From Chondrocystis sp. NIES-4102 (GTDB taxonomy: Bacteria > Cyanobacteriota > Cyanobacteriia > Cyanobacteriales > Xenococcaceae), in assembly GCA_002368355.1 (NCBI GenBank), contig AP018281.1, forward strand, positions 3,472,001-3,536,000: 64,000 nucleotides of DNA, given 5' to 3'. Below are positions 1 to 64,000 of this stretch, piece by piece. Every line of letters begins with the position of its first letter. Position 1 is the stretch's first letter. The notes below the pieces were generated by a model, which had not been told where the DNA came from, made no database searches, and saw only the letters and a list, made by a program, of their open reading frames with translations. A program made the position numbers and the translations under genes.

Positions 1-2
1 TC

Positions 3-2195
3 CCCCGATGGTTACGCGAATGTCTAATTAATCAACATCCAGAACAGCCAGAGTCAGACTCCGCCTTAATATGTCGGGCATTTAATTTTGCTTATCAGTT
101 ACACGAAGGACAGTATCGTAAATCGGGAGAACCTTATATTGCTCATCCCATTGCGGTCGCTAGTTTACTTAGGGATTTAGGTGGGGATAGTGTTACTATA
201 GCTGCTGGCTTTCTGCACGATGTGGTAGAAGATACCGATGTTACCCCAGAAGAAATTGAAGCAATGTTTGGGGAACAAGTGCGCCAGTTAGTTGAGGGAG
301 TCACTAAGCTATCTAAATTTAACTTTTCTAGCACTACCGAACGTCAGGCGGAAAATTTTCGCCGAATGTTTTTGGCAATGGCAACAGATATTCGTGTAAT
401 AGTGGTGAAGTTGGCAGACAGACTGCACAATATGCGAACCCTAGAGCATCTCAAGCCAGAAAAGCAAAAGCGCATCAGCCAAGAAACTAGAGAAATATTT
501 GCACCCCTTGCCAATAGATTAGGAATTGGGCGGTTTAAATGGGAACTAGAGGATTTATGTTTTAAATATCTAGAACCAGAAGCCTACGAAGAAATTAAAG
601 CTTTAATTGCTGAAAGACGCGCCGATCGCGAAGCCAGAATTGCTCAAGTAGCTAAAACCTTAAAAAATCGCTTAAAACAACTTAAAGTCAACGTAATTGA
701 GTTAAAAGGCAGACCTAAGCATCTTTACGGCATATATCAGAAAATGCAGCGACAGCAGAAGGATTTTAGCCAAATTTATGATATTGCAGCCTTTAGAATT
801 ATTGTGGAAACTAATGAGCAATGTTATCGCTCCTTAGCAGTAGTTCACGATGCTTTTAAACCAATTCCAGGACGCTTTAAAGACTACATTGGTCTACCTA
901 AGCCCAATCGTTATCAATCCCTCCATACTACTGTTGTGGGTTCTAATGGTCGTCCCATTGAAATCCAGATTCGCACAATGGAAATGCACCAGATCGCAGA
1001 ATATGGAATTGCTGCCCATTGGAAATATAAGGAAACAGGCACGAGTAATATAGAACTATCCTCCGAAGATAATAAGTTTACTTGGCTACGCCAGCTATTG
1101 GAATGGCAAAAAGAGCTTAGTGACGCTCAAGAATACATGGACAGCGTTAAGGATAATTTATTTGAAGATGATGTCTATGTTTTTACTCCCGATGGTGATG
1201 TAGTCGCTTTGGCACAGGGAGCAACCCCTGTAGACTTTGCCTATCGCATTCATAGTGAAATTGGTAATCACATGAAAGGCGCGAGGGTTAATGGTCGTTG
1301 GTCTGTTTTGTCTAAACCCTTGGAAAATGGCGATATTGTAGAAATTGTTACTCAAAAAAATAGTCACCCTAGTTTAGATTGGCTAAATTTTGTTGTCTCC
1401 CCCACAGCCCGTAATCGTATCCGTCAGTGGTATAAGCGATCGCATCGGGATGAAAATATTATGCGGGGTAAAGAATTGTTAGAGAAGGAAATGGGTAAAA
1501 GTGGGTTTGATTCCCTATTAAAATCCGAACCTATGCTTTTAACCGCCCAACGTTGTAATTATCATTCCGTAGAAGATTTATTAGCAGCTTTGGGATATGG
1601 AGAAATTACCCAAAATCAGGTAGTTAATCGTCTGCGAGATGTAGTTAAAGAACAACAACCAGTAGAAATAATTACTATCTCAGAGGAAGTAGAAATACCC
1701 AAACAGATAGTAACTGAGACTGAGAAAAAGGAAAGTGGATCGCCTATTCTAGGGGTAGAAGGAATGCTTTATCATATTGCAGGTTGTTGTAAACCTCTAC
1801 CTGGTGAATCAATTATTGGTGCAGTTACTTTAAGTTCTCGCGGTATTTCGATCCATGCTCAAGGTTGCCATAATATCGATAAAATTCCAGGGGAACGTAT
1901 TATCCCTGTAAGCTGGAACGAACGCAATGAAACAGGTAAACCTTTAACCTACCCTGTAGACATTCAAATCGAAGCGATGGATAGAGTTGGGGTGTTGAAA
2001 GACATTTTAGCTCGATTGAGCGATCGCGGTATTAATATTCGTAATGCAGGAGTGAAAACCGCCCCCAATAAACCCGCCCTCATCTCTTTGAGTTTGGATA
2101 TTATGGATCGTCAACAACTAGAACATATCTTCCAAAGGATTAGAAGTATGAGTGATATCCTTAATATTCGTCGGGTAATTGATGAGATATCCTAG
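3..2195 (+). CDS. rel: Bifunctional (p)ppGpp synthetase/hydrolase, Rel/SpoT family (5' partial)
   Basis: The frame is open from the first bases of the window, so the gene starts upstream; 730 residues are visible. Order: HD hydrolase domain with the H-D pair of FLHDVVEDTD at visible residue 72; synthetase domain with YGIYQKMQ, GRFKDYIGLPKPNRYQSLH and EIQIRTMEMH; TGS domain from about nt 1175 (VYVFTPDGDVV); C-terminal ACT domain from about nt 1950. RFKD is the RxKD form of the synthetase loop, typical of bifunctional Rel/SpoT enzymes; synthetase-only RelA has ExDD. It would make and degrade the alarmone (p)ppGpp during starvation or darkness. An ATG at 222 falls inside the HD domain and is not the start. 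Only the first part of the HD domain is missing. Confidence 0.96.
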   Translation, partial: PRWLRECLINQHPEQPESDSALICRAFNFAYQLHEGQYRKSGEPYIAHPIAVASLLRDLGGDSVTIAAGFLHDVVEDTDVTPEEIEAMFGEQVRQLVEGVTKLSKFNFSSTTERQAENFRRMFLAMATDIRVIVVKLADRLHNMRTLEHLKPEKQKRISQETREIFAPLANRLGIGRFKWELEDLCFKYLEPEAYEEIKALIAERRADREARIAQVAKTLKNRLKQLKVNVIELKGRPKHLYGIYQKMQRQQKDFSQIYDIAAFRIIVETNEQCYRSLAVVHDAFKPIPGRFKDYIGLPKPNRYQSLHTTVVGSNGRPIEIQIRTMEMHQIAEYGIAAHWKYKETGTSNIELSSEDNKFTWLRQLLEWQKELSDAQEYMDSVKDNLFEDDVYVFTPDGDVVALAQGATPVDFAYRIHSEIGNHMKGARVNGRWSVLSKPLENGDIVEIVTQKNSHPSLDWLNFVVSPTARNRIRQWYKRSHRDENIMRGKELLEKEMGKSGFDSLLKSEPMLLTAQRCNYHSVEDLLAALGYGEITQNQVVNRLRDVVKEQQPVEIITISEEVEIPKQIVTETEKKESGSPILGVEGMLYHIAGCCKPLPGESIIGAVTLSSRGISIHAQGCHNIDKIPGERIIPVSWNERNETGKPLTYPVDIQIEAMDRVGVLKDILARLSDRGINIRNAGVKTAPNKPALISLSLDIMDRQQLEHIFQRIRSMSDILNIRRVIDEIS

Positions 2196-2582
2196 TCTTT
2201 AAAAGTAAAAGCGCGATCGCCATAGTTATTATCAACATAAGATTACTGCGATCGCGTAGCGTAGTCGAAGGGTAATCGCGTAGCATAGTCCAAGGGTAAT
2301 CACCAACTAAAATAACTCAAAGGTATAAAAGCATCATGTAAAAGCGATGTTTACCTTTTAACTAAAAACATTACTCCTAGTCTGAGTAAATTCTTGCTAA
2401 TAGCCGATGGCTGCCACACAACATTTAGTAATATTGATATAAGTTAAGGAAACAATAAGAGCCAAGCGATGCCTTTGGGAGAAGTAAAAGCGATCGCGCC
2501 CTTAACGGCAATTTAGTAGTAAATATAGATTCCCAAACATCTGGAAACTACAATAAACCACCCAGATGTAATTATGCTATCT
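2196..2582. other. Intergenic region with HIP1 octamers and short repeats
   Basis: This gap of 387 nt holds no convincing gene. It contains three GCGATCGC octamers (2213-2220, 2248-2255, 2490-2497), a 24-bp tandem duplication at 2251-2298, and the 13-mer CGCGCCCTTAACG at 2495-2507, which recurs at 3400-3412. No clear terminator was seen for the upstream rel gene. Confidence 0.6.
2251..2298 (+). repeat. 24-bp tandem duplication
   Basis: Two adjacent 24-nt units (2251-2274 and 2275-2298) begin ATCGCGTAGC and end AAGGGTA. They differ at two positions (G/A and G/C). The first unit overlaps a HIP1 octamer. It resembles the short dispersed elements common between cyanobacterial genes. Confidence 0.8.
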
Positions 2583-2978
2583 CTAGTTTCCCACACATAT
2601 TTCCCGCGCTTCATCTTTACTATAATCTGGTCCCCTATATCCATCATTATCAATCTGACGTATTTTTGTTATGCAATCTGCCACACTTTCTTTTTGAGGT
2701 GTAGGTGTAGGTGTAGGTGTAGGTGTGGTTGTAGGTGTGGGTGTGGGTGTAGGTGTGGGTGTAGGTGTAGGTCTGGGTGTAGGTGTTGGAGGAGGACAGC
2801 CGTAAAAATTACATTCTTTACCGTTAGGTGGAATAGGGCAACCATGAAAGTTACATTCGACTCCAGGGACTTCAGAGCAGCCATGAAAGTTACATTCAGC
2901 AACTGCAACCTTGCCTATTGCTAGTGTGGAGGTTGTGCCTAAAACTAAACCGACTAATATTGAACTTATTTTTTTCAT
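2583..2978 (-). CDS. Small secreted protein with CNF(H/Y)GC repeats and Pro-Thr linker
   Basis: 131 residues. An N-terminal Sec signal peptide (MKK, hydrophobic stretch to about residue 20, likely cut after AVA at 25-27) exports it to periplasm or medium. Then come three spaced copies of ECNF(H/Y)GC (near residues 28, 41 and 54), a linker of about 30 residues of almost pure Pro-Thr repeats, and a mostly polar C-terminal segment of about 35 residues containing ADCITKIRQID and ending in CVGN. Each repeat has two cysteines, so disulfides or metal binding are possible. An AGGT lies about 5 nt before the ATG. No family was recognised. The opposite strand shows long open frames, but these only mirror the low-complexity repeat. 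The Pro-Thr linker suggests a spacer across a cell wall or sheath. Confidence 0.75.
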   Translation of the reverse strand: MKKISSILVGLVLGTTSTLAIGKVAVAECNFHGCSEVPGVECNFHGCPIPPNGKECNFYGCPPPTPTPRPTPTPTPTPTPTPTTTPTPTPTPTPQKESVADCITKIRQIDNDGYRGPDYSKDEAREICVGN

Positions 2979-3760
2979 GTTACCTAAAACCTTTACTTAA
3001 TCTATATTTAAGCAGATTACTGTATTAATATTGAATGAAGTTTATGACATAATATCAATACTTGAAAGGTTTATATATAAAGAGTTTGCGTCGAAATTGT
3101 AAACTAACGCTTGTACTACTGTTATTTCCAGGGTTTATACTGCATACTGTCTATTTAAATACACCATTAACTTGATTGCTTACAAAAGAATCGCTTCGGA
3201 AATAATAAGCATGATTAATTTGTCTTCTTGCTCGCAGCTTAAATATTCCAAGAGCAGTTTTAAAGCTATCGTATGAAAGAAAAAAACATTATCAACCCAT
3301 GCCTATACAAAACTAAACAATGTAGCAATAATCATCTATACATTTACTAGATTGTTTATATATTTAAGTCATAGATTATCTGATACCCTTTGGGTACTTC
3401 GCGCCCTTAACGACGAAGACGGCACATGAGCGTTGGTCAATTTTGCTCAAGCTCGGCTATATTGTGTTTTTATGCTTGGGATTCTATACAAAAATTTTAG
3501 CGATGGCGCATGATTAAATATTAAAAGCAAAAAAAATCTTTTACCTTCAGGGAAAATTGCATCCTCGTATATTCCTACCCCTTATGTTTTTTAGATAATT
3601 CTAATAGTGGCGATAATTTATCTTCAAACACAATAATAATAGCAGGCAAGTTTTTATAAAAGTGATTATTAATTTAGCAGTGGGCGAAATAGTAGAGTAA
3701 CAAAAGTAAATTGAAGTTTGATTGATTATCCTTTGTCACTCTTAAATAATTGATAAAAAC
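2979..3760. other. Gene-free AT-rich region
   Basis: 782 nt with no supported gene. It carries the repeat-like segment 3382-3412, including the small palindrome TACCCTTTGGGTA and the 13-mer shared with 2495-2507. Nothing else was recognised. Confidence 0.5.
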
Positions 3761-3895
3761 TTAAATTAAACCCAAATAGTTACCGATGATAATTCCTATA
3801 CCCACACCAGCTAAAGCACTAAAAGCAGTTGGGAGAAAAAACCAGTCATTTCTAATGTTAGAGTGAGAAACCGATATTTTGCTAGTAGTAATCAT
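3761..3895 (-). CDS. Small single-pass membrane protein, 44 aa, unknown
   Basis: A complete ATG-to-TAA frame of 44 codons. The N-terminal half is polar (MITTSKISVSHSN); the C-terminal half is hydrophobic and glycine-rich (FLPTAFSALAGVGIGIIIG, about residues 20-38), giving one likely membrane helix with a glycine-zipper pattern, followed by NYLGLI. AAAGG lies about 10 nt before the ATG on the minus strand, a fair ribosome binding site. The composition is more protein-like than chance AT-rich frames nearby. Function unknown; it stands alone between AT-rich spacers. Homologue conservation would decide whether it is real. Confidence 0.55.
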   Translation of the reverse strand: MITTSKISVSHSNIRNDWFFLPTAFSALAGVGIGIIIGNYLGLI

Positions 3896-4090
3896 TTTGT
3901 ATAACCTTTTCTGTAAACTGCTTATATCCTAAACACCCCCAAAATTTAAAGATGTGATCTTAGGCAGATAAACTATGAGATATTACTCACACATAAAGCT
4001 TTGTATTAAACAAAAAGTATATATGTAGTCAAAATATTGCTTATGGTTATAATAGCGATCGCAGCAGTTTATTTAAGTAATCAAAATTAA

Positions 4091-5137
4091 ATGTCAGAAT
4101 TACGTGGGGTTTGGATTGCTAACCGTCCTCATAGTCAGGTGTTAGAGTCGCAGTCAAATATTATTAAGGCGATGGATTTTCTGCAATCTCATGGGTTTAA
4201 TTTAATCTTTCCTGTGGTTTGGAATCGAGGCTATACCCTTTATCCTAGTCAGGTAATGACTAAATATCAGCTTCCCCAGATCGATCCTTATTACCAACAA
4301 CAACAGAGAGATCCTTTAGGGGAAATAATTACTCAAGCGCATCAGCGTCAAATAAAAGTAATTCCCTGGTTAGAATATGGTTTTGCTGCATCTCATCTTA
4401 GTGATGGTGGACATATTCTTAAACAATATCCCCATTGGCGAGCCTTAAATAAAGATGGAATGACTGTATCTAGTGGCGGTTTAACCTGGATGAATGGTTT
4501 TAATACCCAGGTGCAACAATTCATGTTAGAAATAATTATTGAAATTCTGCAAAACTATCAGGTAGAAGGTATACAAGGTTGCGATCGCTTTCCTGCTCTT
4601 CCCATCACCGCAGGTTATGACAGTGATACTATCGAAAGATATTATACAGTTTATGGTAATTATCCTCCGCAGCATCCCCAAGCCCAACCGTGGTTACAAT
4701 GGCGTGCAGATCAATTAACTGATTTTTTAGCCTTAATATACCAACAAGTAAAAGCGATTAACCCCCAAGCAATTGTATCTTTATCACCTGCGGTGTATCC
4801 TTTTTGTTTAAATAATTTGTTGCAAGATTCAAAAACTTGGGTAGCCAGAGGTATAGTAGATTTAATTCATCCACAGATTTATCGTTCTAGTTTTTCTGCT
4901 TACCAGCATGAAGTTAAACAAATAATTAAAACTTTTGACAACATATCATTATCTAAATTTGCGCCTGGAATTGCTTTGAGGGCTAATGGTCAAGACTTAC
5001 CAATTAAGGATTTACTTAAATGTCTTCAAATTAATCGGAAAAATAAATTTCAAGGACATATTTTTTTCCACTATGAAGGACTACGTAAAAACAATGATGC
5101 AGTTGCGATCGCTTTGAAAAAGAACTTTTCTAATTAA
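4091..5137 (+). CDS. Glycosyl hydrolase-like family 10 (GHL10) protein
   Basis: 348 residues, matching the GHL10 (former DUF187) TIM-barrel fold. It opens with ELRGVWIANRPHSQV, the strand-1 signature, then NLIFPVVWNRGYTLYPS, KVIPWLEYGFA, and VEGIQGCDRFPAL, where the core acidic residues lie; QIYRSSFSAY follows near the end of the barrel. The family is thought to act on glycans, but substrates of cyanobacterial members are not established. There is no signal peptide, so it is probably cytoplasmic, unlike many secreted relatives. The ATG follows an AT-rich leader without a clear Shine-Dalgarno. It converges with the next gene, with 56 nt between them. Confidence 0.8.
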   Translation: MSELRGVWIANRPHSQVLESQSNIIKAMDFLQSHGFNLIFPVVWNRGYTLYPSQVMTKYQLPQIDPYYQQQQRDPLGEIITQAHQRQIKVIPWLEYGFAASHLSDGGHILKQYPHWRALNKDGMTVSSGGLTWMNGFNTQVQQFMLEIIIEILQNYQVEGIQGCDRFPALPITAGYDSDTIERYYTVYGNYPPQHPQAQPWLQWRADQLTDFLALIYQQVKAINPQAIVSLSPAVYPFCLNNLLQDSKTWVARGIVDLIHPQIYRSSFSAYQHEVKQIIKTFDNISLSKFAPGIALRANGQDLPIKDLLKCLQINRKNKFQGHIFFHYEGLRKNNDAVAIALKKNFSN

Positions 5138-5193
5138 CTTCTTATCTACTACTCAATACCTATTATCTATTACCTTCAGTCCGATAATCTAAA

Positions 5194-5943
5194 CTAATCT
5201 TGCGCCCTTTCTTGTAAAGCTGAAATTTCTAATTTTAAAATATTGATCTTCTCCATAATTTCAGTCTTCCTTTTCATATCTTTAACATGAACCAAAACCC
5301 CAGACCAAGCTCTTATCTGTGCTTCTTTTAACTCTAGTTCACTAATTTTAGTTATATCAATTTCTGATTCAGCAACATTACTATTATTTGATACTTTTCT
5401 CCATTTATCCGCCATTTCATAAGAATTAGTAGCTGCTTTTTTATCTCCTAAAAATAATAATTCATCTAAGCCTTTAGAAGTCCAAAGTGCAGCAGATTGT
5501 TCTGATTTAGGGTCAACTAACTCTAAAAGCTGTTCCATCATAGTAACAGTTTGCTCTGGATATCCAGCATACATTGAATTAGCAATTGCTAACCTCAAAG
5601 AAGCTTCAGTAAAGTTTGGATCAAGCTTACTAATAGTTTCAAAATAATTAGGGACTAATTCATATCCAATAGTTTGTCTAGCAGGTTCGTCACCAAAATA
5701 TTGTACAAAGTTAAGGTACGTCCAATTAGCAATTAGATTATCGAAGTTTAAAGTAGGAGTTTGTCCTTGATATCTAATTTTTCTAGCTTGTGCTTGTTCT
5801 TGACGTAAATAATTAGCTGTTTCTAATTCTTGGGTTGACTTTTTATATTCCTGACTTTGTAAAACTACAATTCCTGCTAAACAAATAAATGGCGCGATCG
5901 CGGATAAATAATTAGTAATTTTCCCTAATGTTAAAGAGGGCAT
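5194..5943 (-). CDS. Membrane-anchored conserved cyanobacterial protein with TPR-like helices
   Basis: 249 residues. One hydrophobic helix at about residues 13-29 (SAIAPFICLAGIVVLQS) with a short N-terminus should anchor it; the rest is soluble and mostly helical. The stretch NFDNLIANWTYLNFVQYFGD and the following DPNFTEASLRLAIAN / YPEQTVTMMEQLLEL segments look like divergent TPR helices. The C-terminal 40 residues (KRKTEIMEKINILKLEISAL) form a coiled coil. I recall this architecture as a cyanobacteria-specific hypothetical family, but no function is known to me. A scaffold role at a membrane is inference from the TPR-like and coiled-coil pattern only. Confidence 0.65.
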   Translation of the reverse strand: MPSLTLGKITNYLSAIAPFICLAGIVVLQSQEYKKSTQELETANYLRQEQAQARKIRYQGQTPTLNFDNLIANWTYLNFVQYFGDEPARQTIGYELVPNYFETISKLDPNFTEASLRLAIANSMYAGYPEQTVTMMEQLLELVDPKSEQSAALWTSKGLDELLFLGDKKAATNSYEMADKWRKVSNNSNVAESEIDITKISELELKEAQIRAWSGVLVHVKDMKRKTEIMEKINILKLEISALQERAQD

Positions 5944-6209
5944 ATTGAACTGTTAAATAAAAATGTAATTAGATCTCAGTATTTCTTCTTAAGAGATGTT
6001 ACCGATCATATCACTGTCTTTATTAATAACAATCAAGCCAAATTTAGCGTTTTTTAAAATCAAACTAGTTACAATTCTTGCAGCCCCTTTATTATTCGTA
6101 TTTTGAAGACCTAGCTATACAAATAACATCTAGCTCAAGTTCATAAAAACTTTAATTATTAGCAATTAAAAAGGTCAAAAATTACATAATTACTTGAAAT
6201 TTCTACAGC

Positions 6210-6677
6210 TTAATCTCGTTTCATTGCTCTTGCCATATCTCGTTGATCATCACGTTTTTTGCTAGTTTCTCGCTTGTCGTGAAGTTTCTTACCTCTAGCC
6301 AAACCAATTACAATTTTGACTCTGCCACTTTTAAAGTACATTTTAAGCGGTACGAGAGTTAAACCTTTTTGCTCTGTTTGTCCAATGAGTTTATTAATCT
6401 CTTGTCGGTGCAGCAATAATTTACGTACACGACGCGCATCATGATTAAAATAGTTACCACTGGCTTGATAGGGGGATATATGAACGTTGCTTAACCAAGC
6501 CTCCCCTTGCTTAATGAAAGCATACCCATCCTTGAGGTTAACTTTGCCTGCACGAATTGATTTAACTTCTGTACCAACTAATTCTATTCCTGCTTCGTGA
6601 GTTTCTAGTATTTCATAAAGATAACGAGCCTGACGATTATCACTAATAATTCTAATCCCTGCTTTGGTTTCAGCCAT
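6210..6677 (-). CDS. smpB: SsrA-binding protein SmpB
   Basis: 155 residues, normal length. It binds tmRNA and delivers it to stalled ribosomes for trans-translation. Family markers are all present: RQARYLYEILETHEAGIELVGTEVKS, the basic loop KVNLKDGYAFIK, HISPY, and the lysine-rich C-terminal tail starting KKLHDKRET and ending RDMARAMKRD, which probes the empty mRNA channel. The ATG at 6677 is the family start (MAETKAG is a short variable lead). No ssrA (tmRNA) gene was recognised in the window. Confidence 0.97.
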   Translation of the reverse strand: MAETKAGIRIISDNRQARYLYEILETHEAGIELVGTEVKSIRAGKVNLKDGYAFIKQGEAWLSNVHISPYQASGNYFNHDARRVRKLLLHRQEINKLIGQTEQKGLTLVPLKMYFKSGRVKIVIGLARGKKLHDKRETSKKRDDQRDMARAMKRD

Positions 6678-6771
6678 GCTTACACTGTTGTTTTGACTTA
6701 TTTGGGATCTATTAGTATATCATTCGCTTTCATGACTTAACTTTAATCGATCGCCATACTATATAGTAATC

Positions 6772-6832
6772 AGGAGTCAGGAGTCTGGAGACAGGAGGGG
6801 GTAATCCCACAAGGGGACAATGTAGGTAATAG
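6772..6832. repeat. Partial copy A of a dispersed repeat
   Basis: Positions 6801-6832 (GTAATCCCACAAGGGGACAA onward to GGTAATAG) are nearly identical to cores at 26490-26520 and 29759-29789. They are preceded by CAGGAGTCAGGAGTC, the complement of the CTCCTGA heptamers seen beside the other copies. Only the core is present here. Confidence 0.75.
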
Positions 6833-6976
6833 AGCAGAAGCTAAAAGCTGATAGCTAATAGTCAAGAAGCTCCAAGATAAAAAATGTCTCCTAATTATCT
6901 ACTTATTGCTGTATATTCTAAAACTTGTATTTAATCTGCATAAAATCACTTAAGTATTTCGTAATAATAATCATCT

Positions 6977-7057
6977 GGATACTTAAGCTTGTTAGGGAAG
7001 TATCCCGATAGCGGTGTTGTAGATAATGTCGAATGGTACTTATCTACACGCCCTAAC
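6977..7057. other. Structured element with interlocking inverted repeats, downstream of aroQ
   Basis: Three perfect stems lie close together: GGATACTT (6977-6984) with AAGTATCC (6998-7005); GTTAGGG (6991-6997) with CCCTAAC (7051-7057); and TGTAGATAA (7018-7026) with TTATCTACA (7040-7048). The second stem's 5' arm is in the loop of the first, so the two form either a pseudoknot or alternative structures. The element begins 12 nt after the aroQ stop. It may be the aroQ 3' end structure or a small RNA; no T tract suited to a simple terminator was found. Confidence 0.5.
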
Positions 7058-7069
7058 TGATTATTTTAA

Positions 7070-7510
7070 TTACTTTAAATAGTTAACTATAGCTTGCAGT
7101 CCTAAACGATAGCTATCCACACCAAAACCGCTAATTTGACCAATTACTACTGGAGCTATATATGAATGATGTCTAAACTCTTCTCTTGTATATATATTGC
7201 TTAAATGTACTTCTACCGCAGGTATTTTAACTGCTGCCAAAGCATCCCGAATAGCCACGCTAGTATGGGTGTAAGCTCCCGCATTAATCATAATACCTTG
7301 ATGATGATCTCTGGCGTTATGTATCGCATCAACCAGTATACCCTCATGATTGGACTGCAAACAAGCAAGATATATACCCAATTTTTCACTATCAGACTTA
7401 AGAATGTCGTTTATCGCCTCTAAAGTCATTGAGCCATAAATTTCAGGCTCGCGTAGCCCCAATAAATTTAAATTAGGGCCGTGCAGGACTAATACGCTTA
7501 TTTCAGACAA
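7070..7510 (-). CDS. aroQ: Type II 3-dehydroquinate dehydratase
   Basis: 146 residues, full length for the dodecameric type II enzyme, which converts 3-dehydroquinate to 3-dehydroshikimate in the shikimate pathway in the cytoplasm. Markers: [19 protein letters not shown] with the flexible lid and catalytic Tyr, [30 protein letters not shown], and [20 protein letters not shown] with the catalytic His. A 47-aa ORF lies 31 nt upstream on the same strand and may be cotranscribed. Confidence 0.97.
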
Positions 7511-7541
7511 GATAGTTTGATATTTAACTCTATAAGTTGAT

Positions 7542-7685
7542 TTAACGATTTAGACGACGTTGGCGGTCATCAACTGGAATAGGAATTAATTCTGGCTCTG
7601 GTTCAGGTTCAGGCCCTAATAAAATTTCTATTAATTTCTGACCTAGCTCTCTCAATTTGTCAAGTATTTGTTCTATATAGTCCAT
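7542..7685 (-). CDS. Small acidic-proline protein, 47 aa, upstream of aroQ
   Basis: A complete frame from ATG at 7685 to TAA at 7542. AAGGAG stands about 12 nt before the ATG. The N-terminal half is an amphipathic helix ([20 protein letters not shown]), then [20 protein letters not shown], a run of alternating Glu-Pro, then a basic tail RQRRLNR. It seems to be a cyanobacterial small-protein type with a helix plus a PEP-repeat linker; no function is known to me. The 31-nt gap to aroQ and shared strand suggest one transcript. Confidence 0.65.
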
Positions 7686-8315
7686 CGGATTAATGACTCC
7701 TTAGGAAAACTTTAATGCAATTTTACCTATTATTTTATTTTTTGCCCTGAGGCTAGAAACCCTCTATATTTTTACGTAAGTTTGTAAAACTATCGATCGC
7801 TGGACTTCTATAATTTTAATTCTACAACTTTTGTTACATAAATTAAAATATATGTAAAAATTAGCGCAAATTGCACTGATTTAAAATTGGAATTACTACT
7901 TTAAGGTTAGCACAAGCTAAGTTTATGGGTATATGTCCTGAAGTAGATTAAGAGATTCTTAATATTGTCATAATTATTACGGATTCTTACTGAGATTGTA
8001 TTAATATTAATTACTTAATTGTGATCTAAGGCGATCGCTTGCTCCTAATTAATTTTCCCAAGTTAATAGATAAAATTTGTTAACCAAGCTTCAAGGTTGA
8101 CATTAAGATTTATTGCTCCAATACTATGTTAATTGACATGAGCCAAAAGAGCGCAACCATAGTAATCAAAGGGGTTTTATCAACTATCAATCTCAATTCA
8201 ATTAAAAAAAATCAACATTTATTCCGCACAATTTCAAGCTCAATTCTGGGACAATCAGAACAAAGTTTTGCATATCTAACGGTTGTGTTTATATTAACTT
8301 AGGGAGAGAAGACAA
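7686..8315. other. Long leader region of chlB
   Basis: 630 nt with no supported gene. It contains an inverted repeat TTACATA (7834-7840) / TATGTAA (7851-7857) between the divergent 47-aa ORF and chlB, and a HIP1-type GCGATCGC at 8032-8039. GGGAGAG at about 8302-8308 is the chlB ribosome binding site. I could not place a promoter with confidence. Confidence 0.45.
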
Positions 8316-9842
8316 ATGAAATTAGCTTATTGGATGTATGCTGGGCCTGCACACATCGGTACTCTACGTATTGCTAGTTCCTTTAAAAATGTTCATGCTA
8401 TTATGCACGCTCCTTTGGGAGATGATTATTTCAATGTCATGCGCTCAATGCTAGAAAGAGAACGCAATTTTACCCCAGTGACAGCCAGTGTGGTAGATCG
8501 AAACGTTTTAGCAAGAGGATCACAAGAAAAGGTCGTAAACAATATTACTCGTAAAGATCAAGAAGAACATCCAGATTTAATTGTCCTCACCCCCACTTGC
8601 ACCTCTAGTATCCTACAAGAAGATCTACAAAACTTTGTCAGTCGCGCCCAAATGGATACCCAAGGAGATGTCTTACTGGCAGATGTAAATCATTATCGCT
8701 ACAACGAATTACAAGCAGCAGATCGCACCCTGCATCAAATAGTCAAATACTATATAGAAAAAGCAGGCAAAAAAGGTGAACTCATAACTGAAAAAACTGA
8801 GCAACCCTCGGTAAATATCATAGGTATTTCTACTTTAGGATTTCACAACCAGCATGATTGCACTGAGTTAAAACGCCTGATGGCAGACTTAGGTATTACA
8901 GTAAACGAGGTACTTCCTGATGGTGCATCAGTACATAATCTTAAGAATCTTACCCGTGCTTGGTTTAATCTAGTTCCCTATCGTGAGTTAGGTTTAATGA
9001 CGGCTAAATATCTAGAGTCGGAATTTGCCATACCTTATGTAGATATTTCTCCTTTAGGGGTAGTTGAAACCGCACGCTGTATTCGTAAAATCCAACAAAT
9101 AATTAATGATCAAGGAAAAACGGTAGATTACGAAGAATATATAAATAATCAAACTTTATATGTTTCCCAGGCTGCTTGGTTTTCTCGCTCAATAGACTGT
9201 CAAAACCTCACAGGTAAAAAAGCGGTAGTATTTGGAGATAATACCCATGCAGCAGCTATAACCAAAATATTAGCTAGAGAAATGGGAATACAAGTAGTTT
9301 TAGCTGGAACTTACTGTAAATACGATGCAGACTGGTTTAGAGAGCAGGTAAGCGAATATTGCGATGAAGTTCTAATTAGTGATGATAACGCTGAAATAGC
9401 TAATGCGATCGCCAAGCATGAACCAGCAGCAATTTTTGGTACACAAATGGAACGTCATGTGGGTAAACGTTTAGATATTCCCTGTGGAGTAATTGCAGCA
9501 CCTATTCATATTCAAAACTTCCCCATTGGATATAAACCCTTTATGGGATATGAAGGGACAAATCAGATTGCCGATTTAGTCTATAATTCCTTTACCCTGG
9601 GTATGGAAGATCACCTATTAGAAATCTTTGGCGGACACGATACTAAAGAGGTGATTACTAAAGGTATTTCCGCAGATTCCGATCTAAATTGGGATAAAGA
9701 AGCTAAAGCAGAATTAGCTAAAGTTCCAGGTTTTGTAAGAGGAAAAGTCAAACGTAATACAGAAAAATTCGCACGCGATCGCAATTTCTCCGAAATCACT
9801 TTAGAGGTGATGTATGCTGCCAAAGAATCAGTTGGGGCATAA
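8316..9842 (+). CDS. chlB: Light-independent protochlorophyllide reductase subunit B
   Basis: 508 residues, the usual length for ChlB. With ChlN it forms the catalytic component of the dark-operative protochlorophyllide oxidoreductase, which reduces protochlorophyllide using electrons from the ChlL iron protein. The N-terminus [20 protein letters not shown] is highly typical. Asp36 (PLGDDYF), the unusual fourth ligand of the NB [4Fe-4S] cluster, is present; other landmarks are [23 protein letters not shown] and [19 protein letters not shown]. The C-terminal DUF/PCP-like domain ([20 protein letters not shown]) is complete. GGGAGAG precedes the ATG. chlL and chlN are not adjacent. Confidence 0.98.
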
Positions 9843-9981
9843 ATAAGCACTTGACAAAATTAAAATAAATCCAGAAAATTAGAGATTGGGCAATTGAGAA
9901 CTTGCTCGGATCGGGTTAAAAGCATAAATGTCAGGGACTAAGTAAATAATAAAATCTAGCTAAAAAGTTAGAGAAAAAACT

Positions 9982-10010
9982 TTGACCTGGCTACCCTTAC
10001 GGCATATTAA
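9982..10010 (+). promoter_or_regulatory. Candidate sigma-70-type promoter of rplU-rpmA
   Basis: TTGACC (9982-9987) and TATTAA (10005-10010) are separated by exactly 17 nt. Transcription would begin near 10017, leaving about 10 nt before the rplU ATG at 10027. This also argues against a TTG start at 9982 for rplU. Confidence 0.5.
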
Positions 10011-10026
10011 AAGAGATAAATTTTTT

Positions 10027-10416
10027 ATGAATTACGCAATTGTAGAGATCGGTGGCGGACAAATTAGAGTTGAGCCTGGTCGTTTTTACGATATTAATTT
10101 ACTAGCTGCTGAGACTGATGAGAACTACACCATAGACAAAGTATTATTAGTAAATAATAACAACGAAGTAACCGTAGGTCGTCCTTTTATTGAAGGTGCT
10201 ACTGTAGAAGGTACAGTAATGAGACATAGACGAGGCAAAAAAGTTATTGTCTATAAAATGCAGCCTAAAAAGAAAACCCGTAAAAAACGCGGTCATCGTC
10301 AAGAATTAACTCGTTTGATGATCAATTCCATTACGGTAAATGGTGCAGTAATTGAAGCAGCAGAAGCAGCCACAGCAGAAGCAGCTACAGCAGAAGCAGC
10401 TACAGCAGCAGAATAA
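10027..10416 (+). CDS. rplU: 50S ribosomal protein L21
   Basis: 129 residues from the ATG at 10027 ([20 protein letters not shown]), the family start. L21 binds 23S rRNA beside L20. Markers: [48 protein letters not shown] is cut short here, but [18 protein letters not shown] is the conserved basic segment. The C-terminal extension of about 25 residues is low-complexity Ala-Glu-Ala-Thr, encoded by three 15-nt tandem units. rpmA follows 95 nt downstream, as usual in bacteria. A TTG upstream at 9982 would add 15 residues, but it coincides with the promoter -35. Confidence 0.97.
10360..10404 (+). repeat. 15-nt tandem repeat in the 3' end of rplU
   Basis: Three units GCAGAAGCAGC(C/T)ACA run from 10360 to 10404, encoding EAAT-type repeats in L21. 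The first differs by one base. Confidence 0.85.
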
Positions 10417-10427
10417 ACAATTAAATT

Positions 10428-10472
10428 AGTGACGCGCAGATCGGGATGTGAAATCCTGTGGCTTCCGTCACT
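10428..10472 (+). other. Hairpin between rplU and rpmA
   Basis: AGTGACG (10428-10434) pairs perfectly with CGTCACT (10466-10472). The loop holds a second small pairing, GGGAT with ATCC. There is no following T run, so it looks like an intercistronic RNA structure (processing or mRNA stability) and not a terminator. Confidence 0.5.
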
Positions 10473-10511
10473 CTTGCACGAGTAAAATAAGATAATTTAA
10501 GGAGAAAAAAC

Positions 10512-10787
10512 ATGGCTCATAAGAAAGGAACGGGTAGTACTCGTAACGGTCGCGACTCTAATTCAAAGCGTTTAGGTGTTAAACGTTATGGTGGTCAAGA
10601 AGTCACCGCAGGTAGTATTTTGGTTCGTCAAAGAGGGACAAAATTTTATCCTGGAAATAATGTAGGTCGTGGTAAAGATGACACTTTATATTCCTTAGTT
10701 GATGGCGTTGTTAAGTTTGAATATAGAACTAAGAGTCAAAAGAAAATCAGCGTATACCCAATTGCAGAAACAGAAAGTGCAGCTTAA
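10512..10787 (+). CDS. rpmA: 50S ribosomal protein L27
   Basis: 91 residues. L27 sits near the peptidyl-transferase centre. The signature [20 protein letters not shown] is intact, followed by [22 protein letters not shown] and [13 protein letters not shown]. It begins MAHKK directly, without the cleavable N-terminal extension of Firmicutes. AAGGAG lies 8 nt before the ATG. It is the last gene before a clear terminator. Confidence 0.98.
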
Positions 10788-10816
10788 ATAAATTGGGTTT
10801 AAGTTTAATATTAAGG

Positions 10817-10844
10817 ACATCCATAAATTATGGGTGTTTTTTTT
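10817..10844 (+). terminator. Rho-independent terminator after rpmA
   Basis: A 9-bp stem (ACATCCATA with TATGGGTGT, one T-G wobble) and 3-nt loop are followed directly by eight T residues. It lies 30 nt after the rpmA stop. Confidence 0.8.
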
Positions 10845-10933
10845 ATGGGTTCAAGTTGATTAGCTATGTTGTGCTGGTTATTGCTAACCTATATAAATTG
10901 CAACATTAACAAATAATAAAATAAAAAATAATT

Positions 10934-11710
10934 ATGGAGTGGCAAGAAATCTCAGGCAATTGGGTCTATCTGCCTCGTCGAGATATCATTGGAATTATTC
11001 ATTTTTTAGGCGGGGCTTTTGTGGCTACTGCTCCCCAAGTCTCCTATCGATCCATCTTAGAACAATTAAGTAACGCAGGTTATGGCATTATTGCTACTCC
11101 GTTTCTCAATACCTTCGATCATTTTGCGATCGCCCGAGATGTATTAAATCGTTTTGAAACCGCCATAGAAAGATTACAAAAAACCAACCAGCTAAAGGGG
11201 GGTTATTTACCGATATATGGTTTAGGTCATAGTATGGGATGTAAATTGCATCTGTTGATTGGCAGTATATATGATGTGGAAAGAGCAGGTAATATATTTA
11301 TCTCCTTTAACAATTATCCTGCGATTAAAGCAATTCCATTTATGGAACAATTAAATTTAACTCCAGCTATAGAGATCGAATTTAGCCCTTCTCCCTTGGA
11401 AACAGAAAAATTAATCGCCAAAAATTATAATACTCGCCGTAATCTTTTATTAAGATTCAATCAAGACAATTTGGATCAAACAGTTATATTAGGTTCTGTT
11501 TTAAAAAATCGTTTTCCTGAGATGATCACCTTAAAAACCTTAACAGGAACTCATTTAACTCCTTTGAGTCAAAAAATACAGTGGGAAACAGGAAGTATTT
11601 TTACTCCATTTGATGTATTAGGACAGTGGTTTAATCAAGGAGTGTCGCGTAATTTACAAGACTTGAAACAAGAACTTCTTATGTGGTTAAATCCTATGTC
11701 AGCATTTTAA
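10934..11710 (+). CDS. DUF1350 family protein (alpha/beta-hydrolase fold)
   Basis: 258 residues, matching the DUF1350 family of cyanobacteria and plastids. Features: WVYLPRRDIIGIIHFLGGAFVATAPQ at residues 10-35 (oxyanion-side strand), GYGIIATPF, then GLGHSMGCKLH, a nucleophile-elbow-like motif with Ser100, and SFNNYPA. A role in lipid or chlorophyll metabolism has been suggested for the family, but no reaction is established. There is no signal peptide. It is monocistronic after the rpmA terminator. No good Shine-Dalgarno before the ATG. Confidence 0.85.
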   Translation: MEWQEISGNWVYLPRRDIIGIIHFLGGAFVATAPQVSYRSILEQLSNAGYGIIATPFLNTFDHFAIARDVLNRFETAIERLQKTNQLKGGYLPIYGLGHSMGCKLHLLIGSIYDVERAGNIFISFNNYPAIKAIPFMEQLNLTPAIEIEFSPSPLETEKLIAKNYNTRRNLLLRFNQDNLDQTVILGSVLKNRFPEMITLKTLTGTHLTPLSQKIQWETGSIFTPFDVLGQWFNQGVSRNLQDLKQELLMWLNPMSAF

Positions 11711-11975
11711 ATTTAAAGTTTCTATCAAGTAAAGATATATCCCTAACTTAAGCATCTGTAAACAATTCAATTAATTTCTTATTCGTTCAATCATCTAATA
11801 TAAGTAATTTAGCTTACAGTACTTTACCTAATCTTTAACCCCAAAGATTGTCAAAATCTTTACAATATACTAAATGCAAAGTTAAGCTTTACGTATTAGC
11901 AATATAGTTTAGCTTAATTAATAACAACTGCATTTTATTTGAGCCTCAAACGTTAGTTAAAAACAGGAAAAATGT

Positions 11976-12830
11976 ATGAAAGTAGCTTTTTTGGCTGGTG
12001 GATTAGGAACTCGAATCTCAGAAGAAACAGAGAATAAGCCTAAGCCAATGGTAGAAATTGGTGGACAGCCGATTTTGTGGCACATTATGATGCACTACTA
12101 TCAATATGGCTTTAAAGACTTTACTGTTGCTTTGGGATATAAAGGTGCAGTTATTAAAAAATATATGGTAGATTACTGCGCTCTCAATAGTAATCTAACG
12201 GTGGGTTTGAGTAATGGCGAAGTTAAAACCCACGGTGGCTATCAACTTGATTGGAATGTAGACTTAATCGATACAGGCTTAACAACTAATACAGGTGGCA
12301 GAATTAAACGTCTGGCTCCCTATGTCGGTGATGAAACATTTATGCTAACTTGGGGTGATGGAGTTTCTGATGTTAATATCCACGAGTTATTATCCTTCCA
12401 TCGCTCTCATGGAAAACTAGCCACTTTAACTGCCGTTCGTCCCCCAGCCCGTTTTGGTCACTTAGATTTAGACGGGGATCAAATTACCGAATTTTCGGAA
12501 AAACCTCAAACCAAAGAAGGCTGGATTAATGGTGCTTTCTTTGTTTTAGAGCCAGAAATTTTTGATTACATAGATGGTGATGAAACTCAGTGGGAAAAAG
12601 AACCATTGGAAAGATTAGCTAGAGATGGTCAGTTAATGGCATATAAACATGATGGTTTTTGGCAGTGTATGGATACTCTAAGAGATAAACAGCGTCTCGA
12701 AGCTCTATGGGCTAGCGGTCAAGCACCTTGGAAAACTTGGGAGGAGCAAACATATGAAAATAATGGTGACTGGTCACAAAGGGTACATCGGAACACTAAT
12801 GATTCCAATGTTACTAGACAAAGGTTATGA
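11976..12830 (+). CDS. rfbF: Glucose-1-phosphate cytidylyltransferase
   Basis: 284 residues against about 257 in the family. It makes CDP-glucose from CTP and glucose-1-phosphate, the entry step to CDP-deoxy or branched sugars. The nucleotide loop LAGGLGTRISEETENKPKPM is intact, as are LTWGDGVSDVN, RPPARFGHL and FSEKPQ, GWINGAFFVLEPEI and FWQCMDTLRDK. The extra C-terminal 25 residues arise because the frame runs 77 nt into the next gene; they are low in conserved character. AGGAAA precedes the ATG. It heads a nucleotide-sugar cluster, but the usual partner rfbG (CDP-glucose 4,6-dehydratase) is not in the window. Confidence 0.95.
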   Translation: MKVAFLAGGLGTRISEETENKPKPMVEIGGQPILWHIMMHYYQYGFKDFTVALGYKGAVIKKYMVDYCALNSNLTVGLSNGEVKTHGGYQLDWNVDLIDTGLTTNTGGRIKRLAPYVGDETFMLTWGDGVSDVNIHELLSFHRSHGKLATLTAVRPPARFGHLDLDGDQITEFSEKPQTKEGWINGAFFVLEPEIFDYIDGDETQWEKEPLERLARDGQLMAYKHDGFWQCMDTLRDKQRLEALWASGQAPWKTWEEQTYENNGDWSQRVHRNTNDSNVTRQRL

Positions 12831-13800
12831 GGTGGTCGGTCTAGATACTGATTTATATGCCAGAAGTACTTTTGGTAAAGGAATTGTAGAAATTCCTGAA
12901 TTAAAAAAAGACGTTCGAGATATAGAACTTGAGGATTTAGAAGGATTTGAGGCTGTTTTACATTTAGCAGGTCTTTCTAATGATCCTTTAGGTAATCTAA
13001 ATCCCAATTTAACAGAAGAAATTAATTATTTAGCCTCTGTCAAACTAGCTAAACTAGCTAAACAAGCAGGAGTAGAACGCTTTATTTTTTCTTCTTCCTG
13101 TAGTAACTATGGGGCTGGGGGCGAAGATTGGCTTAATGAGGAATCGGCTTTTAATCCTGTAACCCCCTATGGCGTTTCTAAGGTAAAAGTAGAGCAAGAT
13201 GTCAGTCAATTAGCTGATGATAATTTTAGCCCGACTTTTTTACGTAATGCCACTGCTTACGGTGTATCACCAAGATTAAGATTTGATTTAGTTCTCAATA
13301 ATTTAGTTGCCTGGGCATTTACTAAAGGTTTAGTCTATATAAAAAGTGATGGTACTCCTTGGCGACCAATTGTTCATATTGAAGATATTTCTCGAGCTTT
13401 TATTGCTGTTTTAGAAGCACCAAGAGAATTAATTCATAATGAAGCTTTTAATGTCGGTCGTAATGATGACAATTATCGAATTCGCGATTTAGCTGATATT
13501 GTTCAAGCAACAGTTCCTAATTGTAAAATTGAATATGCTCCTGATGCTGGCCCTGATAAACGTTGCTATCGAGTTGATTGTAGTAAAATAGCGACCGTAT
13601 TACCCAGTTTTCAGCCTCAATGGGATGCGACTAAGGGGGCAGAAGAACTTTACAAAGTTTATCAACAAGTGGGCTTAACTTTAGATGAATTTGAAGGGTC
13701 TAAATATCAAAGAATTGCTCATATAAAATATTTGATCGCTAATGAATTATTAGACAATGAATTGCGCTGGCAAAAGGAAACCCTAGCAACCATTGAATAA
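12754..13800 (+). CDS. NAD-dependent epimerase/dehydratase (extended SDR)
   Basis: 348 residues. It starts inside rfbF at an ATG preceded by a strong GGGAGGAG, so the 77-nt overlap is real and suggests translational coupling. Rossmann motif GHKGYIG at residues 7-13, LHLAGLSNDP, SSSCSNYG and the catalytic YGVSK (Tyr-x3-Lys) near residue 143 show an extended short-chain dehydrogenase. It would oxidise, epimerise or reduce a nucleotide-sugar, probably a CDP-sugar from RfbF. The substrate cannot be read from sequence. It lacks the typical Ser/Thr-Asp-Glu dehydratase motif as far as I can see, so reductase or epimerase is favoured. Confidence 0.88.
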   Translation: MKIMVTGHKGYIGTLMIPMLLDKGYEVVGLDTDLYARSTFGKGIVEIPELKKDVRDIELEDLEGFEAVLHLAGLSNDPLGNLNPNLTEEINYLASVKLAKLAKQAGVERFIFSSSCSNYGAGGEDWLNEESAFNPVTPYGVSKVKVEQDVSQLADDNFSPTFLRNATAYGVSPRLRFDLVLNNLVAWAFTKGLVYIKSDGTPWRPIVHIEDISRAFIAVLEAPRELIHNEAFNVGRNDDNYRIRDLADIVQATVPNCKIEYAPDAGPDKRCYRVDCSKIATVLPSFQPQWDATKGAEELYKVYQQVGLTLDEFEGSKYQRIAHIKYLIANELLDNELRWQKETLATIE

Positions 13801-13877
13801 GTTGTTTAACATAGCTTGTTTGTTCTGCTTAATATATTGGGCAGATTAAATTACACAATGTTTAAATAGGAAAAATT

Positions 13878-13903
13878 AAGGGCAGCCTCCTATGGTTGCT
13901 CTT
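13878..13903 (+). other. Hairpin between the epimerase and methyltransferase genes
   Basis: AAGGGCAGCC pairs with GGTTGCTCTT (10 bp, two G-T wobbles) around a 6-nt loop. A T-rich run appears only about 20 nt later (13923 on). It may be a weak terminator or attenuator within the cluster. Confidence 0.45.
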
Positions 13904-13947
13904 ATCAGTAAAATTAATAATTATTTTTTTTAAGCAAAATTTCAATT

Positions 13948-15177
13948 ATGAATGCTTTAAAGTCCAGTTGTCTCTCTTGTGGTAATTCAACTTTAGATTC
14001 GATTATCTCGTTTGGTTATACTCCCCTAGCAGACAATTTGCTAACTAAAGAACAATTAGATTTGCCTGAGTATACCGCACCTCTAGACTTAGCTTTCTGT
14101 CCCGAATGTGGATTAGTACAAATTACAGAAATAGTTCCACCTGAGATTTTATTCTGTCAGGATTATCCTTATTTTTCCTCTGTATCTGCTTCCTTGTTAA
14201 AGCATTTTGGAGATAGTGCTAAAAATCTTATTAAGACTAGAAATTTAGACAGTAATAGTCTAATCATTGAAGCTGCTAGTAATGATGGATATATGCTGAA
14301 GAATTTTGTTTCTCAAGGTATTCCTGTATTAGGAATTGATCCTGCTTCTGGGCCTGTTGAGGCTGCTATTAAAGCTGGGGTTAATTCCATTTGTACCTTT
14401 TTCGGTAAGGAATTAGCGCAAAAATTACGTTCAGAAGGCAAGCAAGCAGATGTCTTTTTGGCAAATAATGTTTTAGCTCATGTACCAGATTTAAATGGTT
14501 TTGTAGAAGGGATATCTATTCTACTTAAGGATACTGGTGTTGCAGTAATTGAAGCTCCTTATGTGGTGGATTTAGTTGAGCATTGCGAATTTGATACCAT
14601 TTATCATCAACATCTTTGTTACTATTCTGTGACAGCTTTAGATAAGTTGTTTAGAAGACATTCTTTGTATCTCAATGATATAGAGCGTACTAAAATACAT
14701 GGTGGTTCTTTACGCTTATATGTGGAACAAAAAGAGGCAGTACAAGAATCAGTTAAGTCATTGTTAAAAGCCGAGCAAGAATCTCAGGTAGATAATTTGA
14801 GCTACTATCGCGATTTTGCAGATCATGTTACAAGCTTTAAACATTCCTTGATGGATATATTATGGGACTTGAAACAACAAGGGAAAACAATTGCAGGTTA
14901 TGGTGCTGCTGCTAAAGCAACCACAATGTTAAGTTACCTCGGCATAGATAAAACTCTGCTGGACTATGTAGTGGACTTAAACCCCTTTAAGCATGGTCGA
15001 TATATGAGCATTAACCATTTACCAATTTTTCATCCAAGTAAACTAGTAGAGGATCAGCCAGATTATGTATTAATTTTGGCTTGGAATTTTGCTGAAGAAA
15101 TCATGCAGCAACAGGAAGCATATCGCGCTGCTGGCGGTAAATTTATTGTTCCTATTCCTGAACCTCGAATTATTTAA
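13948..15177 (+). CDS. TylCIII-like sugar C-methyltransferase
   Basis: 409 residues with the three-part NDP-hexose C-methyltransferase layout. N-terminal zinc-binding domain: CLSCG at 9-13 and FCPECGLVQ near 50. Central SAM domain with [14 protein letters not shown] as motif I and [13 protein letters not shown] as motif II. C-terminal domain with [11 protein letters not shown] and [10 protein letters not shown], typical of Methyltransf_14. Such enzymes add a methyl group to C3 of 4-keto sugars, making branched deoxy sugars. The HGGSLRLYV motif of the family is present. It lies in the rfbF cluster, so a CDP-linked sugar is the probable substrate. Confidence 0.88.
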
Positions 15178-15228
15178 GCTTGATTAATTAACCGATAATT
15201 CTTATAAAAACTGTTAGAGGAGTGCAAA

Positions 15229-16455
15229 ATGGTACAAAATTTAGACCCAGTAACTAGCCAAATAGGAGCAAATTCCCAGAAAATTCAACATACTTGTCCT
15301 AATTGTGGTAATCATGAATTGAGCATATTTTACGAAGTTCGTGATGTTCCCGTCCATAGCTGCTTGATGATCTCAAGTAAAGAAGAAGCTACAAATTTTC
15401 CCTGTGGAGATGTAGTATTAGGATTTTGCGATCGCTGTGGTTTTATTACTAATACTCAGTTTGATGTTAAATGGTCAGCTTATGCCCCTAATTACGAAGA
15501 TCAACAAAGTTATTCCCCTACATTTAATAAGTTTTCTCTCAAGCTCGCTAATCATTTAATTGATAAATACGACTTACATAATAAGGATATTATCGAAATA
15601 GGCTGTAGTAAGGGCGACTTTTTATTACTGTTGTGTGAATTAGGTAATAATCGTGGTGTCGGTATCGATCCTAGTGTAGTTCCTGGTCGAGTAGAAAGCG
15701 AAGCAGCAGACCGCGTAACCTTTATTCAAGATTATTATAGTGAAAAACATTCAGAATATGTGGGTGATTTTATCTGCTGTCGTCATACCCTAGAGCATAT
15801 TCAACCTACTTCCGAGTTTATTAAAACTGTTCGTAAATCAATTGGCGATCGCAATACTGTAGTGGTTTTTGAAATACCTGATAATACCAGAGTATTAAAA
15901 GAACAAGCTTTTGAAGATATTTATTACGAACATTGCTCTTATTTTAGTCCAGGTACATTAGCGCGTTTATTCCGCGATAGTGGATTTGAAGTTACTGATC
16001 TTTACTGTGATTATGGAGATCAGTATCTTTTAATTGAAGCTAAACCAGTAGCTATGCCTTGTGACAAACTTCATGCTTTCGAGGAAACTGTAGAGGATGT
16101 GGCAAAAGATGTTCAATTATTTAGTGACAAAATAACTAGTAAATTGGAATATTGGAAGAATTATTTAGAAACTGCTCAAGCAAAAGGCGAAAAAGTAGTA
16201 GTTTGGGGTTCAGGATCTAAATGTGTGGCATTTTTAACCACCTTAAAAACTATTGATAAAATTCAATATGCCGTAGATATCAACCCCCACCGTCACGGTA
16301 AATTTATTCCTGGGGTTGGTAAAGAAATTATGCCACCTGAATTTCTCAAAACCTATCAACCCGATAAAGTAATTGTGATGAACGCTATTTATAAGCCTGA
16401 AATTAGCCAAATGCTAGCTGATATGGGTGTGGAAACTGAAGTAGTAGCATTATAA
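15229..16455 (+). CDS. Second TylCIII-like sugar C-methyltransferase
   Basis: 408 residues, a diverged relative of the preceding gene with the same order: zinc-binding N-terminus (CPNCG at about 23 and FCDRCGFI near 65), SAM-binding IEIGCSKGDFLLLL, RHTLEHI, and C-terminal WGSGSKCVAFLTTL with VDINPHRHGK. Motif I is more canonical (E-I-G-C-x-K-G) than in its neighbour. It lacks the HGGSLR motif, carrying GDQYLLIEAK there, which suggests a different substrate or a non-methylating role. GGAG lies 9 nt before the ATG. Probably the last gene of the rfbF cluster. Confidence 0.85.
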   Translation: MVQNLDPVTSQIGANSQKIQHTCPNCGNHELSIFYEVRDVPVHSCLMISSKEEATNFPCGDVVLGFCDRCGFITNTQFDVKWSAYAPNYEDQQSYSPTFNKFSLKLANHLIDKYDLHNKDIIEIGCSKGDFLLLLCELGNNRGVGIDPSVVPGRVESEAADRVTFIQDYYSEKHSEYVGDFICCRHTLEHIQPTSEFIKTVRKSIGDRNTVVVFEIPDNTRVLKEQAFEDIYYEHCSYFSPGTLARLFRDSGFEVTDLYCDYGDQYLLIEAKPVAMPCDKLHAFEETVEDVAKDVQLFSDKITSKLEYWKNYLETAQAKGEKVVVWGSGSKCVAFLTTLKTIDKIQYAVDINPHRHGKFIPGVGKEIMPPEFLKTYQPDKVIVMNAIYKPEISQMLADMGVETEVVAL

Positions 16456-16658
16456 AGTGATTGAGGATAAGGGATGAGGCAATATACTGCTTTAAAACTT
16501 ATCCTTATTTATTTGGTTGCTCAAAAAAGTTCGTAGAAAAACATAGATAAACGCAGATAATTTGTTTTGTTTGCATATAACTTTTATTAAAGATATAAAA
16601 GGAAAAAATACCCTTCAATACACTTCTTTGAAAGAAATAGTAATTATTAATTATTAAA

Positions 16659-17849
16659 ATGTATCAATATACAATTATTGGTGGGGGAATTGTTGGCTTA
16701 TCAACAGCAATGGCTCTTACTCAGAAGTTTCCAACAGCTAAAATAGCCTTGTTAGAAAAAGAAGCAACTTGGGCTGCTCATCAGACAGGACATAATAGTG
16801 GGGTAATCCATTCAGGAATATATTATAAACCTGGTAGCTATAAAGCAAAACTTTGTCGTGAAGGTAACAAGTCTATGGTGGCTTTTTGCCAGGCAAATAA
16901 TATCAACTACAAAATATGTGGTAAGGTAATTGTCGCCACTAAACCAGAAGAATTACCCCTATTAGAAAATCTCTATCAAAGAGGATTAGCTAATGAACTG
17001 GAAATCAGCAAAATTACGAGTGAACAAGTGCGAGAGATTGAACCCCATGTTAGTTGTTTAGCAGGAATTCGGGTAAAATCCACAGGAATTGTCGATTATA
17101 AACAAGTTTGCCAAAAATATGCAGCGATCGCCCAAGAGAATGGGGTAGATTTATATAACAATACCCGTGTGCAAGATATCAAGACTACTGCTGAGGGTCA
17201 TATCTTAATTACTAATAATGGCGAATACCAAACCAAGTTTTTAATCAATTGTGCAGGACTATATAGCGATCGCTTAACTAAACTCGCCCAAGAACAAGCA
17301 CCAGCAAAAATCATTCCCTTTCGCGGAGAATATTACGAATTAACCCCAGAAAAACGCTATTTAGTCAACGGAGCTATTTATCCTGTTCCTAACCCTAATT
17401 TCCCCTTCCTAGGGGTGCATTTTACCCCTGGAATTGATGGTAGTGTTCATGCGGGGCCCAATGCTGTACTGGGTTTAAAAAGGGAGGGATATCGTAAATG
17501 GGATTTCGATTTAGGGGATTTTTTAGATACCATGACCTATCCAGGGTTTTGGAAATTAGCAGCGAAGTTTTCTAATGAAGGTATACAGGAAATGATTCGC
17601 TCTTGGAGTAAGACAGTATTTGTCCGTAGCCTGCAAACATTAATCCCCGAAGTACAAGCACAAGATGTTGTTCCTACTCCTGCGGGGGTGAGAGCGCAAG
17701 CCTTAAAAAGTGATGGGCAATTAGTAGATGATTTTTTAATTATTCAGCGAGAGCGAGCCATGCACGTTTGTAATGCCCCTTCCCCTGCTGCCACTGCTTC
17801 AATTGAAATTGGGAAACAGATAGTAGAATTAGTTCCTGATGGTATTTAA
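16659..17849 (+). CDS. lhgO: L-2-hydroxyglutarate oxidase
   Basis: 396 residues, usual for the family. An FAD-dependent oxidase or dehydrogenase that turns L-2-hydroxyglutarate into 2-oxoglutarate, a metabolite-repair step. FAD motif YTIIGGGIVGLSTAMAL at residues 4-20 (GxGxxG type), then EKEATWAAHQTGHNSGVIHSG, where HNSGVIHSG is the family signature; INCAGLYSDRL, PFRGEYYEL and HFTPGIDGSVHAGPNA follow. Only 2 nt separate it from the convergent rubredoxin gene. No link to the upstream sugar cluster is evident. Confidence 0.93.
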   Translation: MYQYTIIGGGIVGLSTAMALTQKFPTAKIALLEKEATWAAHQTGHNSGVIHSGIYYKPGSYKAKLCREGNKSMVAFCQANNINYKICGKVIVATKPEELPLLENLYQRGLANELEISKITSEQVREIEPHVSCLAGIRVKSTGIVDYKQVCQKYAAIAQENGVDLYNNTRVQDIKTTAEGHILITNNGEYQTKFLINCAGLYSDRLTKLAQEQAPAKIIPFRGEYYELTPEKRYLVNGAIYPVPNPNFPFLGVHFTPGIDGSVHAGPNAVLGLKREGYRKWDFDLGDFLDTMTYPGFWKLAAKFSNEGIQEMIRSWSKTVFVRSLQTLIPEVQAQDVVPTPAGVRAQALKSDGQLVDDFLIIQRERAMHVCNAPSPAATASIEIGKQIVELVPDGI

Positions 17850-17851
17850 CA

Positions 17852-18010
17852 CTATTCTTCTGCTTCAAAATCCGAGGTTTCTGCACCACAGACAGGACAT
17901 ACCCAGTCTTCTGGCAATTCTTCAAAAGCTGTACCTGGATCAATTTCGCTATCTGGGTCTCCTACTTCTGGGTTGTATTCGTAACCACAAACTGAGCAGA
18001 TATATCTCAT
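17852..18010 (-). CDS. Rubredoxin
   Basis: 52 residues from the ATG at 18010, which follows GAGGAG at a good distance. An ATG 27 nt upstream would add nine residues but has no ribosome binding site. Two CxxC knuckles, [10 protein letters not shown] and [10 protein letters not shown], bind one iron; the acidic loop [19 protein letters not shown] is standard. It is a soluble one-electron carrier. It lacks the C-terminal membrane helix of RubA, the thylakoid form needed for photosystem assembly, so it is a different rubredoxin. Confidence 0.95.
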
Positions 18011-18225
18011 GACTTTTCTCCTCTCACTACTTGTCATGATAAAAGAGACAATTGCAATAGAATATTAAATTTAATTTAATTTTTAACTATTAAAGAGCGA
18101 TCGCGCCATTTTTCTCCCATAAATCAGGAAAACTCTGATCTCTTAATGCAGCAATATCTACTTTTCCATTGAGTAATTACTTATAATTAAATACTTTAAT
18201 ACTATCAACAAGGCAGGTATAGAAG

Positions 18226-18475
18226 ATGAAGATAGTAAATTTTATTGAAGTAAACAATAAGCTGGAAACTATTTTAGATAGTGCAATTGAGGATTCTGAA
18301 TATACCGTAATTATTAGGGAAGATGCTGATCCTGCGGTAGTGATGTCTCTTAATTATTTCAATAGTTTATTACCCCCACGTTCATCTGCTTAAGTCTACT
18401 GCCAATGTTGCCCACTTAGAACGTTCAGATCAATACAGAATAAGAACAAGTAGGAAAGAAAGATTTGTTGGATCA
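18226..18475 (+). pseudogene. YefM/Phd-type antitoxin, frameshifted
   Basis: The ATG frame at 18226-18393 gives 55 residues: NNKLETILDSAIEDSEYTVI and DPAVVMSLNYFNSL match the YefM core, but the frame ends early with PPRSSA. Right after, another frame reads HLLKSTANVAHLERSDQYR (from about 18382), exactly the next YefM segment, and a third frame reads GKDLLDQ (about 18453-18473), the usual YefM end. Two frameshifts therefore split the gene. The first fragment may still be translated and bind the operator, but the toxin-neutralising C-terminus is disrupted. Confidence 0.72.
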
Positions 18476-18785
18476 GCTTCGTCTAGTAGCTTGGACAAAT
18501 AATGCTTGGGATAGTTATGTTCGATGGCAAATAAAAGATCAAAGAACACTCAGATTAATTAATAAGCTGATTAAAGCAGCTAAAAATATGCCATTTGAAG
18601 GTATTGGCAATCCTGAACCTGTGAAGAATACAACTGGTTTATGGTCGCGTCGTATTAACGATAACAATCAGCTAGTATATGCAGTTGATAGTCGCTACTT
18701 GACTATTATATCTCTAGAAGGTTATCGAATTAATCGTTTGCGTCCCTGTAAATTAAAAGACCTTGAACAAGAGATAGACTATTAA
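18465..18785 (+). pseudogene. YoeB-like toxin, probably inactive
   Basis: About 106 residues from a TTG; the start is uncertain because the antitoxin end runs into it in frame. VAWTNNAWDSYVRWQIKDQRTLRLINKLIKAA, PFEGIGNPEPV and GLWSRRINDNNQLVYAV match YoeB/Txe mRNA interferases, including the conserved Glu (FEG) and Arg (SRR). After LTII, the family should end with a CRYHY motif holding catalytic His and Tyr; here it continues SLEGYRINRLRPCKLKDLEQEIDY. The catalytic end is thus missing. Read with the broken antitoxin, it is a decayed type II module. Confidence 0.68.
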
Positions 18786-18809
18786 TTGGAAAAGTTTATT
18801 TTGTCGAAT

Positions 18810-19058
18810 TTAGACTGTAATCATCTGAGACTGAGAATTAGGAAAAATTGGCTCGAAATGCAACAGCATTAAGTATTCGGGAGGTAAACCTAGCGATTGA
18901 TAAGTGCAACCTTCCTTATCGCTAAATTCAACTTCAAAAGCAGCACCATCAGCCAAAATTTCAACTACAGTCCCCACTTGACCTCGCCAAAGGTTTTCTT
19001 CAGGGAGATCGGCGGTTAATGCCACTACATCGAGGAGTTTAATTTTATCAGTTATCAT
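18810..19058 (-). CDS. DUF4926 domain protein
   Basis: 82 residues from the ATG at 19058; a longer frame to 19097 would overlap the preceding gene. IKLLDVVALTADLPEENLWRGQVGTVVE and FEVEFSDKEGCTY match DUF4926, a small beta-barrel-like family. The start lies 20 nt after the stop of the DUF6883 gene on the same strand, so the two form an operon. The pairing DUF6883-DUF4926 recurs, as far as I recall, in bacterial genomes; a toxin-antitoxin or immunity type role is plausible but not shown. GAGG-type ribosome binding site is not obvious. Confidence 0.8.
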   Translation of the reverse strand: MITDKIKLLDVVALTADLPEENLWRGQVGTVVEILADGAAFEVEFSDKEGCTYQSLGLPPEYLMLLHFEPIFPNSQSQMITV

Positions 19059-19078
19059 TTTCGGCTCACTTCCAAGTC

Positions 19079-19420
19079 TCATGTAAAAGGATAGCAACTA
19101 GTCAAGCGGGGAATTGAGGAATTAATTTCAATAATCCAGCTACTACGAATGACTGCACTTTTATTTTGCCATTCCAACGTAAAATCTACAGTATAACGCT
19201 GCCCAAAGGGGTCTTTTCGTCCTAATTTAGCTGGATGGGTTCTAATAACTTCGAGCAGAATTTGACGTAATTCAGGTGCATTTTCCGCCCTCATCCCTAA
19301 CAGAGATAGAAAAAGTCGTGCTTTATGTTTGCCTGTACTATGTTCTAAATTAAGACAATAATCTCGTAACTTACGAATATCGATAACTGCATTTTCAGCA
19401 TTGGGGATAAACACTGTCAA
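19079..19420 (-). CDS. DUF6883 domain protein
   Basis: About 113 residues. IPNAENAVIDIRKLRDYCLNLEHSTGKHKARLF is the hallmark, followed by GQRYTVDFTLEW, SAVIRSSWII and a C-terminal PRLTSCYPF. The GKHKARLF and RSSWIIE patterns resemble small polymorphic-toxin-like effector domains. No ATG is available; TTG at 19420 or GTG at 19414 must start it, giving IPNAENA almost at once. It heads a two-gene operon with DUF4926. Function unknown. Confidence 0.78.
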   Translation of the reverse strand: MTVFIPNAENAVIDIRKLRDYCLNLEHSTGKHKARLFLSLLGMRAENAPELRQILLEVIRTHPAKLGRKDPFGQRYTVDFTLEWQNKSAVIRSSWIIEINSSIPRLTSCYPFT

Positions 19421-19500
19421 ATAAATTTAAAATCTTTGTTCTAAATTGCGTTGATAATGATTTTGACGCACAGTGCTAGATCGCTGCTGACACTTTTTAA

Positions 19501-20595
19501 ATGGTCATTATGATATTTCTCATTCTCGCCTGTTTGATAATTGTAATTTTTCTTATACCTTATTGGCTAATAGCAGCTAATCCATTCCCTAAACCATCAG
19601 GACAATGGAAAATAGGTACATCCAATTTAATTTGGAATCTACCCAGCTATCCTGGAATTATTGCCAAGATTTGGTATCCAACCAGCGATTTACACCATAG
19701 CTATAGTCCTTACATCGATAATCTTGAAAGAACCATTACTGCCATAACCACGGGACTAAATCCTCTATCTAAGTTGATTCTCAACAAGCTTTATCTCGGT
19801 CGTATTCGGACTCCATCATCTACCAATGCAATATTAGCTGATCAAGAGAGTTTCCCCGTCATACTTCTTTCACCAGGTTTTGGGGGTGTTAATCTTAATA
19901 CTTTTTATGCCTTAGAGTTTGCTAGCTATGGCTTTATTGTCATTGGTATCAATCATCCAGGATGGAGTTCTGGAACACTGCTTGTTAATGGATCACAAGT
20001 TCCGTTCAACCAAATTAACTTCGATGATGTTGAGCGTGTAGAAACGGTTTTTGCTGAAATTACTCAACACAAAGCAAATAATTTATCTGCTGTTGTAGAT
20101 GAAATATTAAATCTAAATGCCATTATCGATTCATGGTTATATCAAAAAATCAATCTAGCCAGAGTTTTTACCGTCGGACACTCATCTGGTGGCTCTGCTA
20201 GTTTTGTTGCCTGTGCAAAGGACGATAGAATTGCTAAAAGTGTTAATCTTGATGGTTTTCTTTACATGGATGGGATTAATGTTGTCGATACAGAAAAAGA
20301 ATTTTTGTTAATGCTATCTGATCGAGATAAATATACCCTGCAAAGAAACAAGCCACAAAGCATCTTCGATGTAATAATGGCAAAAGACAAAATACGGATA
20401 GAGCAATTTGCTTGCAATAAGAATGTTCACAAGCATTTATTGCCTTGGGCTAATCATTTTAACTTTCTAGATTTACCGCTAATTCTCAATCCTGCATTCA
20501 GTAAATTGCTTGGTTTATTTGGTCAAACAGACGGACTGGATTTATTATCAAAAACATCAGCAACAATGATTGATTTTTTCAACGAGCTAGATTAA
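19501..20595 (+). CDS. Alpha/beta hydrolase, PAF-acetylhydrolase-like
   Basis: 364 residues. An N-terminal hydrophobic helix (about 3-25) is a signal anchor. The fold is an extracellular-type alpha/beta hydrolase: FPVILLSPGFGG (oxyanion strand), YGFIVIGINHPG, and the nucleophile elbow VGHSSGGSA with Ser at about residue 228; the acid is probably in NLDGF/SDRDK and the His in HLLPWANHFNF. This arrangement is like platelet-activating factor acetylhydrolase II or cutinase-like lipases. The substrate is presumably a lipid ester at the cell surface. It faces trmD convergently. Confidence 0.75.
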   Translation: MVIMIFLILACLIIVIFLIPYWLIAANPFPKPSGQWKIGTSNLIWNLPSYPGIIAKIWYPTSDLHHSYSPYIDNLERTITAITTGLNPLSKLILNKLYLGRIRTPSSTNAILADQESFPVILLSPGFGGVNLNTFYALEFASYGFIVIGINHPGWSSGTLLVNGSQVPFNQINFDDVERVETVFAEITQHKANNLSAVVDEILNLNAIIDSWLYQKINLARVFTVGHSSGGSASFVACAKDDRIAKSVNLDGFLYMDGINVVDTEKEFLLMLSDRDKYTLQRNKPQSIFDVIMAKDKIRIEQFACNKNVHKHLLPWANHFNFLDLPLILNPAFSKLLGLFGQTDGLDLLSKTSATMIDFFNELD

Positions 20596-20671
20596 AAATA
20601 TTTTTCTATTAGTTTATCAATGTTTTCCTAATACATACAGTCCGAGTAATAATCATAGACGTTTTAATAGA

Positions 20672-21373
20672 TTATTGTTCATGGTTGAGAGATTGCCATT
20701 TCTCCCATAAATCAGGACGGCGATCGCGTGTACGTTTAATCTGTTCCTCTCTTCGCCAGTTATCAATTAACTTATGATTACCTGAACGTAGGACTTCTGG
20801 TACTTCCCAACCACGATATTCCGCAGGTCTAGTATATTGAGGATAATCAAGTAAATCAGTTTCAAAACTTTCTGCTTTGAGAGATTCAACCTTCCCTACT
20901 GTTCCTGGTAGAAGTCGAGTAACACCGTTAATTAAAGTAAGCGCAGGAATTTCTCCACAGGTTAAGACAAAATCACCCAAAGATATCTCTTTAGTAACTA
21001 AATGCTGTCTGATGCGTTCATCAACCCCTTCATAATGACCACAGATTAATACCAGTTGTTGATAATTAGTAGCCAAATCCTTGAGTAAAGATTGAGTTAG
21101 GGGTTGTCCTTGAGGAGTCATTAAAATGATTTCCCGTGGGGATAAAATAGGTAAAGATTCAACGGCGGTAAATATCGGCTCAGGCTTGAGTAACATTCCC
21201 ACACCACCACCATAGGTAATATCGTCTACCTTACGATGTTTATCAGTAGTAAAGTCACGGGGGTTAACTAAGTTTACTGTCGCAATCTGTTTAGCGATCG
21301 CTTTACCCAATAAACTACAACTAAGGGGAGAGACAAAAAAGTCGGGGAAAAGAGTGATAATATCAAAACGCAC
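20672..21373 (-). CDS. trmD: tRNA (guanine37-N1)-methyltransferase
   Basis: 233 residues, usual length. It methylates G37 next to the anticodon in tRNAs for Leu, Pro and Arg, preventing frameshifts. SPOUT-family trefoil-knot markers are clear: MRFDIITLFPDFF, YGGGVGMLLKPEPI, LICGHYEGVDERI, EISLGDFVLTCGEIPAL and GTVGKVESLKAESF, then RPAEYRGWEVPEVLRSGNH. The catalytic Asp sits in DDITYGGG or the following loop. It is divergent from cphB with a 140-158 nt intergenic space. Confidence 0.98.
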   Translation of the reverse strand: MRFDIITLFPDFFVSPLSCSLLGKAIAKQIATVNLVNPRDFTTDKHRKVDDITYGGGVGMLLKPEPIFTAVESLPILSPREIILMTPQGQPLTQSLLKDLATNYQQLVLICGHYEGVDERIRQHLVTKEISLGDFVLTCGEIPALTLINGVTRLLPGTVGKVESLKAESFETDLLDYPQYTRPAEYRGWEVPEVLRSGNHKLIDNWRREEQIKRTRDRRPDLWEKWQSLNHEQ

Positions 21374-21531
21374 GGTAACTAAATAGTAAACTTAATAAAA
21401 ACTATAGAAGTTTAAGTATAAGCTTGATAGACTCCCAGAAGTTAAGTAGTCTTTGACACAGTAGAAAAGTAGTTAGCATCGCTACTATCAACATTAGTCA
21501 AAGGTCGATTTTTTTGTCTGCTGACCCAAAT

Positions 21532-22374
21532 ATGATTAATACTGAAGTTAAAAATAAAACTAGAGATTACGCCCAATCTACTAAAAACGCCATTTTGGTT
21601 ATAGGTGGTGCGGAAGATAAAGTTCACGGTAAAGAAATATTACAAACCTTTTTTAATCGCTCAGGAGGGACAAAGGGGATAATCGGTATTATTCCTTGTG
21701 CTTCTAGAGAACCTAGTCTGATTGGAGAACGGTATTATCGACTCTTTGATGATATGGGTGCTAAAGAAATCAAGGTATTAGATATACGCGATCGCTCTGG
21801 CGCAGATGATTCTGCATATCTTAATTTTGTCGAAGATTGTACAGGGATTTTCTTGACTGGTGGTGATCAGTTACGTCTTTGCGGTTTATTGGCTGACACG
21901 CCTTTAATGAATCGAATTGTTGAAAGAGCGCAAATTGGAGAAATAAGCCTAGCAGGTACTAGTGCAGGTGCTGCTGTGATGGGACATCATATGATTTCAG
22001 GCGGTAGCAGTGCTGAGTCTCCCAACCGATCTTTAGTAGATTTGGCAATGGGGTTAGGAATTATTCCAGAAGTCTTAGTAGACCAACATTTTTATAATCG
22101 TAATCGTTTAGCACGTCTATTGAGTGCCATTGCTGAACATCCCCAATTATTAGGCATCGGCATTGATGAAGATACCTGTGCTGTATTTGAAAGTGATGGG
22201 ATAATTCAAGTAATAGGCAAAGGGGCTGTGACAATAGTTGATGCACGCTCCATGTCTCATACTAATCGAGCAGAAGTTCAAGGAAGTGAACCATTAAGTC
22301 TGCACAATCTGAAACTGCATATTTTGGGTTATGGCGATCGCTATGATCTGCAAAAGCATCTACCTTTTAATTAA
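21532..22374 (+). CDS. cphB: Cyanophycinase
   Basis: 280 residues from ATG 21532. A serine exopeptidase-like hydrolase that cuts cyanophycin to beta-Asp-Arg dipeptides. AILVIGGAEDKVHG, FLTGGDQLRL and the nucleophile AGTSAGAAVM (Ser at about residue 144) with LVDQHFYNRNRLARL and GIGIDEDTCAVF match CphB fully. A TTG at 21514, preceded by AAGG at 9 nt, is an alternative start adding six residues. It is followed by cphA after 246 nt; cphB-cphA is the usual order for nitrogen and carbon storage genes in cyanobacteria. Confidence 0.96.
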   Translation: MINTEVKNKTRDYAQSTKNAILVIGGAEDKVHGKEILQTFFNRSGGTKGIIGIIPCASREPSLIGERYYRLFDDMGAKEIKVLDIRDRSGADDSAYLNFVEDCTGIFLTGGDQLRLCGLLADTPLMNRIVERAQIGEISLAGTSAGAAVMGHHMISGGSSAESPNRSLVDLAMGLGIIPEVLVDQHFYNRNRLARLLSAIAEHPQLLGIGIDEDTCAVFESDGIIQVIGKGAVTIVDARSMSHTNRAEVQGSEPLSLHNLKLHILGYGDRYDLQKHLPFN

Positions 22375-22620
22375 AGTAAGGGCAAGTTTAATGATTGATC
22401 AATCTGGCACAATTTTTATCTATAACTGATATCTGCTTAATGCGAAGCTACTGCGTAAAATTAGCTTTTAATTAAATGGTTAACATATAGGAAAATACAA
22501 TTGTGGGAAATGGTGGAAAAATTGTTCATCGGGAACAGTTTATCAAGTCCTATAGACGAGATGATGATCAAATCGTTTAGTTATTTTGTGTTGGCACAGA
22601 CCTAAAAGCAGTAAATCCGA

Positions 22621-25236
22621 ATGAGAATCCTCAAAACTCAAACATTACGTGGGCCAAACTATTGGAGCATTCGGCGCAGTAAGCTGATTGCTATATTATT
22701 GGATCTAGAAGAATTAACTGAAAAGCCATCGAATGAGATTCCAGGATTTTATGATGGTTTAATTCAGGTACTACCTAGTTTAATTGAACATTACTGTTCC
22801 CGTGGTCGTCGTGGCGGTTTCCTCGAAAGAATCAAGGAAGGGACACTAATGGGGCATATTATCGAACACGTTGCCCTCGAATTACAAGAACTTGCAGGAA
22901 TGCCTGTAGGGTTTGGTAGGACTAGGGAAACTTCTACCCCAGGTGTGTTTAATGTAGTTTTTGAATATATTGAGGAGCAAGCAGGTCGCTATGCAGGTAG
23001 GGCTGCGGTGAGATTGTGTCATTCGATAGTAGAAACAGGTACATATCCTGCTATTGAACTCGAACAGGATTTAACTGATCTTAGAGAATTATACGCCAAT
23101 AGTGCTTTAGGCCCTTCGACAGAAACAATTATTCAAGAGGCAGAAGCCAGAAAAATTCCCTGGATGTGGTTGAGTGCTAGGGCAATGTTACAGCTTGGGT
23201 ATGGGGCAAATCAAAAGCGGATTCAAGCAACGTTGAGCAATAATACCAGTATTTTAGCCGTAGAACTTGCCTGTGATAAGGAAGGAACGAAAACCATGCT
23301 AGGTAATGCAGGTATACCAGTTCCTAAAGGCACAGTAATTAAATATTTAGATGAATTAAAACAGGCGATCGCTGATGTCGGGGGTTATCCTATCGTTCTT
23401 AAACCTCTAGATGGCAATCACGGTCGAGGCATTACTATTGATATTAATGATTGGTCAGAAGCTGAGGCTGCCTATGATTTAGCTAGTCAAGCTTCTAAAA
23501 CCCGTTCTGTTATTGTTGAGCAATATTATCAGGGCAACGATCATCGTGTCTTGGTTATTAATGGTAAAGTGGTGGCGGTAGCAGAAAGAATTCCCGCCCA
23601 TGTGATTGGTGATGGTCAATCGACAGTTAAGGAATTGATTGAGATTACTAATCTTGATCCTAAACGCGGAGAGGGTCACGATAAGGTTTTAACTAAAATC
23701 GTTATAGATTCCACTTCTCAGGCTGTATTAGCAAAACAAGGGTATGATTTAGATTCCGTTATTCCTGCACAGTCGGTTGTTTATTTACGGGCAACAGCTA
23801 ATTTAAGTACTGGTGGGGTAGCAGTCGATCGCACCGACGAAATTCACCCTGAAAATGTCTGGCTAGCTCAAAGAGTTGCTAAAATTATCGGTTTGGATAT
23901 CGCAGGGATTGATATTGTCACTTCAGATATTAGTCAGCCTCTAAGAGAAACTAAAGGAGTAATTGTTGAGGTTAATGCTGCCCCTGGTTTTAGAATGCAC
24001 GCCTCCCCTAGTCATGGACTTCCCCGTAATGTCGGGGCTTCTGTATTGGAGATGTTATTTCCCAACAATGCCCCAACTCGCATTCCTATTGTGGCTATTA
24101 CAGGTACTAACGGTAAAACAACTACTACCCGTCTTACTGCCCATATTTATCGTCAAACAGGTAAAGTAGTCGGCTTTACTACTACTGATGGAATTTATAT
24201 TCAAGAATATCTAGTTGAAACGGGAGATAATACTGGACCCTATAGTGCAGGTACAATTTTAAAAGATCCGACTGTGGAAGTAGCCATCCTAGAAACAGCT
24301 AGAGGCGGTATCCTACGCTCAGGTTTGGCTTTTGATCAATGTGATATAGGCGTAGTGTTAAATGTAGCTGCTGATCATTTGGGTTTAGGTGGAATTGAAA
24401 CTATCGAACAGATGGCAAAAGTTAAAGCGGTGGTAGCTGAAAGTGTTAAAGCGGAAGGATATGCCATTCTCAATGCTGATGATCCCTTAGTGGCTGCTAT
24501 GGCAGAAAAACTTAATTGTAAAGTTGCCTATTTTTCAATGAATCCTGATAATCCGATCATCATAGAACACTGTCGGCGTAATGGTTTAGCTGCAATTTAT
24601 GAACAGGGATATTTATCAATTTTAGAAGGGCAATGGACATTAAGGATAGAAAAAGCTATTAATATTCCCATGACTATGGGGGGAATGGCTAATTTTATGA
24701 TTGCTAATGCTTTGGCTAGTTGTTTGGCTGCCTTTGCCCAGGGAGTTGATATAGAAATAATTCGCCGAGGAGTACGCACTTTCCAAGTTTCCGCCGAACA
24801 AACCCCAGGTAGAATGAATTTGTTTAATTTGGGGGATTATCATGTTTTAGTAGATTATGCCCATAATCCTCATGGATATCAAGCTGTAGGCGATTTTGTG
24901 CGCAATTGGGAAGGAGAGAGAATTGGTGTCGTGGGGGGTCCAGGCGATCGCCGTGATGAAGATTTAATTTTACTTGGTAATATTTCTGCCCAAATATTTG
25001 ATCAAATTTTAATTAAAGAAGATGAAGATCCAAGAGGTAGAAGTGTTGGGGAAGTTGCCGATTTAATTACTAAAGGTATTTGTCAAGTTAATCCTAATCT
25101 TAACTATAAAGTGGTTTTAGAGGAAACAGAGGCTATTAATCTTGCTTTGAATCAGGCACAAAAAAGTAATTTAGTTGTGGTTTTTCCCGACAAAGTTAAT
25201 CAGGCAATTAGTCTAATTAAAGATCGCATTAAATAA
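22621..25236 (+). CDS. cphA: Cyanophycin synthetase
   Basis: 871 residues, as in CphA1. It polymerises Asp and Arg into multi-L-arginyl-poly-L-aspartate. An N-terminal cyanophycin-specific domain (about 1-160; RILKTQTLRGPNYWSIRR) is followed by an ATP-grasp domain (about 210-480; PIVLKPLDGNHGRGI, RVLVINGKVVAVAERIPA, IVEVNAAPGFRMH), and a Mur-ligase-like domain from about 490 (ITGTNGKTTTTRLTAHI P-loop; LETARGGILRSGL; YAHNPHGY). Two active sites add Asp and Arg in turn. It comes after cphB. A perfect 16-bp AT palindrome at 25233-25248 overlaps the stop codon. Confidence 0.98.
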   Translation: MRILKTQTLRGPNYWSIRRSKLIAILLDLEELTEKPSNEIPGFYDGLIQVLPSLIEHYCSRGRRGGFLERIKEGTLMGHIIEHVALELQELAGMPVGFGRTRETSTPGVFNVVFEYIEEQAGRYAGRAAVRLCHSIVETGTYPAIELEQDLTDLRELYANSALGPSTETIIQEAEARKIPWMWLSARAMLQLGYGANQKRIQATLSNNTSILAVELACDKEGTKTMLGNAGIPVPKGTVIKYLDELKQAIADVGGYPIVLKPLDGNHGRGITIDINDWSEAEAAYDLASQASKTRSVIVEQYYQGNDHRVLVINGKVVAVAERIPAHVIGDGQSTVKELIEITNLDPKRGEGHDKVLTKIVIDSTSQAVLAKQGYDLDSVIPAQSVVYLRATANLSTGGVAVDRTDEIHPENVWLAQRVAKIIGLDIAGIDIVTSDISQPLRETKGVIVEVNAAPGFRMHASPSHGLPRNVGASVLEMLFPNNAPTRIPIVAITGTNGKTTTTRLTAHIYRQTGKVVGFTTTDGIYIQEYLVETGDNTGPYSAGTILKDPTVEVAILETARGGILRSGLAFDQCDIGVVLNVAADHLGLGGIETIEQMAKVKAVVAESVKAEGYAILNADDPLVAAMAEKLNCKVAYFSMNPDNPIIIEHCRRNGLAAIYEQGYLSILEGQWTLRIEKAINIPMTMGGMANFMIANALASCLAAFAQGVDIEIIRRGVRTFQVSAEQTPGRMNLFNLGDYHVLVDYAHNPHGYQAVGDFVRNWEGERIGVVGGPGDRRDEDLILLGNISAQIFDQILIKEDEDPRGRSVGEVADLITKGICQVNPNLNYKVVLEETEAINLALNQAQKSNLVVVFPDKVNQAISLIKDRIK

Positions 25237-25649
25237 AATATATTTTATACAGGTTATTGGGAAGAGAACAGCTTCAACGGATTAATATCTTAGCTTCTTG
25301 ACTTATAGGGATGTTTAAATCTTTTGATTAATTACAACAGTATTTTTGCTCTTTTCAGCTAATGCTTGAGAATTTGTTATAAGCATTCTCTGAAACCTAT
25401 GTGCTTGTAATTGGTAATGTTGGGTAAATTGAACTAGTGAGAGCATTATTGTATAGCTTAATTATCATGTTTAATTTATCTGGTTATTCAACTATAAAAA
25501 AGCGAATCGTCTTTGGGAAATCGCCGAATTTTATATCAATTTGTGTTAATCATCTGGGCAATTTAAATAATTTATGTATATATAGAGAAAGTAAATAGAA
25601 AAAATAAATTCTTAAATATTTATCTAGCGATCGCAGAAGAAACACCACC
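25237..25649. other. Intergenic region between cphA and comFB-like gene
   Basis: 413 nt with no supported gene. It contains the second half of the 16-bp palindrome at 25233-25248 (ATAAAATATATTTTAT). One HIP1-like GCGATCGC lies at 25627-25634, just upstream of the ComFB-like start. Nothing else was recognised. Confidence 0.5.
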
Positions 25650-26180
25650 ATGAAAATTAATAAACCAGGAAGTGATTATATTAATCGCAATGTCATGGAA
25701 TTATTGGTTAACGAAGAAATAGAACGACAAATAGAGCGATTTCCTAGTAATATTAAAAATTTTATTAATCCGTTAGAAGTAGCTACTTACGCCCTAAATA
25801 GATTACCAGCTTTATATGCTTCCTCTCAACAAGGATTTAATAAACAAAAGTTGAAAGGAAAAGCGGAATATAGTGTACAAATTACTCAAGAGGTTCGTAA
25901 GGGTTTTGCTGCTGTTCAAAAGGATATTTTACGTACTTCTACACCTTTGTTGTCAGAAATGGAACGAAATCTTGATGCAGATCTTAAAGAAGCCCAAGAG
26001 GCTTTAGAGGAATTAGCAGCTTATTTGCCTGAAAAAGATTTATCTTGGAAAAATATTGTTAAGTTAGTTAAACCTTTGTTGGCAGAATTAAAAGAGCAAG
26101 ATGACGATAAAACTCAATCTAGAATTCGTTCTCGCTCTACTCGGATGTGGGATGATTCTGGTTATAAAAAATCTAATTAA
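25650..26180 (+). CDS. ComFB-like late competence / c-di-GMP receptor protein
   Basis: 176 residues. The N-terminal half (YINRNVMELLVNEEIERQIERFP and FINPLEVATYALNRLPALYASSQQGF) matches the ComFB family, in which cyanobacterial members bind cyclic di-nucleotides and affect motility or cell size. The C-terminal half is helical: VRKGFAAVQKDILRTSTPL and LDADLKEAQEALEELAAYL, ending in a basic disordered tail RIRSRSTRMWDDSGYKK. It is monocistronic between cphA and a repeat-rich gap. A GGDEF protein encoded at 33.2 kb could supply c-di-GMP, though any link is inference. Confidence 0.85.
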   Translation: MKINKPGSDYINRNVMELLVNEEIERQIERFPSNIKNFINPLEVATYALNRLPALYASSQQGFNKQKLKGKAEYSVQITQEVRKGFAAVQKDILRTSTPLLSEMERNLDADLKEAQEALEELAAYLPEKDLSWKNIVKLVKPLLAELKEQDDDKTQSRIRSRSTRMWDDSGYKKSN

Positions 26181-26435
26181 TTTGGTATAAGATAAAGGTT
26201 TAAGCAAAGGTTAGGACTTAAAATCACGCAAAGACATTAAAACGCAAAGAGGTTTTAGAAATCTTTTAATCTATCTTGATTGTTGCTATATAAGCTATCC
26301 CTCTTTAGTTAATTAGGTATAAGAAAAGGGGCAGTTGGCAATTGGGATTTATGATTCAGGCTTAGGTAATCATTACGGAGATTATTGTTAATTTCTTAAT
26401 AGCTTATCCTGTTCTTTGATGGGAGATAATATTAG

Positions 26436-26583
<148 letters not shown>

Positions 26584-26677
26584 TTTTTGTATTTCATATT
26601 ATATTAAGGAGCAAAAATATCTATAATGAAATAATTTAAATATCCCTAAAGCTAAGAACCTAAAAAATATCTCCTTA

Positions 26678-29017
26678 CTATTTCCTACTTTTTAAATATT
26701 GAATTAAAGCAGGCAATACTGGACAGGGTTGCTTAGTTTGAAAATTAGTAGGTTGATCAGGGCGGAATACACTCCAGCGAAAAGGGCCCAAGTCTGCTGC
26801 TGACATCCATAAAAGTCTTTTAGCCCTAGTCATAGCAACATATAGTAAACGATACTCTTCTGCTTCTTTAAGTTTAAGTGCCTCCTGCCAAGCTTGCAAT
26901 GGTTGGGGAATAGTTGGAGGTTTTTGGGAATCAAGATATTGTTGATGGACTATTGCCCGAATTTGAGCGCGAGCCACCTCACTAAGGGTAAAATTACCAA
27001 GAAATTTACTTGCTGTAGGTATCCAAGGTTGACCTGGTAAAATATCTTGATGTAGGAAGGGAATAAAAACATAATCCCAATCAAGTCCTTTAGCCTTGTG
27101 CATAGTAATAATAGTTAACTGTCCAGCACGGGTATAGCGATCGCCATTATCTTCTTCTATTGCTTCAAAGTTTTCGGAATTGGTAATTTCTTCTAAGGCT
27201 CTAATGGTGGCTTTGAGGGAACTACGACCTATAATCTGTTGATTGACTTTCTCTGAGAGTTTTTGTACTGTTGCTAATTCTGAACCTGTATATTTAAGAG
27301 TCATACCCAAAAAAGCTATTAATTGATAGTGAGGTAACTCCATACGGGCGCGCAGTAAATTACAACAATATTGACGGGCTGCTTGTACTGGGGGTTTTTG
27401 GGGGGGGTGTAGGGGTGTGGGATAGAGAAACTGTTCGGGATAGGTAGCCAAAGCATTGAGATCTTGAGTGGGAATTAGACTACGTTGCTGTAATACTTCT
27501 AATGCAGACTTGAGATAGTCTGGGGAATGAGGACGATCTAGAAATTGAAGTAATTTTAAGATTTCTGCTGGTATTTGGGAATGTCTTTCGTGTTCTCCCA
27601 CTTCATAGATATTAATTTGATGATTTTTGGCAATATCTGCTAATTCTTGGGCTAAAAAACGCCCCTGACGGTTTTCTCTAACGAGGATAGCTATACTGTG
27701 TTGAGGATGTTCTTTAAAAAGAGCGATCGCCCGTTCGGCAATTAATTCGACTGTGTGATAGATATCATCGGGTTGACAAATTACTACCCCACTGGCTTCT
27801 GGTTGGGGATTAGCATCGGGTTGAGGATCTTGAGGATCAACTGTAACAATATGTTGGGGACGAAAAGGTAATTGTGTTGGTTGATTATGCTTCTGTCTTT
27901 TCAACCATTGTTGATTTACCCAGTCAAGTACAAAGTTTGCAGCATCAATAATTATTTTGCTACTACGTCCCGCCTGGTTCATAGTCTCCAGGGTCTTTTT
28001 TTGGTTACAGGTTTCGCAAAACCAATTAAAATATATGGGATCGGCTGGGGTAAAAGTTGAGTTGATGGCTTGATTAGGATCGCCCACCCTGACTAAATTG
28101 GGTTCGGTATTTGCTTTAAGGTCATTTTGAGCCAAAATAGAGATTAATTTTTCTTGTAGGGGGCTAGAATCTTGTGCCTCATCTTCAAACACACCATAAA
28201 CTTGATTTTGCCACAGCAAGCGCATGGGGGGATATTCTAAAACCTTGAGGGCAGCCAGAATCATGTCGTCATAATCTATTAAATCCTGCGATCGCATTAA
28301 GTATTGGTATTCTTGATACAGTCCGCCAGCAATTTGTAAAATGCCATATTCATCCGTTGCTTGCGCGCTTAATTCCAATAACTGTTCTGGTAGCAACCCC
28401 GAACTTTTAGCCTCTCGCACCACCGTATTAGTTAAACTGGGTAGGACTTCTGTGCGTAAAACCGACTGACGACGCAAACGTTCTGTTTCTTCCCCATCAA
28501 ACTGTATTCCTTCTAATAATGTTTGATATTGTCGAGGATTGCTGCTAATCCATCTTTCCACCGCCCCCCTAATAATTCGATGTCCTAAATGGGGTACTAC
28601 AATGGTTACCTTATCTAAACTTAGCCCCGATAACTCCTGACGAGAATTAGCAATATTGAGGGCTAAACCGTGTAGGGTATAGACCACAAAACCGCCTGGG
28701 GGAAGCATTAAATCCTTAAGGCGATCGCGAATTTTACTTTTAATATTGGCTGCTGCTGAACGAGTATAGGTAACAACTACCAACTGTCGGCGACTATGTA
28801 ACTGATTACGGGCTATAGCGATCGCTGCTGCCACTGCCAGACTATGGGATTTTCCAGCCCCAGGTACAGCAGAAACCGCCATTTCTCCACCCTGCCAATT
28901 GGCTAGATTCTGTTGCCCTGTGCGTAAACTATTTCGTAGTATTTGTAGCTGTGTTTCTAACCACTCTGCTACTGTTGGATCTTGAGAATTTGAGGCTGGT
29001 TTAAAATTAGATAGCAT
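26678..29017 (-). CDS. UvrD/Rep-type superfamily 1 DNA helicase
   Basis: 779 residues. Ordered SF1A motifs: Walker A AVPGAGKSHSLA (about 52-62), Ia TYTRSAAANIKSKI, motif II VFEDEAQDSSPLQ (DEAQD instead of the usual DEQQ/DEVQ), III RVGDPNQAINSTF, IV region SIAILVRENRQGR, V TMHKAKGLDWDYVFIPF and VI EYRLLYVAMTRAKRL. It would unwind DNA 3' to 5' in repair or replication. No nuclease domain is visible at the C-terminus. The gene and the flavin reductase that precedes it sit between repeats B and C, which suggests they came or move as a unit, but this is unproven. Confidence 0.92.
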   Translation of the reverse strand: MLSNFKPASNSQDPTVAEWLETQLQILRNSLRTGQQNLANWQGGEMAVSAVPGAGKSHSLAVAAAIAIARNQLHSRRQLVVVTYTRSAAANIKSKIRDRLKDLMLPPGGFVVYTLHGLALNIANSRQELSGLSLDKVTIVVPHLGHRIIRGAVERWISSNPRQYQTLLEGIQFDGEETERLRRQSVLRTEVLPSLTNTVVREAKSSGLLPEQLLELSAQATDEYGILQIAGGLYQEYQYLMRSQDLIDYDDMILAALKVLEYPPMRLLWQNQVYGVFEDEAQDSSPLQEKLISILAQNDLKANTEPNLVRVGDPNQAINSTFTPADPIYFNWFCETCNQKKTLETMNQAGRSSKIIIDAANFVLDWVNQQWLKRQKHNQPTQLPFRPQHIVTVDPQDPQPDANPQPEASGVVICQPDDIYHTVELIAERAIALFKEHPQHSIAILVRENRQGRFLAQELADIAKNHQINIYEVGEHERHSQIPAEILKLLQFLDRPHSPDYLKSALEVLQQRSLIPTQDLNALATYPEQFLYPTPLHPPQKPPVQAARQYCCNLLRARMELPHYQLIAFLGMTLKYTGSELATVQKLSEKVNQQIIGRSSLKATIRALEEITNSENFEAIEEDNGDRYTRAGQLTIITMHKAKGLDWDYVFIPFLHQDILPGQPWIPTASKFLGNFTLSEVARAQIRAIVHQQYLDSQKPPTIPQPLQAWQEALKLKEAEEYRLLYVAMTRAKRLLWMSAADLGPFRWSVFRPDQPTNFQTKQPCPVLPALIQYLKSRK

Positions 29018-29126
29018 GACGCGATATTTCTGTCAGAATATTGATTCTAACAAACTTAGTTCTTTAGTACTGCTAGGGCGATCGCTATTTTTTGGATGAT
29101 TATTTCCCTAATTACCTCACTCGATG

Positions 29127-29609
29127 TTAACCACCGTATTCCCAACCAGTACTAGATAATAGAAGTTGATTACCTTCGCGATGGATACCAGAAGCAATTA
29201 CCTCGCCTACATAAACGGTGTGATCGCCCTCTTCCACTGTACCCACAACTTTACATTCAATATAGCCTAAAGAATCTTGAATGATTGGACATCCTGTAGC
29301 TTCACCCTCATAAAATTCCACATTCTCAAATTTATTACCCACACGAGTTTTAGGCTTAAAGAAAGATGCAGCTAGATCTTTTTGTCCTTCTTCGAGAAAA
29401 CTAATAGCAAATACTTGGGTATTTTTGATCATCTCATGGGAACTAGTACCCTTTTTGACACAATTAACTACTAAAGGTGGTTCAAACGAGGACTGCATCA
29501 ACCAGCTTACAGTAAAACCATTCATCTCTTCCCCGTCTTTAACACCGCATATATAAAGTCCGTGGGGAATTTTACGTAGCATTGTTTTTTTGGCTTTTTG
29601 ATCTAACAT
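29127..29609 (-). CDS. Flavin reductase-like FMN-binding domain protein
   Basis: 160 residues, a single flavin-reductase split-barrel domain. GLYICGVKDGEEMNGFTVSWLMQSSFEPPLVV at residues 17-48 and the SSHEMIKNTQVFAISFLEEGQKDLA stretch are typical; LGYIECKVVGTVEEGDHTVYVGEV follows. This domain resembles the C-terminal module of cyanobacterial flavodiiron proteins (Flv), but the beta-lactamase-like diiron and flavodoxin parts are absent. It probably binds FMN and uses NAD(P)H; partner unknown. AAGGAG lies about 8 nt before the ATG. Confidence 0.87.
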   Translation of the reverse strand: MLDQKAKKTMLRKIPHGLYICGVKDGEEMNGFTVSWLMQSSFEPPLVVNCVKKGTSSHEMIKNTQVFAISFLEEGQKDLAASFFKPKTRVGNKFENVEFYEGEATGCPIIQDSLGYIECKVVGTVEEGDHTVYVGEVIASGIHREGNQLLLSSTGWEYGG

Positions 29610-29704
29610 CAGTGTTGCTCCTTATCTTACCCTTACCAGTTTATCAAGGTTGTGTGTTGTGACATTAACATTACCTCAAAGATTTAGATGCTCATAATTA
29701 TACT

Positions 29705-29908
29705 TATATGAATTATTTAAATGTTGGCTACAAATAGAACGGTTTTTAGGTAGTAAGTAATCCCACAAGGGGACAATGTAAGTAATAGATTTTTTCAGAC
29801 TTTTGACTCCTGACTCCTGACTTCAGGAGTGCATTCGCTCAAGGCATGGAAACCGTACCGTTAGCACAGCACCGCTCCTGACTCCTTATATATTTGTAGC
29901 ATTTTTGT
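29705..29908 (+). repeat. Dispersed repeat, copy C with internal insertion
   Basis: Same orientation as copy B and about 3.27 kb from it. Identical from TTATATGAATT through GGTAGTAAGTAAT, then with few changes to ACTCCTTAT and GTAGCATT. It carries about 55 extra nt (29823-29877), starting TTCAGGAGTGCATTCGCTCA and ending GCACAGCACCGCTC, inside the heptamer zone. Confidence 0.88.
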
Positions 29909-29923
29909 TGCAATTAAAACCCC

Positions 29924-29977
29924 ACTATATATAGCGTATTATAGGCAAAAAATATAATTACCCCCCTACATATAGTG
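29924..29977. promoter_or_regulatory. Inverted repeat upstream of the CyRepA1-like gene
   Basis: CACTATATATAG (29924-29935) and CTACATATAGTG (29966-29977) are inverted copies with one mismatch and a 30-nt spacer. The first arm contains the perfect palindrome CTATATATAG. They may be operators or initiator-binding sites (iterons) for the replication protein encoded 44 nt downstream. Confidence 0.45.
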
Positions 29978-30021
29978 CTATCATACAAATCCCCAGAAGC
30001 ATAGAGTTAGAAATAGTAAAA

Positions 30022-33018
30022 ATGGATTATTTAGGTGAATGGCAAGCTAGCGGTGTCGATGAGGAATTGACTCGTTTAAATGTAGTTGCACTTGACGGTA
30101 CTTGCCCAGCAGAATATTTACTATATTCAAATTCTATACCCAGGAGAAACGATGGCAGAATTAATGAAAGATTTCTTCAGCGTTATACCCATACGGATGC
30201 TGGTGGTTGGTGGTGTTCGGGAATTGATGTGTTAACTGGCGAAGCTGATATTTGGGGATGTTTTAAGCCCGATCGCCCTCGTCATGATGCTGATAAAGTT
30301 ATTAAGTATGAGCATCCGCCTAAAACCGCCACTGGTTTATTTGCTTTAAAAGTACCCCTGAATATTTGGCAGAAAATCGCCGATCGCGCCAAAGTTAAGT
30401 TAGTTTCTACGGATATTATCGAAGACAGGGAGGATTTTGGTTTTTGGCAATGGTTGATTAATCATCCCGAAGTCCCTTTATGTATTACTGAAGGGGCAAA
30501 AAAGGCAGGATCATTGTTATCAGCAGGTTATGCGACAGTGGCTTTACCTGGAATTTTTAATGGTTATCGCACGCCTAAAGATGCGACTGGTAAAAGGATT
30601 GGTAAGTCTCATTTAATTCCTCAATTGGCAAAGTTAGCCACCCCTGGGCGACAAGTATATTTTGTTTTTGATCAAGATTCTAAACCTAAAACCATTCAAG
30701 CAGTAGCAGCAGCAATTAGGAAGACGGGTTATTTATTACAGCAAATTGGTTGTCAGGTAAAAGTTGTTAGTTGGGATAGTAAACTGGGTAAGGGAGTAGA
30801 TGATCTAATTATTAATCACGGTCAAGATTATTTTGCTCAAGTTTATGACCAGGCTTTAGACTTAGCTACTTGGAAAGCTTTAGCTTGGAGGAATTTAACT
30901 TATACTGCCGATCTGCAATGCAATAGTCGTTATTTACCATTTGATATTCCCCCCCAGACGCGCTTAATTGGGATCAAATCTCCTAAAGGTACAGGTAAAA
31001 CCCAAGCCTTATCTAAAATAGTAGCAAGAGCGATCGCCACGGGGCAAAAAGTTTTAGTGATCGGACATCGAGTACAACTGGTAAAACAGTTATGTCAACG
31101 CTTTGGGCTTAGTTATGTAACTGAGGTACATTGTCACAAGGCTTCTTTGGGTTATGGTCTTTGTATTGATTCTCTTCATGGCTTTTCAATGGCAAAGTTT
31201 AACCCTAATGATTGGGTAAATAGTTTAGTAATTATTGATGAAGTTGAACAAGTATTATGGCACGCCCTTAATTCTAATACTTGCAAAGATCGGCGAGTGG
31301 AAATTCTTAAGTCGTTTAAGGTGTTGATGCAGAATGTTTTAACCCAAAACGGACAAGTATATATAACCGATGCGGATTTAAGTGATATTTCCTTAGATTA
31401 TCTTGTTTCCCTATCGGGAATTGAGCTTAAACCTTATATTATTGAGAATCAATGGCAGGGTGATCCTCAATCTACCTGGAAAGTTTATAATTATTCTGGT
31501 CAAACTCCTAAAAAACTCTTAGCTAACCTAGAAACCGATATTCAACATGGTGGCAAACCCTTTATCTGTCTTTCAGCCCAAAAGTTAACTAGTAAGTGGA
31601 GTACCCAAACCTTAGAAGCTTATCTACATAAGAAATTTCCTAATAAACGCATCCTGCGGATCGATTCGGAATCTCTAGCAGATCCCCATCATCCTGCTTA
31701 TGGCTGCATTTCCCAATTAGAGCAAATATTATGGCAATACGACATGGTAATCGCCAGCCCCTCAATTGAGACAGGGATTTCCATTGAACTAAGAAATCAT
31801 TTTACAGGAGTTTGGGCGATCGCGCAAGGTGTCCAAGCAGAAAATGCTGTGCGTCAAACTTTATCGCGTCTACGTCATAATGTTCCCCGACATCTTTGGT
31901 GTGCTAAATATAGTTTTAATACCATCGGTAATGGTTCAACTTCGATTCCTGCTATACTCACTTCCAATGGGCGTTTTACTCAATTAAATATACGTTTACT
32001 GCAACAAGCGGATTTTGCTTATTTAGATGATTTAGATACAGGTTTTCAAGCAGAATCACTGTTGTGTTGGGCAAAAATGGCAGTTAGATATAATGCAGGG
32101 GCGATTAATTATCGTGGCACAATTATAGCTGGATTAAGGGCAGAAGGACATGAAATTATAGATGCTAAGAAGTTTCAGTTTTCCCCCGCTATACAGCCAG
32201 CATCCCCAGCAGATAGTTGTCTAGTTGAAGCCATTACCGCTATTAGTACCCAAAATTATTTAGCTGAGTGTAGCGCGATCGCCACTGCTATTGATTTAGA
32301 TGATCAACAATATCAAACCCTCAAAAAAAGTCTAATTAAATCCTTAAGCGATCGCCGTAGGTTACGCAAGTATGAATTGAAACAACGTTATCATTTACCT
32401 ATTACTCCCGAATTAGTATCCCTTGATGATCAGGGTTGGTATCAAAAGATTAGATTACACTATTTTCTAACGGTTGGTCGTGCTTATCTAGCTGATCGCG
32501 ATACTTTGGTGGCACGGAAACTAATAGATCAAGGTAATGGTAGTTTATTTTTACCCGATTTTAATAGTTCCCAATTGGGGGCAATTGTTGGGACTTTAGA
32601 ACTTTTGGGTATTCCTATTTTACTGCAACTTACTAGACCATTACGCAATACTGATGAGGATCTACAATCTTTAGCTGCGATCGCCCTCAACCATCGTCAA
32701 GAAATTAAAACTATTTTAAATATTGGCATTGCCAAAAGTTATAGTCCGATCACAATTGTCAGCCGTCTTTTAGATAAAATTGGTTACAAAATTCAATGTG
32801 TGCGTTACGAAAAAATAAATTCTAAACGGGTTAGGGTGTATCAAATTCTTTCCCCAGATGATTTACGTCAGCAGGTGTTTAGTTATTGGTTAAATATTGA
32901 TTCCCAATCTCCTGGTAATTCTCTACTTTGGGCGGTTAATCGTCTTAATCATTCTACTAAGCTAACATCTCAAAGCAGGCAGGAAGCTAATTATTTTCAG
33001 TTTAGTTTGGATATTTGA
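30022..33018 (+). CDS. Plasmid replication protein, CyRepA1-like
   Basis: 998 residues, large and of the class called plasmid replication protein, CyRepA1 family, in cyanobacteria. N-terminal region (YLLYSNSIPRRNDGRINERFLQRY) leads to a DUF3854/Toprim-like domain: LCITEGAKKAGSLLSAG (about 155), YFVFDQDSKPKT (about 212). Then a helicase-like ATPase: SPKGTGKTQALSKIV P-loop (about 320-328), LVIIDEVEQVL (about 400), VIASPSIETGISIEL and RQTLSRLRH (arginine finger region). Primase-helicase action at a plasmid origin is expected. The gene is on what looks like chromosome; no parA, parB or mobilisation gene adjoins. It appears intact. Confidence 0.85.
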   Translation: MDYLGEWQASGVDEELTRLNVVALDGTCPAEYLLYSNSIPRRNDGRINERFLQRYTHTDAGGWWCSGIDVLTGEADIWGCFKPDRPRHDADKVIKYEHPPKTATGLFALKVPLNIWQKIADRAKVKLVSTDIIEDREDFGFWQWLINHPEVPLCITEGAKKAGSLLSAGYATVALPGIFNGYRTPKDATGKRIGKSHLIPQLAKLATPGRQVYFVFDQDSKPKTIQAVAAAIRKTGYLLQQIGCQVKVVSWDSKLGKGVDDLIINHGQDYFAQVYDQALDLATWKALAWRNLTYTADLQCNSRYLPFDIPPQTRLIGIKSPKGTGKTQALSKIVARAIATGQKVLVIGHRVQLVKQLCQRFGLSYVTEVHCHKASLGYGLCIDSLHGFSMAKFNPNDWVNSLVIIDEVEQVLWHALNSNTCKDRRVEILKSFKVLMQNVLTQNGQVYITDADLSDISLDYLVSLSGIELKPYIIENQWQGDPQSTWKVYNYSGQTPKKLLANLETDIQHGGKPFICLSAQKLTSKWSTQTLEAYLHKKFPNKRILRIDSESLADPHHPAYGCISQLEQILWQYDMVIASPSIETGISIELRNHFTGVWAIAQGVQAENAVRQTLSRLRHNVPRHLWCAKYSFNTIGNGSTSIPAILTSNGRFTQLNIRLLQQADFAYLDDLDTGFQAESLLCWAKMAVRYNAGAINYRGTIIAGLRAEGHEIIDAKKFQFSPAIQPASPADSCLVEAITAISTQNYLAECSAIATAIDLDDQQYQTLKKSLIKSLSDRRRLRKYELKQRYHLPITPELVSLDDQGWYQKIRLHYFLTVGRAYLADRDTLVARKLIDQGNGSLFLPDFNSSQLGAIVGTLELLGIPILLQLTRPLRNTDEDLQSLAAIALNHRQEIKTILNIGIAKSYSPITIVSRLLDKIGYKIQCVRYEKINSKRVRVYQILSPDDLRQQVFSYWLNIDSQSPGNSLLWAVNRLNHSTKLTSQSRQEANYFQFSLDI

Positions 33019-33184
33019 TTAATTTTGATTAACAATAATTAAAAAAAAGTTAACACCAAAATATAGATTGTAGGCAATAATAAGACTTAATTTAAGCCGT
33101 TTATCGTATGATCTTTGCCAAAACCAAGTAAAAGTTGTAGTCAATTATAATAAAAACTTAATTAAGAAGATAAATAAAATAGCT

Positions 33185-35113
33185 GTGTCTAAAACTAGTC
33201 CATCTGTAACGGTTTTGCTATTAGAGAACGATTGCGAACAGCGAGAATCAATTATTAATCTTTTGCATCAAATTAATCCTCAAAAGTATCAGTGGGTTCA
33301 CCAGCAACAGCTAAACTCAGCCTTAAATTACTTGCAAGATAAATATATCGACGTATTATTAATTAATTTAGATCTAACCAACAAAAGCAATACAAATATT
33401 CTTCAGAAGATCTACGCAATCAAACCCTACATTGTCAGCATCTTTATAACCACAAGTGACCAAGAAAATACAATTATTGAAAGTCAAAAGCTGACCACTA
33501 ATTACACCACTTTAACTTTAGAAAATCCTTGTAAAAAACCCCATGGGCAATTACTATCTCCAATTCTTATAGAAAAATTTATAGATGGGATTCTTCAACA
33601 ACAAGAAATAGCACAGCTGCAATCGCAATTAGAATACACTCAGGATCTATTCAAAACCGTAGTAGATACAACTTCTGCTTTAATGTGGATAATTGATGAA
33701 AAGGAAAATTATATCTTTCTCAATCAAGCTTGGTTAAGTTTTACTGGTCAAAGTTTAGAAACTGGGTTAAAAGAAAACTGGCGCGATCGCATTCATCCAG
33801 ATGATTTAGCTAGATGTACTAAAGTATATCAGTCCGCACTCAATAAATGCCGAGGGTTTGAGATAGAATATCGTCTCAAGCGGTTTGACAATTCCTATCG
33901 CCTAATTCTTAATACTGCTGTACGTCGTTATAGCTCTCAAGGAGAATTTGCGGGGTTTCTGTGTTTTTGTCTCGATATTACTCAGCGTAAAAAAATTGAA
34001 CAAAAAGTAATTCAACAAGCAAAAACCGACAGTTTACTAGCAGACATTACTAAAAAAATTCATAGTTCTTTAGATCTTGATATTATTATTCAAACCACAG
34101 CCGAAGCAGTTAAACAATTTATTAGTGCCGAAAAGGTTTCAATCATGAAAATTGTGGCTTCTTCTTCCCTCAATGATAATCAACTTCGACGGGAGCTTAT
34201 TTTACTATTTAAATCTGAATTGGTTAATTTTCCTTTAAGTTGTGAAATTGCTGCAACCAAAGCCTTACCCAATCAAGAATTATTAAGTAATTACACTCAA
34301 TTAGCTCTAGGAAAAATTATTGCTTTTTGCAACAATGCTAATCAGATAACCAGCACCATTATTAACCATGACTTTGTACAATTACCTAATACTAATTCTA
34401 ATCTCTTATTAGTTCCCATTTTTGCTCATCAGAAACTTTGGGGAATATTAAGTGTTGAGCAGGATATAATTCCTAAATGTTGGCAAGTAGAAGAAATCAA
34501 ACTATTAAAACAAGTTGCTATACAATTGGGTATTGCTATTAAACAGTCAGAACTTTATCAAGATTTAGCCATAGCCAATCAAGAATTAGAGAAATTGGCA
34601 GTAATTGATAGCTTGACTCAGATTGCTAATCGTCGAAAATTTGATCAACATTTAGAAGCAGAATGGAAACGCTCACTAAGAGAACAAAGTCCCCTTTCCT
34701 TAATTATTTGTGATATAGACTGCTTTAAACTATATAATGATACCTATGGTCATCTAGCTGGCGATCGCTGTATCAGCCAAGTTGCTCAAGCGATTAGTAA
34801 AGTGGTTAAACGTCCTGCTGACTTGGTAGCCCGTTATGGAGGCGAAGAATTTGCCCTCATTTTACCCAATACTGATATCCAAGGTGCAGAATATCTAGCA
34901 AAGCATATCCGTCTTCAAGTTGAAGCTTTAAGAATTCCCCACATAAATTCAGAAGTAGATCTATACATCACCTTGTCTTTGGGGGTTGCTAGTTGTATTC
35001 CCAATAGTAATTTAAGTTTTTCTACCCTCTTATCAGCAGCAGATAAAGGTTTATATCAAGCTAAAGAGTTAGGACGTAATCGAGTTGTGATTTTTGATCT
35101 GGAAAATCTTTAA
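33185..35113 (+). CDS. Diguanylate cyclase with degenerate REC, PAS and GAF domains
   Basis: 642 residues, GTG start. Order: receiver-like domain (1-130; VTVLLLENDCEQRESI, but the phospho-acceptor position in DVLLINLDL is Asn instead of Asp), PAS-PAC (about 155-275; LMWIIDEKENYIFLNQAWL, LDITQRKKI), GAF (about 300-455), and GGDEF (about 475-640; DSLTQIANRRKFDQHL, ICDIDCFKLYNDTYGH, RYGGEEFALILP at about 551). GGEEF and the metal ligands are intact, so c-di-GMP synthesis is likely; the receiver cannot be phosphorylated in the normal way. No EAL domain. Confidence 0.93.
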   Translation: MSKTSPSVTVLLLENDCEQRESIINLLHQINPQKYQWVHQQQLNSALNYLQDKYIDVLLINLDLTNKSNTNILQKIYAIKPYIVSIFITTSDQENTIIESQKLTTNYTTLTLENPCKKPHGQLLSPILIEKFIDGILQQQEIAQLQSQLEYTQDLFKTVVDTTSALMWIIDEKENYIFLNQAWLSFTGQSLETGLKENWRDRIHPDDLARCTKVYQSALNKCRGFEIEYRLKRFDNSYRLILNTAVRRYSSQGEFAGFLCFCLDITQRKKIEQKVIQQAKTDSLLADITKKIHSSLDLDIIIQTTAEAVKQFISAEKVSIMKIVASSSLNDNQLRRELILLFKSELVNFPLSCEIAATKALPNQELLSNYTQLALGKIIAFCNNANQITSTIINHDFVQLPNTNSNLLLVPIFAHQKLWGILSVEQDIIPKCWQVEEIKLLKQVAIQLGIAIKQSELYQDLAIANQELEKLAVIDSLTQIANRRKFDQHLEAEWKRSLREQSPLSLIICDIDCFKLYNDTYGHLAGDRCISQVAQAISKVVKRPADLVARYGGEEFALILPNTDIQGAEYLAKHIRLQVEALRIPHINSEVDLYITLSLGVASCIPNSNLSFSTLLSAADKGLYQAKELGRNRVVIFDLENL

Positions 35114-35432
35114 TTTAATTGCGACCCACTTATCAATAAGAATAATAAAAAATTAATAATATATCAACCAACATCTTTAAAAATCCTATGCTATAACGGT
35201 AATACAGAATAGGTATATATGCCTCATTCTTTACATTTAAAGTGTTTAATATCGTCAATTGAGGATTAAATAACCAATTTTGTCAAGATTTGTCGCGCTC
35301 GCTTACTTAATGCTATAAATATGCAATAAGCAGTAAACAAATCGGATTGCATTGTAAACTTTACTTCACATATTACATATTCATACACCTATAAACATAT
35401 ATACACAATAACTAAATATTCCAATTAAATAT
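35114..35432. other. Intergenic region, nothing recognised
   Basis: 319 nt, AT-rich, without an ORF of interest, clear hairpin or promoter that I could support. Confidence 0.4.
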
Positions 35433-36227
35433 ATGACAAGTGTCTATCAACCCAATACTAAAACTGATAGTGATATTTTAGATTTAAGCATCTTCAATTC
35501 AGCCTTAGAAAGATTACGTAATCAAGGCGAAACACTGCGTCAGTCCTACGCAGCAGCAAAACCCTATCCTTATTTAGTCATTGATGATCTTTTCGATCCA
35601 CAATTATTAAATCGCCTCCTCGCAGACTTTCCCAATGCCCAATCAAGAGATTGGATTGTTTGGGATACCAGTCATGAACTAAAGACAACCTCCAAAGGTA
35701 TAGACGGTTTATCAACATTTACTCAAATGTTTTGTCTGTGGTTAAATTCCAGAGATTTCATTAGAGAGATAGAATCAATTGTCGATATCAAAAACTTAGT
35801 AGGTGATCCCCTCTTTCATGGTGCGGGCTTACACGAAATGTATCAAGGGGGTTGGTTAGAAATGCACGCCGACTATACCAGACATTTTTCTCTACCTTTA
35901 ATGCGACGCATCAATATGCTGATCTATTTAAATCACGACTGGGATGCTAACTGGGGTGGCGAATTAGTGATGCAGGATCATAAAAATTCTGCTGATCAAG
36001 TGGGCTACCCACCTAACTTTAACCGTACAATTATTTTCCCCACTACAGACAAAACTTTTCATGGTGTACCCAAACCTTTATCATGTCCTGTAGACCGTAG
36101 TCGTAAACTTTTATCTATTTACTATTGGACACCAATACCAATGCCTTTATGGTCAAAAGCTGGCACTCCCTTACTTTGGGCATCTAATCAAAAACAAAAT
36201 CTACGTAAAATATTGGGTAAAAAGTAA
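35433..36227 (+). CDS. 2-oxoglutarate/Fe(II)-dependent oxygenase (prolyl 4-hydroxylase-like)
   Basis: 264 residues. The double-stranded beta-helix core is visible: YPYLVIDDLFDPQLLNRLLADFP at about 47-69, then LEMHADYTRHF with the H-x-D iron pair (about 144), NMLIYLNHDWDANWGGELVMQD, FHGVPKPLSCP with the distal His (about 208), and RKLLSIYYWTP with the 2-oxoglutarate Arg. All iron and cosubstrate residues are present. Similar proteins occur near glycan and peptide biosynthesis genes, but the substrate cannot be told. No signal peptide. Confidence 0.87.
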   Translation: MTSVYQPNTKTDSDILDLSIFNSALERLRNQGETLRQSYAAAKPYPYLVIDDLFDPQLLNRLLADFPNAQSRDWIVWDTSHELKTTSKGIDGLSTFTQMFCLWLNSRDFIREIESIVDIKNLVGDPLFHGAGLHEMYQGGWLEMHADYTRHFSLPLMRRINMLIYLNHDWDANWGGELVMQDHKNSADQVGYPPNFNRTIIFPTTDKTFHGVPKPLSCPVDRSRKLLSIYYWTPIPMPLWSKAGTPLLWASNQKQNLRKILGKK

Positions 36228-37021
36228 TATTACCACTACCTAACGCAGTTTTAGAGTTAATCAGCAAAAGTAAATAGATTTTTTTATCTTAATTTAAATA
36301 GTATTGCGATGTCTAAACAATTTATTAAATAGTCATTGTCAAAAAGATGATAAGTAAAACTTTATTTACTGCTTTGTTGTTATGATATTAAATTAATTGA
36401 TGTGAATTACTTAATAGTACGTTGAATTATTATATACACGTTATTTTTAAACTTATTCTTAAAATTAGTAATTCTAATAAAGGCATAAGTTTATAAATAA
36501 AAATAAACAATATTGCTAATCCCATTAATTTAAATGGGATCTAATCTACGCAATGTTAAGTTTAATACTGTTGAGTAAAAAACAAAGTACACTCACATAA
36601 AGAACCATAAATATACCAAGAAAATAAAACATTACAAGAGCTTGAAATAGCGATTTACTACTTTTAAGCTCTCCTGAGAATTACATTAAAAATTAGTAAG
36701 TACATCTCAAACGCAAAGAAGTACGTGGTTATGCATTTATAGGTCAATATTATTTAGCACAAGCAATTATATAAATCAATTGAGAATCATGCTATTAAAG
36801 ATTTTACAATTAGATAAGTTTAATAACTTACTGTTTAAGTATATTTATATAAAAATAGATTATGTTTTCTTGCTATGCAACTATTAATTTGTAAAATTGA
36901 ATAGAAGAAAAACTATAATCAAAATATTACTTATATTATAACTATCGTACTAGCAATTAATTAGTTGGTAGTTATAAGTTATTTAAACAGCTATTTAAAC
37001 GTGAGTGTATAAACAAAAATG
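36228..37021. other. Gene-free AT-rich region
   Basis: 794 nt with no supported gene. One good hairpin: ATCCCATT (36519-36526) with AATGGGAT (36533-36540), 8 bp and a 6-nt loop, without a T tract. Nothing else was seen. Confidence 0.45.
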
Positions 37022-37888
37022 CTAGGCATTAACTACTGCTCCACCATTAGGATGTAGTACTTGTCCAGTAAAATAGGAAGAATCTTCAGAAGCTAGGAAA
37101 ACAAAACTAGTTGCTACTTCTACAGGTTGACCAGGACGTTGCATAGGAACTTGCTTACCAAATCCTTTTACTTTTTCTGCTGGAAAAGCATCGGGAATAA
37201 AAGGTGTCCAAATAGGGCCAGGGGCAACACCATTTACGCGAATACCTTTTTCAATTAATGATTGAGATAAAGACCGAGTGAAAGCTAAGATTGCACCCTT
37301 AGTAGTAGAGTAACTGAGTAAAGAAGCGTTACCTTTATAAGCGTTGATCGAGGTAGTGTTAATAATGGTACTACCTTCCTTAAAGTGAGGGATGGCTGCT
37401 TTACAAAAATAGAACATGGAAAAGACATTAGTGCTAAAAATGCTACCTAATCTCGCGGGATCAATATCTTCCAGGGTTTGGGCATTTTCCATATATTGTT
37501 CAGCAGCATTATTAACTAAGATATCTAATTTACCAAGCTCCTCAACAGTTTTTTCTACTGCTTCAATACAAAATTTTTCACCACTAATATCACCAGGAAT
37601 TAGCAAACATTTTTTACCTTCAGCTTCCACTAATCCTTTAGTTTTTTGAGCATCTTCGTGTTCATTAAGATACACTATTGCCACATCTGCACCTTCTTTG
37701 GCGTAGAGGACAGCTACAGAACGACCAATACCACTATCTCCGCCAGTAATCAAGGCAACTTTACCTTTTAACTTATCACTACCTTTATAGCTTTCGCGGT
37801 CATATACAGGCTGGGGAGTCATTTCAGACTCATGGGCAGGTTTCTTATCTTGAGATTGTGCAGGAATTTGATCTGCGGATATACTCAT
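37022..37888 (-). CDS. SDR family oxidoreductase, YghA/GSP39-like
   Basis: 288 residues, with the approximately 40-residue N-terminal extension typical of the general-stress-protein 39/YghA class (QSQDKKPAHESEMTPQPVYDR lies about 12-35 and is not quoted whole). NAD(P) motif ALITGGDSGIGRSVA, DILVNNAAEQ, catalytic Ser (INTTSINAY) and Tyr-x3-Lys (SYSTTKGAI), PGPIWTPF and VLHPNGGAVV. The substrate is probably a small carbonyl or alcohol; stress-linked in relatives. An AAGAGA lies before the ATG. The adjacent minus-strand gene ends 121 nt upstream. Confidence 0.92.
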   Translation of the reverse strand: MSISADQIPAQSQDKKPAHESEMTPQPVYDRESYKGSDKLKGKVALITGGDSGIGRSVAVLYAKEGADVAIVYLNEHEDAQKTKGLVEAEGKKCLLIPGDISGEKFCIEAVEKTVEELGKLDILVNNAAEQYMENAQTLEDIDPARLGSIFSTNVFSMFYFCKAAIPHFKEGSTIINTTSINAYKGNASLLSYSTTKGAILAFTRSLSQSLIEKGIRVNGVAPGPIWTPFIPDAFPAEKVKGFGKQVPMQRPGQPVEVATSFVFLASEDSSYFTGQVLHPNGGAVVNA

Positions 37889-38009
37889 TTTAGTCTCTTA
37901 ATTGTATATAAATCTCTTACGTTTTCAGAAGTCTTCTAAATCTTACTGGTTTAGATATCTTATTAAGATAAACAGACCGCGCTTAAAATACTTCTTTCTT
38001 AAGGTGTAT

Positions 38010-39059
38010 TTAAGTCCAATACAAAATTTGGGCTTGAGGCAAATAATGAGCAATTTTTGTTTTGATAAATTCCTTTAATTCGTTCATGATCTCTAACTCA
38101 TAGACATATTTAACTCCACCAAATTTATTGTATTTGCGACTGCGATTATCCTCCTCAAGATTTAGTTGGCTTTTAGGATACCAACTTTGTAAAACTTCCT
38201 TAGATTTTGACGTAAAACGATGAGTAATTAACTCAACTGTGAGATCGCAATCGAAATCAAGATAAGTTTGTATTAGTCTGAATAAATCAGTATAATGCTG
38301 CTGCCAATCTGCGATCGCCATAATAGGTGCAACTACAATACCAATAGGATAACCATGTAAGGCTAATTGACGTAATGCTTTTAGTCGGTTGGTTACTGTG
38401 GCTGTCCCTCCTTCCATAAAATGACTTACAGGATCAGCGTTAATACTAACGCGACAGCGAGTATGTCCGTTATGCGGTAAATTTAGCAAAGACTCTATAT
38501 GGTCAAATTTAGTTACCCAGCGCAAATATGCTGTTTTTCTCGTGCCAAAATAACGAATACATTCAGCTAAACTACCCGTTAAATGTTCAATGCTTAATGG
38601 ATCTGTATAACAACTAACTTCATAAGTAGTATCTTGTTCTAGTTCGTAATTACCCAAATTAGCTAAAATTTCTGGTAAATTAGCATAAACTTTGACAACA
38701 GGAACACCAGAAAGACTACCCGCTAAATAACAATATTGACAATGAGCAGGACAACCTTGAGCTAAATGAAATTGCCAGTCGGCAGAAGGTGGTATAGGAG
38801 AAAGTTTAAATTGACCTGCGGGTGCATTAACTATAGCCAGAGTATTTTTAGCTATGGCATAGGTTTCTCTTTCATCTTTGCCCCGTAGTCCTGTAATTTT
38901 ATTTTGAGTTAGTTTTTTGATTGGAATATTATAAAACTTAATCCTATCTAAGATTTGTTGCCCCCATGCTTTAGCCTCAGCGTCGGGAGTAATTAAAACT
39001 TGTTTTGGTAGCCATAACTTTGTCGATGTAGAGTTAGTTTCTGTCTGTAATTCAATCAT
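38010..39059 (-). CDS. SPL family radical SAM protein
   Basis: 349 residues, spore-photoproduct-lyase-like. The radical SAM cluster motif GCPAHCQYCYLAGS puts Cys at 103, 107 and 110 (CxxxCxxC). Further family matches: TTYEVSCYTDPLSIEHLTGSL, RWVTKFDHIESLL, RVSINADPVSHFMEGGTATVTNRL and IGIVVAPIMAIADW. Cyanobacteria make no endospores, so it may repair other DNA photoproducts or act on a different substrate. The Cys essential in true SPL (near the C-terminus) is not seen. It is followed by an SDR on the same strand. Confidence 0.85.
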   Translation of the reverse strand: MIELQTETNSTSTKLWLPKQVLITPDAEAKAWGQQILDRIKFYNIPIKKLTQNKITGLRGKDERETYAIAKNTLAIVNAPAGQFKLSPIPPSADWQFHLAQGCPAHCQYCYLAGSLSGVPVVKVYANLPEILANLGNYELEQDTTYEVSCYTDPLSIEHLTGSLAECIRYFGTRKTAYLRWVTKFDHIESLLNLPHNGHTRCRVSINADPVSHFMEGGTATVTNRLKALRQLALHGYPIGIVVAPIMAIADWQQHYTDLFRLIQTYLDFDCDLTVELITHRFTSKSKEVLQSWYPKSQLNLEEDNRSRKYNKFGGVKYVYELEIMNELKEFIKTKIAHYLPQAQILYWT

Positions 39060-39752
39060 GTAATTTATTTAGTTATGACAACGATTATTAAATTCTAGGT
39101 GAACTAAATCATGTTCCCTAATTTTGTTGATAAATTTGCGATCATTATTTAATAATAGTCTGATTATTTGTGTGGATGATCTTTTATTTACTTCAATTTA
39201 GAAAAGTTTTATCTTATGTTTTAGTTCTTTTAAAACGTTAAACCTTTTAACTATTTTTGATATGCGGTTTAAAACATATATTTATGATTAGCTGCACTAA
39301 TAAAATAGGCAAAATCAGCTTTTTATTGCTTACTGAATTTTGATATATGACTAATGTATTCTTAAATTTAAATTTGTGACTTTACGGCATTGGTGCTAAA
39401 GTTTTCATAATTACCACTATACTTTAGCTACATTGACTCAGACCTAATATACGCAGAACTATTGCTTTTAGTTTTTTTGCTTTGCTATTAAAATTGTGTG
39501 ACGTTTGATGCAGAAAGTTTGCACTTTAAGCTCTTATATTGTTTAATTTTTTCAGTATTCAGAGTCATTCTTAATGGGGCTAACATTGCTTAATAAGCTA
39601 ACTAGATTTTTTCCTTCTTATTTTATATTCTTTTAGGTGGAGCTACTTACCATTGGTAAAAATATTTATTTAGCCATCGCAAGTTACGCTTATAAATGAT
39701 TTGATATAACTACTTACTGAATAAGTAGACAATTGAAAATTATCGTAAACTT
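39060..39752. other. Gene-free AT-rich region
   Basis: 693 nt between divergent genes, with no supported gene, repeat or hairpin. It probably holds the promoters of the SPL-like gene and of the transporter gene at 39753, but none could be placed. Confidence 0.4.
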
Positions 39753-41543
39753 ATGACTATTTTTCTCACCTTAGGGGTTGTAGTTGCTGCCCTTATATGT
39801 TTTATTGCCGAATGGTTACCCGTCGATATCACAGCCTTATGTGTAGCAGTAATATTAATCATTCTTAAATTAGTAACTCCTGAAGAAGGCATAGCAGGGT
39901 TTGGTAATTCTGCTACCATTACCGTTATGGCAATGTTTATCCTAAGTGCAGGTATCACTCGCACAGGTGTCGTACAGGTATTTCGGGATCTATTAATTAA
40001 ATGGGGTGGCAAAAGTATTACTCGCCAAATACTAGTTATGGGCTTTTTAGTCGGCCCAATTTCTGCTTTTATTAATAATACGGCGGTAGTTGCCATATTT
40101 CTACCTATTATTGAAGACTGGTGTAAAAAACAAGGGATATCTCCTTCCAAGTTATTGATGCCCCTATCTTTTGTCACTATTTTAGGCGGGATGATTACAG
40201 TAATTGGCACATCAACCAACGTATTAGCTAGCGGAATATCTAAAGAGTTAGGATATGGGGAGTTTAGTTTATTCCAGTTTACAGGCTTAGGTATCATTAC
40301 CTTTTTAATTGGGTTAGCATATTTAGCTTTTATCGCCCCTCGCTTGCTACCCAACCGCAAAAGATTGTCTAAAGATTTAGTCAGTGAAGAATATGGACTA
40401 AAAGACTATGTAGCAGAAGTTATTGTAACACCCAAGTCCCAATTAATCGGTAAAACTTTCCGTTCAGAGCGATCGCGCAATAATTTTAATGTGGATATTT
40501 TAGAAATTATTCGTGATGGTGAACGTTTACCCCAGCCTGTAACCAGTCGAGTTATCAATGCCGATGATATTTTGCTAGTGAGAGGCAAAACGGAAGATGT
40601 ATTAAAGATTAAAACTGAACAGGGTTTAGATATCTTCCCCGATGTAAAATTTAACCAAAAGAACCTGGAGACTGAGTTAACTTCGGCAGAAGAAGGCATT
40701 GCAGAAGTTTTAATTTTATCTAATTCTCGTCTAATTGGGACAAGTCTTAAAGATTTGCGTTTTCGCCAACGATACAACCTAACCGTACTGGCAATGCGTC
40801 GTGGGGAAGAACTAATTAGAGATAGATTAGGTAAAGTACGTTTGAAATTTGGCGATTTATTGCTCGTACAAGGAGCAAAACAAAGTATCCTCGGTTTGCA
40901 AACCACTAGGGAATTACTAGTAATGGAACAAAAAGAACCAGAAACCGTTCGCCGTAATAAAGCCTGGATAGCAGTAGCAATTATAGTCGGAGTGGTTTTA
41001 GTGGCAGCTTTTAATTGGTTACCAATTCTAGTTAGCGCTTTACTTGGAGTGTTATTAATGATTATTACTGGTTGTCTGCAACCTGGAGAAGTTTATGGTG
41101 CAGTGCGTTGGGATGTAATCTTCCTGCTGGCTGGTTTAATTCCTTTGGGTACAGCGATGGAAAATTCTGGGGCTACCCAATGGCTAGCAGATAATTTATT
41201 AGCAGTGGGGGGGAGTTTAAACGGGTACTGGATATTATTATTCTTTTTTGTAATTACATCTCTACTGACAGAAATACTATCTAATAACGCCTCAGTAGTG
41301 TTACTAATTCCCATTGCAGTTAAAGTAGCAGAATCCTTAAATCTTAACCCTATTGCCATGATGTTCGCGGTTACTTTCGCAGCTTCCAATAGCTTTATGA
41401 CTCCCATAGGCTATCAGACTAATACTATGGTTTATACCCCTGGAGGTTACAAATTTAGTGATTTCTTTCGGGTGGGCGCACTACTCAATCTTTTGATGGC
41501 AATTGTCACTCCGATATTAATTATTGCTTTGTATGGACTTTAA
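39753..41543 (+). CDS. SLC13/ArsB-type permease with two TrkA-C domains
   Basis: 596 residues. Membrane half 1 (1-200) contains MFILSAGITRTGVVQ, PISAFINNTAVVAIFLP and MLPLSF-like SFVTILGGMITVIGTSTNVL, the di-acidic/NT-rich motif of the DASS family; half 2 (about 390-596) has LLTEILSNNASVVLLIP and SNSFMTPIGYQTNTM. Two RCK-C/TrkA-C domains (about 215-295 and 310-385) lie between. Such proteins move anions, typically sulfate or dicarboxylates, with Na+. The NTS/NNA motifs are intact. It starts the ion-transport block and is followed by an antiporter 79 nt later on the same strand. Confidence 0.93.
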   Translation: MTIFLTLGVVVAALICFIAEWLPVDITALCVAVILIILKLVTPEEGIAGFGNSATITVMAMFILSAGITRTGVVQVFRDLLIKWGGKSITRQILVMGFLVGPISAFINNTAVVAIFLPIIEDWCKKQGISPSKLLMPLSFVTILGGMITVIGTSTNVLASGISKELGYGEFSLFQFTGLGIITFLIGLAYLAFIAPRLLPNRKRLSKDLVSEEYGLKDYVAEVIVTPKSQLIGKTFRSERSRNNFNVDILEIIRDGERLPQPVTSRVINADDILLVRGKTEDVLKIKTEQGLDIFPDVKFNQKNLETELTSAEEGIAEVLILSNSRLIGTSLKDLRFRQRYNLTVLAMRRGEELIRDRLGKVRLKFGDLLLVQGAKQSILGLQTTRELLVMEQKEPETVRRNKAWIAVAIIVGVVLVAAFNWLPILVSALLGVLLMIITGCLQPGEVYGAVRWDVIFLLAGLIPLGTAMENSGATQWLADNLLAVGGSLNGYWILLFFFVITSLLTEILSNNASVVLLIPIAVKVAESLNLNPIAMMFAVTFAASNSFMTPIGYQTNTMVYTPGGYKFSDFFRVGALLNLLMAIVTPILIIALYGL

Positions 41544-41622
41544 AGTGATTGATAATTAACTTTAGTTGTCCTAGACTTAAAACTTTACTCAAAGTTAAGA
41601 GCAAATTAAAGAATTATCCAAT

Positions 41623-43680
41623 ATGGAATCAATTTCTAGTACTATTCGCGAGCCTCTTTTCACCTTTGTCCTACTACTAGCAATCATTTTAGTTATCCCA
41701 CCGATATTTGAAAAAATCAAATTGCCAGGTTTAGTAGGTTTACTAATTGCAGGGGTGGTATTTGGTGGTAGTGGCTTAGGTTTACTCAACGGTAAATCGG
41801 AAACTATGGTGCTATTGGCGGATATTGGTAAGATATATCTTATGTTTGTAGCAGGACTAGAAGTTGATCTAGAACAGTTTCGACGCACCAGAAATCGGTC
41901 TTTAGGCTTTGGTTTTGCTACTTTTGCTGTACCTCTAATTACAGGTACAATGGTTGGGCGAGTTTTCGATCTTAGCTGGAATGCCTCAATTTTAATAGGT
42001 TCACTCTTGGCTTCCCATACTTTATTGGCATACCCTATTGTTAGACGTTTGGGGGTAGTTAATGATGAGGCGGTGACTGTCACTATTGGGGCAACAATCT
42101 TTACCGATATAGGTGCGTTACTGGTTTTAGCTATTTGTTTGGGAGTTAATCAAGGTAATTTTACGGCTCTTGATCTGGCGCAACTATTAGGGTTTTTAGC
42201 AATTTACACTCTAGTTGTCCTCTTTGGCTTAGACCGTTTGGGGAGATCATTCTTTCGTCGATCTAAAAATGATCAAGGGAATCAATTCTTGTTTGTATTA
42301 TTAGCAGTATTTGTTGCTGCTGTTGGCGCACAACTGGTTGGGGTGGAAAAAATTGTTGGTGCTTTTTTAGCAGGGTTAGCAGTAAATGATGTAATTGGAG
42401 ATGGCCCTGTTAAAGAGAAAGTGGAATTTGTCGGCTCGGTATTATTTATCCCCATTTTCTTTGTAGATATGGGGTTACTACTTGATCTTAAGGCATTTGA
42501 AGATATCTTACGCTCTGTTACCATTCCCCTATCAATAGTCGCTGCTTTAATTCTTAGTAAGTTGTTGGCAGCTTTGATAGCTAAATTATTGTATCGCTAT
42601 AGTTGGGTGCAAACTGTAACCATGTGGTCACTATCCCTACCCCAGGTAGCTGCCACTTTAGCTGCTGCATTAGTTGGCTTCCAAGCAGGAATTATTGATG
42701 AGCGCATCTTTAATAGTGTTATCCTACTGATGCTAGTAACTTCGATCGCAGGACCTTTGATTACCGCTCGTTCTGCTGCCCAATTAACCGTTGGTGAGAT
42801 ACCCACAACAACTCCTAATCCCCCCACCACAGGTGATCTAACTAATTCTACAGATCAAACTACCGAGCCATTACGGGTAGTAGTACCAGTCTATAATCCT
42901 CAAACCGAAAGATATTTACTAGAGTTTGCATCCCTATTAACGCGCAAAAATGGGGGGGATATTGTGCCACTGGCGATCGCTAAAGCCGAAGCTAATTTAG
43001 ACTCACCTCAACTGGATGAAGCGGTCAATAAATGTCAACAATTACTCTTACAAGCTCAAGCAATAAGTGAGGAATTAGGTATTTCTACTCAAGCAGAATT
43101 GAGGATTGAATATGATGTTGCTCAGGGAATTTCCCATGCTAGTAGAGAGGTTAACGCCAATTTTATTATTTTAGGCTTTAATACCCTCAATGATCTACGC
43201 GCTCGCTTGTTTGGTTCTGTTCCTGATAGTGTTTTGTGGTCAGCCCATTGTTCAGTGGCTATGGCGCGTTTATTAGCTTCTCCTTTAAGTATGGAGAGAA
43301 TTTTATTACCCATTGAAAGTTTTAACCCAGTGGGTTTGCGTCCAGTAAGTTTTGCTCAATCTCTAGCTATAAATAGCAATACCTCGATAACTTTGCTCCA
43401 TGTCTGCCATCCTGGGACTTCTAAAGAGCGTCGCACGATGATTCATAATCAATTAGCAGCAATTGCCAAGCAATATTTCCCCCAGCAAACGGTAGATCTC
43501 AAGATCATCGCCCAAAATAATTTTGTTGAAGCAGTTGTTAGTGCTAGTCAAACCCATGAATTAGTAATTTTACGTTCCCAACGTCAACGGGTAGGGGTAG
43601 ATAGTTTGGCTTTGGGAGCTTCTACTAAACCCTTATTGCAAAATTTAAAATGTTCGATTGTTTTGCTGGGAGAATTATAA
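41623..43680 (+). CDS. CPA2-type cation:proton antiporter with Usp-like C-terminus
   Basis: 685 residues. About 12 membrane helices in the first 395 residues (IILVIPPIFEKIKLPGLVGLLIAGVVFG; VGAFLAGLAVNDVIGDG). The family's functional Asp is in FTDIGALLVLA. The soluble part (about 430-685) holds two universal-stress-like repeats: LRVVVPVYNP and MERILLPIESFNPVGLRP. Kef/NapA type: exchanges Na+ or K+ for H+ in pH or salt homeostasis. The Usp part could sense nucleotides. It overlaps functionally with the neighbouring transporter genes and is probably cotranscribed with the ExoD gene 68 nt downstream. Confidence 0.92.
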   Translation: MESISSTIREPLFTFVLLLAIILVIPPIFEKIKLPGLVGLLIAGVVFGGSGLGLLNGKSETMVLLADIGKIYLMFVAGLEVDLEQFRRTRNRSLGFGFATFAVPLITGTMVGRVFDLSWNASILIGSLLASHTLLAYPIVRRLGVVNDEAVTVTIGATIFTDIGALLVLAICLGVNQGNFTALDLAQLLGFLAIYTLVVLFGLDRLGRSFFRRSKNDQGNQFLFVLLAVFVAAVGAQLVGVEKIVGAFLAGLAVNDVIGDGPVKEKVEFVGSVLFIPIFFVDMGLLLDLKAFEDILRSVTIPLSIVAALILSKLLAALIAKLLYRYSWVQTVTMWSLSLPQVAATLAAALVGFQAGIIDERIFNSVILLMLVTSIAGPLITARSAAQLTVGEIPTTTPNPPTTGDLTNSTDQTTEPLRVVVPVYNPQTERYLLEFASLLTRKNGGDIVPLAIAKAEANLDSPQLDEAVNKCQQLLLQAQAISEELGISTQAELRIEYDVAQGISHASREVNANFIILGFNTLNDLRARLFGSVPDSVLWSAHCSVAMARLLASPLSMERILLPIESFNPVGLRPVSFAQSLAINSNTSITLLHVCHPGTSKERRTMIHNQLAAIAKQYFPQQTVDLKIIAQNNFVEAVVSASQTHELVILRSQRQRVGVDSLALGASTKPLLQNLKCSIVLLGEL

Positions 43681-43748
43681 AATTAAATAAATATAAATAA
43701 ATTACCTATTCCCTTAGTATATCTACTGCGAATGAACTATTAAAATTT

Positions 43749-44354
43749 ATGTCTGCCAGATTTTCCCAAGATATTCAAATATTGCTCAGAAAGTTAGCAA
43801 CTAAACCTATAGCGATCGCTGAAATTATTCAAGAAACTTCCGAACGCGGATTTAGTCTAATTATCGGCTTATTAGTTCTGCCTTTTTTATTTCCTATGCC
43901 CCCTGGTTTATCTACTCCCCTTGGTTTAGGGTGTTTAATTTTGGGGTTACAAATGGCATTGGGGCGTAAACACCCTTGGCTACCTCGTCGGATAGCACAA
44001 TTTAAATTTCCTCGCACCTTAAGTCAACGATTACTCAAAAACGTGCGTCGGCTACTTGTTTGGCTGGAAAAAATTATGCACTCTCGTTGGCGACAGTTAG
44101 CCAGAAATTCCTATACCTGGAGAGGTAATGGTTTTTGCATTGCTTGGTTATCGATTTTATTAATGTTACCCATTCCTTTTACTAACCCTTTGCCAGCCAT
44201 AGCTATTTTACTTTTAGCAGTAGCTACAGTAGAAGCAGATGGACTAATAATGTGCCTAGGATATTTACTTACTATAGCTAACACCGTATTTTTCTCTTTT
44301 ATTGGGTATGCCCTATGGCAAGCTCCTGATTTACTTCCCAATATATTTAAGTAG
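43749..44354 (+). CDS. ExoD family membrane protein
   Basis: 201 residues, PF06055 type. [45 protein letters not shown] is the signature region (residues 37-82; key motif PMPPG), followed by helices at about 125-145, 150-165 and 172-192. ExoD was first found in rhizobial exopolysaccharide mutants and alkali sensitivity; its biochemical role is unknown. The location within antiporter genes fits a role in pH or cation tolerance. The stop precedes the next ATG by 10 nt, so it is likely one operon with the ATPase. Confidence 0.87.
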
Positions 44355-44364
44355 CTACAAAACT

Positions 44365-47166
44365 ATGAATAATAATTTTCCTACTACCGCTAATGCCAAC
44401 AACATACCTTCAACTAATGAACCCTGGCACGCTCTAACTCCTCAAAATACGGTAGAACAATTGCTTTGTGATCCTCAAAATGGTTTAACTAATGATCAAG
44501 TTTGTCAAAGAAAGGTTTATTTTGGCGCAAACGAACTAAAAGAAAGTGCTGGGCGTAGTCCCTTAAGTATTTTATGGGATCAGTTTACTAATATTATGTT
44601 GGTGATGCTGATTGCTGTGGCTATTGTTTCTGCTGTTTTAGATTTACAGTTAAATAAATTTCCCAAAGATGCGATCGCTATATTTGCCATCGTTATTCTT
44701 AATGGTATTTTGGGCTATCTTCAGGAAAGTCGAGCAGAAAAAGCTTTAGCAGCCCTCAAACGTTTATCTTCTCCCCAGGTTAGGGTGATGCGCGATGGAG
44801 CAACGGAAGAAGTGGATGCCAAGGAATTAATTCCAGGGGATATTATGTTTTTAGAAGCAGGGGTACAAATAGCTGCTGATGGACGCTTATTAGAAGTACA
44901 AAACCTGCAAATTGCAGAATCTACCCTGACTGGGGAAGCTACGGCGGTCAATAAAGATGCTAATTTGGTTTTAGCAGAAGATACTTCTTTGGGCGATCGC
45001 GTTAATTTGGTTTATAAGGGAACAGAAGTAGTTCAAGGTAGGGCAAAAGCAATTGTTACCAAAACCGCAATGGACACTGAAATTGGGCGTATTGCTGCTA
45101 TGATTCAAGGTGTGGAAACTGAGCCTACCCCCCTACAACAAAGAATGACTCAGTTGGGTAATGTGCTAGTTAGTGGTTCGATGGCATTAGTGGCACTGGT
45201 GGTAATTGGGGGAGTATTACAGGCAGGATGGCAATTTTTTGCGGAATTATTAGAAGTATCTCTGAGTATGGCGGTTGCAGTTGTGCCAGAAGGTTTGCCA
45301 GCAGTAGTTACGGTTACTTTGGCTATCGGTACTCAGAAAATGATTCGTCGTCAAGCCTTAATTCGTAAGTTACCTGCGGTGGAAACTCTAGGATCAGTTA
45401 CCACTATCTGTGCAGATAAGACAGGTACTTTAACCCAAAATAAAATGATGGTGCAAAAGGTTTACACTCCTTCTTATCGTTTTAGTGTGACTGGGGAAGG
45501 TTACGATCCTCAAGGGCAATTTTATTGTCAGAATAATAATGAAATTCAGACGGAAAGTGAGGTTAAAGAGTTATTTCAAGCCTGTGTTTTGTGTAATGAT
45601 GCCCTGTTGCAACGTTCCCGTAATGTAGTTGAAAAGAGAGATGATTGGACAATTTTGGGTGATCCTACTGAAGGGGCATTATTGGTTTTGGCTGCTAAAG
45701 GGGGAATTTTAAGATCCGAAATTGAACAGTCGATGCCAAGAGTGGGCGAGTTTCCTTTTGATGCTGATCGTAAGCGGATGTCGGTGATTGTAACTAATCC
45801 TCAAGTGGGTGAATCACCTTATTTGATGTTTACTAAAGGATCGACGGAATTAATTTTAGAAAGATGCGTGAGCCTAGAAATTCAAGATCAAATTCAAGAT
45901 ATAACTCCCTCACAAAAACAGGAAATTTTAGAAATTAATGATCATTTAGCTGCTAATGGGTTACGAGTTTTGGGCTTTGCTTATAAACCTTTGCCAGAAA
46001 TACCTCCCTCTGATGCAATGGAAACTAGCGAACAAGGCTTAGTTTGGCTTGGTTTAGTGGGAATGATCGATCCACCTCGTACTGAGGTACAAGAAGCTGT
46101 ACAACGTTGTAAACGCGCTGGAATTCGTTCTGTAATGATTACTGGTGATCATCCTCTAACTGCCTTAGCGATCGCCTCTAAATTAGATATTACTAACCAA
46201 AGCGATCGCGTTTTGACAGGGCGGGAATTGGAAATAATGTCTACTGAGGAATTGGAAAAAATTGTCCCTCAAGTTAATGTTTATGCTCGTGTTACCCCAG
46301 AACATAAGTTACGCATTGTCAAAGCTTTACAAAAACGCGGTGAATTTGTGGCTATGACGGGAGATGGTGTTAATGATGCCCCCGCCCTCAAACAAGCTGA
46401 TATTGGTATTGCTATGGGTATCACTGGTACTGATGTTAGTAAAGAAGCTAGTGATATGATTTTGCTAGATGATAACTTTGCTACCATTGTCGCTGCCACC
46501 GAGGAAGGTCGTGTGGTATATGATAATATTCGTCGCTTTATTAAGTATATTTTGGGTAGTAATATCGGTGAAGTGTTAACTATTGCTGCTGCACCCTTAT
46601 TAGGTTTGGGTGGTGTTCCCATATCCCCTCTACAAATTCTTTGGATGAATTTAGTTACCGACGGCTTACCCGCTTTGGCTTTAGCCCTCGAACCAGCAGA
46701 ACCTAATGTTATGAGTCGCCCACCCTATAGCCCTAGAGAAAGTATTTTTGCTCGTGGTTTGGGTTTATATATGCTGAGAATTGGGATTATTTTTGCTCTA
46801 ATTACCATTCTTTTAATGGTTTGGTCTTACAATTATGACAAAGTAAATGGTGATACGGATAATTGGAAAACTATGGTGTTTACTACCCTTTGTCTTGCTC
46901 AAATGGGTCATGCTTTAGCGGTTCGATCTGATACTAAACTTACCATAGAGATGAATCCTTTTTCTAATCCCTATGTCTTAGGAGCGGTTACTTTAACTAC
47001 TATTTTACAGTTATTATTAATCTATGTTGCACCTTTACGTAACTTTTTTGATACGAATGTTCTAAGCTTAACCGAACTGTTAATTTGCTTTGGTTTTAGT
47101 ATGTTGATGTTTGTTTGGATAGAATTAGAAAAGTTAGTACAACGCTGGTTTTTTAAGCGTGCTTAA
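44365..47166 (+). CDS. P-type cation-transporting ATPase (Ca2+-type, P2)
   Basis: 933 residues from the ATG at 44365; an upstream ATG at 44302 lies within the ExoD gene. N-terminal cation ATPase domain ([14 protein letters not shown]), actuator loop [10 protein letters not shown] (TGEA for TGES), TM4 [17 protein letters not shown], phosphorylation site [13 protein letters not shown] with Asp351, nucleotide domain KGSTELIL, hinge [18 protein letters not shown]5 [12 protein letters not shown] and TM6 [26 protein letters not shown] and [10 protein letters not shown] are Ca2+ pump motifs (site I/II), though Na+ or Mn2+ transport occurs in relatives. Complete. Confidence 0.95.
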
Positions 47167-47271
47167 GGTAACTACTAATTGGGCTAAATATACCTAAAGG
47201 CAGAAGTCACAACAGTAGCGATCGCTTTAATCTTAATGAAGATATATTTAGATATTTACTGCTAGATTTTA

Positions 47272-47673
47272 ATGGACAAGGTTCAGCAACTAAAAAATCT
47301 CCAAAAAATTCGCAAATTAGCTAATCTTTTAGATAAAGCGATCGGTATCCCAGGTACAAAGTTTCGCATTGGTTTAGATCCAATTTTGGGTTTAATACCA
47401 GGAGGTGGAGATTTAATTGCAGGGGGTATTTCTGCTTATTTGATTTATCAAGCTGCTCGCTTTGGTTTGGAAAAAGGTGAGATCTTGAAAATGGTAAGAA
47501 ATGTAGCGATCGAAACTACAGTGGGTTCTGTACCTATTGTCGGCGATATATTTGATGCTTATTTTAAAGCTAATATACGTAATTTAGAAATTTTAGAAAA
47601 ACATCTGGCGAAGACAGAAACAGGAGAGGAAGTTATTAATATTGCTGATCAACAAGCGGTTGTGTCATCTTAA
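47272..47673 (+). CDS. DUF4112 membrane protein
   Basis: 133 residues. Entire length matches DUF4112: LANLLDKAIGIPGTKFRIGLDPILGLIPGGGDLIAGGISAYLIYQAARFG (key G-IPG and GLIPGGGD around 20-55) and TTVGSVPIVGDIFDAYFKANIRNLEIL. Two hydrophobic helices suggest a small membrane protein; function unknown. Its stop overlaps that of the convergent MscS gene by 4 nt. Confidence 0.9.
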   Translation: MDKVQQLKNLQKIRKLANLLDKAIGIPGTKFRIGLDPILGLIPGGGDLIAGGISAYLIYQAARFGLEKGEILKMVRNVAIETTVGSVPIVGDIFDAYFKANIRNLEILEKHLAKTETGEEVINIADQQAVVSS

Positions 47674-48572
47674 ATTTCTTTGAGAGAATTTATCTCTGTT
47701 TGAGCAGGTAAATAATTATTGTGATTATCTACTTCTTGATTATAAAGATAGACAGTACGCACTGGATAAGCAATACTGATATTAGCTGCATCTAAGGCTT
47801 TTTTGATTGCTATCATTGCTTTTGTCTGAATTTGCCTTACTTGAGGTTGTCTGGAGCTAGTCCAATAGCGCACAACAAAATTAATACAACTATCATCGAA
47901 ACTGACTATATCTATTTCTGGTGGTATATCAGCTACAACACCCTCTACTTGAGCTATGGTTTGTAACAATATGTCTCTGGCTTGAGGTAGTGAAGCATCA
48001 TAACTTATTCCTACTTCTATATCAGTACGACGCTGTTTAAAAGCAGTTCTTACCCTAACTGCGCTAGTAAATACTTCCGAATTGGGTAGCAGGATCATCT
48101 CACCATCATAGGTGCGTAGTAGTGTGGTGCGGATATCAATTCTTTCGACTGTTCCCTCATAATTACCAATAATTATCTGATCATCTATATGGAATGGTCT
48201 TTGAATTAAAATTAAGATCCCTGCTAGGAAATTTTTAAATATATCCTGAAAAGCAAAACCAATAGCTACCGTACTTAACCCTAAAGTAGCGATAATATCA
48301 CCAAAACTTAATCCAGGAAAAACAATTACGCAGACTATAATTATACCTATCACCCAGGTAGCATTGTGGGCAATTTTGTTGAGTAATAATTGTAAGGATT
48401 TACTTTCTAATACTTTACGCCCTACCTTATCGGCAGCTTTTTTAGCAAAGTCGGCTGCATAACGAGTTAGCATAATTACAATCAAGGCTGTAATTATTGC
48501 AGGAATTACCTTGATAGCTTCAGCTAGTAGTTCTTTTGAACTATTTATGACAATATCAGTTACTTGATTCAT
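47670..48572 (-). CDS. Small-conductance mechanosensitive channel, MscS family
   Basis: 300 residues. Three membrane helices: about 13-33 (EAIKVIPAIITALIVIMLTRYA), 70-90 (WVIGIIIVCVIVFPGLSFGD) and pore helix about 95-125 (LGLSTVAIGFAFQDIFKNFLAGILIL), where the AIGFAFQD pattern matches the MscS pore seal. Beta domain: RPFHIDDQIIIGNYEGTVERIDIRTTLLRTYDGEMILLPN is the family core. It opens under membrane tension in hypo-osmotic shock. Located amid antiporters and a stress cluster. Confidence 0.95.
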   Translation of the reverse strand: MNQVTDIVINSSKELLAEAIKVIPAIITALIVIMLTRYAADFAKKAADKVGRKVLESKSLQLLLNKIAHNATWVIGIIIVCVIVFPGLSFGDIIATLGLSTVAIGFAFQDIFKNFLAGILILIQRPFHIDDQIIIGNYEGTVERIDIRTTLLRTYDGEMILLPNSEVFTSAVRVRTAFKQRRTDIEVGISYDASLPQARDILLQTIAQVEGVVADIPPEIDIVSFDDSCINFVVRYWTSSRQPQVRQIQTKAMIAIKKALDAANISIAYPVRTVYLYNQEVDNHNNYLPAQTEINSLKEI

Positions 48573-48914
48573 TAGCTACTTAATAATTTGATAGTTTAAT
48601 GAATTGCACAAATTGATCATTAGTTTCATGCAATTCATCTACTATTTTGTCAATTAATATAATAACGGACAATTTTAATCTTGCTAAATTATCACTTGCT
48701 CTTTTGTAAAAAAAAATAGGCGTTGGTAATTTAATGTATGAATGAGAATGTGTTTTGGTTGGTAGCTATTAGCTTTATGGGAGCGTTGACTTGTGTGCTT
48801 TTAATGTTTTTTGTTTTTGTATTATAAAAGTAAATAATTTACTGTTATACACAAATTCAGCAACGCAGAAAAGAAAATTAAATATCTAATGGTGTTGACA
48901 ATGGAGGTAAATTA
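48573..48914. other. Intergenic region with one candidate micro-ORF
   Basis: 342 nt. The only item is a possible 29-aa membrane micro-ORF at 48738-48827. No promoter or terminator could be supported. Confidence 0.4.
48738..48827 (+). CDS. Candidate 29-aa membrane micro-protein
   Basis: ATG-to-TAA frame of 29 codons: MNENVFWLVAISFMGAL then TCVLLMFFVFVL, one hydrophobic helix of about 24 residues. Cyanobacteria encode many such single-helix subunits of photosynthetic complexes, but it matches none I know (not PetL, PetN, PetM, PsaM or Psb30). No good Shine-Dalgarno; the frame could be chance in AT-rich DNA. Confidence 0.25.
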   Translation: MNENVFWLVAISFMGALTCVLLMFFVFVL

Positions 48915-49712
48915 TTAATCTGTTTGAGTTAATTTATCAATATATACCTTCATGTTCTTAAATTGAACTGCACCAAAGACTGTAGAAAAGGATACATCTG
49001 CTGCATCTCTACCTGTACCAATACGCACAAAACTTTCAATAGGTGCAAGGCGAGTCGCATCAAAAGTGTACCACTTATTACCTAAATAAGCTTCAAAACA
49101 GGCGTGAAAATCTGGCGGTTGTAGTTTCCAAGCATAAGCAGAAACAAACCTGGCTGGAATATTTAAAGCACGACAAAAAGCAATTCCTAAATGGGCAAAG
49201 TCGCGACAGACTCCTACTCTTTCTGCCACCGTATCGTAAGCGGAAGTTTGAGAGTTAGTACTACCAGAAGTATAAGCAACTTTTTCATATATCCAGTCGC
49301 AAATCGCTTCTACCCTTTGATACCCTGGAGGACAATTACCAAATTCATCATAAGCTAACTTACCAAAGCGATCGCTCTGGCAATAGCGAGATGGATATAA
49401 GTATTGGATTACATCTAATGGTAATTCGGCTGGAGGAGTTTCTGGTAATTCTTTACAAATTTCAATATTCCTATTTTTTATTTCAACCGTTGCTTGATAA
49501 GAAACGTTTAATTCTCCTGGGGGTGCAACTACGCGAAAATAATTGTTTTCTTGCTCTTGTAGAGTGTAAACTTCGTAATCGAAATGAGGTTTTATTTGCA
49601 GACTACTATCTAAAATTCGTTGCTCATCGTTTTGCAAAGCACAAATATTAAATATAAAAGTGCTTGTGTTAGAAACTTGATAGTTAAGTTGACATCCAAG
49701 TTTAAATTTCAT
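48915..49712 (-). CDS. Transglutaminase-like cysteine protease-fold protein
   Basis: 265 residues. N-terminal beta region (CQLNYQVSNTSTFIFNICAL) precedes the transglutaminase-like core with Cys-His-Asp: GVCRDFAHLGIAFCRALNIPARFVSAYA (Cys at about 168), DFHACFEAYLGNKWYTFDATR (His about 202, Asp about 217). The domain order matches bacterial transglutaminase N-terminal plus core proteins. Substrate unknown; peptide-bond hydrolysis or crosslinking is possible. There is no clear signal peptide. Confidence 0.92.
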   Translation of the reverse strand: MKFKLGCQLNYQVSNTSTFIFNICALQNDEQRILDSSLQIKPHFDYEVYTLQEQENNYFRVVAPPGELNVSYQATVEIKNRNIEICKELPETPPAELPLDVIQYLYPSRYCQSDRFGKLAYDEFGNCPPGYQRVEAICDWIYEKVAYTSGSTNSQTSAYDTVAERVGVCRDFAHLGIAFCRALNIPARFVSAYAWKLQPPDFHACFEAYLGNKWYTFDATRLAPIESFVRIGTGRDAADVSFSTVFGAVQFKNMKVYIDKLTQTD

Positions 49713-50256
49713 GACCTAGTTACTGAGTGGAGAATTATCAGTTTATTGTTTTTTCTATACTACTATTCTTTATTTTACAGAGTTAATTAATTGAAAAACA
49801 TCTGCCAGGAGAATGAACACTACACTTGAATTGTCATCAAATTTATATATTTATTGTTGATTTTTTGCTAAAATTCTGGCAATTTACTTTAGTTTAAATA
49901 TAATTAATAGGAGATAATTAGTACTTAATTTCTTGGACTTTAGCTCTTATATTTATGGATGTTTAAAAGTATGTATGATTTAATTAGGTTTAATCTCTCT
50001 ATTTTTAAATATAAGAAATCAAAACAAGTCTTCTTAACTTTACTTTTTTATTCTAAATAAAGGTAATTATAAATTGTACAATTGCAGGATTAAAGCTTGT
50101 GATTCTCGTTAAAAACTTTTATTAATATAACTTTAATTCTTTCTACTATTAAACATTAATAAATTACCTATCTTCTCACTTACTTATAGAGATTATTATC
50201 TTATTATTAATCATTAAATATCTCTAAACTACGTATAGTAACTGATTATTATCTCC
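49713..50256. other. Gene-free AT-rich region
   Basis: 544 nt, very AT-rich, without supported gene, repeat or stable hairpin. Confidence 0.4.
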
Positions 50257-50736
50257 CTAGATCCAAACTCGTACTTCCTCAACTGAATGAGCATTATAAT
50301 TAACAAAACGACAGTTTATAAAAGAATTAGGTAAAAATTGGCGTATTTTTACTTCCAACTCCGTAATTAAATAGGGTTTAGTTAGATAATCATTACAACC
50401 TAAGTTTTGAGCTTTTTTACGATCTTCATCTTTGATTAAGGCACTGATAGCTATAATTGGTATATTTCGAGTAGTATTATTGTGCTTCAACAATTTAAGT
50501 AAATCAAAACCATTAATATCAGGTAATCTTAAATCAAGCAAAATTAGAGAAATGTCATATTTATTGGCTAAATTTAATGCCTCTTGACCGTTGCTAGCTG
50601 TAATAAAAGTGTATTGTAAATAAACTAGTGCATGAGAAATAAATAATAAATTATCTTCTTCATCCTCTACCACTAAAATCATTGGGTTTTGGGAAGATTT
50701 GGCGTTAATTATCTGCTTATAAGGTTTAATGTTCAT
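50257..50736 (-). CDS. Single-domain response regulator
   Basis: 159 residues, one CheY-like receiver. ILVVEDEEDNLLFIS has the acidic pair, LILLDLRLPDINGFDLL the phosphorylated Asp, IPIIAISAL the Thr/Ser (here Ser) and YLTKPYL the Lys. It has a 14-residue N-terminal lead and a C-terminal tail FVNYNAHSVEEVRVWI with no output domain. It probably works by protein-protein contacts in a phosphorelay. No histidine kinase is adjacent, so its partner is elsewhere. Confidence 0.93.
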   Translation of the reverse strand: MNIKPYKQIINAKSSQNPMILVVEDEEDNLLFISHALVYLQYTFITASNGQEALNLANKYDISLILLDLRLPDINGFDLLKLLKHNNTTRNIPIIAISALIKDEDRKKAQNLGCNDYLTKPYLITELEVKIRQFLPNSFINCRFVNYNAHSVEEVRVWI

Positions 50737-51048
50737 TTCTTACCTTGATCGCTTATTTAAAAAAGACGGAGCTATTTATTAGATACTATATATTAAGGTT
50801 AATGGACTCTTTAATTTTTGATATCCTGTTAAAGTGCTTCTCTCTGTGTCTGTGCTACTACAATGTTTTATGGCACAGGGCAATTTTAAATTAATAATGC
50901 TAGCTTATACTAGCTACTTAATATCTTAAAGGGAAGTATAATAATTAACCGTTAATTATTACTAACTAGCAAGATTTTTTAATTGACAAAAAAAATTGTT
51001 TAAGGTAAGTAAAATAGCACAAGTGATAAATCCAGATAGCTAATAAAT
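50737..51048. other. Intergenic region, nothing recognised
   Basis: 312 nt between divergent genes. A TTGACA lies at 50983-50988, but no good -10 stands at the right spacing. Nothing else was recognised. Confidence 0.4.
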
Positions 51049-52377
51049 ATGTCTCAAACAATTGAAAAAGCCATCGAACTTAAGCAAGCAATAGTAGATT
51101 TCATATACGATGCTGAAGGTGAATTAGCTGTTGCTTTAGAAAGTTACGCAGCAGAACATAATAAGAAAAACAGCTATGGGATCAAGCAACAAAATTTAAC
51201 GGTTGATAGTTTTATTAGTGGAGGCGAAGTTGCAGAAAAAACTCCTCTGGCTATATTTTTAGCAGAAGTTAATAATTTAAGCAAGAGCGATCGCCAGATA
51301 ATTGAGGGGTGGCAAAATAATGTGATGGGTTTATTTGAGATTAAAGAAATTCATTCAGATTATTATCAATTATACAATTGGTTGACCGCTAAGGAATATC
51401 GAGTTTATAGTCATGGGCAAATAGAGAGTAAGGAAACTAGTAGATGGCAAAAGGGAGAGATAATTTTAACTATTATTGCTCCAATTAATAATAATGATTG
51501 GTTTTTCTTTAGCGATCGCGTGATTAAAGGTAAACTTAGTCCACCAAAATTAGCCGTTGCAGTGGGAGAGTTTCGCGATAATTTTCCAGAATTTCTTTAT
51601 GCTGATGCACCAGAATTATTAGAAGAAGCCTGGGAATCTGTAGCGGTATATCATCAAGAATTTATAGATTATTTTGGTAGTGATCAAGTTACCATGCCAG
51701 GTTATAAACTAAATCAAAAGATTGGCGATCTCCAGCAAATAATGAGTAAGAAGAGATTAGCTGAAGCTGGAATTGATGATTCTAAAACTCTTTCACAAAT
51801 AATAACGGAATCTGGTGGTAATGAAGAGGAATTTACTAAAACTGCCACAGATTTAGGTGCAGATGCAGAAGCAGTAGCCAAAATTATTAATAATAAAAAT
51901 ACTTCATCGATGGTGATGCCTAAAGTAGATCTTCCGCCAGAGATAAAACAAGCTGAATCAGTTACCGTCTTTTCCCATCCTCGTTGGGGTCAAATGTTCT
52001 TACCTAATTATGAAAAGTTTACTAACTTATTAGAGAGTGAGAATATAGATAGTCAAGAAAATGCTAATTCATTGATTCGTAAATATTTAGATCAGCCAGA
52101 AGCCAATTATTATATCTGGCAGCATTTAAAAGATACCTATCCACAAAAGCTAGAAAAACTACTACAAGATTATACAGAAAATTCACAATTTAGCTTAGCA
52201 ACAGATCTAGATCAACTATTAGCTAAACATAAAAAACTGCCCACCCCACAATTATCATCCCTGGCAAGTGTGCCTATACATTTAAATAACTTATTTGAAA
52301 TAGCAGTAGCCCAAGTCCAAAAAACCAAGACAAAAACACCCAAGAAATCCAATAAAGGATTTTTAACAAAAAAATAG
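51049..52377 (+). CDS. Conserved hypothetical protein, 442 aa
   Basis: Not recognised. Soluble, acidic, mostly helical in the first 90 residues (IEKAIELKQAIVDFIYDAEG, LAVALESYAAEH), then a compact region with WQNNVMGLFEIKEI, DYYQLYNWLTAKEYRVYSHG and WFFFSDRVIKGKLSPPK that looks beta-rich, then helices with KKRLAEAGIDDSKTLSQII, and a region around SHPRWGQMFLPNYEKFTNLL. It ends in a Lys/Thr-rich tail (TKTKTPKKSNKGFLTKK). No signal peptide, membrane helix or catalytic motif is evident. A SEC-C-like or stress role cannot be claimed. Confidence 0.75.
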   Translation: MSQTIEKAIELKQAIVDFIYDAEGELAVALESYAAEHNKKNSYGIKQQNLTVDSFISGGEVAEKTPLAIFLAEVNNLSKSDRQIIEGWQNNVMGLFEIKEIHSDYYQLYNWLTAKEYRVYSHGQIESKETSRWQKGEIILTIIAPINNNDWFFFSDRVIKGKLSPPKLAVAVGEFRDNFPEFLYADAPELLEEAWESVAVYHQEFIDYFGSDQVTMPGYKLNQKIGDLQQIMSKKRLAEAGIDDSKTLSQIITESGGNEEEFTKTATDLGADAEAVAKIINNKNTSSMVMPKVDLPPEIKQAESVTVFSHPRWGQMFLPNYEKFTNLLESENIDSQENANSLIRKYLDQPEANYYIWQHLKDTYPQKLEKLLQDYTENSQFSLATDLDQLLAKHKKLPTPQLSSLASVPIHLNNLFEIAVAQVQKTKTKTPKKSNKGFLTKK

Positions 52378-52398
52378 AGACGTTAGTGATAACGCCTC
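52367..52398 (-). terminator. Terminator of the GlsB-like gene, overlapping the 442-aa gene's end
   Basis: On the minus strand, GAG-mismatch-CGTTA pairs with TAACG-mismatch-CTC around a GTGA/TCAC loop (52377-52398), followed by TATTTTTTT. It lies 58 nt downstream of the GlsB-like stop and covers the stop codon of the opposite-strand gene. Confidence 0.6.
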
Positions 52399-52455
52399 AA
52401 CCAGCTAAATTACGCTGAAAAAATAATTAATGATTTAAGACTAGATACATTAAAT

Positions 52456-52734
52456 TTACGCAGCGCGACGAGTAACCAAGCCCCAAATAAAGATTAAGAG
52501 CATTGCGCCTAATACAGCGAAAATAATGCTAGGAATGCTGATCGCTCCTGCTGATGCTGCTGCTGCCCCCGAACTACCGAGCAACATTTTACCGAGATAT
52601 CCACCAACCAATGCACCTAAGATGCCTAAACCAATAGTAGCTGCGATGCCACCACCTTGATTACCTGGATAAATTAATTTTGCTAATGCTCCAGCGATTA
52701 ATCCTAATACTAACCAAGCTATAATTCCACCCAT
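52456..52734 (-). CDS. GlsB/YeaQ/YmgE family stress-response membrane protein
   Basis: 92 residues, PF04226 (transglycosylase-associated). Three hydrophobic stretches: GGIIAWLVLGLIAGALAKLI (2-21, with the signature GxxGxLAK), GIAATIGLGILGALVGGYLG (about 30-50) and SIIFAVLGAMLLIFIWGLV (about 69-87). Glycine zippers throughout. Expressed under stress in relatives; mechanism unclear. AAGGAG lies 9 nt before the ATG. Lies between the 442-aa protein and Hsp20. Confidence 0.93.
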   Translation of the reverse strand: MGGIIAWLVLGLIAGALAKLIYPGNQGGGIAATIGLGILGALVGGYLGKMLLGSSGAAAASAGAISIPSIIFAVLGAMLLIFIWGLVTRRAA

Positions 52735-53031
52735 AATGTACTCCTTAAATTTATAATTATTTATTTATTTAGTTGTTACATCAAGAATACTTAATTTTTG
52801 CGGGTAATTCTTCTATCTAAAAGCTGATTTTAATTGTCGATACTATCTATCAAATTACGTAGAGTAATTAAATTTAATTAACAATCAGTTAACAAATAAA
52901 AAACCAGCATTCAACAATTTATAGCTGGTGATCAATCAAGAATATCAAATTGTCAATTAATCAAATGGAGATTAATGCTTAAATTTCACTATTTCCTCTC
53001 CATTTGCGACTTTTACTAAAGTATAGTAAAT
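52735..53031. other. Intergenic region between GlsB-like and Hsp20 genes
   Basis: 297 nt holding the Hsp20 terminator (52896-52929, minus strand). No gene. Confidence 0.5.
52896..52929 (-). terminator. Rho-independent terminator of the Hsp20 gene
   Basis: On the minus strand, ACCAGC (from 52929) pairs with GCTGGT (to 52903) around a 15-nt AT-rich loop, followed by TTTTTATTT. It is about 100 nt downstream of the Hsp20 stop. Confidence 0.55.
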
Positions 53032-53484
53032 TTAAACTGCTGTTTCAGTAACCAAATTAACTTTAACAACTTTATTTTTCTCAACTTCAGCTTTAGGCAA
53101 AGTAAGGTGTAGAATGCCGTTGTGATATTGGGCCTTAACCTCAGTATTTTGAATCCTTACAGGTAAAGGAATAACTCTTTGGAAACTACCATAACGAAAC
53201 TCAGAAACAGTTTTACTACCCTCATTAGCTTCAGATTTACGCTCTCCAGAAACCGAAATACTTTTAGCTGTCGCTTCAATATTAAGATCCTCAGCCTGCA
53301 TTCCTGGTACTTCCAATTTAAGAACTAAATAATCCTTATTTTCTACAAGTTCAGCAGCAGGAATTTTAGAAAAATTACCAAATTCTGTAAAAGTAGTGGG
53401 GGTTAAAACTTCATTAAACATTTGATTAAATTGACGCTGTAAAGAATTCATTTCCGACCAAGGGCGATAACGCACAATTGCCAT
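53032..53484 (-). CDS. Hsp20/alpha-crystallin small heat-shock protein
   Basis: 150 residues. N-terminal arm MAIVRYRPWSEMNSLQRQFNQMF, alpha-crystallin domain from about 40 to 135 (PAAELVENKDYLVLKLEVPGMQAEDLNIEA, FQRVIPLPVRI), and the A-x-x-x-n-G-I-L motif as YHNGILHLTLPK; C-terminal tail KNKVVKVNLV supplies the I/V-x-V-type interaction. It holds unfolded proteins during heat and salt stress and associates with thylakoids in relatives. GGAG is 8 nt before the ATG. No CIRCE element was found upstream. Confidence 0.96.
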   Translation of the reverse strand: MAIVRYRPWSEMNSLQRQFNQMFNEVLTPTTFTEFGNFSKIPAAELVENKDYLVLKLEVPGMQAEDLNIEATAKSISVSGERKSEANEGSKTVSEFRYGSFQRVIPLPVRIQNTEVKAQYHNGILHLTLPKAEVEKNKVVKVNLVTETAV

Positions 53485-53641
53485 AATTTAAATCTCCAAT
53501 AACTTTAATTTCTAACTACTTCTATCTATTTATTGCTTGCTTTGATTATTATCTTATTAAAGTTTTATTATGGCTGAAAGTGTAGTTTATCCCCCCCCAT
53601 AGTAGCGTTTACTGCCCGAACTTCCCCTTTTCTAGAAAACC

Positions 53642-54601
53642 CTACCCTTTACTAATAATTTCTATTCCTGCTAGGTGATCTAATTTCTCATCCACTTGAG
53701 CCTCTGGTTGAGCGGGAGTAAATACTGTTAACCCTTGAGGCACACATTCAACTTCAATAGGAGTTGTCCCCACCAATTCCCCGTCTACTACTACTTTTTG
53801 TACGGGGTCTGTAGTAATTTTGACCGATTTAGTTCTTAAATAACCAATATCGTCTCGTTCTGCTGCCTCGTCGTTACTAGCAGTTTGCAGCAGGTGGTAG
53901 GAAACAGCGATCGCGCTGGCACGGGTTTCTGGAGCTACAATAGTTACGTCTAATAACCCATCATCATAAATGACTCCTGCTGTACCATGAGCAAGAATAG
54001 ATGTAGGAGGTGCAGCATTAGCTACAGTCACAGCATTAGCATCGACTTTAATAATTTTGTCATCGGTTTCAATGATGGTTTTAAACTTTTGAAAGTTCTG
54101 CAACTGCTTGAGTCCTGAGAATACATAAGCAAGCATCCCCAAACGATTTTTAGCTTCGCGATCGGCATCTTCTACCGTATCAGCTTCAAAACCAATACCT
54201 GCAAGCAGAATCATGGGCTTACCATTACAGATAGCTGCATCAACTTTTTTGGTAGCACCTTCGACAATTACTTGACAAGCAGCCTCAATGGTATCGGGAA
54301 TATCCAAAGCGTTGGCAAAGGCATTAGCTGTACCTCTGGCGATCGCTCCTAAAGGAATATCTGTTCCGACTAAAGCTTCTGCAACTGCGGAAACTGTACC
54401 ATCACCACCAGAAGCAATAATAATTTCTGCCTTATTAGCTACTGCTTTTTTGGCTAATTCTCCGCCATCAACTTCTTCCGAAGTTATTTGAATATCTAAA
54501 TCAAATTCAGGTTCAAGAATGCTTTTAATCGTAGCCAAGTCTTGATCTGAGTCTCCTTGCCCAGCTACAGGGTTAAAAATCAAACAAGCAGAACGTTTCA
54601 T
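53642..54601 (-). CDS. YegS/Rv2252/BmrU family lipid kinase
   Basis: 319 residues, diacylglycerol-kinase catalytic domain. CLIFNPVAGQGDSDQDL at about 6-22, IIASGGDGTVSAVAEALVG with the GGDGT nucleotide loop, and LGAIARGTANAFANALDIP are diagnostic; AICNGKPMILLAGIGFEADTV and KVVVDGELVGTTPIEVEC follow. Phosphorylates a lipid such as diacylglycerol; specificity unknown. The stop of the upstream antiporter gene is 84 nt before its start, same strand, so they may be cotranscribed. Confidence 0.93.
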   Translation of the reverse strand: MKRSACLIFNPVAGQGDSDQDLATIKSILEPEFDLDIQITSEEVDGGELAKKAVANKAEIIIASGGDGTVSAVAEALVGTDIPLGAIARGTANAFANALDIPDTIEAACQVIVEGATKKVDAAICNGKPMILLAGIGFEADTVEDADREAKNRLGMLAYVFSGLKQLQNFQKFKTIIETDDKIIKVDANAVTVANAAPPTSILAHGTAGVIYDDGLLDVTIVAPETRASAIAVSYHLLQTASNDEAAERDDIGYLRTKSVKITTDPVQKVVVDGELVGTTPIEVECVPQGLTVFTPAQPEAQVDEKLDHLAGIEIISKG

Positions 54602-54685
54602 GTTGTGTACAAACTATTAAGTTTTCTAATCAATATTAACAAAACTAACTTGAACTACTTCAAGATCGAATTTGAGATTAGATGC

Positions 54686-55936
54686 TCATAAATTCTCTTG
54701 AGATAAAACTCTGTTGTCTGGATCTTTTACTTTTTCGTACCAACCAATTAAAGGTGCAGCACTAATTCCATGAATAAGAATTGATAAGACTATTACAGTT
54801 AAAGTAATCCATACAATTTGTTCGGCGGTTTCTCCTTTTATGCCTTTACCTAAAGCATAAGTCAAATAATATATAGAACCTAAACCTCTAATACCGAACC
54901 ATCCCATAAGAGCGATAGTTTTCTTTGGTACATTGCTTGCCAGCATCGATAACCAAACTCCCAAAGGACGAAGCACTAAAAAGATAAAGCCTGCAATTAA
55001 TAAAGACTTGGGTGCATACTTAAGCATCGGCTCAAATAATAACATTGTCCCGACAACTACAATTACTGTTACTTCTAATAACTTCTCAATCTGCTCAGTA
55101 AATTCTAGTTGTGCCATACGTTTATGTTGCTCACTATAATAACTTTGCTGTACCACGATGCCAGCCACAAAGACAGCCAAAAACCCATAACCGTTGACTA
55201 TTTCAGTTAAAGAATAAGTCAATAAAATAATACTTATGGCAATAAAATCTTCCATCAAATCATCAACAGGACGACGTTTCTGTAGCGTCCGATCAATCCA
55301 GACTATCGCTTTAGCAACTAAAATACCCATGACTATACCAGCAGCGATCGCCCAAATGATATCTATACCAGCCCACTTAACAAACCAGTTATCTAAGTTG
55401 GAATCTTTATATAAATAAAGTCCAAAATAAACAAAGGGAAAAGCCAAAGCATCATTTAAACCCCCTTCAGAGGTCAGAGCAAAACGTAATTCATCTTTAT
55501 CTTCAACGTCAGATAGCTGCACTTCCGAAGCCAACACAGGATCTGTAGGTGCGAGAATTGCTCCGAGTAGTATAGCTGCACCCCAATCAAAATCTAATAG
55601 ATAATGGGCAACAGCAGCTAAAGAAAAGATGGAGATGGGCATCAATAAACCAATCAGTCTAATGGTAGATTGCCAAGAGCGAATATTAATAGCGCGATTA
55701 ATTTTTAGTCCGCAACCAAATACAGAAACAATTACTACAAATTCAGTTAATCTTTCTACAAATTGTGTATCTGGTCTGATTTTGACTAATCCTAGACCAT
55801 AGGAACTGACAAAAATACCTACAATTAGATAAATTAAGGAATAGGAAAGAGGAAGACGCTTGATCCAACCTGAGCCTAGAGTTACTAGCAAGAGTAATAA
55901 CCCGATAATTAGCAGACCAAGAAAATAGGTGTCCAT
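54686..55936 (-). CDS. Cation:proton antiporter, NhaP (CPA1) type
   Basis: 416 residues with about 12 hydrophobic helices. LGAILAPTDPVLASEVQ holds the TDP motif of CPA1 exchangers, EGGLNDALAFPFV the catalytic Asp (ND motif), and ALMGWFGIRGLGSIYYL a conserved Gly/Arg region. It exchanges Na+ or K+ for H+. The C-terminus is short and lacks a cytosolic domain. The IS605-type element ends about 35 nt before its start, so it may have lost its native promoter and be read from within the element or downstream; this is inference. Confidence 0.93.
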   Translation of the reverse strand: MDTYFLGLLIIGLLLLLVTLGSGWIKRLPLSYSLIYLIVGIFVSSYGLGLVKIRPDTQFVERLTEFVVIVSVFGCGLKINRAINIRSWQSTIRLIGLLMPISIFSLAAVAHYLLDFDWGAAILLGAILAPTDPVLASEVQLSDVEDKDELRFALTSEGGLNDALAFPFVYFGLYLYKDSNLDNWFVKWAGIDIIWAIAAGIVMGILVAKAIVWIDRTLQKRRPVDDLMEDFIAISIILLTYSLTEIVNGYGFLAVFVAGIVVQQSYYSEQHKRMAQLEFTEQIEKLLEVTVIVVVGTMLLFEPMLKYAPKSLLIAGFIFLVLRPLGVWLSMLASNVPKKTIALMGWFGIRGLGSIYYLTYALGKGIKGETAEQIVWITLTVIVLSILIHGISAAPLIGWYEKVKDPDNRVLSQENL

Positions 55937-55977
55937 TTTTTTCTATTTAAATGTTTAAGTTGTGACTTCTCCAGACG

Positions 55978-57363
55978 TTAACTCTTCGAGTATAACGCTG
56001 GCTTCTCCAAACCTCGGAGGGTAGAGAGAACTTCCTTTAAGGTACTATTAGTAGTAGATGCAATCACTACTGGATTCCCTTTACAGCGTTTTATAGTGGG
56101 GAACAAGTCCAGCCCCACTCTCTTGACATTGATAGAGGCTGAAACGTCTCTATCAATCAAAAGGTTTAATTCTTCATCCCAATACTCCCGAATACCGCAA
56201 TCAGTAAAGACAAACTCATCTTTGTACGGCAACAACATTGAGGTGTATTGTGGATTTACAGGTATTACCAAAGCCCCAGCTTTTTCAGCTTTGAACTTCA
56301 GTATGTTGAAAAACTGACCAAAAGCAGCATCAGCCCAAGACTTATTTAATCCTGATTTCGCCGACTGCCCATTAGGTAAAAATTTACCATTAGTATCAGT
56401 TTTTGCTTTATTCCTTCGACTCAACCCAACAAGATTGAGCTTTTCATGAAAGAAAACTTTTTTGCCCGTTTTCAGTAGCGCGTGGGCAGTATTGTAAGCG
56501 TGATCTTTTCTAGCTCTAGCTATTGAGGAGTGAAGTTTTGCTTCCCGTTTTGCTAGTTTTCGTCTTGATTTACTACCTTTCTTTTTGGTAGATTTGCGTT
56601 TTGATACCTTGGCTAGCTTGTCTCGTGAGGAGCGAAAAGACTTAAGGCTAGGCAATTTAACACCTTCGCTGGTAGCCAGATAATCATCTTCATGCAGTAC
56701 TGCATCCATCCCCAAGGAATTATTCCAACTGGGAGTAATATTTGATTTGAAGTCAGGTACAGAATCATCTTGAAGCCGTAGATTAATATACCATCCGTCA
56801 CTTTTTTTGATTATCTGTGCTTGCTTTAATACTGCACCATTAGGCAGTGGACGATGATGGCGCACATTGATTATGCCAATTTTAGGTAATGATAAATAAA
56901 GCCATTTGCCTCCAACAGAACAAGAATGTAGTTTGAAGGAGTCAAACACTATTGACCTAAAACGAGCAGTGTTTTTATATCTTGGTTTTCCACTACGCTT
57001 TCCTTTTGAATCACCAGCAATGAACCGCTCAAAAGCTAGTTTGACTCTTTTGCACACCTCTTGTAGTGTTTGAGATGGCACAGAGTTAAAATCTAGCAAT
57101 TCACCACTCCAGCCTACAATAACCAAATCTTGTTTGATTACGGGTAACTGCTTTTTCTGTCCGTAAAACTCAGGTTTGTCCTTGAGTTCAGGCAAATGAC
57201 ATACCAAAAGACATCTATCAATGTAGCTACGATTTTGTTCCCACCAGTCAAACCGCTCGCCAAGCTGTCGATTATACCAATACTGACAAATCCGAAGCCA
57301 GTCATTGAGTACTAGCTTGTGTTCTGTAGTGGGCTTTAGTCGGTACTGATAATTGTAAATCAA
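55978..57363 (-). CDS. tnpB: RNA-guided endonuclease TnpB (IS605 OrfB), zinc ribbon lost
   Basis: 461 residues. RuvC-like triad seems present: Asp220 in LGMDAVLH, Glu307 in VFFHEKLN and Asp404/406 in LLIDRDVSASINV. The N-terminal WED/REC-like part has KPRYKNTARFRSI. Between Glu and last Asp, where typical TnpB has a CxxC...CxxC zinc ribbon, this one reads NPQYTSMLLPYKDEFVFTDCGIREYW with only one Cys. TnpB cuts DNA at the donor site guided by an omega RNA made from the element's right end. The gene is uninterrupted and ends at the right-end hairpin. Confidence 0.9.
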   Translation of the reverse strand: MIYNYQYRLKPTTEHKLVLNDWLRICQYWYNRQLGERFDWWEQNRSYIDRCLLVCHLPELKDKPEFYGQKKQLPVIKQDLVIVGWSGELLDFNSVPSQTLQEVCKRVKLAFERFIAGDSKGKRSGKPRYKNTARFRSIVFDSFKLHSCSVGGKWLYLSLPKIGIINVRHHRPLPNGAVLKQAQIIKKSDGWYINLRLQDDSVPDFKSNITPSWNNSLGMDAVLHEDDYLATSEGVKLPSLKSFRSSRDKLAKVSKRKSTKKKGSKSRRKLAKREAKLHSSIARARKDHAYNTAHALLKTGKKVFFHEKLNLVGLSRRNKAKTDTNGKFLPNGQSAKSGLNKSWADAAFGQFFNILKFKAEKAGALVIPVNPQYTSMLLPYKDEFVFTDCGIREYWDEELNLLIDRDVSASINVKRVGLDLFPTIKRCKGNPVVIASTTNSTLKEVLSTLRGLEKPALYSKS

Positions 57364-57409
57364 AGTCAGCGTTGTTATAATTGGATACAGTTATTGTAGC
57401 ACAAGAAGA

Positions 57410-57820
57410 ATGAGGAATGATTTTGTTTCTAGTGCCAGGTCTGTATCTGATTTAAAAGCTCATTTAGTTTTGACAACCAAGTATAGAAAAAAGGTTTTAA
57501 CTGGCGAAATGATTAGCAGATTGAGAGACGTGATAACTGAATTGTGTGAAAAATGGGATTGCAAAGTGATTGAGTTCAATGGAGAAGACAATCATATACA
57601 TTTGTTATTTCAGTACTACCCACAAATGGAACTACCCAAATTCATAGGCAATATTAAATCAGTTACCAGCAGGAGATTGAGACAAGAATTTCCAGAAGAA
57701 ATAAACAAAATTTATTGGAAAAAAGTATTTTGGAATGAGTCTTACTTTATAGCTTCTTGTGGTGGAGTTACAATATCTGTATTAAAAAATTATATCGAGA
57801 ATCAAAATACGCCAAGCTAG
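57410..57820 (+). CDS. tnpA: IS200/IS605 transposase TnpA (Y1 HUH)
   Basis: 136 residues, complete. HUH motif at His62-x-His64 (NHIHLLFQY), catalytic Tyr128 in VLKNYIENQ, with KAHLVLTTKYRKKVL at the N-terminus and FWNESYFIASCGGVTISV preceding the Tyr helix. It moves the element as single-stranded DNA by peel-and-paste. Both HUH and Tyr are intact, so it may be active. Starts ATG 57410 with AGAAGA in front. Confidence 0.95.
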   Translation: MRNDFVSSARSVSDLKAHLVLTTKYRKKVLTGEMISRLRDVITELCEKWDCKVIEFNGEDNHIHLLFQYYPQMELPKFIGNIKSVTSRRLRQEFPEEINKIYWKKVFWNESYFIASCGGVTISVLKNYIENQNTPS

Positions 57821-58103
57821 ACCCAGCCCACGATTCATCCAGACATTCGGCTGCGCCAGAATGCTGGGCTTCTCGTGGTTTGGCTAAACTATCTCACTAG
57901 CCTGACCTGGAGATAAGCTAGGAAGTCCATTATACTTTCATTTCATCCCCTATTTTTGGGGTAAATTATGGGATTATTCTTATCCTTAAGTATGATTAAA
58001 TTAGACCCATAGGCAGTAAAAAATAGCAAAGGGGAATAAGTAATAAACCCCTCCACTTATTGACCTTTTTACCTTGTTATTGAAATAACTAGATAATTTG
58101 AGT

Positions 58104-59588
58104 TTAAATAAATACCTCTTCACACCAACTACCATGTAAACCATAAGGAACATGATGTTTTAAATGCAGTAAAGCGATCGCATCTGATCCTAAATTCTCC
58201 CCATCTAAAATTGCTAAAGTAGAACGATGTTTACTACCGTCATAAACTAAAGTTAAAACCCACCCAGCATCTTCGCTTGTTGCATTTGGTTTAGGTACAA
58301 AAATTGGTTCACTTACATAACCATGAGGTGCAAAAGAATAAATTTGGCGATCGCCTGTGGCTAAATCTAATTTCATAATTGCTTGTAATGGTGCATTGTG
58401 TCCTGTATTATTATCTGCTGCACCAATATATAAATAACGGTAATCTCGACCAACTTGATGGGGATTATGGGTGGGAAATTCACAACAACGACTTTCCAGC
58501 ATCTGGCGAGCGACTGAATTGTCGTTTAAATTTATGGTAAATCTCCATAGTTGTCCAGGATCAAGACTATTAAAATCTACCTCTTTATAGTTAGAGTCGG
58601 GCTGTACTTGGGGTAAAGTCTGATAGGTAATAGAATCAACACATATTTCATTTTCCCGCTCAAAAGCATTAGCATGATGGAAAACAAAACCTGATTGCAC
58701 ACTAAAAGTTTTAATTTCCTGCTGTTTTGGATCACGAGGAATTACAATGATTTTGGTTTCCTTACTGGGCTGAAACTGAACACATTCCCCAGCACCACGT
58801 ATCCCTAATAAGAATGGTAAAGGATTAAAGTTTACAGGATTTTGAAAAAAGATAGCGTAATTGGGAGTAATGGCAAAATCATGGATAAATGAAAACCCAG
58901 GTACAGTATGGGTATGACGACGCAATAACTCTCCAGTCGGCGCAAACTCAAATAGGGTAATTTTACTAGAAAGACCAGGATCTACCCGAAAATTAACCAA
59001 ACAAGGATCGCCATTATCAAAAATACAATGAGGATCTACCCAAGGATGAGCAGCAAAGGCATCTCCTGGTTGTAAAATACCATCAAGATAGTCTATACCT
59101 ATTGTTTCTAGAGTTTTAGGATCTAAACGATAAGGTTCTGCTGCTTCCCATAGGGCTAATAATTTACCCCCCCAATAAATAACTCCTGTATTAGCTATAT
59201 TCTTTAATTTAAAATCAAAAATATTATTAAACCATCCACCTGGTTTTTGAGTTCCGAATACACCGCGATAAAGAGCTTTCCCTGCTTTTTGCTCTTCTAA
59301 ATAAGCTGCGGTTTTGACGTAACGGTTGCGATAAAATACCTGACCATCTTTAAAAGAAAAAGCATTAATCATCCCATCGCCATCAAAAGGATGGTGAATT
59401 GCTGAACCTGCAATGTCTAGTAAACCTGGGCCATTACGAAATAGTGTACCAGATAGTTCTTGGGGAACATTTCCTTCTATTTCAGTAATTTGATATTCAT
59501 ATTCTTGGGGCTGAGAATCATAACCCCGTTTCCATTGTTCAGTATTGTATGATGGAGAATTGGCTGTTGGACTGGTTAGGCTGGTCAT
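58104..59588 (-). CDS. Apocarotenoid oxygenase (carotenoid cleavage dioxygenase)
   Basis: 494 residues, very similar to Synechocystis ACO (Diox1), which cuts apocarotenals at the 15,15' double bond to retinal. Four iron His ligands: His181 (AFAAHPWVDP), His236 (FSFIHDFAI), His304 or 305 (FVFHHANAF) and His485 (YGLHGSWCEE). The second-shell Glu are likely in LLALWEAAEPY and GYVSEPIFVP. FRNGPGLLDI, HPFDGDGMINAF and EEQKAGKALYRGVFG are shared with ACO. Soluble or membrane-attached by a hydrophobic patch. Lies between IS element and exopolysaccharide genes. Confidence 0.95.
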   Translation of the reverse strand: MTSLTSPTANSPSYNTEQWKRGYDSQPQEYEYQITEIEGNVPQELSGTLFRNGPGLLDIAGSAIHHPFDGDGMINAFSFKDGQVFYRNRYVKTAAYLEEQKAGKALYRGVFGTQKPGGWFNNIFDFKLKNIANTGVIYWGGKLLALWEAAEPYRLDPKTLETIGIDYLDGILQPGDAFAAHPWVDPHCIFDNGDPCLVNFRVDPGLSSKITLFEFAPTGELLRRHTHTVPGFSFIHDFAITPNYAIFFQNPVNFNPLPFLLGIRGAGECVQFQPSKETKIIVIPRDPKQQEIKTFSVQSGFVFHHANAFERENEICVDSITYQTLPQVQPDSNYKEVDFNSLDPGQLWRFTINLNDNSVARQMLESRCCEFPTHNPHQVGRDYRYLYIGAADNNTGHNAPLQAIMKLDLATGDRQIYSFAPHGYVSEPIFVPKPNATSEDAGWVLTLVYDGSKHRSTLAILDGENLGSDAIALLHLKHHVPYGLHGSWCEEVFI

Positions 59589-59710
59589 AATTACGTCTAG
59601 TTTGTTCTCAAAAAGTTTGCCCAGATCTCAATACTGTCTTTCTTATTGGAGAGTATCAAGATTTATAAAGATTTATATATGTTTAAGATAGTATAAATTT
59701 AAGTTGAGAT

Positions 59711-59756
59711 GTTCAAACCGCGTTATAAGCAACTGCTTTAATACTGCTGGTTGAAC
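59711..59756. other. Long imperfect hairpin
   Basis: GTTCAAACC pairs with GGTTGAAC (one bulged A) and an inner stem GTTATAAGC pairs with GCTTTAATAC around AACT, total about 46 nt. It stands between the Wzc-like gene and the oxygenase gene on the minus strand, without a T tract. It may be a transcript-end or processing structure. Confidence 0.5.
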
Positions 59757-59856
59757 AAGATGTATCTCGATATATGGCGATCGCAATTAAGATCTCCAGC
59801 AATCAATCACAAAATATCAACCAGAAGCATCCAGAGGGGAAATTTGACCTTAAAGC

Positions 59857-62454
59857 CTAAATGTGCGATTTAGCATTTTTTCTGCTTTCTAAAATTACTT
59901 GGTATTGATACAGCATTTCTCGACGTTTCTCAAGATTACGTTTTTGTCCTACCAAGGTTTCATCTAACATTCTTTTTCTTTCTTGTTCTTGATTTAACTG
60001 GTTTTCAAGATAGAAAAGTTCATTTTCGTTAGCTATATTGGCTCTCTTTTGGAGATTTTTAACTTTTTGACGTTGAACTAATAATTCTTCTTCTTGTTCT
60101 TTTACTAATCGAGTCAAATCTGTCAAATCTTGTTGCAAACTTGAGACCATTGTCTCCAACTTATCTAAAGGAGCCGACCGTAATTGCTCTTCATTTAAGT
60201 TATTAGCTAATCGATTTTTTTTTGACTCTTTAGAAAGGGAAGAAATAGTATCCCAAAGTCCTTCTGTATTTGCAGATCCAGGTAATCTACTTTGCTGTGT
60301 ATTATTTAAATGTCCTTCTAAGGAATGATAGTGGTAAGAACGTTGATCAAATTGTGAAGCGACACCATTAAACACAATACCCAACATATTCAAGCCCGAT
60401 TGCTCTAAAACTTCTTTAGTAAAGGTAGCTTGCGATCGCTCTATATTCCCTGGTTTTACTACTAATAAAACTCCGTCAGCTATACGACCCATAATTGGCG
60501 CATCCGCAGTTAAATCTAAGGATGGGGTATCAAAAATTACAAAATCGTAACGCTCTGACCAATAATCCATTAGCATTCTCATTCTTTGTGAATCAAGCAA
60601 TGTCGCTGGAGAAGATCCTAATGTTCCTGAAGTTAATAGATCTAGATTGGGCATCACTTCTTCAATTACCATTCTAGGGTCTAACTGTTCGTAAATAACA
60701 TTACTCAATCCCCGATGATTCTGAGTGTCCCAAATCCTTGCTTGAGAAGGGTTGTGTAGATTAGCATCAACTAAAAGAACTTTATTCCCTACCTGAGCCA
60801 TAGATGCTGCTAAGTTAGCAGAGATTGTGGATTTTCCTTCTTGAGGTGTCGAACTTGTAACTACAATACTTTTTATATTTTTATCGGAATTGAGAAACTT
60901 GATATTCGACTGTAGCATTCGATAGGATTCGCTCAATGGCAGAGCAGGATAATCTCGAACCACTACTAAAGGTATATTTTGCTCCGCCTGTGACCCTGAT
61001 AAAGCAGGTAGTTTAAATTTATCTATTCCAGGAATAGAACCCAATCCAGTATAACCATATAGCTGTTTTGCTTCTTCGACAGTCTTAATGGATTTATCGC
61101 TAATTTCTAGCAGATACATAATTCCAGCAGCAGCTAATAACCCTAAAGATCCAGAAGCTAAGTAACCAACTGCACGAGAGGATACAGGCTCACTAGGTAC
61201 AATTGCATTAGAAATCACCCTTACATTGCCAGGATCTTGACTTTCTGCAATTCTAACTTTCTCTAATTGTTCCCACAAAACATTGTAGGTAGATTCAAAG
61301 GATCTTAATTGTCTTTCTAGCTGTCGTAGTTTTTGCTCAAATTGAGGAACTTGCTGTATTTTGTTGCGACGTTGACGCTCAAGGGCAGTCAGACTATTAA
61401 TCTGCTTTTGATAACCAAGATTATCAGCTTCAAGTTTAATTAATTCACTAGTAAGTTGTTGTTGAATTTCTCCTGATTTTGTCTTTTGGACTAGATTTCT
61501 TGCTTGATCTCCACCAACTGCTCCTGTTTGTCTATCTAACAAGTTTGTTAAGGAGTTTACCTTTTCTTGTAATTCAATTACATTAGGACTATTATTTGTA
61601 AAACGCGCTTGGACAGTAGATAGTTCTGATTGTGCCTGTTGCAATTGGGCTAGGGTGTCAGTAATTTCAGGAGACTGACTAATAGTAGTTAAAACTACTG
61701 CTTCTTCTGAGGTCAATCCTAATTTATCTTTAATATATTGAGCTTGAGAATTAGCATTAGCCATTTGAGACTTAGCTTTATCTATTTCACTATTGAGTTC
61801 TTTAATTGAATCTATCAAAGCTTGAGTGTCACCTTGAGGAGCAACAAATTCATTTCTTTCTTTAAGTTCACGAATTTCCGCTTCAGTTTTACGTAGTTGT
61901 GCTTCGGTTTTTGGTAACTGTTCTTCTAAAAATTCTCTGGCTGAAACTGCTTCAGCTTTATTAGCTATCAAATTATTATCTAAATAATTTCTCACCAAAA
62001 CATTGACAACTTTTGCAGCCAACTCAGGATCGGGACTGGTATAGGAAACACTTAAAATATCTGTTGCAGCCAAAGAAGCTACTTTCAATTGTTTTTGAAA
62101 TTCAGTAATACTTAATTTTTCCCCTTGATCATTTGTAAGTAATAATTCAGGGTCATTAATAGTTTTCTTAATTATAGGAACTGAGCGTAATACTTCTGCT
62201 TCTGTGTCAATGGGGTTAGCTTTTTCAGCAATTGGTGATAGTGCTTCTAACGCCTTACTTGCTTCTGTTAAAGAGGAACTGACAGTGCTACCTTTAAATT
62301 TTAATTTTGCTTCTGCTTTATAAACATTATCTTTTAATGAAGTAGCAACAACACCTAAAGTTAAAACTGATAAAAAAACGATTGATCCAGGAAGCCAACG
62401 CCTCTTAATTATTTCCCAATACTGTGCAGCACCTAAAGAAGTTGGTGAATCCAT
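59857..62454 (-). CDS. Wzc-like polysaccharide copolymerase / bacterial tyrosine kinase
   Basis: 865 residues. N-terminal Wzz domain with TM1 (about 18-38; LPGSIVFLSVLTLGVVATSL) and YWEIIKRRWLP; long coiled coil (about 170-410) including GNVR-like region (LRQLERQLRSFESTYNVLWEQLEKVRI); TM2 about 430-450 (VGYLASGSLGLLAAAGIMYLL). BY-kinase: Walker A TPQEGKST (about 535), A' VLLVDANLHNP, B DFVIFDTPSLDLTAD. Unusually, the C-terminus is not a Tyr cluster but a coiled coil of about 110 residues (ENQLNQEQERKRMLDETL). Controls exopolysaccharide chain length. Complete gene. Confidence 0.94.
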   Translation of the reverse strand: MDSPTSLGAAQYWEIIKRRWLPGSIVFLSVLTLGVVATSLKDNVYKAEAKLKFKGSTVSSSLTEASKALEALSPIAEKANPIDTEAEVLRSVPIIKKTINDPELLLTNDQGEKLSITEFQKQLKVASLAATDILSVSYTSPDPELAAKVVNVLVRNYLDNNLIANKAEAVSAREFLEEQLPKTEAQLRKTEAEIRELKERNEFVAPQGDTQALIDSIKELNSEIDKAKSQMANANSQAQYIKDKLGLTSEEAVVLTTISQSPEITDTLAQLQQAQSELSTVQARFTNNSPNVIELQEKVNSLTNLLDRQTGAVGGDQARNLVQKTKSGEIQQQLTSELIKLEADNLGYQKQINSLTALERQRRNKIQQVPQFEQKLRQLERQLRSFESTYNVLWEQLEKVRIAESQDPGNVRVISNAIVPSEPVSSRAVGYLASGSLGLLAAAGIMYLLEISDKSIKTVEEAKQLYGYTGLGSIPGIDKFKLPALSGSQAEQNIPLVVVRDYPALPLSESYRMLQSNIKFLNSDKNIKSIVVTSSTPQEGKSTISANLAASMAQVGNKVLLVDANLHNPSQARIWDTQNHRGLSNVIYEQLDPRMVIEEVMPNLDLLTSGTLGSSPATLLDSQRMRMLMDYWSERYDFVIFDTPSLDLTADAPIMGRIADGVLLVVKPGNIERSQATFTKEVLEQSGLNMLGIVFNGVASQFDQRSYHYHSLEGHLNNTQQSRLPGSANTEGLWDTISSLSKESKKNRLANNLNEEQLRSAPLDKLETMVSSLQQDLTDLTRLVKEQEEELLVQRQKVKNLQKRANIANENELFYLENQLNQEQERKRMLDETLVGQKRNLEKRREMLYQYQVILESRKNAKSHI

Positions 62455-62741
62455 ATTCTATTTGTATATATTTGATTTAGTAATGTTATTTGTGAAAAAT
62501 TTAAAAAATATCGAAATTTGAACTTGAAATAAATATAGGTATATATACTGAAACTATAATAACTGAAATAATTTGAAAAATTTATTTTTTTTCCGTAAGT
62601 TCAAGTAAAGTTTGTGTTAACTTTTTAGCAATTGCTAAATTATGGCAATTTGACTAATCAAATTAGTAATGTTTGATTAAAACACTATAGTTTAAGTAAG
62701 TATTATTTATTTAAAACTATTAAATTCAGTATTTATTACAG

Positions 62742-63893
62742 TTAATAAACATTTTTAATAGCAGTAATTACTCTTTGTAGATCTGCCTCAGTTAAATTTG
62801 AGCCTGATGGTAAACATAAACCCTTATCAAATAAATCTTCTGCAACTCCGTTATTAATACATTCGCAATCAGCAAACACAGGTTGTAAATGCATTGGCTT
62901 CCAAACGGGTCGAGTTTCTATCTGTTGTTGTGCAAGTTGTAGACGAACTTGTTCTCGATTAACTCCCACATTAGGGTCAAAAGTAACACAACTAAGCCAG
63001 CGAGTACTTTTACCATAATCAGCTTCGGGCATAAAGCCAATTCCTGGAAGATCACCTAAAGCCTGTTGATAAATTTCAAAATTCCGACGTCGAGCAGCAA
63101 CCCGATCTTGTAGTACTGCTAGTTGTCCGCGACCAATTCCTGCCGAGATATTACTGAGTCGATAGTTAAAGCCGATTTGAGTGTGTTCATAATGGGGTTC
63201 GGGATCTCTTGCTTGAGTTGCTAAAAATTTAGCTTGTTGAATAAGATCTGCATTATCAGAGATCAGCATACCTCCGCCAGAAGTAGTAATAATTTTATTA
63301 CCATTAAAAGAAAAGATACCTGCACATCCCCAAGTACCAGGAGAAGTATTTTTATAGGTTGCGCCTAAAGCTTCTGCTGCATCTTCTATTAAAGGAATAG
63401 AATAGCGATCGCATACTTCTAAGATCGGTTCTAAATCAGCACTTTGACCATATAAATGTACTACCATTACGGCTTTTGGTAATTTATTGATCTTGGCTCG
63501 TTGAGCTAAAGCATCAGCTAGTAAATTAGGGTCCATATTCCAGGAAGTGCGATCGCTATCTATAAATACTGGTTTTGCACCTAAATAGGTGATCGGACTA
63601 GCACTAGCGATAAAGGTAAAAGTTGAACAGAATACTTCGTCTCCAGCTTGAACTCCTACTAGTTTTAAAGCTAAATGTAAAGCTGCCGTCCCTGAAGATA
63701 AAGCAGCAGCATATTTTGACCCTACTACTTGCGTAAATTCTTGCTCGAAAGCATCTATATTGGGCCCAACTGGAGCTACCCAATTGGTTACAAAAGCTTC
63801 TTTAACATATTCGAGTTCAAGCTCACCTATGTGAGGTGTGGATAGCAAAATTGGTTGTTGCACTGCTGTTTGAGGCTTAGAAGTTAAAATCAT
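62742..63893 (-). CDS. DegT/DnrJ/EryC1/StrS family aminotransferase
   Basis: 383 residues. PLP-dependent sugar aminotransferase. STPHIGELELEYVKEAFVTNWV start, ALSSGTAALHLALKL phosphate loop, FIDSDRTSWNMDP, VHLYGQSADLEPIL, EDAAEALGATYKN with the Asp for pyridine N, and GIFSFNGNKIITTSGGGML with the Schiff-base Lys. It amino-transfers a keto NDP-sugar, e.g. for capsule. GFNYRLSNISAGIGRGQL fits the family. Between it and the partial upstream gene lie only 29 nt, same strand, so they are probably cotranscribed with the Wzc-like gene further downstream. Confidence 0.95.
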   Translation of the reverse strand: MILTSKPQTAVQQPILLSTPHIGELELEYVKEAFVTNWVAPVGPNIDAFEQEFTQVVGSKYAAALSSGTAALHLALKLVGVQAGDEVFCSTFTFIASASPITYLGAKPVFIDSDRTSWNMDPNLLADALAQRAKINKLPKAVMVVHLYGQSADLEPILEVCDRYSIPLIEDAAEALGATYKNTSPGTWGCAGIFSFNGNKIITTSGGGMLISDNADLIQQAKFLATQARDPEPHYEHTQIGFNYRLSNISAGIGRGQLAVLQDRVAARRRNFEIYQQALGDLPGIGFMPEADYGKSTRWLSCVTFDPNVGVNREQVRLQLAQQQIETRPVWKPMHLQPVFADCECINNGVAEDLFDKGLCLPSGSNLTEADLQRVITAIKNVY

Positions 63894-63922
63894 TGTAGTT
63901 ATTTATATTTAATAGTTTAAAT

Positions 63923-64000
63923 TTATAGTTTTGAAGTTGTTTGATGCACAACCCCTTGGTATACTGCTAAAGTCTGCTGATACATATGTTGAAAAGTTAG
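63923..64000 (-). CDS. Probable glycosyltransferase, C-terminal tail only
   Basis: The minus-strand frame is open from the window edge to a TAA at 63923 and gives 25 residues: FQHMYQQTLAVYQGVVHQ, then TTSKL. This resembles the last helix of GT4-type glycosyltransferases, where a QxTLAVYQ pattern is common. Placement 29 nt before the aminotransferase start suggests one exopolysaccharide operon. The short length keeps confidence low. Confidence 0.45.
   Translation of the reverse strand, partial: LTFQHMYQQTLAVYQGVVHQTTSKL

Follow-up and report, generated by a model that had tools for sequence, protein, structure and literature searches.

A gene of the CyRepA1 family, which normally replicates plasmids, has been passed down on the chromosomes of a group of cyanobacteria together with its own conserved two-box DNA element. 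It survives intact in reduced, endosymbiont-like genomes that lack the usual chromosome initiator DnaA, and it may therefore help to start chromosome copying, although initiation is inferred from sequence alone. The gene was found in a window of 64,000 nucleotides from Chondrocystis sp. NIES-4102, spanning positions 3472001–3536000 of C1, the 4,515,000-base chromosomal contig of this genome (G000). A first-pass annotation had described an intact CyRepA1-type replication protein lying among housekeeping genes and had read it as an integrated plasmid or as a chromosomal replicon still able to initiate. The observation itself is confirmed. Its interpretation is only partly supported: our analysis gives no support to an integrated plasmid, whereas a chromosomal replicon is the reading that we tentatively favour.

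The open reading frame at 30022–33018 (+) begins with ATG, contains no internal stop and encodes 998 amino acids. It scores 513.7 bits against the NCBIfam CyRepA1 profile NF042913 (cut-off 200) over residues 314–925, and 183.5 bits against Pfam DUF3854, described as Toprim-related (PMC10079941), over residues 141–269. The protein thus comprises an N-terminal region (1–140), the DUF3854/Toprim-like part (141–269), an SF2 helicase core (about 310–690) and a helical C-terminal region, with the helicase borders read from conservation and the predicted model. The neighbours named by the first-pass annotation are present: chlB at 8316, rplU at 9982, cphA at 22621 and two transporters at 39753 and 41623. 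Immediately upstream are genes for a UvrD-like helicase and a flavin reductase, and downstream is one for a PAS-GAF-GGDEF protein. None of the six neighbouring proteins scanned between 22.6 and 36.2 kb, a subset of the ORFs of the window, is a par or mob protein. The 26.4–33.2 kb unit proposed as a possible excised circle has no plasmid-like boundaries that we could see. A 129-nt direct repeat at 26426 and 29694 flanks the helicase and reductase genes rather than CyRepA1, and it belongs to a dispersed repeat with at least 68 matching pieces, all listed ones on C1 (40 of 247 candidates were scored). No Rfam family matched the window at the gathering score. The same genome carries further CyRepA1 homologues on four smaller contigs (C2–C5), and its dnaA lies at C1:406806.

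The gene belongs to a chromosomal orthologue lineage. Among 60 relatives, 25 of the 26 from the same family have it: the best matches are 74–79% identical in the 12 other genomes of the genus (one of them split over two contigs) and 62–69% in 13 of 14 other genomes of the family, the exception (G015) having only a 31% match. Among 388 genomes of the class, 32 (G000 included) hold a copy at 54% identity or more, all in the order of the window. Full-length copies score at least 1,146 bits and one cut by a contig end (G290) scores 987, whereas the other listed matches are 40–51% identical and reach 900 bits at most. Only the two best candidates per genome were scored, at a limit of E 1e-180, so that a weak or broken copy would be missed. 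In the genome family designated f8, 48 of 50 genomes hold at least a recognisable copy. In the closed or nearly closed genomes inspected (G007, G010, G013, G020, G033, G035, G054, G294, G449 and G463), the copy lies on a chromosome-sized contig of 3.1–7.9 Mb.

The 240 matching plasmid records are all under 60% identical, with the top-ranked at 50.6%, although records of this or very near genomes may be left out of that set. Of 61 matched phage records, none was over 80% of the query, and identity was 22–25% in the ten rows shown; viral contigs gave one relative at 47%. A tree was built from 65 chromosomal rows, with partial and near-redundant ones left out, and 12 plasmid rows of our choosing (four from the smaller contigs of G000 and eight others). 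It places all chromosomal rows on one side of a branch (SH-aLRT 100) and recovers the genome families as single groups (10 label changes, the least possible; support 93 for f8 and 25 for family f5). This is a quick tree without bootstrap, rooted on the plasmid rows, and some plasmid branches are long.

The same gene in the same chromosomal place in many relatives had been named beforehand as evidence against an integrated plasmid, and this condition holds for one neighbour. A divergent D-Ala-D-Ala-dipeptidase-like gene (Pfam Peptidase_M15, two of them tested) adjoins CyRepA1 in 15 relatives: the 12 other genomes of the genus, both genomes of genus g2, and G016. Other neighbours vary between genera, and in G000 even this one has moved away, its relative lying at C1:79670. 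The stretch at 29694–29912, made of the dispersed repeat and just upstream of the conserved element, is the probable breakpoint that parted the two genes. That recombination in it moved CyRepA1 to its present site is an inference.

The gene is under purifying selection, with dN/dS of 0.03–0.17 in 12 chromosomal pairs and 0.081 for the UCYN-A-like pair G430/G431. Of 23 catalytic or motif positions, 19 are invariant in all 65 chromosomal rows. These include the Toprim-type residues E157, D217 and D260-D261 and the helicase residues K326 (Walker A), D406-E407, and S579, T584, Q612, R616 and R618 (motif V/VI). D219 is kept in 60 rows, G323 in 63, T327 in 63 and D452 in 62. All ten dnaA-less rows in the tree keep K326, D406 and R616.

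Two near-palindromic boxes, with consensus of about YCYATATHTAGYGTTTT and ACGCTAYATATAGTGTTA, precede the gene. In the window, box 1 (CTATATATAGCG) occupies 29925–29936 (+) and box 2 (CTACATATAGTG) occupies 29966–29977 (+), 41 bp start-to-start from box 1 and starting 56 bp before the ATG. These are the only box matches in the 64 kb, box 1 also matching on the other strand. When spacing was left free (up to two mismatches per box, −160 to +60), 53 of 59 chromosomal loci had two boxes, 40–43 bp apart in 49 and 31 bp apart in four, and at no other distance; the ten-base step is one helical turn. Only one box was found in G053 (family f28), G449 and G436, and none in the three genomes of family f2, two of which lack dnaA. 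With spacing set, 46 of 59 loci had at most two mismatches in total, against 0 of 5,900 dinucleotide shuffles. The motif was defined on these same loci, so the shuffle figure flatters it; the spacing and the genome scan depend less on that. None of 10 plasmid copies had the pair or fewer than five mismatches (of the 12 plasmid rows, pAQ1 has too little upstream sequence as fetched and Cylindrospermum was left out). The C2 copy of G000 showed one box-like site with a mismatch but no pair at the right distance. A scan of 24 genomes, with a fixed 41-bp spacing and a slightly stricter fourth base, found 12 places with at most two mismatches: seven at this gene and five elsewhere, each of the latter with two mismatches. 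The four places with at most one mismatch all lie before this gene, and a reversed control gave one match; in the other 17 genomes the scan did not find the gene's own pair. Single boxes are not clearly enriched in sampled DNA (5, 3 and 5 matches in G431, G054 and G000 against 2.6, 2.1 and 3.4 expected). The spacer is 71.5% A+T against 62.9% further upstream in 52 loci. Conserved cis sites of this kind next to the gene are what a chromosomal initiator would show, but an auto-regulatory operator would show the same.

The gene is retained in genomes that have lost dnaA in family f8, but it is not a general replacement for dnaA. In f8, dnaA (PF08299) is missing in nine of 50 genomes, and all nine keep an intact orthologue of 993–1022 amino acids. 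Two are the single-contig genomes G430 and G431 (1,491,611 and 1,443,806 bases), which lack psbA/D and which we take to be UCYN-A from their size and gene loss; UCYN-A is stated to lack dnaA (PMC6315102). G461 and G383 (2.5 and 3.0 Mb) have no psbA/D match and G362 and G420 (2.8 and 3.1 Mb) only pieces, most with stops; these four are probably diatom spheroid bodies. The other three, of genus g182, keep psbA/D-like genes or contig-end pieces of them. Retention by chance is not excluded, as UCYN-A keeps perhaps a quarter of ancestral genes. Moreover, four of 41 dnaA-bearing f8 genomes lack the gene or have it broken (G268; G444, 79% complete; G446; G452), so it can be dispensable, and the contrast with 0 of 9 dnaA-less genomes is too thin for a statistical claim. 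Across the 388 class genomes dnaA is not found in 17, all in the same order, of which six have the orthologue and 11 do not. Within that order, dnaA loss is no commoner with the orthologue (6 of 32) than without it (11 of 52; the 84 order members were counted by hand). Among the 60 relatives dnaA is not found in nine, of which three (G026, 76% complete; G032; G048) have the orthologue and six do not. A simple replacement of dnaA by chromosomal CyRepA1 was therefore rejected as a general rule.

Profile and structure comparisons give mixed and limited signs of a resemblance to an origin-binding helicase. Pfam PF02399, the herpesvirus origin-binding protein, scores 26.4 bits for the UCYN-A-like protein and 27.1 for pSYSA CyRepA1 (cut-off 20), but among the four proteins scanned it is not listed for the window and pAQ1 proteins. 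PHROG 3712 (‘replication origin binding’) matches the window protein at 3.9e-11, after PHROG 4913 (‘replication’) and 10417 (‘helicase’). An AlphaFold2 model from eight sequences is of moderate confidence (pLDDT 71, pTM 0.62; residues 1–104 mostly under 50). Its four best PDB matches are HSV-1 origin-binding protein (UL9) with OriS (E 4.5e-14 to 4.6e-12), followed by Mfd at 1.2e-8 and other transcription-repair and repair helicases. However, the UL9 superpositions have 12–14% identity, TM of about 0.33–0.35 and rmsd of 17–20 Å, and much of the match is the shared SF2 helicase fold; a Toprim-like domain is not known in UL9. A PDB sequence search gave only two matches at E 0.35, to type 3 secretion ATPases, taken as chance.

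Published work provides both one of the closest known systems and the sharpest conflict with a cis origin. CyRepA1 (Slr7037) of pSYSA from Synechocystis PCC 6803 is 41% identical, shares the Toprim-type and helicase residues, and has the DUF3854 and helicase parts in the same order. It is plasmid-borne with the ssr7036/asRNA1 control region, lacks the paired boxes, and is experimentally required for pSYSA as an autonomous replicon (PMC9978351). Chromosomal CyRepA homologues have already been reported in 80 of 145 cyanobacteria, with a function that needs validation (PMC10899382); outside its Supplementary Data 1, the parts consulted describe no orthologue lineage, upstream boxes or link to dnaA-less genomes. 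In the sections consulted, library screens name no chromosomal region: one used 1.5–2.5-kb inserts, too short for this 3-kb gene (PMC10079941), and the other, in Synechocystis 6803 itself, yielded mainly pSYSX and pCC5.2 (PMC10899382). In a partial sample of the literature, without supplements, no title or abstract opening linked CyRepA to UCYN-A or to chromosome initiation, and no experiment on a chromosomal copy was seen. Picosynechococcus PCC 7002 keeps a single origin position without DnaA, while dnaA-less Geminocystis and C. aponinum show flat profiles (PMC7198777). Picosynechococcus-like genomes carry the gene, whereas the six dnaA-less genomes of family f14, which we guess to be the Geminocystis and C. 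aponinum group, have no match at the level searched. The PCC 7002 replication peak, however, is said to lie around dnaA at position 1 (PMC7198777), whereas the orthologue lies at about 0.23 Mb in two Picosynechococcus-like chromosomes, G054 and G274. In G054, whose 4,675-base contig encodes a Rep 93% identical to that of pAQ1, dnaA is at 1 kb. This conflicts with a cis origin more sharply than any other observation.

Our best explanation, held tentatively, is that a plasmid-type initiator was probably captured by the chromosome in the ancestor of a cyanobacterial clade and inherited vertically since. The analysis itself establishes orthology, chromosomal location, purifying selection, intact Toprim-type and helicase residues, the helically phased pair of boxes and retention in dnaA-less reduced genomes; the remainder is inference. 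In this view the protein would bind the two boxes, perhaps as a dimer, as UL9 does at its two-box origin. Binding would auto-regulate the gene and open the A+T-rich DNA nearby, and the Toprim-like and helicase parts would help to prime and load the replisome. The protein would then be a DnaA-independent initiator, the main one where dnaA is lost, as in UCYN-A-like and spheroid-body-like genomes, and a parallel or backup one elsewhere, as probably in the dnaA-bearing strain studied here.

A domesticated, auto-regulated helicase-primase of replication restart or repair is possible and only somewhat less favoured. Here the protein or another regulator would bind the promoter through the boxes and the protein would work in trans at stalled forks, with no origin at the locus. 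In the genus, box 2 abuts a −10-like TATGAT, as an operator would, the best pair matches in the 24 genomes lie at this promoter, gene position and neighbours vary, and the gene is broken or absent in some dnaA-bearing genomes. No replication-linked skew was seen at the gene or elsewhere in G431, G054 or G000, although no half-chromosome signal appeared anywhere in the 58, 60 and 60 five-kb blocks sampled. Against this reading, characterised CyRepA proteins are replication initiators of plasmids, and the predicted fold matches an origin-binding helicase before others. Auto-regulation and initiation are not exclusive. A plasmid-related role, such as regulating resident CyRepA1 plasmids in trans or carrying out incompatibility, would fit the four other CyRepA1-bearing contigs of G000. 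It is unlikely, as the gene is kept in single-contig reduced genomes (G430, G431, G461, G362, G383 and G420) whose only match at E 1e-100 is this gene, and plasmid copies lack the paired boxes. A recently integrated plasmid, possibly with an excised circular form, has in its favour the family name and the rearranged upstream flank in this genome. It is very unlikely given the orthologue across families, the lack of any match of 60% identity or more among 240 plasmid records, the absence of par or mob proteins among the six neighbours scanned and repeats that do not flank the gene.

What starts chromosome replication in cyanobacteria that do not need, or lack, DnaA is left open in the work describing them (PMC7198777). 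A vertically kept initiator-type protein with a conserved, phased cis-element of about 55 bp offers a concrete candidate gene and DNA site for this role, also for UCYN-A. In its furthest-reaching form, which remains tentative, this would be the missing DnaA-independent initiator of chromosome replication in much of the clade, including the endosymbiont/organelle UCYN-A and diatom spheroid bodies, working at a two-box, helically phased origin in its own promoter much as UL9 works at its own. It would show how a plasmid replicon can become a chromosomal one.

Two stretches of the window, 29694-29912 and 26426-26587, belong to a dispersed repeat family with at least 68 matching pieces in the Chondrocystis sp. 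NIES-4102 genome. This count is a lower bound, as 40 of 247 candidates were scored, and all of the listed pieces lie on the chromosome (contig C1). The window also carries an IS200/IS605-type element at 55978-57820, in which a gene for a TnpB-family RNA-guided endonuclease and a transposase gene are arranged in divergent orientation.

A Picosynechococcus-like genome (G054) has a 4.7-kb pAQ1-type CyRepA1 plasmid (locus L215, on contig C2) and a separate chromosomal CyRepA1 orthologue at 0.23 Mb (locus L057, on contig C1). In genus g61 of family f2, two genomes without a dnaA match were found beside one with it (G416, G418 and G374); all three have the CyRepA1 orthologue, but none has boxes upstream of it.

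In the relative G044, the only dnaA match, on contig C97, is a partial one with a stop inside (a 58-aa frame), and this genome has no CyRepA1 match. Six genomes of family f14 (G039, G320, G334, G359, G368 and G385) and one of family f17 (G042) are nearly complete, yet are without a dnaA match and without the CyRepA1 orthologue. Two of these, G039 and G042, have no CyRepA1 match at all at E 0.001. Thus, another route of initiation probably exists in these genomes.
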